Part shown: in pieces, positions 1 to 64,000 of the stretch
How the letters are laid out: each line of letters opens with the position of its first letter
Position numbering within the stretch: the first letter of the stretch is position 1
Source of the DNA: Eucommia ulmoides
Taxonomy: Eukaryota > Streptophyta > Magnoliopsida > Garryales > Eucommiaceae
Length of the DNA: 64,000 nucleotides
Assembly (NCBI GenBank): GCA_016647705.1
Contig: CM028334.1
Span: forward strand, 7,411,546 to 7,475,545
Reading direction: 5' to 3'
Notes under the pieces: model-generated
Told to the model about the DNA's origin: nothing
The model's input: the letters and a program-made list of their open reading frames with translations, nothing else
The model's database searches: none
Made by a program: the position numbers and the translations under genes

Positions 1-1292
1 CAAAGGCAACGACAACGACAACAAGCGAAGGAGACAGCAACGGGTGGACGTTGCAGCGGCGGAAATAACTAGCATGCATGTATATATAGAGAGAAAAAAT
101 CGAAGCAATTTGGGTATTGAGGGTTTTTATATTAGGGGTAAATTTGTTATTAATTTTTTTTAAGAGGAGTTGTGTTAATTTTTTTATTTTTTTTAACTAG
201 AACTTACGAACAATGTTTTATTTAGTTACTTCTTAAAAAGTTTGATTTTAAAAGTGAATTTGAGGAGAAAAACTCCTATCTTTTTTTGCCTTTTTTTTTG
301 GGGGGGGGGGGGGGGGAACATTCAGTGGCAAGTCCCTTAGTTTACTCTTAATTTTTAAAAAATCTTAGAGACTGAAACAACTTATGTTATAGTCTTGTCT
401 ATTAGAAAAAGGCAGAAGCCCAATACAAGTGTCTGCATTCGCGCAATTACATATAACTAATTTGTGTGTAAATTTTTGTCAGATGTAACAAATATTATTG
501 TATTTTGTAACATATAACTAAATTTGCATAAATACATGTAACTAACATTAAACTAATTTTTGTGTGTAATATTTGTTAGATTTTATAAATATTACACAAA
601 TATATGTAATTTGTAACGTGTAACTAATATTATACAAGTACATTTAACTAAAATTATACAGATATATATGTAATATGTGTTAATTATTAAGTTGTAAATA
701 ATATTGATTATATATAACTAATATTCACTATAATACAAATTTACTCACCAAATTTCTCTCTACAATTCTTGAAATACTTGCACATGCGGGATTAAAACTC
801 AAGCAAAATCCAACTTAAAGAACTAAATCAAAATTTATGTTTTAAGAGGGATTTTTTTAAACATTTGTTATTTGGGACTAATGATCAATTATTATTTTAT
901 TTTTTTAGTCTTAACTTAAGAAATATGTTAAAATTATCTTTAGGGGGTTTCATAATTCGGCAGACTCAATCCATCTGCCCAAATTCGCCCGACCCATAAC
1001 TAAGTGATCGGGTTTTTTGATACCTGGGTCAAAATTCAGGTAGGGACTGTGAAATTGTAATGGGTTGCGGGTCGGTCTTCGAATTTTTTTAGAACCCACA
1101 CGAGGCGACCAAACCCGCCAGTAGAACACCCAAATTCAAACCCTAATCACTCTTACACTGCTTAGTTCACTTCAGATCCTTCAATGACTAACAACATACA
1201 CTCTTCTTCTTCGATTATTCCTCATCTTCTTCTTCTCCATTCGTCTTTGATTTCTTTCATCCCATCTTGATCTGGTGTCATAAGAACCCTAA
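1..1292. other. Gene-free AT-rich flank
   Basis: No coding region is supported here. It contains a 17-base G run at 300-316, one copy of the dispersed repeat described separately (about 318-905), and a GC-richer stretch around 960-1140 with repeated CGGGT/ACCCG words. That stretch resembles the interior of small hAT-type elements, but I could not place its ends. Confidence 0.6.
318..905 (+). repeat. Dispersed repeat family R1, copy A
   Basis: One of five copies of an unnamed repeat in this window. The copies share a left end like GGTCCCTTATTTTACTCTTAA, a middle made of degenerate words such as TACATGTAACTAATATTACAC, and a right end like GGACTAATCACCAATTATCC. No terminal inverted repeat and no coding capacity were seen. 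The middle is rich in short palindromes (ACATGT, GTTAC/GTAAC). Confidence 0.6.
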
Positions 1293-2281
1293 CGGCTTGT
1301 TTGGTTAAACGGAATGGAATAAGGGTGAAATGGAATGGAAGAAGTAATGGAATGAAAGAAAGAATTAAATGGAATTGTCAATAGAATCACTATTCCATTA
1401 CCTTGTTTGGTTGATATGGAATGAGGGAAGGAATAGAATAGTGAAATATAGTAAAATTCCCAATATGCCCTTATGAAATTATTATTTCGTTCTCTTGTTG
1501 ATTGGTATGAAATGAGTGAAAAAATGGAATGAAATATAATAAAATTCTCATTGTGCCTTTATTACAAAATTTTATTATATTTCATTACTTCTCTCATTTT
1601 ATTATATTTCACTATCCCTTTCAATTTTAAGTTTATGTTCTCTAATTTGTGTTTCTGTTATCAATGTTCAGTTTCTATTCTCTAATTTCTGTTTTTGTTC
1701 GTAATTTTCAGTTTCCGTTCTCAATTTTTCGTTCTTTAATTTTCTGGGTTTTTTTTTTTCTTCACTTTTCAGTTTATGTTCTCAATTTTTTGTTTTTATT
1801 CTCAATTTTCTGTTTCTGTTCTTAATTTTCAGTTTTTGTTCTCAATTTTCAGTTTCCGTTCTCAATTTTCTATTTATGTTCTCAATTTTTATTTTTTGTT
1901 CTCAAATTTCAGTTTCCGTTCTCAATTTTATGTTCTCTAGTTTTATGTTTTTGTTTTTAATTTTTTATTTTTGTTCTTAATTTTTTGTTTCTATTCCCAA
2001 TTTTATGTTTTCTAATTTCTATTTATATTCTCTAATTTTTATTTCTGTTTTTAATTTTTGTTATCAATTTTCAAGGGTTTAAATATAAGGGCTATTATGT
2101 AATTTAAGATATTGATTCCATTGAGTTGAAATCTCATTACATCTTATCTCAAATGGAATCTCATTCCACCATATTTCATTCCAATGGAATCACTAAAGTG
2201 ATTCCATTGGAGAACTAAACAACGAAATAGGAATCGAGGGCAGAATGCACCGCCCCCGATTCCGTCCAACCAAACATACCG
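1293..2281. mobile_element. PIF/Harbinger-like non-autonomous DNA transposon (989 bp)
   Basis: The ends are inverted: the left reads CGGCTTGTTTGGTT and the right reads AACCAAACATACCG, 12 of 14 bases paired. A 3-bp direct repeat TAA lies immediately outside each end (1290-1292 and 2282-2284). This is the target duplication typical of PIF/Harbinger and Tourist elements, and the TGTTTGGTT terminus fits that group. The interior (about 1620-2060) is a degenerate tandem array of words like TTCTCAATTTTCAGTTTC. There is no transposase, so the element is non-autonomous. Confidence 0.8.
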
Positions 2282-2284
2282 TAA

Positions 2285-3284
2285 TTATCTAAATCATTTA
2301 AATCTTGTGCATGTGACGAGGTGAGTGACGACGCTACAACGATGACAACTCAAGGCAGCACCAATGACAAATGATGATACTTGACGATGTTGGTGAGCAA
2401 GAATCTGTTTCTTCTGTTCTAATTTTGTATATGTTTTTGTTTTTGTTCTAAGTTCAGTTTGTGAGTGGATCGGGTAGTTTTTGCTTCTATGAATTGCAAT
2501 GTTTATATATTAAATTCTCTACTTCTGCCATACTCAACTTGAATAGAATAGATAAGCGGATAAGGATTTGCTATTATTTTTTTCTATGTTTATATATTTG
2601 ATTTTCTACTTCTGCTACTTTCTGCTAGTTTTCTCTATTCTCTTTGCAATGTTCATATATTTGATTTACAAACATATTTCTGTATATTAATCCCAAAATT
2701 CTGGTAATAAGAACAAAAATCAGGGATAAAAAATACTAAACAAACATGACCTATATTTTTTTAATCTACATTCTATGCTTTTCATTTTTGATATCATATT
2801 AATTATTTTTTAGTGTTAAAAACAAAACAAAACTAATGAAGACTAAAAATAATTTACAAATAATTGAAAGATTTTGCAAAATTCAAAATTATAATTAATA
2901 TTTCCTAAACAAAAGAATCAACTCATGAACATTTATAAAAATAATAACAAAAATTAATAATAACGAATGTTCAATACTGAATGTTCAAAAATGAAGGTTC
3001 ACTAACGACCGTCAATTATTTGAGCGTTCAATAATGAAGATTTACTAATGAACATTTGGAATTAAAATAATAAAATTGTTAACAATGAATGTTCACCACT
3101 AAATGTCGATGAACGATTCATTAATGAACATTTTTAATAATGAATGTCCACTAATTACTATTGGAAACTATAATTCCAATAGTCATTCCAATAGTAGGGA
3201 ATATATTATTATTTTTTTACCAAAAATAGTCGATATGAGTGTCAAAATATAAATAACGGAACATAAATTATTTTGGTAAATTTT
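2285..3284. other. Gene-free AT-rich stretch
   Basis: I see no gene. From about 2930 to 3160 there is a loose repetition of words like AATGAACATTCA and AATGAATGTTCAC, a degenerate simple repeat. Confidence 0.5.
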
Positions 3285-4364
3285 CTTGGGTGTTTCAATG
3301 GGAGGTTCCTTATTTGCCCTTAATTTTAAAAAAGTCATCTGCCCAATTGCAACTTGTGTTTTATTCCCACGTATTAAAAAAAGTAGGAGGCCTAATACAT
3401 GTGACTGTACTCTCGCAGTTATATGTATTTAACTTGTGTATAAAATGTTTGTTAGATGTAACAAATATTACACATATACATGTAATTTGTAATTACGTGT
3501 AATTAATATTACACAAATACATGTAATTAATATTACATAGATATATGTAGTATAGTTATACGCGATTTATAACTATTAACTAATTTTAGTTATATGTAAC
3601 TAATATTTATTATAATATGGATTTACTTACCAAGCTCTCTCTACCCTACACAAGTAATACGTGAGCACATGTAGGACTAATACAAAATCAAAAATCAGTT
3701 TAAGGGACTAAGGTTGTGTTTGGGTAAAGGATTTGGAGGAGGGATTTCATTTGAGTAAGGGATTTCAAAATCCCTTTGTAACAAATACCTTGTTTAGGTA
3801 GTAATAAAAAGGGATTTGTCAAATTCTTTTATCTCAAAAAAATAGTGGAAAGAAGGATTTTAAAATTCTTTGGGGAGAGGTTGCATTTGCCAAATCCACT
3901 CCAAAGAGAATTTTGCAAATCTCATCGCTACCATCTTCTTTCGTGACCATCTTCTTCTGTTGATGATCATCTTCTTTGCTTCTCTTTTGCGATCATCTTC
4001 TTCGCTTCTCCTCCTTCTCGCAACGACTACCGCTGACGACTCTCCTTCTGTTGATGATCGCCGACGCAATCGTTTCAGGGTTCACAATTAGGGTTTGCAA
4101 TTGACGATTAGGTTCGCCGACAAGAGCTTTTCCTTTGCTAACGAGAGTTGCCGATGAGAGCTCTTCCTTCTCGCGATTAGGGTTCAAAATCGACAATTAG
4201 ATTCGCCGACGAGAGCTCCTCCTTCTCGCAATTAGGGTTTGCAATCGACGATTAGGTTTGTCGACGAGACTTCCTCCTTTGCCGACGAGAGCTCCTCCTT
4301 CTCGCGATTAGAGTTCGCAATCGATAATTTGGTTCGCAATCGACGATAACTGCCGACGTTCAAG

Positions 4365-4404
<40 letters not shown>

Positions 4405-4830
4405 TTTTATATTTATGATCCCAGAAGTGGGATCAGAAACAGGAAAAAAAACAACCCACCTATGGCCATATTTGTGTGCTATTTGTTTTTGAGGTTTGTG
4501 TTTTAGTTTCAATAAAATTGTTCTAATAATTATGTTTTGTTCCCATAAATTTGTTGTTGAAATTTAGGATTAGAAGAAATACTGTTTACAAATACTTTAC
4601 CTATCCAAATAAGGAAATTGTAAATTACACATTCAAATACTTCAACTCAAACAATTATCCAAATAAGAGATTTGTGAAGTGAAGAAACTTCAAAATCCCA
4701 TCATTTCACAAATGTCTTGAATTTGTCAAATCCCTTACCTAAACACAACCTAAATCCAAACTTATGTTTTAAATATGACAAATAACATATTGTACCCGTT
4801 ATTTGAAACTAATCATCAATTATCTCTATT
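3285..4830 (+). repeat. Dispersed repeat family R1, copy B, split by a transposon
   Basis: Left part 3285-3711 and right part 4751-4830 belong to the same R1 copy, which the PIF/Harbinger-like element 3712-4750 interrupts. Copies D and E show the uninterrupted version of the site (GGACTAAATC or GGATTAAATC on their own strand), which confirms the insertion. Confidence 0.65.
3712..4750. mobile_element. PIF/Harbinger-like non-autonomous DNA transposon (1039 bp)
   Basis: The ends are GGTTGTGTTTGGGTAA on the left and TTACCTAAACACAACC on the right, inverted with one mismatch. TAA flanks both ends (3709-3711 and 4751-4753). The interior holds a tandem array at about 4090-4350 with units of roughly 50-60 bp around the words GCCGACGAGAGCTCCTCC and TTCTCGCGATTAGGGTT. 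Short open frames on both strands of this array are by-products of the repeat. No transposase was seen. Confidence 0.82.
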
Positions 4831-5166
4831 TTTTTTTTTTTTTGAAATTTAAATAATTTCAACGTTCACAAAATTAATTTTCTTTTCGTCATTCTTTTTC
4901 ATTAGTGAGGTTTATTAAAAAAAAATAATGTGAGATTGGACAGAGTGATATAAATTATAAATTACATAAGAAGAATTGATGACTAATTTGGCGAAAATAG
5001 AATATTTTTTTCTTATCTTATTTGTGATTTTTCGAATTTGTTTTGTTAACTAAACTCGTCCCATCTTTTTAGTTCCCGGATCATCATCTGCTGTTTTCGA
5101 ATCAGCCACAAAGCGCGGTCTCGCTCCTGCTCCCAGAAGACACACTTCAGTCTCCGATGAATAGCT
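4831..5166. promoter_or_regulatory. Upstream region of APC8
   Basis: This is the AT-rich interval between the R1 repeat and the first APC8 codon. It must contain the promoter and 5' UTR, because the gene reads away from here. I see no convincing TATA box at a normal distance. An in-frame TGA at 5158-5160 lies just upstream of the chosen start. Confidence 0.3.
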
Positions 5167-6533
5167 ATGGATATGTCTAGAGAGAGATCCATGGGCTCGA
5201 CCAGAGAGAGTTGCAGAAACGAGCTTCGCTCCGCCATCCGTCAGCTCTCCGATCGTTGCCTCTACTCCGCCTCCAAATGGTACCGAGAAAACCCTAAAAA
5301 AATGAACCCCTAATTCACAGTAGTCGAAACAACATTTTCCGAGTTCAACCGACTATTTCCATTACGATTTTCTGTTTGTTTTTCGCAGGGCTGCGGAGCA
5401 GCTGGTAGGAATTGAGCAGGATCCGGCGAAACACCCCCCGTCCCACACCCGATTCCAGCGGGGGAGTTCCAGCATTCGCCGGCGGTATCGTACCGCCACC
5501 GAGGTTATGTCCACTCCTCCCGCCGGTGTGTCTTACGTGTCCACTCCGGTGCCGGATGACGACAGCGACGCCATGGACAGTGATTTCTACCTTCTGGCCA
5601 AGTCTTACTTCGACTGCCGGGAGTACCGGAGGGCGGCTCACGTGCTCCGCGATCAAACTAGCAGAAAGGCCATCTTCTTGAGATGCTATGCCCTATACAT
5701 GGTTAGTTCCAGTTCTCGAATTCTATATATTTCCCTATTAACTTTTTTGACAATGGGGTTCAATTTTTTCCGTTGTTTGCTTATGAGTAGAATGAAAACT
5801 CTTCATGTATGCTGTAAATTGATGCCATTGGCATCTTAGGCCCTGTTTGGTTGTCTAAATCATCCTATTTTATGAATTGATTTGTATATTTCTCGATTTG
5901 AATTTGATTTAGTCAAATTTACATATTTTTTGCTTGAACATAAAAATATACAACAGTTTTAGACTTTTAGTTTAATTAAATATTTAACCATATTATACTC
6001 CAATTACACGAGAAAATGGCATCCAATTTGGATGGGTGTTTTCTATTTTTACAACCAAACAACAACTAATTGAAAAATAGTATAATTTGCGAATTGATGG
6101 ACAGCCAAAAGGACCCTTAATGAATCAGAAAGGTAGTTAAACTTTATTGTGTATACTTCTTAAAACAAAGCAGATTGAATGGATGTATGATATAACGATT
6201 TCGGGGGTAGTTAAGTAGATTCAGTTCTTCATTTTCCGCTAGGCGGATTCACTTTGATCTCTCTGACGTAAATTTTCTATCCTCTTATCGATTGCAAAGA
6301 AAAATAAGCAAATCAAAACTATTAGCTAGGATCTGATGACTGATGAGCATTATTCAAATTGACAAATGCTAATTTTCTGATAAAGGAAGTCACGATGACG
6401 GAAATGCTAGCTATTTATTGGATCACGTTAGTTTTATGCGGTATGAATTGAAATGAAAGTTTGAATTGAAATGTTATTTCCCATTTCTTGAAGCTTTCCT
6501 CTAGTGACCTTGATGTGTTTTTTTTCCTTTTCT

Positions 6534-6593
<60 letters not shown>

Positions 6594-9500
6594 TTTGTGT
6601 CCTGAAATTGGATTGTGATTTGTTGCATCTTGTAACTTGTTAATCTGTGTTAATGGATAAAGAACAAAATCAACGAAGTTTCATAGCGGTTTGGATGTGA
6701 AATCTCTCTCTCTCTCTCTATAGATATATATACCACACACAAACACACACAAGTGCAGGCGTACAAACGCATGCATCTATTTTCTGACGAAGAATGTGAT
6801 GAAAGAAGAAAAATTTAAGTAGATGATACTATGGTTGCATATAACCCTACCAAAATAGATTTGCATATCATAAAGAGCAAATCCAACTTAAATGGACCTT
6901 CTCTCTTGTTTACACTTTAACCTCAAATTGGATAACACTTTTCGATTTTTCTTTTTCTGATTTAGACATTCTTTGCTTGTGCCGATGCGTATCCGTGCAT
7001 AGATATCTTAATGTTATGTGATCTATTTAGGAGTAGCTTAGCCTTAGAACATTGCTAATATGAATGCTCAAAAAAAATAAAAAAAATCATGTTGAAATGA
7101 CGTAAATTCAGAAACCGATCAGGTCTTTTCTTGTGCTAGTTTAACAATTGTACGATGTAGATTCAAGAGTTCTCGAGAAGTACTTAAAAATAAAATTAGC
7201 GTTTTTTTGGCATTTTGTAAAGTACTTTTAAGATCAAGAAAGTAAAAGTAGTTGTTTTTCATTTTTTTATTATTACATTCTAAGAGACGGATGGATGAGG
7301 ACGTCTCTACCCCAATTTGATCAACCCTTTGTGAAATTCATTTGGATCAAGACATCGTTCATATGTACAACACTAAGATATCACCTTTAGGGTATCAAAG
7401 ATTCTTTTGGTTTTCTTTTCTTTTTAAGTAAATGACTTTTTTTTTTTTAAACTATAAAAAGCATTTAAAAAAGCATTGCCAACCAGTGCCTCAGTTGTTT
7501 TTTCAATATGGAGGCATATGCTTTGGAACAGGGGAAGTAATTTTTTCTCATCATTTCTTACAAAATTTCTTCTTGAAGGCCGGAGAAAAACGAAAAGAAG
7601 AAGAGACGATAGAGCTTGAGGGACCACTTGGAAAGAGCGACGCCGTGAACATTGAACTCATTTCCCTCGAAAGAGAGCTATCCACCCTCCGCAAAAATGG
7701 CACAATTGACCCATTTGCCCTCTATCTATACGGCCTCGTCCTCAAAGAAAAAGGCAACCAAAACCTTGCCCGAACCGTCCTCGTCGAATCCGTAAACACC
7801 TACCCTTGGAACTGGACCGCTTGGACCGAACTCCAATCCCTTTGCACCACGATCGAGACAATTAACGGCCTCAATCTCAACAACCACTGGATGAAAGACT
7901 TCTTTCTGGCCAGCGCTTATCAAGAAATCCGCATGCCAAATGAGTCCTTAGTGAAATACGAATCTCTCCGAGGAACATTCGGCTTCAGCAACTACATCCA
8001 GGCCCAAATTGCCAAAGCCCAATACAGCCTTCGAGAATTCGAACAAGTCGAAGTCATATTCGAAGAACTACTGAGAAACGACCCTTACCGGGTCGACGAC
8101 ATGGATATGTACTCAAACGTGCTTTATGCAAAGGAGTGTTTCGCTGCTCTAAGCTATCTTGCTCACAGGGTGTTCTTAACCGATAAATACAGACCCGAAT
8201 CCTGTTGCATAATTGGAAACTACTACAGTTTAAAGGGTCTACACGAAAAATCAGTTATCTATTTCAAAAGGGCGCTCAAATTGAATAAGAATTATTTATC
8301 GGCCTGGACATTGATGGGTCATGAGTATGTTGAGATGAAGAACACACCGGCGGCCATTGACGCCTACCGTAGGGCAGTGGACATCAACCCATGTGATTAT
8401 CGTGCCTGGTATGGGTTAGGACAGGCCTATGAAATGATGGGAATGCCGTATTACGCGTTACATTATTTTAAAAAAGCAGTCTTTTTTCAACCAAGCGATT
8501 CTCGGCTGTGGATTGCAATGGCTCAGTGTTATGAAACGGAGCAGCTTCACATGGTGGAGGAGGCAATCAGGTGTTATAGGAGGGCGTCGAACTGTAATGA
8601 TAGGGAGGCAATCGCTCTCCATCAGCTTGCGAAGCTTCATAGTGAGCTTGGGCAGTCGGAGGAGGCGGCGTATTATTACAAGAAGGATTTGGAGAGGATG
8701 GAGATTGAGGAGAGGGAAGGGCAAAATATGGTGGAGGCTTTGCTTTTTCTTGCGAATTATTGTAAAACGCAAAAGAGGTTGGAAGAGGCGGAGGTTTATG
8801 CTACTCGGCTTCTTGATTATACTGGACCGGTGAGTTTTTTTTAGTCCTTACCAATATATTTTCAACTTATTTTCTAGTCCTTAGTTAACATTAACTATAA
8901 AATCAAATGCAAATTCCATATCTAGTTAGCATTAATTCTATAGGTTTAATCTAGTTATTGTTAACGGAAGGAATAAAAACTTATTTAAAGAACCAAAAAT
9001 GAAAGAGAAAAACAGAGGATAGAAATTATAATTCATTAATTTCCAGGACAATTTACTAAATTTTTTATTTTTTTGGAGGGAAAATCAGTAGATTTTCCTT
9101 GAAACAAGTCAACTATAATTTTTTATCGTCATTTTTTTTCTCTTTATGTTTTAGTCATTCGAATAATTTTTAGTTGTTCAATTAACATCAAGTGGATTGA
9201 TTCTAGAGGCATTCGGTGCGAGGTCCCTTATTTCTTCTTTAATTTTAAAAAAATTCCAGAGAGGGAATTTTTTTTTTGTTTTAGTCCCGCTTATTTTAAA
9301 AAGGCGAAAGCTACGCGTCTGTAGACGCGCGGTTACATGTAATAACTTTGTGTGTAAAATTTTGTTACATGTTACAAGTATTACTACATTTTGTAACCTG
9401 TAACAATTTTGTGTGTAAAATTTTGTTAGATGTAAAAAAATCACACAAAATATATGTAATTAATTATATATAAATAAATATACACAAATATATGTAACTA

Positions 9501-10139
9501 ATATTAAACTAATTTTTGTGTGTAATATTTGTTAAGTGTTACAAATATTACACAAATATATGTAATTGTAACATGTAACTAATATTATATAAGTACATGT
9601 AACAAAAAATACACAGATATATGTAAAAATAGAACAATTATTAAATTGTAACTAATATTCGTTACATGTAATTAATATTCACTATAAAATTGAATTTACT
9701 CTCCAAGTTTTCCTTGTAATCCTTGCAATGCTCCTACAATCCCTGTAATGCGGGGCTAAAATTCAAGCGAAATCTAATTTAAGGGACTAATTTTAAACCT
9801 AATAATAAAAAAGAACTAATTGCGGATTAGACCCTAAAACTAGGACTAATCACCGATTAACCCTTCATTCTATCGAGTTAATGTTAACCAGATGTGGAAT
9901 TTATATTTGATATTATAGTTAATGTTAACTAAAATATTGATAAGGTCTAAAAAATAAGTTGGTCTATAAATAGGACGAAGAAAATTTTTTAATAAGAACC
10001 CTTTTTTATTTTTGATATTTAATTGAATTTTTCATTTGTTGTTTGGACATGGTTGCAGGAGAAGGAAACGGCGAAGAGCTTGCTTCGAGGAATAAGATTT
10101 GCACAGTCGGGTGTTAACGATGAGCATTTTCCTCCCTAG
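5167..10139 (+). CDS. APC8: Anaphase-promoting complex subunit 8 (CDC23), 4 exons
   Basis: A tetratricopeptide-repeat scaffold subunit of the APC/C ubiquitin ligase, which marks cyclins and securin for destruction in the nucleus. Exons are 5167-5279, 5389-5701, 7579-8829 and 10059-10139; all introns are GT-AG and the phases join to give 585 aa (Arabidopsis APC8 is about 579). The start is the first ATG after an in-frame TGA; ATGs at 5173 and 5191 are alternatives. Recognisable segments are AIRQLSDRCLYSASKW near the N-terminus, AKSYFDCREYRRAAHVLRDQ, GEKRKEEETIELEGPLGKSD at the start of exon 3, TPR units about 349-450 (for example AWYGLGQAYEMMGMPYYALH), and a C-terminus ending DEHFPP. The 1.9-kb second intron carries a MITE and a long TA microsatellite; the third carries an R1 repeat. 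The protein looks intact. I recognised the family by recall of the Arabidopsis protein, not by a search. Confidence 0.97.
5839..6116. mobile_element. Tourist-like MITE in APC8 intron 2 (278 bp)
   Basis: The left end is GGCCCTGTTTGGTTGTC and the right end is GACAGCCAAAAGGACCC. As inverted repeats they match at about 12 of 17 positions. TTA lies outside both ends (5836-5838 and 6117-6119), the 3-bp duplication of PIF/Harbinger-type elements. Size and intronic location are typical of Tourist MITEs. Confidence 0.65.
6538..6590. repeat. (TA)n microsatellite in APC8 intron 2
   Basis: About 26 uninterrupted TA units. A short CT run follows at 6701-6719 and a CA-rich stretch at about 6735-6750. Confidence 0.9.
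9193..9866 (+). repeat. Dispersed repeat family R1, copy C, in APC8 intron 3
   Basis: It has the same order of parts as copy A: GAGGTCCCTTATTTCTTC on the left, TACATGTAACTAATATT-like words in the middle, and a right end near GGACTAATCACCGATTAACC. It is the longest copy and lies wholly within the intron between APC8 exons 3 and 4. Confidence 0.6.
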
Positions 10140-10231
10140 AGCACCAATTCATGTTTTTCTCTCTCCCTTTTTTTTTTAAAAAAAATTATTATTATTTTTT
10201 TCTTTCTAAATGTATTCTTTTTTGTGTTAAT

Positions 10232-10345
10232 GTATTTTTTTTAACACACACTCACCCACGCACCCTGTGGGATTCGAATCTCACACCAACTATGGGGGGA
10301 GATGGTAGGCCTACCACTAGGGCCACCACAAAAATCCCAACGTAC
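10232..10345 (-). mobile_element. Short tRNA-derived SINE
   Basis: On the minus strand it has a box A-like TGGCCCTAGTGGTAGG, then about 35 bases later a box B-like GAGATTCGAATCCC, and it ends in GAGTGTGTGTTAAAAAAAA. Two internal RNA polymerase III boxes plus a terminal A run define a tRNA-derived SINE. No clear target duplication was found. Confidence 0.5.
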
Positions 10346-10397
10346 TTGAATGAACACCCTAGGCTAAGAGCCTGTATATTATTTTGACTTATTATTG

Positions 10398-10515
10398 CAT
10401 TGCACTTGCGCGCACTTCGACTAATCAGCTCTCCCCGGCGGTTGCGTACTCTCCCACATTGGTTCGGTGCATTCAACATTTTATCTTTGCAGTGTTTCCC
10501 AAAATGATCAAATTC
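10398..10515 (-). mobile_element. Partial Au-type SINE
   Basis: The words GACTAATCAGCTC, CTCTCCCACATTGG and GGTGCATTCAACATTTTAT match, in order, the better copies at 56507-56739 and 62432-62660. The tRNA-related head with box B and the A tail are not evident, so this is a diverged fragment. Confidence 0.45.
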
Positions 10516-11033
10516 TAGTTGACAAGAAAAGGGGAAAGGGAGTATCTCTCCTTAGTCCTTATTGACCGGACTCTCTCTCTTTGGTCTTTTTGACTTTTCT
10601 TTCCTGCTAAAAAACAGAAACGTTTTTGTTGCAGGTTAGTGTTTTTGTTTCTATATGTATTTTTTTTTTTCAAGTTGCAGAGTTTTTGTGATTATATGTA
10701 ATGCAGTATATTTGAATGAGAAGTGAAAACTTGAGGTTAAGAGCCTCTATATATTGTCCACCACCACCACACCTCTTGCCGCAGCCGCAGCCACAACCGC
10801 AATCTTCTTCTTCTCCTCTTCCCTATCTCTCTTCTCCAGATCTGGTGGGTGTGGTGGTGGGGGGTAATGGTGAAGGGGTGTGTGAGAGAGAGAATAAAAA
10901 AATATATATATATATAATGGTAAAATAGTAATTGTTTTTATTTTATTTTTTGTTAAAAAATAAAAATAAAAATAAATAGATAATTGATCATTATTTTTCT
11001 CTAGTAAGGGGTCTTCATGGTTTTTTGTTAAAA

Positions 11034-13834
11034 GGAATAAAGATATTTTTGGTCCCTCACAAATGTCTCGGGTGTCTAATTGGCCTTTAACTTTTATAAC
11101 TTGACATTTTGGTCCTTGACATTCGAAAATGGTGTTAAATTGACTCTTCGGGCGAATTCTGTTAACAAAATTTGGGAAAAATGGACGAAAATAGCATGTG
11201 AATATTTTGGCCAAGGGTACATGCATCAATTCGCAATCAGGGGAGAAATTTGAAAGGTTCAAACTCACGGGGAGTAAAGTGCAATTAAGACTCTCTCCCC
11301 AACCTCTTGTCTCTTTCTCATCTTCTTCCTCTGAACTCTCAAAAATCGAAATCCAAATCGAAATTCATCTTTCATCGTGATTAATTCAATAGCTATAACA
11401 ATTGACGAACCTCAAATCAAATCCATTGAAGAAGTTTTGAGCTTTGAATCGTAGTTTTCGTGATGATTCATCTTCTGTTCGCGCTTATTTTCGTCGAGAT
11501 GACCCTAATCGTGGTCTTCGTCTTCAAGACGCCTCTTCGGCGGCTCATGATAATTGGACTGGATCGGATCAAGCGCGGAAGGGGTCCAATCGTTGTCAAG
11601 ACTGTCGGTTCTACCGTGTTCGTGGTGATGGCGTCGAGTGTGTACAATGCGGTGAAGATCCGGAACCGTTGGATTGTCGACGGCGATGTAAATCCGACGG
11701 ATCAGGTTCTCTTCGCCAAACATGTCCTTGAAGCTTCTCTCATGGGTAAAAACTTCTCGACGAGCTAGAATAATTTGCTATTGTTAATTCTTCTAGAATG
11801 AGATAATTGCTAATTGCATTGAAATTCATATGCATATATACTCATCATATAGCAACATGGTATTCAATTTTCGATAAAAATGTTTGAATTTCATTTTAGG
11901 GTCCACTTTCGATTTCGACAATGATTGACGATTTCAGACCACATTCACCACTGTCTCCACCATTGCCGAACCAAACACTACCAAACCAAACACCAGTCAA
12001 ATGAAGAAGAGAGAGAGAGAAGGACTTGCAGCGGATCAATCCAACTTGGATTCAGGTAACTCCCGCTATTATCTAATCTATGAATTTTGGGTTTTTTCAT
12101 GATTACAAGTTTTTTTGTGGAAAAATGCTTCGATTAGTTGTTTTAATGGAAACCAATGTGTTCTAAGGTTTAGTTTTGGTGAAATTGTGGTGAAAATTGG
12201 AGGGGTGGAACGAAGTTTTCCCTGTTTTTCTCCTTCCCTTGTTTACACTTTCTTTGAACCTAAAGAACTTCATGCAATTTGCTCACTTTGGGAAGCATTT
12301 GCTCTATCTTCTCACTTCCCAGTGCTTCAAACAACTAATTGCCACATTCGGGAAGGCCTTTGCTTTTGGACAATTTGGTTGTTCAATTGTTCTGTTTCCA
12401 TGTTTCTGTTTCTGGTTTTGTTTCCCATGTTTCTGCTTCTGTTTCTGCTTTTGTTTCCCATGTTTCTGTTTCTGCTTTTGTTTCCCATATTTCAATTTTT
12501 GTTTCCGTTTCTCGTTTAATTTTGTCCATTTTCCGCAGATGGTTTTGGAGACAGTGTTGGAGATGGTAATTCTTTGGCTGAGGCGGCAGTGTAGTGTCAT
12601 TCGGTGGTGGTGTTGTGTTGTTTGGAACGATCAAATGGTTTCGGTTACGGTTTTAGATTTGAAAATCGAAGCGTGTATAGTTTTGGCTTTGATTTTATAT
12701 AAAATTTAAGGGTACAATTTAAAAAATCGACTTCTAAAAAGCTGTCTATTTACGGTTCGGTTTTGAGTTTCGTATATACCTAACATTTTTCTCAGATTTC
12801 GATTTATTTTCAAGATTTTTCACATATTTTTTTTTTCCCAAGAATGAGAAAACAAAAATCCCAAAGCTATTGTCGGTGTTTGGAAATCCATAATAGGCAC
12901 TGCAATGTGATGGTAAAAGCAATGTGATGATACATCTCTTTCTTTGTAATAAAATGAAAAGTAGAGAGTGAAGTTTGTTGTATGGCTCTGTTTGTGTTAA
13001 CTTGAGGTGAATTTGGTTAATGTGGTGTCATTGTTGTTTTTTCTTTTTTTGAATTACACTGTTGATCTATAAATTTTGGGATTAGTGTTATTTGGTTCAC
13101 TTTATTTTTAATTTATTTTTATATTTTTTAATTGTTATTTTTATATTTATTATTAATAACATAATTATGACATCATGGTTTAATAACGATTCACTCGTCT
13201 ACTGAACCGGTGATCCGTGACCTAAAATTTTTTTTGGTTCGATATCTAGTCTGGGTTTTAAAATATTGATTAAATATTTAAATACACACAAAAATAAGGA
13301 TAAAATGAATTTAAAAATTCAAGTGGAAAAAATTTAATGTGTGTGTTTGATGGGTATGTTTGATTTGTGGTTAGTAGTGATGGTGTTAATTAACTGTTTC
13401 AGAAGATAGAGAGAGACAAATGAGGAAGTAGGAGGTAGGAGGAAGACGAAGGGCGGCGACTATGGGATGAGGATGAGGGTGGGGTGGGAGACGATTGTAA
13501 TTGTTCAAAAAATAGTTGTAAAAAGTATATTGTTAAAAATGACTTAATTGTAACAAATTAAGAATGGGTGGGTGTGAAAGGCATGGAAAATAGAAAAAAA
13601 AAAAATATTTTAACCCCTAGAAGTTTAGATGACTTTTCAAATTAACTCTATTGAATTAAAAGACCAAAATACCCTCAATGAAACGTTGACTGTTATTTTG
13701 ATTTCACAGAACCTGATCCAAGGGCCAATTTGACACTATTTTCAAATGTCAAGAGTCAAATTGTCGAGTTGCAAAAGGTTAGAGACCAATTGGACACTTG
13801 GACCACTTGTCAAGGACTAAAAAAGTCTTTATCC
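11034..13834 (+). mobile_element. Pack-MULE carrying a BAP31-like gene fragment (2801 bp)
   Basis: Long inverted ends: left about 11034-11170 and right about 13695-13834. For example TGTCTAATTGGCCTTTAAC on the left pairs with the complement of a right-end TGTCCAATTGGTCTCTAAC. Both termini begin with GG. A 10-bp direct repeat flanks the element (TTTGTTAAAA at 11024-11033, TTTATTAAAA at 13835-13844, one mismatch). Mutator-like elements have long inverted ends and 9-11 bp duplications. There is no transposase. The interior starts with a 5'-UTR-like stretch and the first coding exon of a BAP31-like gene. The rest is diverged low-complexity sequence, including TTTCCCATGTTTCTG repeats at 12390-12500. 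Confidence 0.8.
11463..11960 (+). pseudogene. BAP31-like ER membrane protein, captured first exon and degenerate start of exon 2
   Basis: 11463-11745 reads as 94 codons starting MIHLLFALIFVEMTLIVVF, then KTPLRRLMIIGLDRIKRGRG, VVKTVGSTVFVVMASSVY and NPTDQVLFAKHVLEASLMG. This is the N-terminal membrane half of plant BAP31-like proteins, ER membrane factors in export and quality control. The exon ends at a possible donor (ATGG then GTAAAA). After a candidate acceptor ending at 11899, the bases encode LSISTMID in a frame shifted by one from exon 1, where the family has a segment like LFLALMIDRLHHYI. The coiled-coil half and C-terminal KKXX-type signal are absent. It lies inside a Pack-MULE, so I read it as a captured, non-functional fragment, although exon 1 itself has no stop. 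If not spliced, it would encode 101 aa ending at 11768. Confidence 0.75.
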
Positions 13835-13844
13835 TTTATTAAAA

Positions 13845-14346
13845 AACAAGAGATTACCGTCATAATCTTCTCAAATACAAGAGGCGTCGCTAGTAATTTT
13901 TTTCAAAATAAAATTATTGGACTTTTTTTTTTTTTAATTTTATAGGAACATAAAAAAAAAAGTAAAAAAATACTAGACTAATTTTGGAATATGTTCTCTG
14001 TTTTTGGTCCAATTTTAGCATAAACAGATAAAAAAAAAAAACAAAAAAAACCCACCAACTGTATTTACATTCTGGACTACGATTGTATTTCAAAAAACAA
14101 TTTTAATTAATATCTAAAATAGTATAAACAGTTAATTGTGATTGGCAGAAATTGTGGCGGCGCGTACGCAATGAGCTGGCATCCTGACCGTACGGCCAAT
14201 CAGCTTCCATCTTCTCTCATGGGAAAATATTCTTATTTATAGATACATTGAACCGCGAGCATCAATTCTTCAGAAAATCGCAAAAGCAGGCCCCAATTTC
14301 GCCGACCTTTTGCGTCTCGCTCTCTCTCTCTCGATCGAGCTCTCCG
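13845..14346. promoter_or_regulatory. Promoter region of the B12D-like gene
   Basis: This is a short intergenic stretch. TTATTTATAGA at about 14233-14243 is a plausible TATA box about 105 bases before the start codon. Just upstream, at about 14155-14205, is a GC-richer stretch (GCGGCGCGTACGCAATGAGC). No other motif is convincing. Confidence 0.35.
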
Positions 14347-15567
14347 ATGGCGTCCTCCTCCCTTAAACGATGGCTAAGGCCTGAGGTTTGTTCCTCTCTC
14401 TCACCCTCTCTCTCTAGGGTTGTGTGTATGTGTGTGCGGATTTGGATATTTTTTTCTTTTTCCGTGATGAAATCTATTCAAATTATTGGCTATAATTCTG
14501 ACCGGAGTATATGTATACGATGTGCGATTGCAGGTATATCCACTTTTTGCGGCGGTAGGGGTCGCCGTCGGAATTTGCGGGATGCAGTTGATCCGTAATA
14601 TCTGCTTCAATCCTGAAGTCAGGTATTCTCTTCCTCACGTGTAAATATTTCCATGGAACATCCGTGTTTATCTCATCTGTTAGTTCGCTTTAGCTGAATT
14701 AGTCAGCATAATTTCTGTTAACGAATTTTCGATCTCTAATCATTGTTTATGTGCAATTGATTTTGTCCGATTGGCCAAAGTAAAATAATCTATTCAATTA
14801 TCTAGTCATTGTCATTAAAATCATTCTCTCAAAGTTTATAATCAAGCTACCATTCAAAATCTCTCTTATTTATTTGCTTAAAGTATAAACCGGTAGGGAA
14901 TGATGGGTCGAAATAGTATCACGCAACTAAAAATTAAGATTGAGAAAAAAATAAAAATTGACAAAAAAATATTTACGTGGTAAAACCCTATATTAATTTG
15001 AGGGAAACATCTACGGGCAAAAAAGAAGAATTTCATTATTGGCAAAAATTTTACAATTTATCTCTATAAATAAGGAGAGAACAAAAACAACTTTCTTTTG
15101 AAATAGGAGAATACAAATCTCTTTATACAAAATAGAAGAAACTAAGAAATGACTACAATGAAGAAATTGTTCAGAAAAATTTGATTATTTTTCTGAACTT
15201 GGAATATCTTTCATCTGTTGCATCCACCCCTATTTGTAGGGGAAGAGTGCAACTCTTGTTCAATAAAAGGTGCACCACCTGCCAACCACCAACACACAAT
15301 CGTCGATATTTTCCCAAACTCATTTTCAATTATTGTGGGCCCAAAATTCCATTTTCAATCATGTGGGCTTCACATATTAGGGATGACAAAAAAAACCGAA
15401 CCGACGGGTAACCGAGAGAAATAGAACTGAATGGTCTGGGTTGAAACCGACTAAATGGTTTTGGTTTTTGGTTTTAAATTTAGAAACCGAAATGCTTTTG
15501 GTTTTGGTTTTAGGATAGTAACAGCGTAACCGAACCGCGTGACCGAAACCGCGAGCCGAACCGTGTA

Positions 15568-15635
<68 letters not shown>

Positions 15636-18600
15636 TATTTAGTATTTACAGTTTAATCTCTTTTTTTATTTATTTACATTTTTAACCCCTTTTACTACAC
15701 TTCAACCCTACTATAAATATATGCTTATACTGCTAGGGTATTTATGCAATTTGTTTTGTATTTGGTTTTTAGTTTATTTGGTTTGGTAAACTATATGATT
15801 TTGAAGAATATTTTTATGTAGTAAGAATTGCTATTGGTTTTGTATGATTTGGAAAATGTTTAGAACTAATAGTGAATCACGTTTTGTGGTTTTGGTTTTT
15901 TATAAAGTTTAAAAATCTTAAACGGTTTCGTGGTTTCGGTTTTGGTTTTCGTTAAAAATAAACGGTCCGGTTTTAAAACCGTTTAAAAAAAATCGTAGGT
16001 TTTGGTTTTACATATCTTAAACGGTTTTGGTTTTGATTTTGCCTGAAACGGGGCCGAACCCGGACCGTTGACATCTCTACCACACATTTTGAAAACAAAA
16101 AACAAACGACTTTGCTATTCACATTCTCCCACTTAAAGCCATTTTGATTATCCTTCAATCCTTTTTGAACTTGCCAGTTCCATGCCGCTCACATTTCTAA
16201 TAGGCCACAGGAAGATCTGCACCATGTGAACTTGTCAATGCTAGTTTGCTTTGTCATAACATCTGCTAGATTGTCTTTAGTGTGAATCTTTTACATATCC
16301 ACACTTCCTTCTTCTTCTACTTCCTCAACAAAATGATATTGAATGCCTATCTGCTTTGTCCTAGAATGAAAGACTGGATTTTTTGCGATATGCAAGGCAC
16401 TCTGACTGTCACAGAATAAGGGAATCTTCTCCTGCTTGTGCCCGAGTTCTTCCATTAACATTTGTATCCAAATTGCTTCCTTGCAAGCTTGTGTAGCTGC
16501 TATGTATTCAGTTTCTGTTGAAGATAGAGCCACAACAGTTTGTAACTTGGATACCAAACTCTCTGCTCCTCCTGCAAGTGTGAGCACATAGCCTTTGGTG
16601 GATTTTCTTTTATCAAGATCACCTGCAAAATCTGAATTGATATAGCCTCGGTTACAACAGACCGAGTTTAGACCATTGTACTTATTACAAGAGGTTTGGA
16701 GAGGATGACTTCAATATTCTGTTGTTGTACGTGGACGACATGTTGGTCGTCGGTCCCAACAAAGATAGTGTCCAAGAATTGAAGGCACAGTTAGTTAGGG
16801 AGTTCGATATGAAGGATTTGGGACCAGCAAACAAGATTTTAGGGATGCAAATAATATGACTAGTAAAGCCATTTGTTTGTTTTTGGTTTTCAAAATATGT
16901 GGAGCCCACATGATTGAAAATGGAATTTGGGGCCCACAATAATTGAAAATGTGTTTGCGAAAATCTTTAGGATTGTGGGCTAGTGGTTGGCATGCGGTGC
17001 AGCTTTTATTGAACAAAAGCTGCACTCTTCCCCTATAAATAGGGGTGGATGCAGCAGATGAAAGATATCCCAAGTTCAGAGAAATAATTAGTTTTTCCTG
17101 AACACTTTCTTCTTTGTAGTCATTTCTTAATTTCTCCTATTTTGTATAAAGAAATTTATATTCTCCTATTTCAAGAGAGAATTGTTTTTGTTCTCTCCTT
17201 GTTTATAGAGAGAAGTTGTAAAATCCTTACCAATAGTAAAATCATTCTTTCTTGCCCGTTGAGGTTTTCCTCAAATTAATTGAGAGTTTTACAACGTATA
17301 TATTTTTGTGTCAATTCTTTTTTTTTTTTTTTTCTCAATCTCAATTCTTAGCTGCGTGATACTGTTTTGACCCATCAGTCCATAACATAAACACCATTAG
17401 CAATCTTTATAACTTGGAATGTTCTCTACTTACCACCATGTCTAGACCTAAAAGGAATAGCAATTTCAAAAGATTATTTGAGGAGTACAATAGTAGGAAG
17501 ATAGAGTTAAAGGAAAGGAGAGTTTGAATATAAGTGCTAGATTCGTTGGTATTTGATTGATAGAACTTTTCAATATAATCCCATATGACCGAACGAGAAG
17601 TATTTTATTGTCTATCTACAAATATAAATGAGATGTCAAAAGTTTTATTAATTATCAAGGCAAAAAGATTAGGGGGGTATTATAAAATATGGAGTTAGAC
17701 ATGAGACATGCATAAAAGAGAAATAATTTGATCTTATGCCTAGCTGGTCAAATAAAAGAAGAAAGTTACAAAAAAAGAACTAATTTGATCTTATGCCTAG
17801 CTGGTCAAATAAAAGAAAAAAGTTACATATGGATTTTTGGACGTGCAAAAAGCTAATGATTGGATAACCAAAGAACTATTATGGTGGATTTTAGAAAAGA
17901 AATAGAAAGTACCCACTGCCTATATTGATGTGATCAAGGATATGTAAAAAGGTGTAATTTCTAGTGTTCGTATAAAGATTTACTTTAGAGATTGTCTTTA
18001 AGTCCTTTCTTTGTATTAGTGATGGATCCACTCACAAACATATTTAGATTGGAGTACCATGGAGTATGATTAGTTAATAAAATTATAAGAGGTCTTAACA
18101 AGTTATAGAGAAGGATTGGCATGAAGTCCAAGAGTTTAAAAATTAGTAGAATTAAAACGGGATACATGAATTGTAATTTTAGCGATACTCGAAAGATGAT
18201 ATGGTTAAAATTGACAATGAGCTGGTCCATTTGGTTGATGTGCTCTTAGGCTTTATTATTTGGAATGATGGTGAAATCAAGACACGTTATGCATGGTCAA
18301 TGAAGATAGTTAATATGGAGAAGTACAGTTGAAATGACATACCGTAATAGGGTTAGCAAGATGGGTATTTACACGAAAAGACAACACGAAACCGGCACAA
18401 AATTATTGGATAATGGGGTGAACTTAATTGGTAGTGGATCGTAATCGGGTTAGACACGATAAACACTGTAAGAAACAGGTTATGTTTCGGACACGAATAA
18501 CACGATAATTTTAATCATGCTTCAGGTTACACATTTAGAGATGACATAATATGAGACACACGATAATTTTAATAAATTATTTTGAAAATAAAAATACATT

Positions 18601-19621
18601 AATAACTATTTACAAATATTACCCTATACTTATCTAATATTACAATTTAAGCTATAATATATACTACTTAGATTAGGATTTTTGCAAAATCAAATTCTCT
18701 TATTTTGTTTTCTATTGTTATTTTGTTGGTTATTCTTTAACGTGGTATACAAGTTTATAATGTTTTGTGTGAAATGTGTTTTGTTATTTTAATTATTCAT
18801 GAAATATTATGTGTTAAACATATCTATAGTGTGTAATAGATTAACAAGTGTTTATTATGATACAATACCTTATCGTGTCGTGTTATCGTTTCATTTTATT
18901 GTGTGACATGGTAACTTCTCGTGTTGTGTCGACACGATTATATAACGTATCGTGTTTGTGTTCTGATTTCGGAACCCAATAAATTATTGTGTCGTGTTCC
19001 TGTTTCGTGTTATCATGTTTATGTCTATGACACGACACGATGACATGATTTGTCAGTCCTAGATTATAGGATACCATTGAAATTGAAATTGAAATCGAAA
19101 TTGTACATGGCAAAGCTTCCTTAGTTTGGTTCATGGTGATCTTTTTTCTTTTTCTGCTGACCATTGATTTCTTGTCAATCAGTACAAAGATTTCATGTTA
19201 GTGTTGATTTTTATTTTTAGTTTCTTACTATTGGATTTCTAGTTAATCATACAAACATTACACTTTATCTACTTCTAAACAAAGTAAGAAACTATTTTAT
19301 TTTTTTTTGCGTTTAAATTAACGAAATATGCTTAAAAATGGATGAAATTGAAATTTCCATCCAATGTTAGATGAAATTTCCTCTTTATTTTAATTTTAAT
19401 TAATTTTTTTTTAAAAATATTATTTAAAAGGAAAACAGATTGAGTAAATAATGTGTGTTTTGATTAGGGTGACAAAGGAAAACAGGGCTGCTGGAATATT
19501 GGAAAACTTTGAGGAGGGAGAAAAGTATGCTGAGCATTTTGTTAGGAAGTATGTTCGGAATAGGCGACCTGAAATCATGCCTTCCCTCAACAGCTTCTTC
19601 GCCGACCCCGACAAAAATTAG
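14347..19621 (+). CDS. B12D/MLRQ-family small mitochondrial protein, 3 exons
   Basis: A 93-aa single-pass membrane protein of the B12D family, which is related to the MLRQ subunit of respiratory complex I and is usually placed in the inner mitochondrial membrane. Exons are 14347-14385, 14534-14622 and 19468-19621; all junctions are GT-AG and the phases agree. The N-terminus MASSSLKRWLRPE is followed by the membrane segment VYPLFAAVGVAVGICGMQLI, then NPEVRVTKENRAAGILEN, AEHFVRKYVRNRRPEIMPSL and the end NSFFADPDKN. Length and order match Arabidopsis B12D proteins (about 88 aa). The second intron is 4845 bp, far longer than the coding sequence, and carries inverted copia remnants, a LINE fragment and two hAT-like elements. 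The coding frame shows no damage. The exact biochemical role in plants is not settled. Confidence 0.93.
14901..16123 (-). mobile_element. Copia-type LTR (3' end of a minus-strand fossil), split by a hAT-like element
   Basis: An LTR of about 510 bp on the minus strand (14901-15377 plus 16088-16123). It matches the plus-strand LTR at 16857-17377 and includes a TATA-like CCTATTTGTAGGGG counterpart. A purine-rich tract precedes it on the element's strand, as expected before a 3' LTR. It is interrupted by the element 15378-16079. The parent copia element is incomplete, with pol traces only at 16291-16660. Confidence 0.75.
15378..16079. mobile_element. hAT-like non-autonomous element nested in an LTR (702 bp)
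   Basis: The ends are TAGGGATGACAA and TTGACATCTCTA, inverted with two mismatches, the usual hAT terminus. Flanking 8-bp repeats are TCACATAT (15370-15377) and CCACACAT (16080-16087), 6 of 8 identical. The sister LTR at 16857-17377 reads CCACATAT at this place on the element's strand, the intact target. The interior is rich in words such as CCGAACCG and GGTTTTGGTTTT and has a TA microsatellite at 15572-15631. No transposase is present. Confidence 0.8.
16291..16660 (-). mobile_element. Copia pol remnant (RNase H region), minus strand
   Basis: The minus strand encodes VALSSTETEYIAATQACKEA and CDSQSALHIAKNPVFHSRTK, hallmarks of the copia RNase H domain. It belongs with the LTR at 14901-16123. 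It is a fossil, incomplete and broken. Its upstream end meets a plus-strand reverse-transcriptase piece at about 16660. Confidence 0.85.
16661..17377 (+). mobile_element. Copia reverse-transcriptase remnant plus LTR, plus strand
   Basis: Plus-strand words FNILLLYVDDMLVVGPNKDS and EFDMKDLGPANKILGMQI are the copia reverse-transcriptase active-site region. An LTR of 521 bp (16857-17377) follows, TG...CA, with CCTATAAATAGGGG as a TATA box. It lies tail-out relative to the minus-strand remnant at 14901-16660, so two related copia pieces face each other. Both are incomplete fossils with many disruptions. Confidence 0.8.
17724..17827. repeat. Tandem duplication, two 47-bp copies
   Basis: The segment beginning TAATTTGATCTTATGCCTAG occurs at 17724-17770 and again at 17781-17827 with one difference, period 57. 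It lies in the B12D intron, outside the LTR pieces. Confidence 0.85.
17880..18300 (+). mobile_element. LINE reverse-transcriptase fragment (RTE-like)
   Basis: Words in different frames match the plant RTE-type LINE reverse transcriptase in order: VPTAYIDVIKDM (17909), SPFFVLVMDPLTNIF (18001), SKSLKISRIKTGYMNCNFS (about 18130) and NDGEIKTRY near the end. The family has VPTAYIDVIKDMYDGV, LSPYLFALVMDELT and FRLSRSKTEYMECNFS at these places. The active-site segment between the second and third words is not recognisable. The fragment is old, with several frameshifts and stops. Confidence 0.7.
18348..19061. mobile_element. Probable hAT-like non-autonomous element (714 bp)
   Basis: The left end TAGGGTTAGCAA and right end TTGTCAGTCCTA are inverted repeats matching at 9 of 12 bases. 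The subterminal regions share GACACGA/TCGTGTC words repeated in both orientations. No clear 8-bp duplication is left. It is similar in size and terminus to the nested element at 15378-16079. Confidence 0.5.
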
Positions 19622-19623
19622 AA

Positions 19624-19650
19624 CCCCCCCCCCCCCCCCCCAAAAAAAAA
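19624..19650. repeat. C18A9 homopolymer run just after the B12D stop codon
   Basis: Eighteen C then nine A bases, starting three bases after the stop codon. It is one of four such adjacent homopolymer pairs in the window. Confidence 0.9.
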
Positions 19651-21044
19651 AGTAAAAAAATAAAAATAAAAATTAAATAAGTAAACGCAGGAAATTCTTG
19701 TTTCGAGACCGTTTTAATTAATCCTGGTCTGTTTCTATTTTTGGTAATTATGATTGAAATGCAAATTTGCATATATACGAAAAGAAAATTACAAGGATAA
19801 ATGTATGATATTTTTGGTTATAGTTCTTTGCGATTTATATAGTACTTGTATGGATTCAGAATGATAATTTTTTTTAATGAGTTTACTCAATGGAAATATG
19901 CTTAGGCCATGTTTGTTTGGTGTTCTGTTCCCAGATTTTCATTTTGAAGCGAAAATATGGGAACAAGAAAAATCTGTTTTGGTTTTGTTTCAAGATTTTT
20001 ATAATGAAATCTAGGAACCGAACAAAATTGTTCCCATATTAATATTCTTGTTATAAGTTTATTTCCGCAGGAAGATCAACTCCATTTATTTCTTCGCAGG
20101 GGAGTAGACTCATCATCTGCTGATTTTCTTTTTAAATACTTTCCCATTATATAAAATAAAAAATAAAAAATAAAAAAATCATTAAAATTGAATTTTATGG
20201 TAATGATTTCAAAACTAATTTGCTCGCTCTCTACAAAATTCAACCTAATTAATTGTAATTCAAAGTTGTAAACATAAAACACTTTTTACATATCAAATAA
20301 ACTCTAAATTACCAATTCTAAAGGATTAATTAGAATATTAATTCAAAATAAAGAAAGCAAAAATTCTAAATTTATTCAATATTTCTCAAAATTAGTAAAA
20401 TCACTAACCTCAATGTGAATTGAAATAGTAAAAATATTTAATCCGACCTCCATAACTTCGTTACTGTTAGCGTCATTAGTCTTTCTTGAGAGAGAATTGA
20501 GAATGAGAGAGTAGAGAAGAGAGAATAGTGACTCCAGAGACCCACACTCACCGAGAGTCTGAGAAAAGAAATTAAGAAAAGGAAGAGACAACAAAAGCTA
20601 CATGATTTTTGTGAACCTGGATTAAATGAAGGAAAATTTGCGTTGTTTATTTGTTTAGTATGCAACTTTATGTTTTAAAATTAAAATTACATTTGTGATT
20701 ACCTGATTTCTCTTGGATTTCTCTTTGATGTAAGAAAGTGATTAGGGGAGGTTAATTTTAATTATAGAGTTAGTAGGTTAAGTGTTAAGGGGTACTAAAT
20801 ATATCTTATTGTACATTTTATTAATTACATTAAAAGAACATTAAAGTTAGGACGAGGCTTCAGTCTTGGCCTTAATTGGCTCCGCCCCTGATCATCCTGA
20901 CCTTAATTGACTCCGTCCGATTGTAAATAAAAAAGTGGATTACCATTTTATCATGCTATGCATGAAGTTGATGAAGAAATAAGTCATTTGCATTTTGAAA
21001 CCCTAAGTTTTCTTCAATTAGGATTTACCCCGTTGAAATAAAAA

Positions 21045-21440
21045 AAGGATAATTGGCGATTAGTCCTAAATAGCGGGTGTAATATATTATAAGTCCCATT
21101 TAAAACATAACTTTTGATTTAGTCCCTTAAGTTAGTTTTTGCTTGCATATTAGTTCTGAATGTGCTTACGCTTATGTAATATTAGTTACATGTACCGGTT
21201 TAATATTAGTTACATGCTACAAATTACGTGCAATTATGTTACGTGTATTTGTATTAAATTTCTTACATCTAACAAATATTTTACAAACAAATTAAATACA
21301 TGTAACTGCGAGAGTGCAACACGTGTACTGAGTCTTCCGTATTTTTTTAATGTGCGGGACTAAAATATAAGTTGCAATTGCGTGTGAGATTTTTTTAAAA
21401 TTAAGAATAAAATAAGAGACTTATCACATAAATATCCAAA
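21045..21440 (-). repeat. Dispersed repeat family R1, copy D
   Basis: Minus-strand copy of R1. On its own strand it runs from AAGTCTCTTATTTTATTC through TACATGTAACTAATATT-like words to GGACTAATCGCCAATTATCC. It is the shortest copy. Confidence 0.6.
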
Positions 21441-22004
21441 AAAAAATAAAAAAATAAAAAAATAAAATCTAATTGATAATATTTGTGGGCAATAAATGTA
21501 CTTTCAAATAGTGGATTGAGACATTAAATTTTATTCACTCTTTGTAACCAAACATGCATGACAAATGTTCCATCTAGTAAGTGCCAAATTTCATTCATGA
21601 ATGAGTCATTGTGGCCATACCCATTAATGACTTCACCTTCCAACCCATCTCCACTTTTATCCATCAATTATTGCCTTGCCTTAAACAAGCTAAAATTTTA
21701 ATACTAATCTTTTAAATTTGAAGGTGTTGATCCTAGCTAATTTTAAAAATTAATTGAGTTGGGATTCATTTTATTAAGAGATCTATTAGATATTTGAATA
21801 AATCAGAGGTTCCTAATTAAATTGTAATGATTTTAATTATTTTTTCTTAAAAATATAAGAATAAAAATATTATTTTTCAAAATTTGAGCAGAGGTTTGAG
21901 TCCAATAGTAGGACTATAGAGCACATAAATGTCTATTTATGATTTTTCAAAAATTGCGGAGATGTTTGTGTCTACCTAACCCTCAGTTATGCTGTTTTTT
22001 TTTA

Positions 22005-22175
22005 AAAAAAAACAGTAAGGTGTGTTCGGACTACCTTACGCACCTTGACTAATTATCTTTACGGGCAATCTTAAAGGCGCACTTCCTCACATTGATCTTG
22101 TACATTTAAGATTTTATTTTTGAAGTGTTTTCCAGGAGAATCTAACCCTGGTTGATAAATAAGTCTTGGCTATGC
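22005..22175 (-). mobile_element. Au-type SINE remnant
   Basis: The plus-strand words TAAGGTGTGTTCGGAC, TTACGCACCTTGACTAAT and GGCGCACTTCCTCACATTGA line up with the SINEs at 56507 and 62432. Box B is degraded (TTAGATTCTCC on its strand). Confidence 0.55.
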
Positions 22176-23680
22176 CATTAACAGGATTATATTTTTTAAA
22201 TTAGTATCGATATTTTATTTGTCTACAATTTTAATATCTTAAATTATAATTTAAAGAAGCAAAATCAATTTGTTATTGAATTTTTAGTCTAAAAACAGAT
22301 AGTTAAACCCTTGGTGTGGTTAATCTGGAAAGCTTATTCTCATCCTATCTTCCAAAAAAACAAAAAAAAAACACATTGATAATATCGAAGTCATTGATTT
22401 TCATGCCATTTTGAGCTGGACTTTGTAAGCTATTTTTCTGTAAGATAACAAAGGCAAAATATGTTGTTTTGATCTCTAAAGCATCTATGGGAATTGAAGA
22501 ATGGGAATTATACATGAGGTAGGTGGGTGGGAATTTATATGGATTTTAAGATTTTTTTTTTTGTTAAAAATTATACAATTATTTTTGCAAATTTAACATT
22601 TATTTTAATCAAACAAAATTTAAAATATTAATAGTGATTTTAAAATAAAAATAAAAACGTGCTCAACACCTGACCTTCTAATAGTAATATTTTCGTTACA
22701 TCATCCCTCCATTAAAACTAAAATATCTCTATTAGAAAGCAACGTGTTGAGAATCAAGTATTTTTCGTCTAAAATCAACAGTAACACATTTTTCACTTTA
22801 CGATTTGAAATAAATGTAGAACTCGACGATCAAATGTACAATTTGACAAATTTCAGGATCCGGATGAACACCTAGGTTTTATTTTAGTGAACAAAAATGT
22901 AATTTCCCATAATAAAGAAACAAAACATCAGAACATTGACTATCCTACTTTTTGTTTTGCTGGCTTTAGTGCAGGCCAATGGATTAAAAAATAGGGTTTA
23001 TTTTTTATTATTTGAGAATAATATTGAATCGATGCTTGAATAAAAAATATACGAGTTTAATTAAAAGAAAAAATCATATTGAATTGAAAAGTGAAAAAAA
23101 AATTAATTTAAGAATTTGTCTATTGCAATTCACTATTCATTCAACTCACTTAATATAATAATTTTTCGAGAAATCTAATAATTCTCTCAAAAATTTAAAG
23201 TCACCATACGTCATAAAAATTATTATAATATTTTATTTAAAAAAATTACGATATTTGAGCATTTTTTCTTGAGCTATAGGAGATAAAAGTCTCATATAAT
23301 TCTCAGAGGGGAGTACCTCCTATCTCAAGAAAAGAGCAAAACCATACGCCATTGGAATGAGAATGAGGACTCGGCACCATGGACCTCCATCTCTTCCTCT
23401 CCTGGTCTCCATATGTTTGGTGGAGCTGGTAGTGAAATACAAGAGTCTTTCGTTTTGTCTTTCGCAGAGTATTAAATCCTGAGCTCATTCTAGAGACTTT
23501 GCTTTCCTCATAATTTAAAATTCTCCTTTTAACATCAAAGTGGTCTTCATTTAATATAGTAACTTTGAATTTCTGAAAAAAATAAAATACTACATAGACA
23601 GTATGACTAAAAATTTAAACTATTCACCAGAACCCTTAATTTAATTAAAATTTAAACTTATTTTAGAAACAATCAAGGAT

Positions 23681-23705
23681 TTTTTTTTTTTGGGGGGGGG
23701 GGGGG
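23681..23705. repeat. T11G14 homopolymer pair
   Basis: A T run passes straight into a G run, the same pattern as at 290-316 and 63257-63298. Confidence 0.85.
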
Positions 23706-25962
23706 AGGGTGGCGGCGGCACAACAAGAGACAAACATATAGGTATCACTAGAAAGTCATTTCCCCACTTGTTATTGTAGTGCATAAAACATCACATTAGT
23801 ACATTTGTCCTTGTTTACAAAAAAAGAAAGTAGTTGGACAAAAGAGTAATTCCACACAACCATCTACATGAGTTAGGCCAACCACAATAAACACCATCCC
23901 CGGCCACCGCCTATGTCTCCTTTAATAACAAAAAGAAAAATATTTAACATCCAAAAAAAAGGATTGATTGCACAAACGTCTATTGATCCAAACTACATTC
24001 TACTAATAAATTAGGACAGTTTTTATTTATATATATATATATATATTTTTAAATTTAAGGGTAATGGAGGTATGTGATTAGATTATGAAAGTTTTTTTAG
24101 AAAAACTTTACATAAAAATTGTATCGACATTAGAACTGAAGATACTCTTGATGAAACATGTGAGGACGCACACTACAATCTCTAGAAGGTAGAAAAATTG
24201 GTAAAGTATAGAATAGGTAAAATAAAAAAAAAATATGAGAGCATTGTGAGATCCATGCCAGTCTAGGAATCGAACATACAAAAATATAACAGAAAATTAA
24301 GTAGATCTGTAAAAAAAATTTGTAGAGCAAGGTAAAAAATGAAGTTCTCACCAGAAAGATGTCAAAAAGCAGTTGACAGGAGCACTATTTGTTGTCGCTT
24401 CACTTTCACAGTCTCTATCACTGTCATTGTTGATCATTATCTTCACCACCGTTGTCGTTGCCAAATGAAATCCTAGAAAATTTAACACTCAGAGACGCTG
24501 ACAACTCCTCTCTCCCCCCCCAAAAAATATAATAATAATAATAAAAAAAAAATTCATGAATCACTATGATTTTTAGGTACAAATAATACACGAACATGGA
24601 AGCACAAAATATAGAGAAGGAATAATAGTAATTACATCCACCGGTAGAGGATTCATGAAAGTCTTAGGGAGATTGTTGTCGTTCGATTAAGAGTTGCGGG
24701 TGAAAGGAATTCACTATACAAACAGGGGAGAAAAAGGAGAAGGTCAATACATAACAAAAAAGATCGATATAATGAGGATTTTGTCTTACGATCGAATGAA
24801 TTTCACTGTTGTCCTTAATTGTTACTTCTGAGATGTAGATGGATTTTTATCTCCCAAAATCAAATAAATTCTATCATTCTCTTTAATTGGAACTTTAGAA
24901 TGAAAATGGTCAGAATATACTCCTTCCAAATTCTAAGCCTTAATTGGTGGGATTAAAGTTGTTTTCAACTTTTAACTGTTGGTGAAATTATAACAATAAA
25001 AACGAGATCTTAAAATACATATAAATGACAATAAAAGTATTAAATATGATGTGCTAACTATATGCAAAATAAGGAGAAGTAAGAAAAATAATTTTGGACA
25101 CTCTTATTCATTTGAAACCTTAATGTCACGTGCTCACAACGTGTCTATGATACCATTTATCACGGGCTCACATCTTCGCAACGCAACTGTCCATGCGACA
25201 CCCATGGGATTAAGCTTGCCTTTATATAAAATATTGACTGGTTTTGCCCTGTCTCGGCCTCATCAAGAGAGCAAACCTAGTTCCCGATCAATTTATGCAG
25301 GGGTGGCCATGCCGCTCTTCTTTTAACAAGTCCTCAACCAAACATACTCTCCAAACTTAATTGGGTTAGTATGCCCCGACTCTGAAGGGACGCCTAGGGT
25401 CGTATCATTGACATTTGCTTAAATGAGAGCCGCATATCAGCACCATAATTCTCTAGTCAACATGCATTCACGTTCTGTATTGTCATGTCAAAAAATGTTC
25501 CGCCGATTAAGCTCTCACTTTTAGGAATTTCGATCTTTCAATTTTTAAGATTTTTTAAAAATATTTTTTATGATATGAAATTATTTACAACCCACCTTAG
25601 AATCTACTCTTACAAGTTACAACCAATATTTACTGTTCACATTAAAATACAGTATTCCTATGAATATTTATTTACTGCCATCATTACATGAAGACAATAG
25701 TCAAGTAAGATATAAAAGACAAAACCAACATCAACAACCTTCTTTAAATCCATCAACAAAAAGGCATCCCCACATAACACAAGAAAAAGAACTAAAAACA
25801 ATTTCCTCTTAAAAATACTTCTGCCAAACGTCTCTCCCAATGATCACAACACTCAATTCCATGCTTCCTTCCCCATTCGTCTCCTTCTTTCTTCCCCTTC
25901 TTCTTCACAACACAAAGTTTCTCTCAAAACTCTAATTCTTCCTCTAAAACAAACCTATAAAA

Positions 25963-28900
25963 ATGTCTTCCACAAACTCATCGACTCATCGGGTAGTCGT
26001 TAAGGCGGTTTTGGCCACGGCCGGCACAACCCTAGTTGTTGTCGGCGTCGTCTTCTGCTTCGTCTATTGGTTTCATTCGGCTAGAAAAAATCGCCGGAAA
26101 AATCGAAAAAATTCGAGTTTTCGCCGGGAAGAGTCAACGGTGACTTGCCAAGACTTCAGGCAACACGGCAGAACCCTAAGAGGAGTGATTGTCGACGAGA
26201 ACGGTTTGGATGTTCTTTATCTCCGAAAACATGAGGGTGACAGGCAATTAACGAGCTGTTTTTCCAAGGTTTGGTTTAATCCCATGGATGAAGAGGAAAA
26301 ACCCAAAACTTTGGAGCCAATTCAAGAAGTTCCGTTGCTTCTTGAGTCTGAAAAATCATTTTCGCCGCCTGCAACACCACCGCCGCCACCTCCACCACCA
26401 CCACTGAAAAGGGTACCGAATCCACCTCCACCACCACCACCGCCGCCGCCAAAAGTCCGAAATAACCCTCCGCCGCCACCTCCATTACTCAAAACCGGCG
26501 GTTTGGCCTCTTCATTGAAACCTCCAACGGCACCACCCAGAAAAGGGAAATCAATCAGCACCAAAAGAGATGAAAGTCCGATGAGGCTGAAGCCATTGCA
26601 TTGGGATAAAGTAAACACGAACACTGATCATTCAATGGTCTGGCATGAGATCAACCATGGTTCTTTTCGGTAAGTCAGTCTCAAATTACTTTTTAATATT
26701 TTTTTGGCTAGATTGCACTTTGAACCCCTAAAGTCTAGAAGCAATTGCATGTTTCCTCTTGATGTTTTAATTTTTGGAAACCCAATTTTTCGTCTAAGTA
26801 AAGGACAAAGTGCATGGAAATTTATATTTCAGGAGTGCAAAGTGTAATAAATTTTTTTATTAACTTTAACGATAAAATTGGCTGGTTAATTGGATCAAAC
26901 TGATACGAAAAACAAACTTCGAGATAATGCATTACAAAATTAAAAAAAGATAGTAAGTGGAAGGTCCTAATAACGACACCAAATTAATAAAAAATTTCCA
27001 ACCAAATAATTACTTTAGTTTTAGTTCCATCTATTAGATTGTATAGAAACATTGATGATCCAATTTGGATTTCATTACCAATCGCAACCCCACTGCTGCC
27101 AATTGCGGGATTCTAACTGCCATATGCCGATAACCGTCGATCGCCAAAACTCTGATCATCGATTGCCGGAATTATATTTAGTTATGTTCAACTAGTTTTT
27201 TGTAATTTTCTTAATATATATTTTAGTTACAATTTTTTAGTCATTCAACTAATTTTTCGATTGTCGTTCGCCGAAAATTTATGTGAATATAACTAAAAAA
27301 ACACTTAAAATGTAACTAAAAAAATAGTTACATGTAACAAAAAAATTTTGGCGATCGATGGTCGGACTTTGGCAACCAGAGGCTTGGAATCTGATGTTGG
27401 GCGGCGGCGGGTGGCGACAGAATGTGCTGACGTTGTTAGTTGATGCAAACCTTAATTGGTAACATTTAATCGGTAATATAAGGGAGCGTTGACAATGAAA
27501 CTAAAAACACAAATCATAACATAATTAAAAAATTTAGACTCAAATAAAAATAAAAATAGAATAAACTATAGATTAAACTCTCTATTCGGACTACTGACCA
27601 AGTATCCCAAAGTAAAATATCAAAGGACAACTAGGGGTACAAGGTGATATTAAACTTTTCTTTTTCCAATTCCTCCCACTGATTTCTGTTTCTCAATCCA
27701 CCAGCGTTGATGATGAACTCATGGAAACCCTGTTTCGATACAACCCAACAAACAGAAGATCAAAATCGCCAGAAGCAAACACGACGTTAGACTCGAATTC
27801 ACCGGCTCAAATCTTCATCCTTGATCCCCGGAAATCACAGAACACGGCAATCGTTCTCAAATCAATCACCGTTTCGCGAAAAGAAATCGTCGAATCTCTG
27901 CTCGACGGCCGTGGTCTCAGCGCCGACACACTAGAGAAACTCACCAAAATTGCTCCGACCAAAGAAGAAGAATCTAAACTCCTCAAATTCTCCGGTAATC
28001 CAACAAAACTAGCCGACGGCGAGTCCTTCCTCTACCACGTTCTCCGAGCAGTTCCCTCTGCTTTCATCCGGCTAAACGCCATGCTTTTCCGATCAAACTA
28101 CGACCCGGAAATCCTCCACCTCAAGGAATCTCTACAAACACTCGAATCGGCTTGTAAGGAGCTCAGAGCCCGTGGCGTGTTCTTCAAGCTTCTCGAAGCG
28201 ATTCTGAAGGCCGGAAATCTCATGAACGCCGGAACTCCAAGAGGTAACGCCCAAGGGTTTAACCTTTCTACTTTCCGGAAACTCTCTCATGTGAAAAGCG
28301 GCGACGGGAAAACGACTCTTCTTCACTTCGTCGTCGAACAAGTCGTCCGATCCGAGGGTAAACGGCGATTAATCAACCTCGTACAGGAGAACGACGAAAG
28401 AGAAAGAGAGAGAGAGTGTCTGAAACTAGGGTTACCCGTTTTGGGTGCCCTTGAAAATCAATTCTCCAACGTAAAGAAAGCGGCATTCATCGATTTCGAG
28501 AGCTTCATCAACATGGGTTCGATTCTTTCCGACCAAATCACCGAGATTAGGGTTCTTGTGACGAGGTGCGACCATGGCGAAAGAGTCGGATTCGTGAGAG
28601 AGATGAAGGATTTTTTAGAGGAGAGCGAGGAGGAGCTGCAAGTGGTTAAGGAAGAACAAGTGAGGGTGATGGAGATTGTGAAGAGAACATGTGATTATTA
28701 CCAGACAGGAGCTTCGAATAACAAAGGGGTCGACCCGATTCAATTGTTTGTGACTATTAAGGATTTCTTGGAAATGGTGGATCAAGCGTGTGCCGATATT
28801 GGGAGAAAGATTGAGAGGAGGAATCCGGCCAGTGTGGGGTCATCGCCGCCGCTTTCGCCTACGGCGAGAGTTTCGGAGAGGTTTCAGAACTTGCAGGCGT

Positions 28901-28971
28901 ATTTTCATGGTGGGAAAGAAGGGTCGTCGTCGTCTTCGTCTTGTTCTAGTGAAGTAGAGGATGGTTCCTAA
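25963..28971 (+). CDS. Class I formin, FH4/FH8-like, membrane-anchored, 2 exons
   Basis: Formins nucleate and extend actin filaments from profilin-actin. Exons are 25963-26669 and 27705-28971 with a GT-AG intron of 1035 bp and matching phase, giving 657 aa. An in-frame TAA at 25945-25947 precedes the start. In order: a membrane segment at about 15-38 (VLATAGTTLVVVGVVFCFVY) followed by basic residues; a conserved cytoplasmic block GVIVDENGLDVLYLRK (about 73-88) typical of the FH4/FH8 group; a proline-rich FH1 region at about 134-176; FH2 from about 207 (RLKPLHWDKV) to about 608, including GNLMNAGTPRGNAQGF; and a serine-rich acidic tail. FH4 and FH8 of Arabidopsis are about 760 aa and begin with a signal peptide and an outer proline-rich domain. 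Here both are missing, so the extracellular part is reduced to about 14 residues unless an unseen upstream exon supplies it. Confidence 0.95.
26713..26850. mobile_element. Possible small MITE in the formin intron
   Basis: GATTGCACTTTGAACCCC on the left and GGAGTGCAAAGTGTAAT on the right are roughly inverted. No target duplication was found, so this is tentative. A better member with similar termini lies at 61888-62166. Confidence 0.35.
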
Positions 28972-30308
28972 CCCAGAAATACTAAGAATCGCCTGTTTTT
29001 TTTTTCCTTTGTAATAATTCATTGGTTTGTTGATCAATTTAGATAAATAATCCCAAATAAATAGTGTAATTTATAATTTATTTTATTTTAATTTTGGCTT
29101 GACTATATATAGCTTAATTAATTTTGACTTATGTTTTAGTCTCATGATCAATACTCTCTTATACTTCCAATCAAATGATTTTAGTTAAGGTTTGTATCGT
29201 CTGTCGTCGGCGCCCGCCGTCCGACCACCGACTGTTTAATTTTTTTTTGGTAAAAAAAAGAGAAACAACAAAACTAAGGACTACACGAACGAACCTCATT
29301 CTTCATATCGGCTATCTTATACACTTGTAAAATAGAACAAGAAAATAAAACTACATTAAGATAATTTAAAAACGAATATAGCCTAATCCGGTTTTGTGTT
29401 TTAGCCGTTCGTGGTGGCCGTTCTTCTACCAAAATATTCAACAAATGTCAATGGAAAAAGGTACACCCAACCCACTGTTTCCGTCGAATCAAAAAAAGAG
29501 AAAAGAATAAGAATTGAAACTAAAAAAATGAACCAAGCCAAAAAAGTCTACCACTGCTTCCGAAATCCTTTTCATTTTAAACCCCCCAAATGTAATCATT
29601 AATGTCTCCATTTAATTTCTCCTAATTTCCTTTAATATTTTTTTTTGCCTTTAATAGCCTTCAATGCCCATCTTTTGTGTAACGGAATACACTGTCATAT
29701 TTAGGGACCAAGTTTGGTCTAGTCTGCTGACCCAATGCATGGGTTTTGGGTTTGGGCGCGATCCAGTGGGTAGGCGGATTGGATCGCGGGTACTAAATTG
29801 TTTTTGCCATTTTTTTTCACATTTCTTTATTTTCGATTTTAATCCTGCAAAAATAATAAATTGCATTATTACTAATTAAAAATTAATAAAAAATAATATC
29901 AAAAGTGTAGATTAAGAGTGAAAATTTAGTATAAAATTGAGAATGATCAAGTACATGCCCTTTTGACGAGACGACTGTGGTATAATTGGATAATAAAATC
30001 ACTTTTCGTATTTAAAAATTTACTTGACTCGCATCACGTTATAAAATAACCCATTTTAATAATCATTTTCTTTCCATATTTTAGTACGAAAATATAATTT
30101 GACAATTTACATAGAAGACAATACATTCATTTTATCGGTGTACGATCTTCATAATATAAAAATAATTTATGAATAAAGTATATTTATCAAACATCATCTT
30201 TTAAAATATAATATAAGTATAACCACATACTGAGCGAAAATAAAATTCCACAGTCATCATCGCAATAAAATAAATGTATTTCAATTAACCAATCAAATTA
30301 TTTTGATA
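28972..30308. other. Gene-free stretch after the formin gene
   Basis: It includes the formin 3' UTR at the start. I see no gene. The part from about 29945 to 30190 has a diverged direct copy at 32826-33050 on the other side of the Pack-MULE. Confidence 0.5.
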
Positions 30309-30559
30309 TATAATAAAGGGAAAAATACACTTTAAACTCTTTAGGTATTGACATATTTCTAAATGATCCATCTTCATTTGAGTGTTTCATTTAAAACCCT
30401 CTAGGTATTAACACATTTTTATTCGGTCCTTCTGTAAAAAAAATATGTTAAAACTAACATAATTTTAAGGGCAAAACAGTTTTTTTTTTTTTTTTTTTTT
30501 CATATATTTTTTTTTAATAATTTTTAATTACTTTTTAATCTTTTTTTTCTTTTCTTTTT

Positions 30560-30759
30560 GGGTTAGTGACACTTTATCCTCTGTGATTTAGTTGATTTGC
30601 ACTTATCCCATGTAGTCTTGATTTAGGTGCTTTTACCCTCCTATATCAAGTAGGTAAGTGGTTTAAAAATCTAACCATATGGGAGTAAGCGGCAATTTTT
30701 AAACCACAGGAGAATAAAATCTAAATCGGCCAAACAACAGAGATAAAGTGCTATTAACC
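30560..30759. mobile_element. Small nested Mutator-like element (200 bp)
   Basis: The left end GGGTTAGTGACACTTTATCC and right end GATAAAGTGCTATTAACC are inverted over most of each half. Flanks TTTCTTTTT (30551-30559) and TTTTTTTTT (30760-30768) are a possible 9-bp duplication in simple sequence. Its termini match the larger element at 38703-39793. Confidence 0.65.
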
Positions 30760-30934
30760 TTTTTTTTTTTTTTCATTTTCTTTTATTCTTTTCTCTATCT
30801 TCCTCCTTCCTTATTCATCCCTTCCTCTTTCCCTCTCTCTCTTTCTATTCCTCATTCCCTCCTTCACTCTACCCACCGACCGGAATAGGGGGTGGTTCCA
30901 CCCGCGCGAAAAATGGTGGAGGACGCTTGACCTT

Positions 30935-31791
30935 ATAAGCTTGTTTTTAACGGGAATCGTTTCTATTGGTCCACCGGGAACTGGACCGGGAACACATTCA
31001 CCGGTGTGCTGGAGATGACGATTCCCTATATCTACAGGTTCCATTTTAACGCGGCTTTCATCCCCGAGGCGTCGTTCGGGTACACCGAGATGTCCACGGA
31101 CAGTGGCGTCAAGCCACCGCTCACGCGTTTCTACGTCGACTCCTCCAGCCAGCTGAGGCAGTGGTCACCTTAGGTGGAAACCTGGACCAATTTCTGGTCG
31201 CAGCCGGAGAACCGGTACGGGGTCTACGGACTCTTTGAAAACATGGGTTTCTGTAATAGCAGACTCTTAACCCTCTGCAAATGTTTGTCCGGGTTTAAAC
31301 TCGTCGACACCGCCAGATGGGATGCATAAGATTTCTCCAATGGTTGTCGCCGGCAAGACAATAATCCCTGCAGCACAAACGACGGATTTGAGGAGGTCGG
31401 GACGGTAGCCTATGAAGGAGCAACAACATTCTCATTTTCAGGTAGCCAGAGTATATGCGAACAACAATGTTTGTCTAATTGTTCTTGCATTGGTCTGATT
31501 CACCCTGAGAAACCTAATCTGTGTAAGAACTTATACGGTCCAATCTTAAATCTTCGAAACCTCACTTCCAACAGTACCATTGATGAAGTACTGTATGTAA
31601 GAATTCAAACGGAGGATTCAAAGAAGAAGAGTAACATGAAAACCATGATTTTGATTATCTCAATTTGTGCGTCCATCGTGATTTTTTCATCTCTGGTAAT
31701 TTTGACCATGTTTGTTTTGAGGAAAATGAGAATCAAGACAAGGGAAAAAGAACAGGAACAAGAAGAAGCAGTCTTTTCTATCAACAGATGA
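30935..31791 (+). pseudogene. G-type lectin S-receptor-like kinase fragment (S-locus glycoprotein, PAN and membrane segments)
   Basis: One reading frame covers YKLVFNGNRFYWSTGNWTG, then TIPYIYRFHFNAAF, VETWTNFWSQPENRYGVYGL, a cysteine-rich CKCLSGFKLVD segment, the PAN-type stretch CEQQCLSNCSCIGLIHPE, and a membrane helix MILIISICASIVIFSSLVIL followed by basic residues, ending at a stop at 31789-31791. These are the middle of an S-domain receptor-like kinase, probably nearest the SD3 type. Two stops interrupt it: TAG at 31171 and TAA at 31327. The N-terminal lectin domain and the whole kinase are absent. It lies between the inverted ends of a Pack-MULE. I infer capture of a genomic or exonic segment of a host gene; it is not functional. 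Confidence 0.82.
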
Positions 31792-32496
31792 ATTCAACGG
31801 CGACATTCATCTGAAGCTTTAGCTTCGGCGGCTCTGCTTCAACACTGATTGCTTCATTTTCTCCCCCGTCCAATGGCCCTTCCGGCAAGAGAGAGAGAGA
31901 ATAGGTTGGGGTGATGTAATGGGTGGTGGGTTTCAACTTGTGGATTTAGCTGGAGGTGGGCAGAGGGTTTGTGTTGTTTAATCAAAAGATTTCTTCGAGT
32001 TTACGAATGAATAATTAGCTCTATTGTTTGCTTCTACCACTGTTCTAACAGTTTTGCAGAGAGAGAAAGCGACGGCGATCGCCGTTTCCATTGAAATCGG
32101 GTCCCGAACGGATCTATATCCATTTTTGTGCCTTATTTTGGACAAGAAAAAGCTCCGTCATTCTTGGTCCTTTCATCTAATTACCAAGGGAATTTACAGT
32201 CAGAAAAAGAGAGGGGGAATGAGGGAGAGAGGGAGGAAGAAGAAAGGAGGAAGAGGGAGAGGGAGAGAGGGAGGAAGAAGAAAGGAGGAAGAGGGAGAGA
32301 AAAAAATCATTAGAGAAACAAAAATTTGTAAAAAGAGTGTTTTCTCCATCTATTTTGACAATTTTTTTAATAGAAGGACAGAATAAAAACGTACTGATCT
32401 TTAGAAAGTTTAAAATAAATTGCTCAAACGGAAAAAGACTATTTAGAAATGTGTTAATATCTAAAGGGTTTAAAATGTACTTTTCTCTATAATAAA

Positions 32497-33110
32497 ATAT
32501 CACACACATATTTTTCTACTAACCATATGATCGTTTTACCTTACGATCGGGAGTTACGACGGTACTGTAACCTGTACAACTGTGCAATTTAAGATTGCTA
32601 TCAGTGTTAGGGACATTCAATATCTTTAATGGTAATAGTAAACATGATGGTATAAACTACCATATCAACAACATAATCAACTACCTGTAGGATTTGTCCT
32701 CCTGTCAGGTCTCAACATATTAACAACATATTTAACCACCTGCAGTACTTGCCCTCTTGTTAGGTCACAACACAATGTCCTACAGGATATGCCCTCTTTT
32801 AAAGATCAACCACATTACGTAGGACATGCCCTTCTAACGATACAACTATGGCATAGCGGGATAAAAATCATTTTCCATCTTTTAAAATTTTACTTGATAC
32901 ATTTAACATCATAAAACTTTCCATTTTAAGCAACATTTTTTTTTCTAATTTAATACAAAAATATAATTTGATAATTTATATAGAAGACAATAAACACCTT
33001 TAAATTGATCTTTTCAAAAACTTATTCTATGGTCCACAACACTCACCGAGCCAAAACTTATCAATGCAACAAATAGAAAATTATCTATTTATGTAATAGA
33101 TCTGATCCAA
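32497..33110. repeat. Degenerate short repeats and direct copy of an upstream segment
   Basis: About 32680-32850 has loose repetition of words like ACCTGTAGGATTTGTCCTCC and ACCTGCAGTACTTGCCCTC. From 32826 to 33050 the sequence is a diverged direct copy of 29945-30190 (shared words include ATGCCCTT, AAAATATAATTTGA and ATAGAAGACAATA). Confidence 0.5.
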
Positions 33111-33743
33111 GAAGAGTCTTGGTCCAAGAAGGGTGTTGGTCCGAGTTGGGGATGAGATTCAACTTGTCACTTGCACAAAAGATTTGTCGGGATAGACCCG
33201 GCGTGTCCCCTCTAGCACGAGAGTCATCGCTTAGGGGGAAAGATTTAAATGTGCTACAGTGAAAAAACTGAACAACTTTTATATACCTTTGGGCATTGGT
33301 ATGCCCTTCTTTATATAGGCAATAGATTGATTAGGATTTGGAGGATTAGGGGCCCAAGAAGGGATTAGGATCCTAATTTCGGCGCGTGACCAATGAGAGG
33401 GCGAGTAAAGGGTTTAAGATCATCGGCCTGGGCTTCCTGGCCCTTTTGCTGAGGCCCATAGGCGATGAGTTTCTGCAAGGGGACAAATGGGCCGACCCAT
33501 GATTCCAGAAGGATCTTTCCTGCAACCCACGGTGTGAAGAGTTTTCTTCTCTGCCTTTCCCGGATGGCCGGAGACGCGAAATGGGGCATTTTGTTGAGGA
33601 TCTTGTGGAGTTGATTTCTGAGATAGGTAGTGCCAGTCTGGGGATAACACCGAGATGGGGAGAGATTTCCCTATCTTGATGGCGGCTTACCTGCTCTTCC
33701 CGTAGAACGTCACTGGTGAGGCTCGGGGTGGCCGATACCCCTA
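33111..33743. other. Unassigned GC-richer block
   Basis: A block with a base composition unlike its surroundings, including TTTATATAGGCAATAG at about 33311 and GGGCCTGGGC-like words. It abuts the 3' side of a minus-strand gypsy-type fossil and may be part of another LTR element, but I found no partner repeat. Open frames of 70-136 aa on the minus strand overlap one another and match nothing I know. Confidence 0.35.
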
Positions 33744-35884
33744 AACTTAGAATTTTGCTAGTTCTCGAGCAAAACACTAACACTAAACTAAACTAACTAA
33801 TAAACTAACCAACTAAAAATGAAAAACTAAACTAACACGAAAGAAGTATATGCATGTAAATATAAAGTTCAATTGAAATGGCCAATTTGTTCTTCCCTCA
33901 ACATCCCTAAATCGGATCAAGTTCGGGAAGTAACCCACACCAAGTGGTGTTCTAGAATTTCAACGATCAATATCAATAAAAACCATTCTAGATCCATTTG
34001 AAGTGTGTGTGTGAGAACTCAAATGTGTAATTAGTCAAATATCGGATTCAATTATTCAATCGTTAAGCTCATAACTTAAACCGTTGAAGGATTCAGGAAA
34101 ACCATACGCTTGATTGGAGTCTACTATCCACTAATGTAGGCTCGGATATTCACAGAGATCAATAGGGCTTGGTTTGGCTTTGGAGAACGACCACGGGTAT
34201 CACTGGAATAAAAATAGCAAATCGGTTTAATCGATCGATACCCGAGGTAAAATTGCTTGTCACTATCCTCTCTCATGACCCCCACACATTTAAAGTACAA
34301 CTCTGAATAAGAAACGAAAATCCTTGTATTCACTTGTCAAAAGAGAAGAAAATGAAAACGATATTCACATTTTTTTTAACAACATATTCCTAAATTAATT
34401 TGAATTATTACAATTTTAGGAGAGTGCAAAAAGAAGTTAGAGAAACACACCCCCAAACTTATTCGAATTTATAAAATTTTAGGAATATGTAAAAAGAAAT
34501 GATAGAAACACACCCCCAAACTTATTTTAGAAGCGTGCAAAAAGAAATACGAAAGTGACAAGTGAATACACTAATACTTGAATCAATAAAATTTTATCAA
34601 AAACCCGACCGCTCACTTGATTTCACTCAATTTTGAAAACTAGGTTTAGCGACATTGGGTTAGGAAAAATTTAATTGAAAGGAGTATTTGAATGTTTTCA
34701 GAATTGATTAGGTTATTAGCTTCGACAGGGGAAATAAGGAATGAAATTTTCAGGTTAGCTACAACGGTTCAAGCGAAAAATTGACTGCCTAAATCACGTC
34801 TCCGGAATTACCTCATCTAGGATTTCGCCTCAAGTTTTTCCCAAATCAAGTTTTAGTCTCCTCATTTTCTATCATGAGCTTAATATCGAATAATCAACGT
34901 CTAATCGTTCAGATAATTAAACATTGAGTTCAAATGTCATGCAATTTTTGGATCGAGATAATTTTTATCCAATCGACATATTAAGCACCCAAAACACACA
35001 AGGAAAGTATTACCCCCGACCTCAATATGCAATTAGGGGATAATTCTCATCATCGGGTTTTGACCTAAATGAACTCACATCTAAACATGCAAACACAACT
35101 TTATACATACACAAATCTAAACTAAATCTAATACTAACATACATAAATTAATCTAACACTACACATGCAAAAACAAAAATTAAACTAAACTAAACTAAAA
35201 ATTTAAAAACTAAAACATTCAAAATAATAAAATACATACTCAAAATAATGGTTCATCCTTTTCTACAAAAAATCAAAATGGATGAATATCCACTAAACTA
35301 ATCATTCATTCCATACCAATACATGCTTGAACAAAAGAAGTGTTCCTCAGTCAGCGAACCCGCTAGACATATAGCATTAATGCATACAAAATGGGTTGAA
35401 CACATACCTAGGGAATAAGACTTATTCCCTACTGTTCACCTGACGGAAATTCCTCTCCACCACTATCACATCGGAATGGAAATTGTGGTGGTTGCAAAAA
35501 GTGCGGCGGCAATGCCGAAGTGGTCGCACATGAACCTGTGGATTTGATCTGGCGCACACACTAATCACAACGTTTCAACAAAATATAAACAATGTAGCAT
35601 GCAATTTTGTTTCACACAATTTAACAATCCATAGACACTAAGTTATCACCAAAAATCAAACCAAAATCCCAAAATGATAAAGAAAATCTCGAAAATGGGG
35701 TTGAAAATTGATTTGTGGTGAATGATTTGGGGTGGAAAACACAAATTTTGGTAATGGAAGGATGATTTTTGAGTATTGGAACGATTTGAGAGTGAGGTTT
35801 TAGAGAGAATGTGGAGGTTTTTGGGGGAAGGAGCCTTGCGATTTCAATTTTTGAATGAACAAGGGCTGTTTAACTGCAGAAGGT

Positions 35885-36170
35885 CCACCGCTTAGGCGGT
35901 GGAGCCCTTTTCTTTAAAATCAATCCTTCTAACGAAATTTCGCCTAGGCGGTGGTTTTTTCGCTTAAGCGAAATTACACCAGTGTGAAAATATTTTATTC
36001 TGCTGCTAATCTGCCTAGGCGGTGGAGCGTATTTTCAAAATTTGTTGCATCCTGTATTTTTACAGCCTAAGCGGTGGTTCACCCTTAGGCGGTGGGCCGT
36101 TTTTGCTGAAAAACACACAACCTGTATTTTTACCACTTGAGCAGTGGTTCACCACTGAGGTGGTGGGCCT
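35885..36170. repeat. Cluster of palindromic CCGCCTAGGCGG-type motifs (interior cluster)
   Basis: About six variants of GCCTAGGCGGTGG or its complement, including CCACCGCTTAGGCGGTGG and GCCTAAGCGGTGG, occur in under 300 bp. The core CCGCCTAGGCGG is a perfect 12-bp palindrome. A second cluster lies in the LTR of the same fossil at 37985-38195. Confidence 0.7.
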
Positions 36171-37984
36171 GCAACTCCTACTTTCATGTTTTTCTCAAAT
36201 TTTCAAAATATAGCACCACCCTGTACGTTTTCATTTTGCTTGTTCAACGTGTTTAAACGTGAAACACTTCCCCAAGCGTCCATTCTCCTAAATTCACTTC
36301 CGAACACTTTCCGAAGCCATGCCGGCTTCCAAAAAGAATAAATAATCAAATAAATAGTAACAAAAATTGGATAATTTGATACCCTGAGTTTTATTTAAAA
36401 AAAAAATAGCGCTTGTTTTACCGTCACCAGCTAGACTTTCGTGTCACTAAGTATTTTTCACCAAAATTCCCCATAGACAAGGAATTTGGGCTCAAATGCT
36501 CAGTTGGATCAAGATCAAGGCTTTGAAGTCGGCTTCTCCTTTCAGTCCTTATCATTTGCAATAAGCTCAATCTCGGGATTGAGAATTAAGAATTCCAATC
36601 TTCTTCATCGTTTCTCGCATTGCTTGATCTCATTAACACAACGAAACAAAAATTAAAATAAAAAACAAAAAACAAAAATAAATGTCAGGATTAACACTTG
36701 ACCACTTAGTCACAATATCAACTTAAAATTCACACTAATTCCCGGCAACGGCGCCAAAAACTAGGTACGTTGACGGGACTAGAATACGATACATTTGCTT
36801 TCCTATTTAAAACTTAATTCCTGAGCCATTACCGCTTATCTTTTGCAATATTCAATAAAATTCACATTAATCCTCGGCAACGGCGCTAAAAACTTGGTAG
36901 GGCATAAAATGCGCCGCTACTTACTCTCGCAAGTATACGAGATCTAAGTTTTAATATAGTGAATCTTTGAAGATCAGATATTGTTCCCACAGAGAAGAGT
37001 GTGAATAATTGAATTCCGCAATTGATGTAGTCTCATGATATCCTAACGACGAAAGACATGAATTAAAATTAAACTAAGTTAAACTACAATTAGTGGATTA
37101 ATCATAACTAAGATGATTAATTAGGGATTGATTTCGTTCACTTAATACATATTTGATTTCGTTTAGTTAATAATGACAGAGTTTAGGTATCCGACAATAT
37201 CGGTGTGTAAACTCCTCCGCCACCTCTTCCGAGTGTATGACGGGGGAATACGCGACTTCGTGTCGACGAAGAGGTCCCCCTCAATGTCTTAACGACTCTA
37301 GGTCGCGTGAGTCTTGACCCAACGTCATCGATTGCACACTAATTAACGCCCTTTCGGGTCGTTAGGTCGTAACGATGTGTTTATCCTAGTCCGAATCCAG
37401 GGTTACTTCTCCCGAGTGTCAAACCCTAGATTTTCAAATCCAATCCTAATACCATAACAAGCATACTAAGATTGTCATCAAATGATAAACACAATCGAAC
37501 TTAAAAGCAACAACTGTTAAAGAAACATATATTAAACCAAACGAGTATTTACACAACTACACCTTTCCCTAACTAATTTTTAATTACACTAACATGTTCT
37601 TAGCCAATACAACAATAAATCAAGAGGAGATCATCAATATCAACAATAAACATTAAGTACAAAGATGGAAACAAGGGAAGAAAAACCAAATCTCAAAGTG
37701 GAGTAGTCCACTTTCGCCAAAGAACAATCCTCCCGAGCTTCCTTTTCTCCGTTGATGAACTTCCTCTTCTAGCTCTTCAAGGTTTGGCCAAGAACACCTC
37801 CTAAACTAATCTAATCTACTTCCTAAATTACCTAAACCTAACTAAGGTGGGAGGAAGCTCTCTAGAGCATCAACCGGGGCCTTCTTTCATGTCTATCTCT
37901 TTTTGAGGTTTGGTGGAGAAAGGGGTTTAATAGGTAAGGTTTGGAAATATCTTCAAAATATTTGAAAACAGATATTTCTGCGCA

Positions 37985-38195
37985 GAGTGTCACCGCCTAA
38001 GCGGTGGTTCACCGCTTAGGCGGTGGCTTAAGTCGGTTAAGTTTCTGTCGGATCTTTGCCTAGGCGGTGGCTACTGGCATAACATTCTGATCTTTTCTCG
38101 CCTAGGCAGTTGTTTTCTCGCCTAGGCGGTGGTTCAGCCCTTCAGCACTCCAACATTCTGCCTCTTTTTCGCCTAGGCGGTGGTCTTCATTCACC
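37985..38195. repeat. Cluster of palindromic CCGCCTAGGCGG-type motifs (LTR cluster)
   Basis: It begins with GCCTAAGCGGTG, GTT, CACCGCTTAGGC, a perfect 12-bp stem with a 3-base loop, followed by at least four more GCCTAGGCGGTGG variants in 200 bp. Confidence 0.72.
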
Positions 38196-38702
38196 GAAAT
38201 CCTGTTTTTCACATTTTGTTCACCGTTTCTCCACCGTTTTCACTTGTTTATCGCCCTTTAACGTCCCTTCACATGTTTTATACTAAAACAAACTAAAACA
38301 CAATTAAATATAACTAAAACGCTTGAAAATTAAAAAAATCGGTTTAGAAATAGTAGGTTTTTCACACCTATTAGCCGGCATGGGTTGAGACGTGCCCCTG
38401 CCTGGCATAATCTTCACACTTCATCCTTGGTTAGGAACGGCCCCCGTTGGAGAATTGTTGATACGTGGCAGTCTTCCATTGGTTGCGTGAGAGTGACTAT
38501 TTTTACACTCATCAAAGACTATTGAAACACTTTTGGAATAAAATGAATTTTTCCAATTAAGGATGGATCATCAAAGGATTTAGGGGCTTATTTGGTTATT
38601 TTATTTTATTCGACATTTGTTTTTCAGAAGAGGAGACTAGTGCATATAATGACAATTCTCTTTTCCATTAAGGAGGGTCTTATTCTTTTTAATTATTTAT
38701 TA

Positions 38703-39793
38703 GGGTTAATTATATTTTATCTTCTTGTGATTTGGTCCATTTACACTTCAGCCCCTTGTGGTTTAAACGTCGCCACTTACCCCTCTGTTGTTTTGGACTT
38801 AAGTGCAACGGTTAAAATTAGGGGTAATTGTGTCTGTTCACTTTGAAATTAAGGGTAATTTTGTCATTTTGTTCTAACTAATTCAAGGGATCTATTTGCA
38901 AAATTTTCAAAAATTAAGAGGGTCAAAATGTATTTCTTTTCCAAAATTTCCTTTGTTCTCTCTCCCCTCCCGACGACGGTGGCTGTGGCAAAGCTTCCGA
39001 CGTCTCTCTCTCTCTTCTGCCCATCTCCGGACACGTATCCTCCAACCTCTTCTCTCTCTCTCTTTTGGGTACCAACCACCCCCATACCGGCCACCATCCA
39101 CCGCGCTAGCCACCCCCAACCCAACCATCCATACCGGCCACTCCAAACATCCAGGCCAAACCACCACCACTCATCACGCATATACATATACATATTCATA
39201 AACACACACACACACACATACACACAAACACACACAGAGAAATAGAGATCGATTTCGAAATTGAAATCGAAGATGGCGGTGAAGGAGAGGACGAAGATGG
39301 CAGAAGACAACGACGTGGCGGTGGCTAGAGAAGACGACAACGACGGCAGTGGCTGAAGAAGGCGACGACGACAATTATGAAAGGAGTGCCACCGCCGAGC
39401 ATGGCCATCCAGCGGAATCGCAGTCGGAGATGGGTACTTGGGATTCTCTTCCTCTGTCTCGTGGGTGAGTCAGAATCGCAGTCAGAGGTTGGCCGGCGAG
39501 TGAGATGGGAGTTGGAGGAAGAAGATGATAATAGAGAAAATACATTTATGGCCCTTTAAGTTTTTAAATAGTATTAAAATAGTCCTTACCAGATTTTTTT
39601 AAGGGTATAAATGTCATTTCATACTATTTAACAGATTTCTGTTGACTTCCATCCATTGACCGCTAGAGTAAACAGAAAATGTAACTGTTGCACTTAAATT
39701 CAAGATCACAGGGGGGTAAGTGGCAACGTTTAAACTACAAGGGAGTAAATTGAAAATGGGCCAAACCACAAGGGGATAAAGTGTAATTGACCC
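38703..39793 (+). mobile_element. Mutator-like element, possible Pack-MULE (1091 bp)
   Basis: Inverted ends of about 115 bp: left GGGTTAATTATATTTTATC and right GATAAAGTGTAATTGACCC. An exact 9-bp direct repeat, TATTTATTA, flanks it (38694-38702 and 39794-39802). The interior is GC-rich, with a CT-rich leader, a CA run at 39203-39236 and an open frame from 39377. No transposase is seen. Confidence 0.85.
39377..39559 (+). pseudogene. Candidate captured first exon with a signal-peptide-like start
   Basis: The frame encodes a 60-aa peptide with basic residues followed by WVLGILFLCLVGESES, which looks like a signal peptide. A strong splice-donor-like GTGAGT starts at 39465, directly after the hydrophobic segment. 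A CT-rich, 5'-UTR-like leader precedes it. This is the layout of a first exon taken up by a Mutator-like element, but the parent gene is not recognised. It could also be chance coding in GC-rich sequence. Confidence 0.35.
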
Positions 39794-40866
39794 TATTTAT
39801 TATATATTGGGGAGAAAACTACTGCTTTTGACTTGTTTTTATTTCTCTTTTTCTCATTTTCTTTCGGCAGCAGGGGTTTTTGAGACTTTTTATCTTTTTC
39901 ATTTTTTATTTTATTTCTTCTTTTCTTTTTATTTTTTGTTTCTTGGCTTCTGCCGGTTGGAATTTGTGGGTTTTCATGAGGAAATGTTGAACATCTTTTG
40001 GAGAAGAACGACGAAGATGAATGGTTAAGGCGAAATCAAGTTAGGCTGTATTCGTTTTAAGATTTTCGTAATGTTGTTTTAATTTTTAGTTCTATTTTAC
40101 ATGTGTATAAGATTGTATGACGATGAATTGAGTTTCTTACATTGTTTATAAAATTAATAATAGTCTTTATCATTTTTTTAATGTTAGAAATAATTTATTG
40201 GTATTTTTGGGATAAATTTAATACCTGTGGTTTAGATCCAACTGTTATATAATCATATTTAATCAATACAGTTTAATAGGATGTGTTATGTTTAGGGATT
40301 AATTCACTGTAGATTAGTAGGAATAAAATCCTAAAGATAATTCATACCGATTAAACGGTCGATTAATCGATGTATTTGATAGGATGAACTATACTTAGAG
40401 ATTGGTTCACTATAGATTAGGAACCGAATCCCGAAGATAGTCCATGCCGATTAAATAGTCGTACTTTTGTTGTAATTTTTCTTATAGTTAAATTACTTCA
40501 TTATATACAAAATCAAAATAGATAAAGAAATAAAATGCAATAGAATAATCGAAAGACGAATGCATGCCCTCAACCCGGTTATTTATTATTTAATATTTTA
40601 AATTAATTATTTTTCTATTTTTTTATAATTAAAAATCCAAAACCAATCTTGTTAAATTCAACCAAAAAATAAGACAAAAATTAATAATTACAAGCCAATT
40701 ACTGTGGTTCGACATCCGAACTTAAGCATTATACTACGATATATTCTGCGTTTGAATTGGGTATTAAATTTGAGCGATCAAATTTTGGCGCCGTTGCTAG
40801 GGATTGACAATATTAATTATTAATTTTTGCTTATTTCTCATCCATTTGTGTATATCCATATTTTAC

Positions 40867-40911
<45 letters not shown>

Positions 40912-40912
40912 T
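40867..40912. repeat. (ATT)n microsatellite
   Basis: About 15 ATT units inside the gypsy-type fossil. Confidence 0.9.
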
Positions 40913-41067
40913 CATTGTTACCGTGCAAGTGCTACTTTATCTTCACAAATTAGAATTTTGTAACCAGGTTCTTGAATTTAATTATCACTGCTGCTATTTA
41001 CGAAAATCAAGTTATACGTTCTAATTTGTAACTCTTCTTTGTTTTAGTGTAATATCTCTTCTAAATA

Positions 41068-41069
<2 letters not shown>

Positions 41070-41144
<75 letters not shown>
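41070..41144. repeat. (TA)n microsatellite
   Basis: About 37 TA units, the longest in the window, inside the gypsy-type fossil. Confidence 0.92.
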
Positions 41145-41149
<5 letters not shown>

Positions 41150-44100
41150 CTTAAAAAAAAATTGGGACTAGGGTGGATGGATAATACCCTTAAGAGATTG
41201 GCCACTTCAATTATGGAACTTATGCAGTCTAATCTCACAAGACCACAACCCGACTTATATTCATGTAATGTATATCAGAATCCAAATCAACTCACCAATC
41301 AATATCCTTACAATTTCTAAAATCGCACATGTTCCTATAATAATATTTATCCCGATCCATATTATTCACCGCCCGAGTATAATCAATATTCAAATAATTA
41401 TGAGTGGGATTAACATTATTATAGTGAACATTCGGGGTTGAACTTATACGACCAACCCTTCTACCAACCCCAAACTCAACCGTTTAATCAATATAATCAA
41501 CCTACTAGGAACCCACAGATTGATGAATTGATATCTACAATAAAGAAACAAATGATTCAATCTCAACAACAATTATTCGATTCGAAATCCCAAGCTATTG
41601 CTAGACTAGAGACCTGAATCGAGCAACTCACCGAAGCATTGAATGAGAAGAGTGGTCTGGAGAATGAGAGTGATATTGAAGAGACATTGATAGGACCACA
41701 ACTGAGTGTAACAAGTGAGGAACCAAACGATATTTTCCCGAGCTTGAGCCAAACACTTTTTGCGAGATACATTTGGTGCCTCAGGCACTGTTTAATTAAT
41801 GTTTGGCCCAACCGTCACCGTTTAGTGAGACAGAGAAGCAAGTGGAATACAAGAGTGAAGGTGGGTGGGCGAATGTAGGAATTAAGAATACGTAAATGGA
41901 AGAGATCGTGGTAGAAAAGAATGAGGAAGATGAGACCTAACACTTAGAGATACATTTAAATCATCTTCCTTCGATCGAAACATTCATAATGCCCACGATA
42001 ACGCATCCGAAAATTAATGTTTACATTCTTGATGCAGTAGACCAATAGGCAACCCAGATTTCGGATGATTCTTGTTATATTCAATTGGGTGATGAAACTC
42101 AGCTTTTATTGGGGGTCTTTATAAAAAAAACAAAAACAAAAAAGTCCCATAGAAAAGAAATGAGATTTGATCCGGGAAAGAAGCTGAGAAATTTGGGAGT
42201 CAAGTGTGAGTCATCCTTACTCGATTGGAGGATGATAAAGCAAAAGGTAAGGAGCGAGTTGCTCCATTATGGTTAGGAGATTTGAGACACCCATCGTTTG
42301 GCTGAAGACGTTAAATTTAACATTAAGTGGGAGGTAACCCATTGAAATAACAAAAAAAATAAAAAATAATAAATAATTTTTTTTTATTAATAATAAAAAA
42401 CGCACACAAATAATAATAATAATAAAAAATAATAATAAAAAATAAAAATAAAATTATTATGGAAATAAAGGACACTCACAAAATACTTAATCTTGCACCT
42501 TTTGTTTCCATGCGTGCATATTTGACAGGTTTTGTGGTGTTTCTAAGAATTTCTACAGCAAGTCCAAACCACTTTAACATCAAGTTGTCCCGTTCCCTTA
42601 CTTTAATTATTTTCATTGAGGACAATGCTAGAACTAAGCTTGGAGGAGGGTTATCTTATGTTAATAAAAATAATAATAGTAAAAAAAATTGCACATTTAC
42701 GTCTTTGAAAATATTTTATTATTTGATACATGCAAATCTTTAGGGGTAAAATTGTTTTATGATGAAAGTTTCACTTAAATTAGTTGCAAGTTGCACTACC
42801 CTAATTTTAAGTTTGGTAATCGTAACTCATGTTAGCGAATTGTTGAATAATAGTTAAAAATATGAATTTCTGTTCTTCTCTCTAATAATAATAATAAAAA
42901 AAAATTGTGAAACAAAATAAAAAAATAAAAAATTGAAATGATCAGTTAATCCCAAAGTTTAGGATGTTCGAGTAATTAAGCTTTTTAGGGTGTCTCAACA
43001 CCTAATGACCCAAGCCAACTGGATTGAGATTATTGGCCCAACACTCGCTACATGGACACCCTATAAAGCCCAGAGGGACTAATATTGTACACATCAATTA
43101 ATAAAAAAAAATAAAAACGTTACTATGAAAAAAAATATTAAAGAGAAGAATAAAGTCCTTTTGAGGTTGAAATTCATCAAGTTGCTAATGTTTATCGAGA
43201 TAACTCATACTTGATATTGAGTCACTAGAACAAAGTAAGACTTAGAATAAACTTGGGTGTTTACTGATAGAAATAATAATTATCTCTTTCGATACACATG
43301 TATTTCACTAATAAATATATTTTTGAATTCTACATATTGTGCTTAATAGATTATCGTAAGAGATATAGATGTTTGTAGGTATCATCATTGTAAACCTTCA
43401 CTAGACTAAAACTCGTCCACTAGGGATCGTCTAGGGGTTTAAAGACTTATTACATATGTTAAATGCAATTGTGTTCCCTATGAAAGTGACCTTTTACATT
43501 TTCTTAGATTTTTGTTTTGCTCGAGGACTAACAAAATGTAAGTGTGGGAGTGTGATCGTTCTTAATTTTATACCAAAATTCCACCTTTAAATTATTATTT
43601 TGTTAGTTTTTTTAGCAATTTTTAATTAGTGATAAAATAATTTATTGATTTGTAGGAATAAACTCAGAAATAATGAAATGATGAAAAAAGACGAAGAAAA
43701 TAACTAGAACAATAATTGAGTAAGAACCATTGCGACCGTAAAATTAAACTGACCCGAGATCCGATCCGGCTTGCAACTCGTGTCCTGTTGTTTGTAATGG
43801 TTCCAGCAAGGAACCGTCACCTTTGAAAAAGGGCCAATCATGGGGTTCTTGAGACTTCTCTTCTTTTTCATTTTTTTTATTTCTTCTTTTCTATTTATTT
43901 TTGTTTCTTGGCTTCTGCCGACTGGAATTTGTGGGTCTTCCTGAGGTAATGTTGGACATCTTTTGGAGAGAGAACAATCACCATGAACGACTAAGGTGAA
44001 ACCGGGTTAAGCTGTATTCGTTTTAAGATTTTCGTAATGTTGTTTTAATTTCTAGTTCTATTTTACATGTGTATAAGATTGTATGACGAGAAATTAATGT

Positions 44101-44779
44101 TCTTACATTGTTTATGAAATTAATAATAGTTTTATCATTTTTAAATGTTAAAAATAATTTATTGGTACTTTTGGATTAGATTTAAAACCTGTGGTTTAGA
44201 TCCAACCGTTATATAATTAGTTTTATTACAATCAATATGGTTTAATATGATGAGTTATGCTTAGAGATTGATTCACAGTAGATTAGTAGGAATCGAATCT
44301 CGAAGATAATTCATACCGATTAAACAGTCAATTAATCGACGTATTTGATAGGATGAACTATGCTTAGAGATTAGTTCATCATAGATTATAAACTGAATCC
44401 CGAAGATAGTCCATGCTGATTAATAGTTGTACTTTCGTTGTAATTTTTCTTGTAGTTAAATTACTTTATTATATACATAATCAAAATAGATAAAGAAATA
44501 AAATGCATTATAATAATCGAAAGACGAATGTATACCCTTAACCTGGTTATTTATCATTTAGTATTTTAATTTAATTATTTTTCTATTTTTTATAATTAAA
44601 AATCCAAAATCAATCTCGTTAAATTCAACCGAAAAATAAAATAAGAATTAATAATTACAATTCAATCCTTGCGGTTCGACACCGAAACTTAAGCATTATA
44701 CTACGATATATTTTGCGCTTAAATTGGATATTAAATTTGAGTGATTAGTTGAAATTGGATATTAAATTTGAGCGATTAG

Positions 44780-46848
44780 TTGCCCCTTGAACAAATCCAG
44801 TCATCCACACCTAGCCTAGAAGTAAACCAGAATCTAGATTACCTTGACACTAACCTGCCCCAAACACCGCAAACATCACCCTCTCCCACCACGACAACAA
44901 CGTCTAGTCCCTCTTCACCACCACCGTTATCCGTTTCATCACCAGTACCTCGATTGCGTCATAACACTCATGCTCCCAATTATCTTCAACACTACCACGT
45001 TGAAGCCTTATTGCCCACTCGGTCTTTCCCGTCATCAACTTCGGCATTGGTTGGTCAAGCAGGTACTCTTTGCCCCTTATCTCATATTCTTTCCTATGAT
45101 AGATTATCTTCGCCCCACAGGGCTTTTGCCACCTCTATTTCTGCTGTCAAAACACCAACCAATTTTTCACAAGCTATTAGGGATCCCTAATGGCGTCAAG
45201 CCATGCAACAATAACATCAGGCCCTTGAGGCTAATGGCACCTGGTCTCTATAATCACTCTATCCGAACAAGAAACCTGTTGGCTGCAAGTGGGTCTACAA
45301 GATCAAGTTTAATTTAGATTGATCGGTTGAACACTATAAAGGACAATTGGTTGTAATGGGGTGTAGCCAGATTGAAGGTTTTGATTACTTTGAGACTTTT
45401 GCCCCAGTCACCATGCTTGTTACTGTTCATCTTCTTCTCGCCATGGTTGCCACTCAACAATGACACTTTTCCAGCTCGATGTTAATAATGCCTTCCTCCA
45501 TGGCGACCTTGAGGAGGAAGTCCACATGTCTTTACCTCCCGATTTTGGACTAAAGTGGAAGACTCAGGTATGTAAGTTTCACAAACTCCTGTATAGACTT
45601 AAGCAAGCCTCCTATTAATGGTTTATTAAATTTTTCATGGCACTCAAACTTGAGGGTTTTCATCAATTCAAGTCAGATCATTCACGCTTGGTCCGAACCC
45701 GAGGTAGCATCTTCACTGCTCTTCTTGTTTATGTGGATGATGTCATTTTGGCAGGGAATAGTCTACAGGACATTGAAAAAATTACAACTCATCTCATGCA
45801 GCAATTCAAACTAAGAACCTTGGTAAATTAAAATACTTTATGGGCTTAGAAATTACTCGCTCCAGCAAAGGAATTGTCATTTTATAGCGTAAATATGCTC
45901 TTGAGATACTAGAAGATGCAAGGTATCTTGGTGTTAAGCCTGCCAATACCCCTATGGAGCAGAATTTATTACTAAGCAAGGATGAAGGGGAGTGTATCAG
46001 TGATCCTTCCGCCTATCGAAGACTTATTGGAAGTTTGATATATTTGACAATTACTCGACCATACCTGGCATATGCAGTCCATATCCTTAGTCAATACATG
46101 GATAAGCCTCGCACCCCGCATCTAGAAGTAGCTCAATGAGTGCAATGCTATATCAAACAAGCACTGGGACAAGAGAATGTACTATTGGCAACTAGACCAA
46201 TACAATTAAATGCCTTTTGTAATGCAGATTGGGCCAAATGTCAGGACACAAGGCGATCAACCACGGGTTATTGTGTGTTTCTCGGACATTCATTGATTTC
46301 TTGGAAGACTAAAAAGCAAAACACAGTCTCACGGTCCAGTGTAGAAGCAGAATATTGTTCTATGGCATCGGTTTGCTGTGAGGTAACTTGGCTACGATAA
46401 ATTCTACACGATTTGGGCATTAACTGCTCGTAACCATCCAAGTTGTATTGTGACAATCAGGCAGCCCTCCACATTGTGTTAAATTTGGTATTTCATGAAC
46501 GAACCAAGCATATAGAGATTGATTGCCAACTTGTGAGGGAAAAGATTTAGGCCAGGCTGATCAAAACTTTCCATGTTTCCACCTTGAAGCAACCGACAAA
46601 CATTTTCACCAAGTCTTTGTGCACTCCAAGGTTTTCTGCTTTGCCTAACAAGTTGGGAATAATTAACATATATTCCAACTTGAGGAATAATGTTAAGGAG
46701 GATTTTCAGGATACTAAAAGTTGACTGACAACTTATAGATTATTGCATAGATTTTGTTTCCTTTTTGATACATATTTAGATTAGGAAATAGCCATGTAGT
46801 TATGTGATAATAGAATTACAATCTTCTTCATCAATCCATTTTACATCA
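44780..46848 (+). mobile_element. Copia element fragment with 3' LTR, plus strand
   Basis: Plus-strand pieces read, in order, as the end of integrase, reverse transcriptase ([23 protein letters not shown]) and RNase H ([41 protein letters not shown]). A purine-rich tract and a 158-bp LTR (46691-46848, TG...CA) follow. The 5' LTR, gag and most of integrase are missing, and it directly abuts the end of the gypsy-type fossil. It has many disruptions. The lineage resembles Ale/Retrofit. Confidence 0.85.
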
Positions 46849-47839
46849 GATTGCTACAAAACAATGCATCATGGGTGGAGCTACGACTTTTGCAACTCCA
46901 GTGTAGGAATAAGTTGTCTATTCTAAGTGAATTTTGCCAGAGTAATCACTAGTAAAAAGTGCGAGCGCTTTGGTTAGACCTCCCATTTAGTACTTATAGA
47001 AGATGAAATACTTGTTTGACAAGTTTTTCATGAGTCATGATCAATCCTTATTAATGCTTTGGATTTAAGGGGATATGAAGTTAATTGACCGTTATGTTTT
47101 GAATGTACCCGCTCTTTTCATATGTGTAACAGACAATTGTAACGATTCCTGAGCCTGAGTTACAACCCCGAGCTAGAATGCCCTTAGGCCATCCTCAGTT
47201 TTCCAAGGGTAGGCATATAAGAAAGTCGAGCCTACATCTTAGTCAGGATGCATTACGTGCTCAATAATATAAGATCTTCGATAGGCTTCTCGATACTAAA
47301 CATTGCCCTCGGTTACCTTTCATTTACTGGTTGGAAGAACGAACACTTTTTCTCTTTGTTTTCCTTTAAAATTCAATTAAGTCCCTTTTGTTTTGAAGTT
47401 TAAAATTTCAATTATAGGGGAGTTATCCTATAATTTAATCAAATTTGACTGGAAAGACCTCGGACATAGTAGTTCTGTTGGCAAGGAAAGATGTCATTTT
47501 TCTTTATCAATTAAGTTTCGACTGTAATGATCCGGTTTTTCAGGTCCGCTACTCGATTTCTTCCCTTGGAGAATTAACATTAAAACCGCACTATCAATAT
47601 TTCATTTTATATCAATCTGACAAACAACAATGACGATAATTATTATTATCGAATTATCGAGTCAATTTTAGTACTAAGTTATTAATATGTTTTAGTTGAA
47701 ATCTAAGGGTCCAAAGTAAAATTTATGTCAAACTTTAGGGGTACAAGGCGTCAAAATACAAAACAAATTCCAACATTGTGAATTTGAATTCCAATTCCAT
47801 TTCTAATAGTAATTAAATTATATTATCAAATATTACAAA
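46849..47839. other. Gene-free stretch between elements
   Basis: No supported gene. About 47145-47260 encodes a short PEPELQPRARMPLGHP-like piece that weakly recalls the end of a MULE transposase, not enough to call. Confidence 0.4.
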
Positions 47840-49517
47840 GGGAAAAAATACATTTTTGATCCCTGGAAGATGGTCAAAGTGTTCAATTGGCCTCTAAGAT
47901 TTGAAATTCGACACATTTGCTTTCAACATTTTAAAATCGTTTTAAATTGGCCCCTGAAACAGATTCCGTTAAGTCAACTAACGGTCAACGTTTCATTAAG
48001 GGTATTTTAGTCTTTTTATTCAAAGGGGTTAATTTTGAAAAGTCATCTAAACTTAAGGGGTCAAAATATTTTTTTTCTATTTCTTTTTTATCCTTCTCAC
48101 TCAATATTTGTTTGCAACTTTTAAATACTCTTTCTACCTCCATATTAATTATTTATTCTTTATTGAAACACAAATCTGGGAACAAATTTAGAACACAAAT
48201 AGGACCCTCCCATATTGAAACAAAAATCTGAAAACAAATTTTGAAGCCGACGAATAGGACCCTCCCATACTCAAACAAACAAATTTCGTCGTCGTTTTCT
48301 TCGTCGGCAAATGTAAATATTGCTAAATTTGAAAGTGTAATTTCAACAACAAATTTATGGGAACGAAACAGAATTTATGGGAACAAAACAACATTTTTTT
48401 TTTGAAAATATTATTTGATTTTTTTTTCATTAAAAGGGGAATTAAAAACCTCAAGAAATATAAAAGAAATAACATATCCAATCAAACCAAATACAAATCT
48501 CTATGAAAGAGGAAATATGAGCAAAACTAAGGAATAATTTCATTATATTCTAAGAATTTTGCGTTAAACATAAGGGAATAGAATATAATCATATTTTTTT
48601 TTTGGCTTCCATATTAAAACACAACATTAACACTAAAACGAACATCAACATCAAAACGAACACCATCACCAAAACGAACATCAACACCAACGAACACCAC
48701 CACTAAAACGAACAACACTAGTGACGAACACTGAAATCGAAAACGAAGAAAACCGCCGAAATCGAACCTTGGGGTTTCGATTTCGAAATCGAAACAGGAA
48801 ATCGAAATCGAAGAATACCGCCGAACATTGCTACCAAAACGACGAACACCATCGAAATCGAACCTAGGGTTTCAATTTCTATTTCGAAATCGAAATAGGA
48901 AATCGATTTCGATTTTGAAATCGAAATCAAAATTGAAGAATACCGCCGAACATCGCCACCAAAACGACGAACACCATTGAAATCGAACCTAGGGGTTTCG
49001 ATTAGGTTTCGATTTCAATTTGAAAATTGAAACTTAGTTTCGAAATCGAAATTGATCAAAATCGAAATCCAAATTGAACCACGGTTTCGATTTCGATTTC
49101 AAAATCGAAATAGAAATAGAAGTAGAGAAGAAGACGAAGACGACGAACGTAATGGTGGCGCCGGCCTACAACAGTGATGGAAGGAAGTAGACTCCCAGAC
49201 GATCGAAGATTTCACCGGATTCGAAAGCGTGGACTCCCGGACAAGCGCGAACGTCGAGTGACCTGCCTTGACGCTGGCTTCAACGATGAATTTCCCGAGG
49301 TATCTTGTCCCTCCGATGATCAGAATCTTAGTCTTTCCGGTGGTGAAGGAGAGTAGAAGCGGAGAGGAAGGAAGAAGATGACCTAAAAAAAAATTAAAGA
49401 AAAAAAATATTTTTCACCCCTTAAGTTTAACAAAATATGTAAATATGTCACATTCTATTAGTAAGATGGAAATGACGCATTTACCCTTGGCCAAACGTCA
49501 TGTACTTGTCACGTGAC
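47840..49517 (+). mobile_element. Probable truncated Mutator-like element
   Basis: The left side (47840-48080) begins GGGAAAAAATACATTTTTGA and continues with AAGTGTTCAATTGGCCTCTA, matching the terminus of the Pack-MULE at 11034. On the right, about 49416-49517 contains the inverted counterpart of the inner part (CACCCCTTAAGTTTAAC against the left TAAACTTAAGGGGTC), but the outer terminus and target duplication are missing. The interior holds a degenerate tandem array of about 123-bp units (48740-49030, word ACGACGAACACCAT). I infer a deletion of the right end. Confidence 0.45.
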
Positions 49518-49760
49518 TTTTTTTTTTTGGCCGACGGCGGTGGCGACGACGGCGGACGGGTGGGTGATGGTGGCGGACGGCAGGCGGTGCCGGAAGTTAT
49601 CAGGTGGCCGGCGGCGACGATAACCGGCCGGTTGGTGGCCGGCGATCCGGGAGGTGACCGGCGACGGTTGCCGGAGATGGCCGCCGCCGACGCCGCGCGC
49701 CTGGTGGTCAACCGATGATGAACAGTAACTGAAAATAGAATGAGAATTATGAGAAATAAT
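49518..49760. other. GC-rich island upstream of EDS1
   Basis: A stretch of about 180 bases (49526-49705), very rich in GGCGG and CCGGC words, in otherwise AT-rich sequence. Open frames exist on both strands but are just composition effects. It may be the captured or residual part of the truncated Mutator-like element. Confidence 0.4.
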
Positions 49761-49953
49761 TTTTTTTTTATTTCTTATTTTTTAAAAAAAAATGAGCATA
49801 ATTATCAAATGGAAATAAAATGAGAACGAGAACAAAAATTATAACACTATTTTCAAATAAAATTTTCAAAAACCTCGGAATGAAATGAATTTTTTTGGAA
49901 TAGGAAGAGTTACCAAACGGTCGTTTGGCTTTAGTGTGGAAAGTATATAATTC

Positions 49954-50020
49954 AGTCAAAATTTAACCTCAAAAGAGACAAATGGTACTCTTATGGCAAG
50001 TCAAGCAGCCCCCCAGTCAA
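49954..50020 (-). promoter_or_regulatory. Cluster of three W-box-like sites upstream of EDS1
   Basis: AGTCAA, which reads TTGACT on the minus strand, occurs at 49954-49959, 49999-50004 and 50015-50020, roughly 180-245 bases before the EDS1 start codon. TTGAC(C/T) is the WRKY binding core, and clustered W boxes are common in defence gene promoters. The motif is short, so chance is possible. Confidence 0.42.
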
Positions 50021-50196
50021 TGCATGTGTAATGACAGAAAAGCCCTTCACACAAAACCAAGTTTCATATCTATTAGTCATTGTAATCCACCCTCTCAACT
50101 AGGGCTATTTCACTAATTTCATTTTTTCCCATCAATCTTTCTCTTTAATCTCACCCAGACCCTGAGTCTGAAGAAAGAAGCCAAAGCTTTACAGCG

Positions 50197-53100
50197 ATGG
50201 CGGGAGTAAGACTTGGAGAGAACATGGAAATGAAAGAGGAGCTCATCAAGAAGGCTTGCCATTTGGCCTTCAAAGCTCATAAGTCTCCGTCGAAGCCTTA
50301 CTTATGCGAGAAGAGTCGGAGCTCGTCGGAGGCGATTTTCGGGTTTCCCGGTTCGTGGTCGGCGGGCGATTGGGTTTCCCGAAACGGAAACCCCTTCGGA
50401 AAAACGGAAATCACTGCTTCGATTTTTCCTTCTCTCAGAAGCGTCGGCGTCGGCGACGTCGCGGTGGTGAAGGAGGCATGTCTTCGCAGATTCGAAGCGA
50501 TTCTGAGCTCATCGCCTTTTCCGATTGAGGTACAAAATTCAAGGCAAATCGATCACAATTTTTTCTAGTAAATCTCTAAATTACAAAGAAGAATTGAAGA
50601 AATTTAGGATATGAATTGTTTGCAACTCGAAGTAATTTTCTGAAAAATCTAAAACAATTTCTGAAAACAGAGGGATTATAGTCAGTTAGAGTAGGTTAAC
50701 TTTTTCTGATGAGGTTTAGAAAATGGAGGAGAGGAAATAACATTCTCACACTTTATTTCTGAAGATTACAGTACATATATACAAGTTGCACCTTTGCTAA
50801 CTATGAAAAATAAAACTAAAAGAGGTAAAAACAATTAAGGAATAATATACAACGGAAAGATAGTTGACCACTGCTTGATTGGCATGAAAACTAGGAAACC
50901 AAATCAGAGAATCAATGGTAATGAGAGTGAAGAGAAAAAAGGCAAATTAACTATATTCTTAGCATTCCCCCCGCAAGATGGCATGTGAAGATTCTGAACA
51001 CCCATCTTGACAAGTAAATCACGAAACAAATCTGCCCCAAGAGCTTTCGTAAAGACATCAGGAAATTGTTGTTTGGAGCGAACAAAGCTAGTACGTACTA
51101 CTCTCACGGATCAAATGACAATCTATCTCGATGTGTTTGGTACGTTCATGAAAGGTTGGATTTGCTGCAATATGTAAGGCAACTTTGTTATCACAATAAA
51201 GATTGGCAAGCTGCGAGTGATGAATTCCAAAATCCTGTAATAGGTATAATAGCCAACTAACTTCGCAACAAGTTGTCGCCATTTCCTTATACTTCGCTTC
51301 AACAGAAGAGCGAGAAATAGTCGATTGCTTCTTTGATTTCCATGAAATGGGAGAGCTTCCAAGCAAAACACAATACCCTATCGCGAACGACGGGAATCGG
51401 GACAACTTGCCCAATCAGAATCGCAGTAGGCATGAAGTTGCCGTGAACTAGATGTTGAAAGAAGAATCCCTTGGCCGGGACAACTCTTTAAATAGCGCAA
51501 AACTCGTATTGCAGCAAGATAGTGTGGTTGACGAGGTTCCCCAAGAAATTGACTAAGAACTTGTACACAATAGGCAATATTTGGTCGTGTTACTGTGAGA
51601 TAGAGTAAACGACCAACCAAGCGCCTATAAGATGTCGGATCTGAAATAAGTTCTCCATCGGTCTTGCTCAATCGAAGATTTTGCTCCATTGTAGTTATTG
51701 AAGAACGTGTGCCAAGGAGACCAAACTCTTCAAGTAACTCACGAACATATTTTGTTGGCTTAGATAAATACGCAGTTTTGATTGGGCAATTTCTATACCC
51801 AGAAAATATTTTAGAACACCAAGATCTCGCACTTTGAAATGACTTCGAAGAGTTGCCTTTAGGTTTTGAATCTCCGCAAGATTATCACCTACAATAATAA
51901 TGTCATCGACGTATACAAGGATAATAGTAAGTTAATTGTTGGTTGTCTTTGTAAACAATGAATAATCCACCTTTGACTGTTGGTAACGGACTCCTATCAA
52001 CTTGCTAGAAAGCTTGGCAAACCATTGACGAAAAGCCTGTTTGAGACCATAGAGGGACTTTTGAAGCTTACAAACAACATTGCTAGTGCTATGATGTTGA
52101 AAACCTTGTGGAAGCCGCACGTAAATCTTCTCATTCAAATCACCATGAAGAAAAGCATTGCTAATGTCGAGTTGGTGGAGATTCCAGTTTTTAACAGATG
52201 CAATGGCTAGTAAACATCGCATTGTTGTGAGTTTGGCTACTGGTGCAAAGGTTTCTTGGTAATCAAGTCCTTTTTGCTGATTGTATCCTTTCGCAATTAA
52301 TCGAGCTTTGTAGCGCTCAACAATACCATCTGGTTGATACTTGATCTTGTAGACCCATTTGCAACCAATGACTTGTTTGTCAGGTGGTAGTGGCATAAGC
52401 TCCAAAGTCTGATTAGCTTCCAAGGCTTCGATTTCCTTTGCCACTGTCTTTCCCTAGTTCACATCAAACATTACTTGTTTGAATGTCTTTGGTTCCTGGC
52501 TAGTAAAAATGGAAGCTAAAAAAGAACGATGCATTGGAGAGAATTTTTTACAAGACAAGAAATTTTGTAGTGGATGAGAGGTACTCACAGGATTGGAAGA
52601 AAACTTTGGTGTTGGTAAATCACATGTCGCCAATTGACAATGATAGTCTTTGAGGTGAGAAGGAGGGCGAGACTCACGCCTAGATCGTCGAATTGGTGGT
52701 GAGGGATTTTCTTGCATTAGAACATCAGGATCTTGGCTATCTTGTGTTTCAAGTGATGTTTCAATTTGTGGAGGTGACACAATATCGTTATCAGTCTCAC
52801 TGATGTAACATGGAAAAGCAAGCTGATTTGGAGGCATCTTTGTTTCTTGATGAAATGGAAAAACGTTTTCTCTGAATTGAACATCTCGAGTAATAAAAAT
52901 TATGTTGGTTTCAAGATCAAAAACTTTGTATCCTTTTTTACCATAAGGGTAACCAATGAAGATGCAACGAGATGCTCTAGGATCAAACTTTGTCTTTGAA
53001 CCACTTGTATTTGTTGCAAAACACAAGCAACCAAAGACTTTTAAATGAGAAAAGAGGAAATTGAATTAAATAACAATTCATATGGAGTCTTATCAGACAA

Positions 53101-56100
53101 CAAAGGAGTTGGAGTGCGATTAACAAGGTAGGCTCCAGTTAACACAAATTCACTCCAAAATTTAATAGGAATTCTTACCTAGAAACGCAAAGTACGAGCG
53201 ACATTAAGTGCCCATGTTTTCTTTCCACCACGCCATTTTGTTGTGGTGTGTTCACGCAGCTTGTCTCATGTATCATCCCTTTAGAATTATAAAAATCCTT
53301 CATGTCAAATTACCTTCCATTATCAAACAGCAGTGTTTTTATCCTTTCATTGAATTGTTTTTCAACATAAAAATGAAAGGACCTCAAAAGTGAACGAGTC
53401 TCGCTCTTACATTGCATAAGGAAAACCTAAGTACAATGAGAAAAGTCATCCACAATAGGGAGAAAATAATGGGCACCGGATAAAGAAGCAGTATGGAATT
53501 TACCCCTAATATCACAACGAATTAAATCAGAAGGTTCAACTGAGCTTTTATTACTCAAAGGAAAAGGAGTTCAAGTTTGTTTGGCTAGAGGACAAATCTC
53601 ACAACTTTCATGTTGAATAGAAGGATTCAAAGCTGGAGTGTAATGTGAAAACGACTTAAAACGACTATGCCCAGCGTGTCCAAGACACTGGTGCCATAAA
53701 CTACGGATCGAGGAAGACACAGCTTGAGACACATAGGACATTTTTCAGAATAATATTTGGTGTCAACCGAACATCATCAATATGTGTAATTAGAACATTT
53801 TCTCCATTTGGAAGCTTAGCAGTTCTAGAACATGTGGCTCTTAAATGAGAAAAAATGAGGGATAGTTAACCATATGATCGGTAGCCCCGGAATCAATGAT
53901 CCAAGAAGTTGAATGAATAGAATGGATGGCATTAAGGACAATACCTGTCAGATTATTTTGGGAGGCATTGTTACCTACCAGATTGGACTTAGGTTGGGTA
54001 CCAATTAATGCTAAAATCTGTTGGCATTGTTCTGGAGTGAAGGGAAAATTGTGTCACCGAAGAAGGCGTTGAAATCTAATTTGCAGAAGCTTGGCTTGGT
54101 GTGAACTGTTTTGGACCCTTGTACAACTTGTGACTAGGAGGGTAGCCATGCAATTTATAGCACTTCTCCTCGATATGTCCCATTCTTCCACATAAATCAC
54201 AACTAATTTTAGAATTATTGGAATAAATTTGACCATGATTTTTAACTCTATTGTCACGCTCTTTCGCAGCTAGTGCGGCAGACTCCATTGTAGGACGTGA
54301 ACCACCCATACCTCATTGCCGTTCTTCTTGAAGAAGTAATGAGAAGACCTAACTCATTGTCGGAATAGGATTCATCAATAATATTTGGCCACACACAGTT
54401 GTATAGCTTCCATTCAAACCCATTAAGGACTGCATGGATCGATCTCTATCTCTATATCCTTCCAAGGTCTTGTGAGAATCACAAGTGCAAGGAGGTATGG
54501 GAGAATAAATATTCAATTCATCCCACAACCCTTTTAACTTTGAATTATAAATTGTGATAGAATCCTAACCATGTGATATAGAGATAATCATTTGTTGTAA
54601 TTCAAAAATTCGTGGGCCATTGACCTGAGAAAACCTTTCCTCAAGATCCAACCAGAGGTCTCTAGATGTTTCTGCATGAATCGCATCGCTTGCAAGTTCT
54701 GGGATGATAGCATTCACAATCCAAGAGGCCACCATGTCATCGCATCACTTCCAATCCGCAAAATCTGCATCTTTTGATGACAACTTTGGGATTGCCCTAT
54801 TAACAAGACCAACTTTGTCTTTTGCACTGAGAGCCTTCAACATAGCCCAGCTCCACATGGTATAGTTCTCCATTCAACAAAGAAGACACTAAAACATCAC
54901 TAGGATTGTCCGAGAGATGAATGGTATAAAAATTTCTCTTAGTTTGATCTCCCATTGCAAATGAGTGTCAAACAAAAAAAAATTAGAAGAGAAAGAGAAA
55001 AAAAAATTAGAAGAGAACAGTAAGGATGCTCTGGTACCATAATGAGGTTTAGAAAATGGAGGAGAGGAAATAACATTCTCACACTTTATTTATGAAGATT
55101 ATAGTACATATATACAAGTTGCGCTGACTATGGAAAATAAAACTAACAGAGGTAAATATAATTAAGGAATAATATACAACGGGAAGATAGTTGACCACCG
55201 CTTGATTGGCACGAAAACTAGGAAACCAAATCAGAGAATCAATGGTAAGGAGAGTAAAGAGAAAAAAGGCAAATTAACTATATTCTTAACATTTGCTGCA
55301 GCTCAATTGTTTATAGAATAGAAATGCGAATCTATCTATTTTATTTTGATAGACGATGACTTATATACGCACTAATTCTTCAAAAATTCGGTACCAGAAA
55401 TGATGAATTTTGCCATGATTTTCAAGTATTTGATGCTAGAAATCGAACTGAAAAAAGAAAATCATGACTAAACCAGAAGCAGCACATCCATGCATCATGC
55501 AGTAAGAATTTCAGCTAAATTTCTCAATATATATATGTATGTATGTAACGAACTGTTTTGAGATTGCATATCAAGTGTTTGAGAAAATGCCTGGCTGATA
55601 ATATAATTGAGGTTGAATTTTCAGGTGGACAAAGCAGTATCGGAGAAGAAGCAAGTGGTGTTTTCTGGTCACTCTTCTGGCGGTCCAATAGCGATCCTTG
55701 CAACCCTCTGGTTCCTAGAAAAATACCTCAAGCCAAACCCTAAACAAACCTCCCCTCGATGTTTGACTTTCGGATCCCCAATCATCGGCGATCGGATCTT
55801 CCCACACGCCCTCCGGCGAGAAAATTGGGACCAACACTTCACACATTTCGTAACAAAATATGATATCATCCCTCGAATAACCCTAGCTCCAACCTCATCC
55901 GTCGATCAGAAAATCAACCAAATCCTCCTTTTTCTAAACCCTAAATCCCCGTTATTCCAACAAGAATCCATCGGAAAATCAAGCAATTCGTTTGATTTCT
56001 TCATGAATGTGGCGAGGAGTTCGTCCGCTGTTTCGAGCCACGTTGCATGTAATCTCATGGGATGCACAAACCCGTTGTTGGAAACCCTAGCAGGATTTTT

Positions 56101-58898
56101 TGAACTCAGCCCTTATCGGCCTTTTGGGAGGTACGTTTTTTGTACCGGAAATGGGAAATTGGTGGTGGTGAGGAATTCGGATGCGGTTTTACAGATGTTG
56201 TTCTACTGTCTTCAATTGAGCTCTGAAGAGGAAGGACCGGAGGTTGCTTATAGAAGCTTGAAGGAACATTTGGGGTATGAGAATGAGTTGGATGAATGCT
56301 TGGGGATGCAAAATGTGGTTTTTTTGGATGATTTAGCGAACCTTCCATTGTCTTCTGATGGTAGTTTTACTGGTGAGGCTGCTGAAATGAACGTGGCTTT
56401 GAATGACCTTGGCCTGGTGAGTAAACCTTTGATTTTTTTTTCATGTTGAAATTCCTCAATTTTAGTTGCAAAATATTAGAAATGCTTGAGATATTATACA
56501 GCAATATTTTTTTTTTTTTTTTTTTGGTTTTACGTTAAGGTGTGTCCAGGCCAGTTTACGCGTACCTCGACTAATCACTTCATCGGGCGATCTTAAGGGT
56601 GCACTCCCCCACATCGGCCTGGTGCATTCAGGATTAAATTCAAAATTTAATTTCTTGAGTGTTCCGCAAGAGAGTCGAACCTTGGATGACAAGGAAATGG
56701 AGCACCTGTCTTTGCTAATCGGACTTAACACCTCTTAGGTATATAGCAATAAATTATGGCATCCTTTGTGAAACAAGAATGAAAATATGATAATGAATAC
56801 AAATTCGGCATTTAGTTAATAAAGTCGATAAATTCAATATAATTTATATTAATTGAAGGACAAAAAAAATTTATTTGAAGGAACAAAAAATAAAAGAAAA
56901 AAAAACAATGAGAATAAAATTATAAGTGACTTATTTCAAGAACAATTTGATAATTTTCTCTTTGGTCGAAATTATAAGTGACTTATTTCAAGGACAATTT
57001 GATAATTTTCTCTTTGGTCGAATTCTTGAGTTTTTGTTTTAAAAGTGTTATTAGAAATATGTGAGATATTATATAGAAACAACAATAATAACAACAAAAT
57101 AACTTTTTTATCACGGCTATTTGAATCCGTTCGCGCCATATAGATCGTTTAAGGGCCGTCCGCTCCTTTAAGTTCAAAGTAGTCACGACAATTCCTAATT
57201 GCCCATTTAAAATAAATTTCACTTGAATTAAAGGGATAATTGGTCAATAATCCTATACTTGGAGTGTAATATGTTATTTGTACTATTTAAAATATAAGTT
57301 TAGATTTAATCCTTAAACTGGATTTTAGTTCTTTATTAGTCCCGCGTGTGCTCATGCATTGTATGTGGAGCGTAGAGAGAGCTTGGTGAGTGAATCTATA
57401 TTAGAGTTAATATTAGTTACACATAACTAAAATTAGTTACAAGTTAAATAATTACAAATTAGATGTAATTATATTATATGTATTTGTGTAATATTAGTTA
57501 CACATAATTGTATAATATTTGTTACATCTAACAAATATTTTACACATAAGTTAGATACTTGTAACATATGTTTCTGTTCAGTACGGCTATGGGAGTGTAG
57601 ATGCATGTATTGGGCCTTCCGCTTTGTTTTGTTTTTTTTTTCTCTTAATACGCGGAACTAAAACACAAGTTGCAATTGAGTAAGGGACTTTTTTAAAATT
57701 AAGGGTAAAATAAGGGATCTGCCACCGAAACACCCAAGATTAAATCACATTTTTGCACGGGTTCATCAGACCAGTATAAACGATTTGCTCTCAACTTATC
57801 TTCAGTGGGTGTTATTCTTAACTTCTCCCTAATAATCTCATTCTTAATTTCTCCCAATTGTCTTACATTCATCAACCTTAATAGCCTCATCTCTGCAACA
57901 CCTACTTTCTAAACGTGGTTTTTGTTTACCACCTAACATTACGATCCATAACAAAACGCAGTCTCATTTCAGTCTTTGTAGAATTTTCAATGGCATTCTA
58001 TAAACACAAATTACTCCAACTGCATTTTTTGACTAGCCATCGTGACTTCATTGGTTTTGATAGATTCCAGAAACAGTTTTTGAGTCTGCAAAATTTCCAC
58101 TGGAATCTGATAAACCTTAATTTATGCAAGTTGATTCCTAGTTTTATCTGATGAAAACACCTCAACTTCTGTTCTCTCTCCAAAAAATTCCAGAGCGCAA
58201 GAGCAAGGCTATGCCTAAGAGCCGCCGGAGAGTGGGAGAAACAAAAACAGAAAAATCAATCCAATATCGATTACAAGATGAATGCAATCACAGAAGGACT
58301 AGACAAGGTACAAGAATACCAAGCCACATCCGAGCTTCGGAACATAGGTTACTATGATTCCTTCAAACTCCAGAAAGAAGAACTTGATTTCAAGGCCAAC
58401 ATCAAGCGGATCGAACTCATTGGCATATGGGATGAAATCGTTGAGATGCTGAAAAGGTATGAACTTCCTGACGGTTTCGAAGCCCGAAAAGAGTGGATCA
58501 AGATCGGGACGAGATTCCGAAGATTGGTCGAGCCTCTGGATATAGCAAATTACTATCGACACCTCAAGAATGATGATACCGGGCCTTATATGAAGAATGC
58601 TAGGCCGAAACGGTACAGGTATACGCAGAGGTGGCAAGAAAGTGCGGAGCGGTTGCAGAGCGGGTCGAGCTCAGAGTCATGTTTTTGGGCCGAGGTGGAG
58701 GAGTTGAGGGTGAAGCCGTTTGGGGAGATTAAGGATGATGTTGTGAAACTTGAGCAACAACTAAACCGATGGGTTGGTGACGAGGTGTTGGGGAAAGATG
58801 TTTTTTTGGGCGAATCGACGTTTGTGAAGTGGTGGAAATTGCTTCCTTATGATGAGCATAGATCTAAATCTTGCATTGCAACGTATATCGCCGGTTGA
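50197..58898 (+). CDS. EDS1: Enhanced disease susceptibility 1 (EDS1), 3 exons
   Basis: A lipase-like immune regulator that pairs with PAD4 or SAG101 and relays signals from TIR-type NLR receptors in nucleus and cytoplasm. Exons are 50197-50529, 55625-56416 and 58194-58898, all phase 0 with GT-AG introns, giving 609 aa (Arabidopsis about 623). The lipase-like domain has FSGHSSGG with Ser128, Asp191 in KYDIIPR, and a candidate His326 in LKEHLGYE. The C-terminal EP domain begins in exon 3 ([18 protein letters not shown]) and includes [60 protein letters not shown] and [16 protein letters not shown]. The Ser-Asp-His set is kept in EDS1, although catalysis is not needed for immunity. The reading frame is intact. 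The first intron, 5095 bp, holds a copia fossil in antisense; the second, 1777 bp, holds a SINE and an R1 repeat. Recognition is from recalled EDS1 sequences. Confidence 0.97.
50710..55291 (-). mobile_element. Copia element with both LTRs, antisense in EDS1 intron 1
   Basis: LTRs at 50710-50964 (3') and 55043-55291 (5'), TG...CA, with a tRNA-Met-type primer site (TGGTACCAGAGC on its strand) next to the 5' LTR and a purine tract before the 3' LTR. Parts in order on the minus strand: gag with a zinc knuckle ([14 protein letters not shown], about 54200), integrase and its end (about 53900-52450), reverse transcriptase ([26 protein letters not shown]), RNase H ([28 protein letters not shown]). 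By eye the LTRs differ at about 13-15 of 249 positions, 5-6 percent, which at 1.3e-8 per site per year is roughly 2 million years. It is structurally complete but broken by multiple disruptions. No clear 5-bp duplication was found. Confidence 0.88.
56507..56739 (-). mobile_element. Au-type SINE in EDS1 intron 2, with target duplication
   Basis: On the minus strand a tRNA-like head (TTAGCAAAGACAGGTGC), box B GGTTCGACTC, a body with GGCCGATGTGGGGGAGTGCA and AAACTGGCCTGGACACACC, then an A tail (plus-strand T run 56507-56525). Flanks TATACAGCAATA (56495-56506) and TATATAGCAATA (56740-56751) are an 11 of 12 match, a normal SINE duplication. Confidence 0.8.
57231..57741 (-). repeat. Dispersed repeat family R1, copy E, in EDS1 intron 2
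   Basis: On its own strand it begins TTGGGTGTTTCGGTGGCAGA, continues TCCCTTATTTTACCC, has the TACATGTAAC-type middle, and ends near ACCAATTATCCCTTT. It is one of the cleaner copies for defining the family ends. Confidence 0.65.
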
Positions 58899-59150
58899 AT
58901 TTGTTCCGTGTTTTTTTGTTACCACGTTGTTCTGAAAACTTGAAGTACAGTTTCGTGTGTAAATTGTGATAATAATGTATGAAATTTTTCTTTTGAAATG
59001 AATAAGAAGATGTATTCAAATGCAAGACTAGAGGAGCAGGCTTATGGGAACAATTTTATTATGCTCTCAAACTATTAATCTAAAAATTTAGGCGTAGAAC
59101 GTAAATAATTTTTTTGTTCTTGTTTTTTCTTGGTACAAATGATAAAAAAA
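58899..59150. terminator. EDS1 3' UTR region
   Basis: The sequence after the stop includes AATAATGTATGAAA and AATGAATAAGAAG, plausible plant near-upstream polyadenylation signals about 70-110 bases after the stop codon. Confidence 0.3.
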
Positions 59151-59159
59151 ATCTGAGAC

Positions 59160-59730
59160 TACAGACACCTATGAAAGGTTTTCGGTCTTATTTCAACAAG
59201 AACTAAATTGGTCATGTCCTCAGGGGGTTAAATAACATCTTAAAATCTTCTTTCCTCGTCATTCCTAAGTTGGCAAGGTAATCTGTTCAGCTATTGGTAT
59301 ATGGTTAATCATGTAGCTAAACTCTTTCATGATTCTTTTGCAATAATCAATCCAAGCTCTAAATCTGTGATTCCTTGGACACTCTTATGTTAGGAGCTTG
59401 ACCATTTCGACAATTATCCTAGGGTAGCCTCCGTTGGATGTTGTGATGATTCCATTTTAAATATCTTTGATTTATGTTTCGAGGCTGCTACTGCAATTAG
59501 TGAGGTAGCCGTAGAAATCGGCTTGCTAAACTTCAAGATGATCTCTTAGAAGTCCTCTGAAACCATCACGTCTAGTGTTTTTCTTAACGCAACCATCCAT
59601 ATTTAATTTTAAAAAATCTACACGGGAAGCAAACCAATTAGTGATAAGATATTCAGTGTCAATTTGGGAGTCTAGGACAAATAATTTTTCTGTTCTAAAA
59701 GAAGGCCCCATCAAACATGGAACCATGTGT
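59160..59730 (-). mobile_element. L1-type LINE 3' end (RNase H domain fragment)
   Basis: On the minus strand: FLKLNMDGCVKKNTRRDGFR and GLLRDHLEV, then, with shifts in frame, NHRFRAWIDYCKRIM and ADYLANLGMTRK. These match the RNase H domain found at the end of plant L1 elements (pattern KLNxDGS...GGxxRDxxG, then ANxxADxLAN). It is truncated at its 5' side and frameshifted. Confidence 0.72.
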
Positions 59731-61887
59731 TATATATATATATAGTAAAATACTTTTTTTATCCTTTTTCTATTAAACAATTCTAAAATAATTACTCGGA
59801 CCCAAAAAAATGATAAATAGCCATGTGCTGTCCCCCTGATGGATTTGATCCAAATATGACTATAATTTCATTGAATCAATGCAATTCCATTTTGTCAGTC
59901 AAGGAAACTGTCAATTTTTTAATTTGTTTGTTCATAAAAAAGTCTAAAAACTAATAAAATTTTTATAATTAAAATGAAAAAAAAAAATCACAGAGACGAG
60001 GGATGAGAGCAAAGACCAACCCATTATTGCTCACTTGCTTGCATGTGGAATTATTAAAAAAAAAAAAAAAAAAAAACGGTCACCCACCATTTATGTGGAA
60101 CATGCTAATTAGAATATCAATTTTTTTTAAAATTATTTAAAAAAAAAAAAAAAAAAGAAGGAGAATCAAAAAAAAAAATGACAAGTATAAGGCTAGCACC
60201 ATCAATTGTAGCTAAATATCTTAACGTCTGTTTTGTAACACAGTAAAAACAATAGTCAGTATTATTTAGTACGATTTCAACAATAATGTAACTATAGGCC
60301 AAAAAATTCCAAACGCACGCCAAATGAACATATAAAAGATGGTCCACCAATGTGACTTGATAACTCTTTCACTCATAGAAAGAGAGAATAATTCTTAAAT
60401 TCTTCCCCATTTTTCTTTAATTCTAAGTTACCCTATCTCCATATAAGGCTTAATGGGTGGAAATAAAACTTATTTAGGGTTATAATATTTATTAATAACC
60501 AAAAAAGAGGTCCTTTTGATGGCAATTATAGGCACCTAAAAGTGAATGTTATTAATTATTTAAAGAAGGGAGGTCAAATCAAAGCTTTGTGAAGGGAAAG
60601 GCTCTTTTGATCTCTCCATCTTACTTAATGGGGAGTCAACTTGCGGTGGAAGATCTTTTGATGGAGAAATTAATAAGAGATACCGAGGACATTTTTTGTT
60701 TGTAATTTTATGGATAATTGATTAATAGTTTTACTAGAGAGTTTAATTCAAAATTTAAACTCTTTATAAATTCAAAATCACTAGAAAATTTGATTATAAA
60801 TTCGTTAATTTTAATTTGTATTTTAAGTCAATAATTAACACTCTATCGTATTTTATATCAAATGCTTTCAATTAAAATATGCATTGTCAACCGTCGCCGC
60901 CACCCTTCGTGGCCACTTGCCGCCGCTTGTCATTAGACCTCAAGCCTCTAGTTGTCAGGGTCAAGCCACCTATAGATGTAATTATTTTTCTAGTGTCTTT
61001 TTTAGTTATGTGTAATTACTTTTGGTGGTATAATATGAAAAATTATTATTTTTGAGAATTCTTTAATTTAATTCGACGTATATTTTTATTTTTTGTATAG
61101 ATAATTTTTTTTAGAAAAATGTCAATGAACGTTAAATAATTGCCTAAATATATAATCGAGAAATATTAAATTCTACTACTAGTTAACATGTAAAAGTATT
61201 GAGAATTTTTTAATTTAATTAGACGTATAATTTTATTTTTTGCATTGATAAAAATTTAAAAAAAGAAAAATCAATGTATGTTAAATAATTGCCTAAAAAT
61301 ATAATAGAAAAATATTAAATTCTAATACTAGTTAATACATAAAAATACATAGATATTAAGATGCATAAAATAATAATTCTTATTAGATTAAATAATTATA
61401 ATTCATAAATTATTTTTTAATGATATAGTGTCAAGATAAAATTGTACTTTTATTTTCAAAAATATTTTTAAAATGAGATTGTTTATTTGTTGTTTTTTAA
61501 AATAAAAGGGTTATACGTGAAATTTAATTAAAATAATAAAATAAAGTAACCCAATCCTTACGTTGCCTTCATTTAAGAATCACATGACAAAGGTTGCCGA
61601 CTCCCATGGAATGAATGTCTTTTTTTTTGGGGATAACGGTAATGGATATGTTTCCTAGGTTTCAAACTCCAAAGCAATATATCTTGTCCTCTTCCTATTG
61701 CATTTTCAATGCTAGTTTTTTTTTTTGAAAATTAATTTAAAAATGATAATGTAAAAAAGAAAAAATAATTTGAAGTATAAATTGGTATTTAGATCTACTC
61801 TTTGAAATTATCCTTTATAAAAATCTGTCTACATATTTAAAAATAATTTTAAATTATGTATTGTTAATTATACTTTTATATAAATAT
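59731..61887. other. Gene-free AT-rich stretch
   Basis: I see no gene. It holds several A or T runs (60054-60075, 60139-60155) and a diverged tandem pair at about 61045-61180 and 61197-61335 sharing GAGAATT, TTTAATTTAATT, GACGTATA and GTTAAATAATTGCCTAAA. Confidence 0.5.
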
Positions 61888-62166
61888 TTTTGCACTTTGA
61901 AGTTTTAGAGCAATTTCACTTTAATTCCTATCTTTTCAAATTGAACACAATAGTCCATGAAAATCAATATTTCCATCATTTTTATGACGGAATTCACCCA
62001 CGTATGTAATTTTGTAGACATGTGGTTGATTTTTATTGTAAAAAAATAACGGAGTTGTCAATTTAGACTAACTTGACACAATTTAGAAACTTCAAGGTTT
62101 AATGTATTTAAATTCAGAGTACAAATGGATTAAAGTGGAATTTCTTTGAAACTTTAGGGTGCAAAA
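61888..62166. mobile_element. Mutator-like MITE (279 bp)
   Basis: Inverted ends of about 45 bp: TTTTGCACTTTGAAGTTTTA on the left against TTTGAAACTTTAGGGTGCAA on the right. Flanks TATAAATAT (61879-61887) and TACAAAAAT (62167-62175) agree at 7 of 9 bases, a decayed 9-bp duplication. Confidence 0.6.
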
Positions 62167-62431
62167 TACAAAAATCTCTAAATATTATTTATGTTGCATA
62201 TACTTGAAGATAAATGTTTAGCGATATATTAACCTCATGTTATTTGAGTATTTGAGTTAATTATGTTAATTTTAAAGTTTGAGATGATGAATTGATTAAA
62301 TTTATTAATGTATAAAGGTCAACCGCCAAAAAAAAATGTGGCTGGCCAAAAATACTGCATTTGCTACTAAGATATTTGAAAAATAAATAAATAAAATGCA
62401 CCAGACCGCTCTTTTGGAGCCAACTTCACTT

Positions 62432-62660
62432 TCTTTTTCTTTTCTTTTTTGGTTTTACGGTAAGGTGTGTCCGGGTCAGCTTACGCACACCTTAACTAAT
62501 CACCTCATCAGGCGATCTTAAGGGCGCATTCCTCCACATCGACTTGATACATTTAGAATTAAATTCAAGATTTAATTCCCAAAGTGTTCTCCAGGAGAGT
62601 CGAACCTTATTTGATAAGAAAATGGGGCACCTCCCCTTACCAACCAGACTAATACTTTTT
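62432..62660 (-). mobile_element. Au-type SINE
   Basis: The same body as the copy at 56507: on the plus strand TAAGGTGTGTCCGGGTCAGC, TTAAGGGCGCATTCCTCCAC and GAGAGTCGAACC (box B on the minus strand). The pyrimidine run before it is the complement of the A tail. The target duplication is not clear. Confidence 0.7.
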
Positions 62661-62815
62661 GGGTGAGTCCGAACTCTAACCACACTCCAAAACTAAAATC
62701 TTAAATTTTGAACAGCATTAATCCGGTTAATATTAATTAATAGCATAATTGTTAAACTTGAAAAGCTAAAAAATAATATAATTAATACAATTAAAATGTA
62801 ATAATTTATTAATAT

Positions 62816-63031
62816 AACCAAGAGGCAGTAGTTCGATTGAGAAAGGGACGTGCCTAATTTTTTTATCAACTAGGGTTCAACTCTGAGCATGAGAATTAAA
62901 TCTTAAATTTAATTTTGAATACATCAAACCAATATGGGAGAGTGTACTTTTAAGATCACCCGGAAAGATAATTAGTTGAGGCGCACATAAATTAATCCCG
63001 GAACAATTTATCGTAAAATTGAAAAAAACAA
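62816..63031 (+). mobile_element. Au-type SINE, plus strand, with target duplication
   Basis: Starts near AGAGGCAGTAGTTCGATTGA, has a box B-like GGGTTCAACTC, a body with CAATATGGGAGAGTG and GATCACCCGGAAAGA, and ends in GAAAAAAACAA. TTATTAATAT occurs directly before (62806-62815) and after (63032-63041), an exact 10-bp duplication, though in AT-rich sequence. Confidence 0.68.
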
Positions 63032-63041
63032 TTATTAATAT

Positions 63042-63265
63042 GCTCAAAATATATAAAGATCATCCGTGAAATTGAAAGTGTATTTGTAGGGTTTTGTCAT
63101 TTTGTTTATATCCTCCATGTTGTGTGTCTGGCGTCTGCATGAAAGGAAAATGCACATGGAGAGTATCATACTTCTGAAACCAGACACAACTCCATACGCA
63201 TACATCACATGCAGAGATAGATACAAGTGTAAGAAGATGCATGTATCTACACATTGTTTTTTTTT

Positions 63266-63296
<31 letters not shown>

Positions 63297-64000
63297 GGCA
63301 TAGTGCAATTTACATCACCATCAATCCATGTGACATCCCAACTTTAAAGAGGGGTCCTCTCTGAAGGATGGGAGTTGCCCCTCTTTCTACCAACAAAACA
63401 TTGACCATATACTTATCAATGATTTTGATTTTGAAATGTATATACATTCACTCTAAATAGAAAAAAACAAAAAGAATAATTTTGACCCCTCGTATTTTTA
63501 TAATAGCCAACTGGCCTAATCTCAATTTTACATATTCAAACTGTCAATTTTTAAAATTTTAAGATGATTTTACATCAATCGGTAACATATCACCAGTGAA
63601 ATTACATTTTTTGACAAAAAATTATAATATATCAATCAAATTTGTAAGTTGTGTTACAGGATTTATCAAATAAGTTATCTGGGTGAAAAAGAATATTAGT
63701 GGACTGGTATATTATCTGGTGGCACCGTTATTATCTAGTGTTCTTGGTTTCGAGTCCTCATTCATCTCGAACTCTAAAATTTATTTCACTCTCTAAGAAG
63801 AGAATACGATAGAGAGAGATAGAGAAAAGAAATGAAAAATTAGTTGAAAAAAAAGGCATAACAACTAGTACGTGAGACTTATGGATGTTGAATGCAATTA
63901 TGGAATTGATGAGATCAAATTAGAAACCGATACTAGAATTAAATCGGTGTAATACAATGTTTGTATTAGGATGACGAATCCATAGGTTGGATTATAATTA
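63042..64000. other. Gene-free right end of the window
   Basis: No supported gene. It contains the T19G23 homopolymer pair at 63257-63298. The open frames here are short and start in or cross that run. Confidence 0.5.
63257..63298. repeat. T19G23 homopolymer pair
   Basis: Nineteen T followed by twenty-three G bases, the longest G run in the window. Confidence 0.92.

Follow-up and report, generated by a model that had tools for sequence, protein, structure and literature searches.

Long inverted ends (TIRs) of 100-500 bp, together with flanking repeats (TSDs) of 9-11 bp, are described as the marks of Mutator-like elements and Pack-MULEs (PMC3310237). The Pack-MULEs of rice, tomato, Arabidopsis and maize are described as non-autonomous, multicopy elements with TIRs and TSDs of these sizes, which have captured a gene fragment from a GC-rich part (PMC3310237, PMC4858842). 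Two further groups also come close to the element reported here: the PM-ZIBP family of tomato, in which a single captured fragment was amplified, there to 14 copies (PMC3310237), and the KI-MULE and Kaonashi ULP-like MULEs, which are MULEs with a captured coding segment (PMC13317346, PMC8277862).

The element that we analyzed lies at 11034-13834 of a 64,000-nucleotide stretch of Eucommia ulmoides DNA, called the window throughout, and it resembles the Pack-MULEs of rice, tomato, Arabidopsis and maize in all of the respects just named. It differs from them in its donor, a BAP31 gene, and in that its sublineage is chimeric with sister elements that carry no BAP31. PM-ZIBP differs in that 13 of its 14 copies are reported with tandem TIRs and its fragment comes from a zinc-ion binding protein, while the KI-MULE and Kaonashi elements are described as carrying a separate gene with a Ulp1 protease domain, whereas here an exon fragment is carried without family-wide constraint. 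The Pack-MULE is a known kind of element, and this one, with the first exon of BAP31, is a well-dissected new example of it; no paper on a Pack-MULE with BAP31 or B-cell receptor-associated protein was found in the open-licence literature searched.

Ends, flanks and family of the element

The TIRs of the window element are identical at 104 of 139 columns of a local alignment (11037-11171 against 13695-13832), bearing out the inverted ends of about 140 bp that an earlier note on this DNA had described. At 75%, this identity is lower than in the 11 other elements measured (77-89%). The 10-bp flanking repeat with one mismatch that the same note had claimed is also present (TTTGTTAAAA/TTTATTAAAA), and an equally good pair was found for only 0.3% of 2000 random end pairs taken from the same stretch and searched by the same method. 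The flank test was applied to 12 family elements with both ends placed, seven with BAP31 (the window copy included) and five without, with small offsets allowed; four BAP31 copies whose 3' end was truncated or unplaced (C14a, C8, C3a and C5a) were left out. In 11 of the 12 elements, the best 9-11 bp pair had at least 8 matches, the exception being C3b (7/9), and the TSDs differed among the seven BAP31-carrying elements. Relatives of the TIR occur elsewhere in the genome, which was searched over 946.7 Mb in 391 contigs (C1-C17 chromosome-sized, 43-80 Mb; C18-C20 0.25-0.5 Mb): 40 matches were scored, the window TIR itself included, among 486 first-look candidates. The window element is a member of a larger Mutator-like (MULE) family.

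Further features were seen around the element. A second stretch in the window, at 47840-48089, matches the 3' end of this family at 80% identity (48089-47846) and has the outer end GGGAAAAAATACATTTTTGATCCC; the same search returned no partner end for it. Upstream of the element, a 470-aa open frame at 7432-8844 resembles the APC8/CDC23 subunit. About 0.5 kb downstream, a small gene begins (14347-14385 onward), whose first exons were read by eye as MASSSLKRWLRPE / VYPLFAAVGVAVGICGMQL and which resembles the gene for an MLRQ-like subunit of plant NADH-ubiquinone reductase. The element lies upstream of this small gene, in its upstream region.

Table 1. Features of the BAP31-carrying element and its flanks, in window coordinates.
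Feature	Positions	Strand	Basis
Left TSD, TTTGTTAAAA	11024..11033		9/10 match to right flank
5' TIR, ~140 bp, begins GGAATAAAGA	11034..11173	+	104/139 against reverse complement of 3' end
Captured BAP31 5'UTR, 12 bp shorter than C54	11317..11462	+	aligns to C54 (L029) 4323-4480
Captured BAP31 exon 1, open, 19/283 bases differ from C54	11463..11745	+	alignment to C54
Start of captured BAP31 intron 1, internal 119-bp deletion (C54 4777-4895)	11746..11892	+	alignment to C54
Filler shared with sister elements, not BAP31; contains the claimed exon 2 at 11900	11888..12625	+	five BAP31-less elements, query 855-1592 in pieces; junction ATTTC
Remaining interior, in pieces common to other family members; four longest open frames without transposase family	12383..13694	+	sequence comparison, Pfam
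3' TIR	13695..13834	-	TIR alignment
Right TSD, TTTATTAAAA	13835..13844		flank comparison

Donor gene and captured segment

A whole-genome protein search with exon 1 as the query gave 17 matches, which correspond to 11 family elements, C8 being matched in two separate pieces, and to five host genes that resemble BAP31. The host gene on contig C54 has 95% protein identity to the window exon; the other four are only 37-58% identical, indicating that the donor was the C54 gene or its recent ancestor. The C54 gene is intact, with a complete CDS of 221 codons in two exons: exon 1 at 4481-4763 of L029, a GT...AG intron, and exon 2 from 6020, 1256 bp beyond the end of exon 1, with the stop ending at 6402. 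This is the intact BAP31 parent that the earlier reading implied, and its intron is at the same place. In Pfam, the C54 protein (208 residues given) matched Bap31_Bap29_C at 35.1 bits (cut-off 30) and scored 14.4 bits with the transmembrane model Bap31, below the cut-off of 22.7; exon 1 alone gave no Pfam match, even at an E of 10. No family TIR was seen in the 9.9 kb of sequence that includes the C54 gene.

Taken together, the elements match C54 4311-5047 (~737 bp), made up of exon 1 with 170 bp of sequence 5' to it and 284 bp of the intron that follows. Exon 1 is present in 11 elements at different sites, with the captured segment either whole or trimmed. Between the window copy and C54, identity is 91% over the UTR and exon and 94.9% over the retained intron piece. 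The open BAP31 exon of 94 codons followed by a donor site, as originally claimed, is indeed found at 11463-11745, with a GT donor and the same splice phase as the parent. The GC content of exon 1 is 53%, compared with 40% for the UTR, 29% for the intron and 35% for the window, which agrees with the reported tendency of Pack-MULEs to contain GC-rich gene parts (PMC4858842, PMC8277862).

The 11 copies fall into different layouts. The window copy, C14a, C14b and C8 retain C54 4323-4776 and 4896-5031, with 119 bp of the intron deleted; C12, C3a, C3b, C5a and C2 have an insertion of ~0.2-0.5 kb in the UTR; both the deletion and the insertion are absent from C1 and C5b. In the C2 copy (L033), the UTR insertion is ~460 bp long, differs in sequence from the 0.2-kb insertion of the four other copies, and contains intron-like GTAATA and TTTTTCAG stretches; it is possibly a second captured gene start. 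A tree of the captured segment was star-like, with a support of 82 for the window copy and C14a and of 12-58 elsewhere, and it did not place C14b and C8 with the window copy. The putative window sublineage (window copy, C14a, C14b and C8) is named here on the basis of the shared 119-bp deletion and junction only.

Decay of the captured exon

At each exon site, the base found in most of the 11 copies served as the reference for polarizing changes, in place of Ka/Ks against the parent alone. In the exon, C54 differs from the element consensus by two amino-acid-changing and seven silent differences, and Ka/Ks against C54 alone could mislead because part of these differences may reflect the parent's own constrained evolution. 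Columns 4400-4425 of copy C2, in the non-coding UTR, were excluded from change counts and rates, as they are misaligned by an insertion.

Taken across the whole family, the exon decays neutrally. Among the distinct exon changes in the 11 copies, 43 of 117 were silent, with 42.8 expected, and when changes were counted per copy the figures were 64 of 171 and 64.8. Context rates were much alike across UTR, exon and intron (CG 0.124/0.128/0.103; CHG 0.070/0.084/0.099; CHH 0.045/0.060/0.056; A+T sites 0.007/0.013/0.011), and C>T/G>A changes in the CG context were the fastest. Transition rates for non-coding, silent and amino-acid-changing sites were 0.120/0.116/0.109 in CG, 0.073/0.043/0.131 in CHG, 0.039/0.062/0.043 in CHH and 0.004/0.010/0.009 at A+T sites; the smaller classes gave uneven rates, and amino-acid changes were not consistently rarer. 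Divergence from C54 was 6-13% in the exon and 0.7-4.8% in the retained intron, the exon being higher in all 11 copies, as fits the many fast-changing CG sites that it contains. Most MULE-derived putative genes in Oryza are likewise reported to have evolved neutrally (PMC4858842).

The ATG and open frame are kept in six of the 11 copies (window, C14a, C1, C5b, C12 and C5a); the start has been lost in C14b, C3a and C3b, a stop is present in C14b and C2, and C8 has a 4-bp deletion. Neutral decay would be expected to produce 0.08-0.40 stops per copy, and 0.19 in the window copy. With only ~0.2 stops expected in the absence of selection, in a family that decays neutrally, the open frame is the outcome that chance would give, and the argument that the earlier note had drawn from the stop-free exon is uninformative.

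Two copies could nevertheless be under constraint. The window copy has three amino-acid and seven silent changes and C14a has four and nine, when 8.5 amino-acid changes were expected in each. Pooled, 14 of their 19 distinct changes are silent, where 7.3 were expected by context (P 0.0014-0.0015). The excess stays after C>T is split from G>A (14 of 19, 7.7 expected, P 0.002), which rules out strand-biased C>T as its cause. The corrected P was 0.030 and 0.035 in these two models when 11 copies and 55 pairs were considered, and 0.006 and 0.012 when 11 copies and four sister pairs were considered. These counts would favor the idea that both copies have been kept as a working, constrained small membrane protein made of the first 94 BAP31 residues and a short new tail; the predicted product of the window copy is 101 aa long without splicing and 103 aa long when the acceptor-like site at 11898-11899 is used. 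Against this, the pair was chosen after looking, and the window copy alone, a test set beforehand, gave a P of 0.07-0.09. The signal is weaker in the changes private to the two copies (9 of 13 silent, 4.9 expected, P 0.018), and each copy would need to be under constraint separately. Moreover, the nine other copies are neutral (34 of 104 silent, 37.9 expected), and C8 shows the opposite, with 5 of 27 silent and 10.7 expected. The constraint signal in these two sequences is suggestive only, and we consider a working protein of this kind improbable, at perhaps the level of an outside chance. Slightly less probable still is the fuller proposal that, in a family otherwise dying out, these two copies turned into genes under constraint that encode a truncated BAP31 membrane half, which might act on the full-length protein.

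Recombinant joint, interior and proposed history

The degraded start of exon 2 after a good acceptor that the earlier note had recognized is not borne out. Joint capture of exon 1, intron 1 and a decayed exon 2 start would account for the TTTTAG acceptor-like site and the short AATGAT(T/A)GAC likeness at 11900. Against such a capture, five sister elements with the same ends but no BAP31 match carry the window sequence from 11888 on (query 855-1592, in pieces), and the parental exon 2 starts well over a kilobase past exon 1. The likeness itself is near chance: the score of window 11895-12009 against the beginning of C54 exon 2 was reached at the DNA level by 98 of 1000 dinucleotide shuffles, and at the protein level the three frames were matched by 43, 28 and 275 of 500 shuffles. 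In a search with the whole C54 protein (E <=0.01), exon 2 was located in each of the five host genes, whereas no match to it came from any of the 11 elements, although this search alone could miss a piece of ~40 bp; several of its element rows extend slightly beyond exon 1, some of them through intron stops. The BAP31-less sisters, the shuffles and the protein search together rule out exon 2 as captured BAP31, and we give its capture next to no credence. The claimed exon 2 is best read, from these comparisons, as a coincidence at a recombination joint. The joint reads ATTT(C/T)GTTTTAGGG in the BAP31-less elements, AATTTCTGAG in C54 and ATTTC(A/G)TTTTAGGG in the window sublineage, a comparison that places the switch within the shared ATTTC. 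In animal TIR transposons, captured segments are described as having microhomology at joints of this kind (PMC8277862).

Each of the 11 copies has intron 1 sequence after exon 1, and its 135-149 retained bases differ from C54 at 1-7 places, indicating that genomic DNA was copied and not cDNA; the capture of a genomic segment with its intron, as originally proposed, stands. A processed BAP31 retrocopy lying within unrelated repeats is ruled out by this retained intron, and with TIRs and TSDs also in existence it has virtually no chance of being correct.

The source of transposase was sought in the interior and in the genome. In Pfam, the four longest stop-to-stop frames of 11880-13834 contained no transposase family, the one weak match being below cut-off and to an unrelated model; in the longer copies C1, C5b, C12, C2, C3a and C5a, up to four of the longest frames (>=60 codons) per stretch were judged for transposase by eye only. 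Within the interior, 12621-13330 is matched in pieces by a repeat-like locus on C14. MULE-domain loci are many, with 150 scored among 2936 candidates. Among the 40 of 486 TIR candidates and 150 of 2936 MULE-domain candidates scored, none could be recognized as an autonomous partner with these ends, the nearest pair being 137 kb apart. Fifteen of the 150 scored loci are alike, each scoring 67.5 bits and having an open frame exactly 757 codons long (e.g., G000:C12:6536296-6536601), a uniformity that suggests recent amplification of an autonomous MULE here.

The analysis establishes the parent gene, the limits of the captured segment, its copies, the recombinant junction and the family-wide neutral decay. 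The history that we propose from them, and hold with high confidence, is that of a non-autonomous MULE of which one ancestor captured ~737 bp of the C54 BAP31 gene. In a presumably single capture, this ancestral element would have copied genomic DNA spanning the 5'UTR, the GC-rich exon 1 and ~280 bp of intron 1, perhaps via template switching or gap repair. The captured segment then transposed to at least 11 sites, probably with the help of a transposase that an autonomous relative elsewhere in the genome provided in trans. Within the window sublineage, the intron piece lost 119 bp, and the element became joined, at the shared ATTTC, to the interior of a BAP31-less sister element. The copies subsequently decayed mostly through C and G transitions, fastest in the CG context; they may be methylated, since the mutation spectrum is as expected of methylated DNA.

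Together, these data provide a worked case within one genome, from the parent and the limits of the capture to eleven copies, a sublineage with a recombinant junction and a control based on the mutation spectrum. An open captured exon tells almost nothing about function where only ~0.2 stops are expected, and CG-driven decay can drive a GC-rich exon to diverge faster than its own intron. Protein-coding Pack-MULEs have been called rare (PMC8277862); should the signal seen for the window copy and C14a hold, these two would be among the few.
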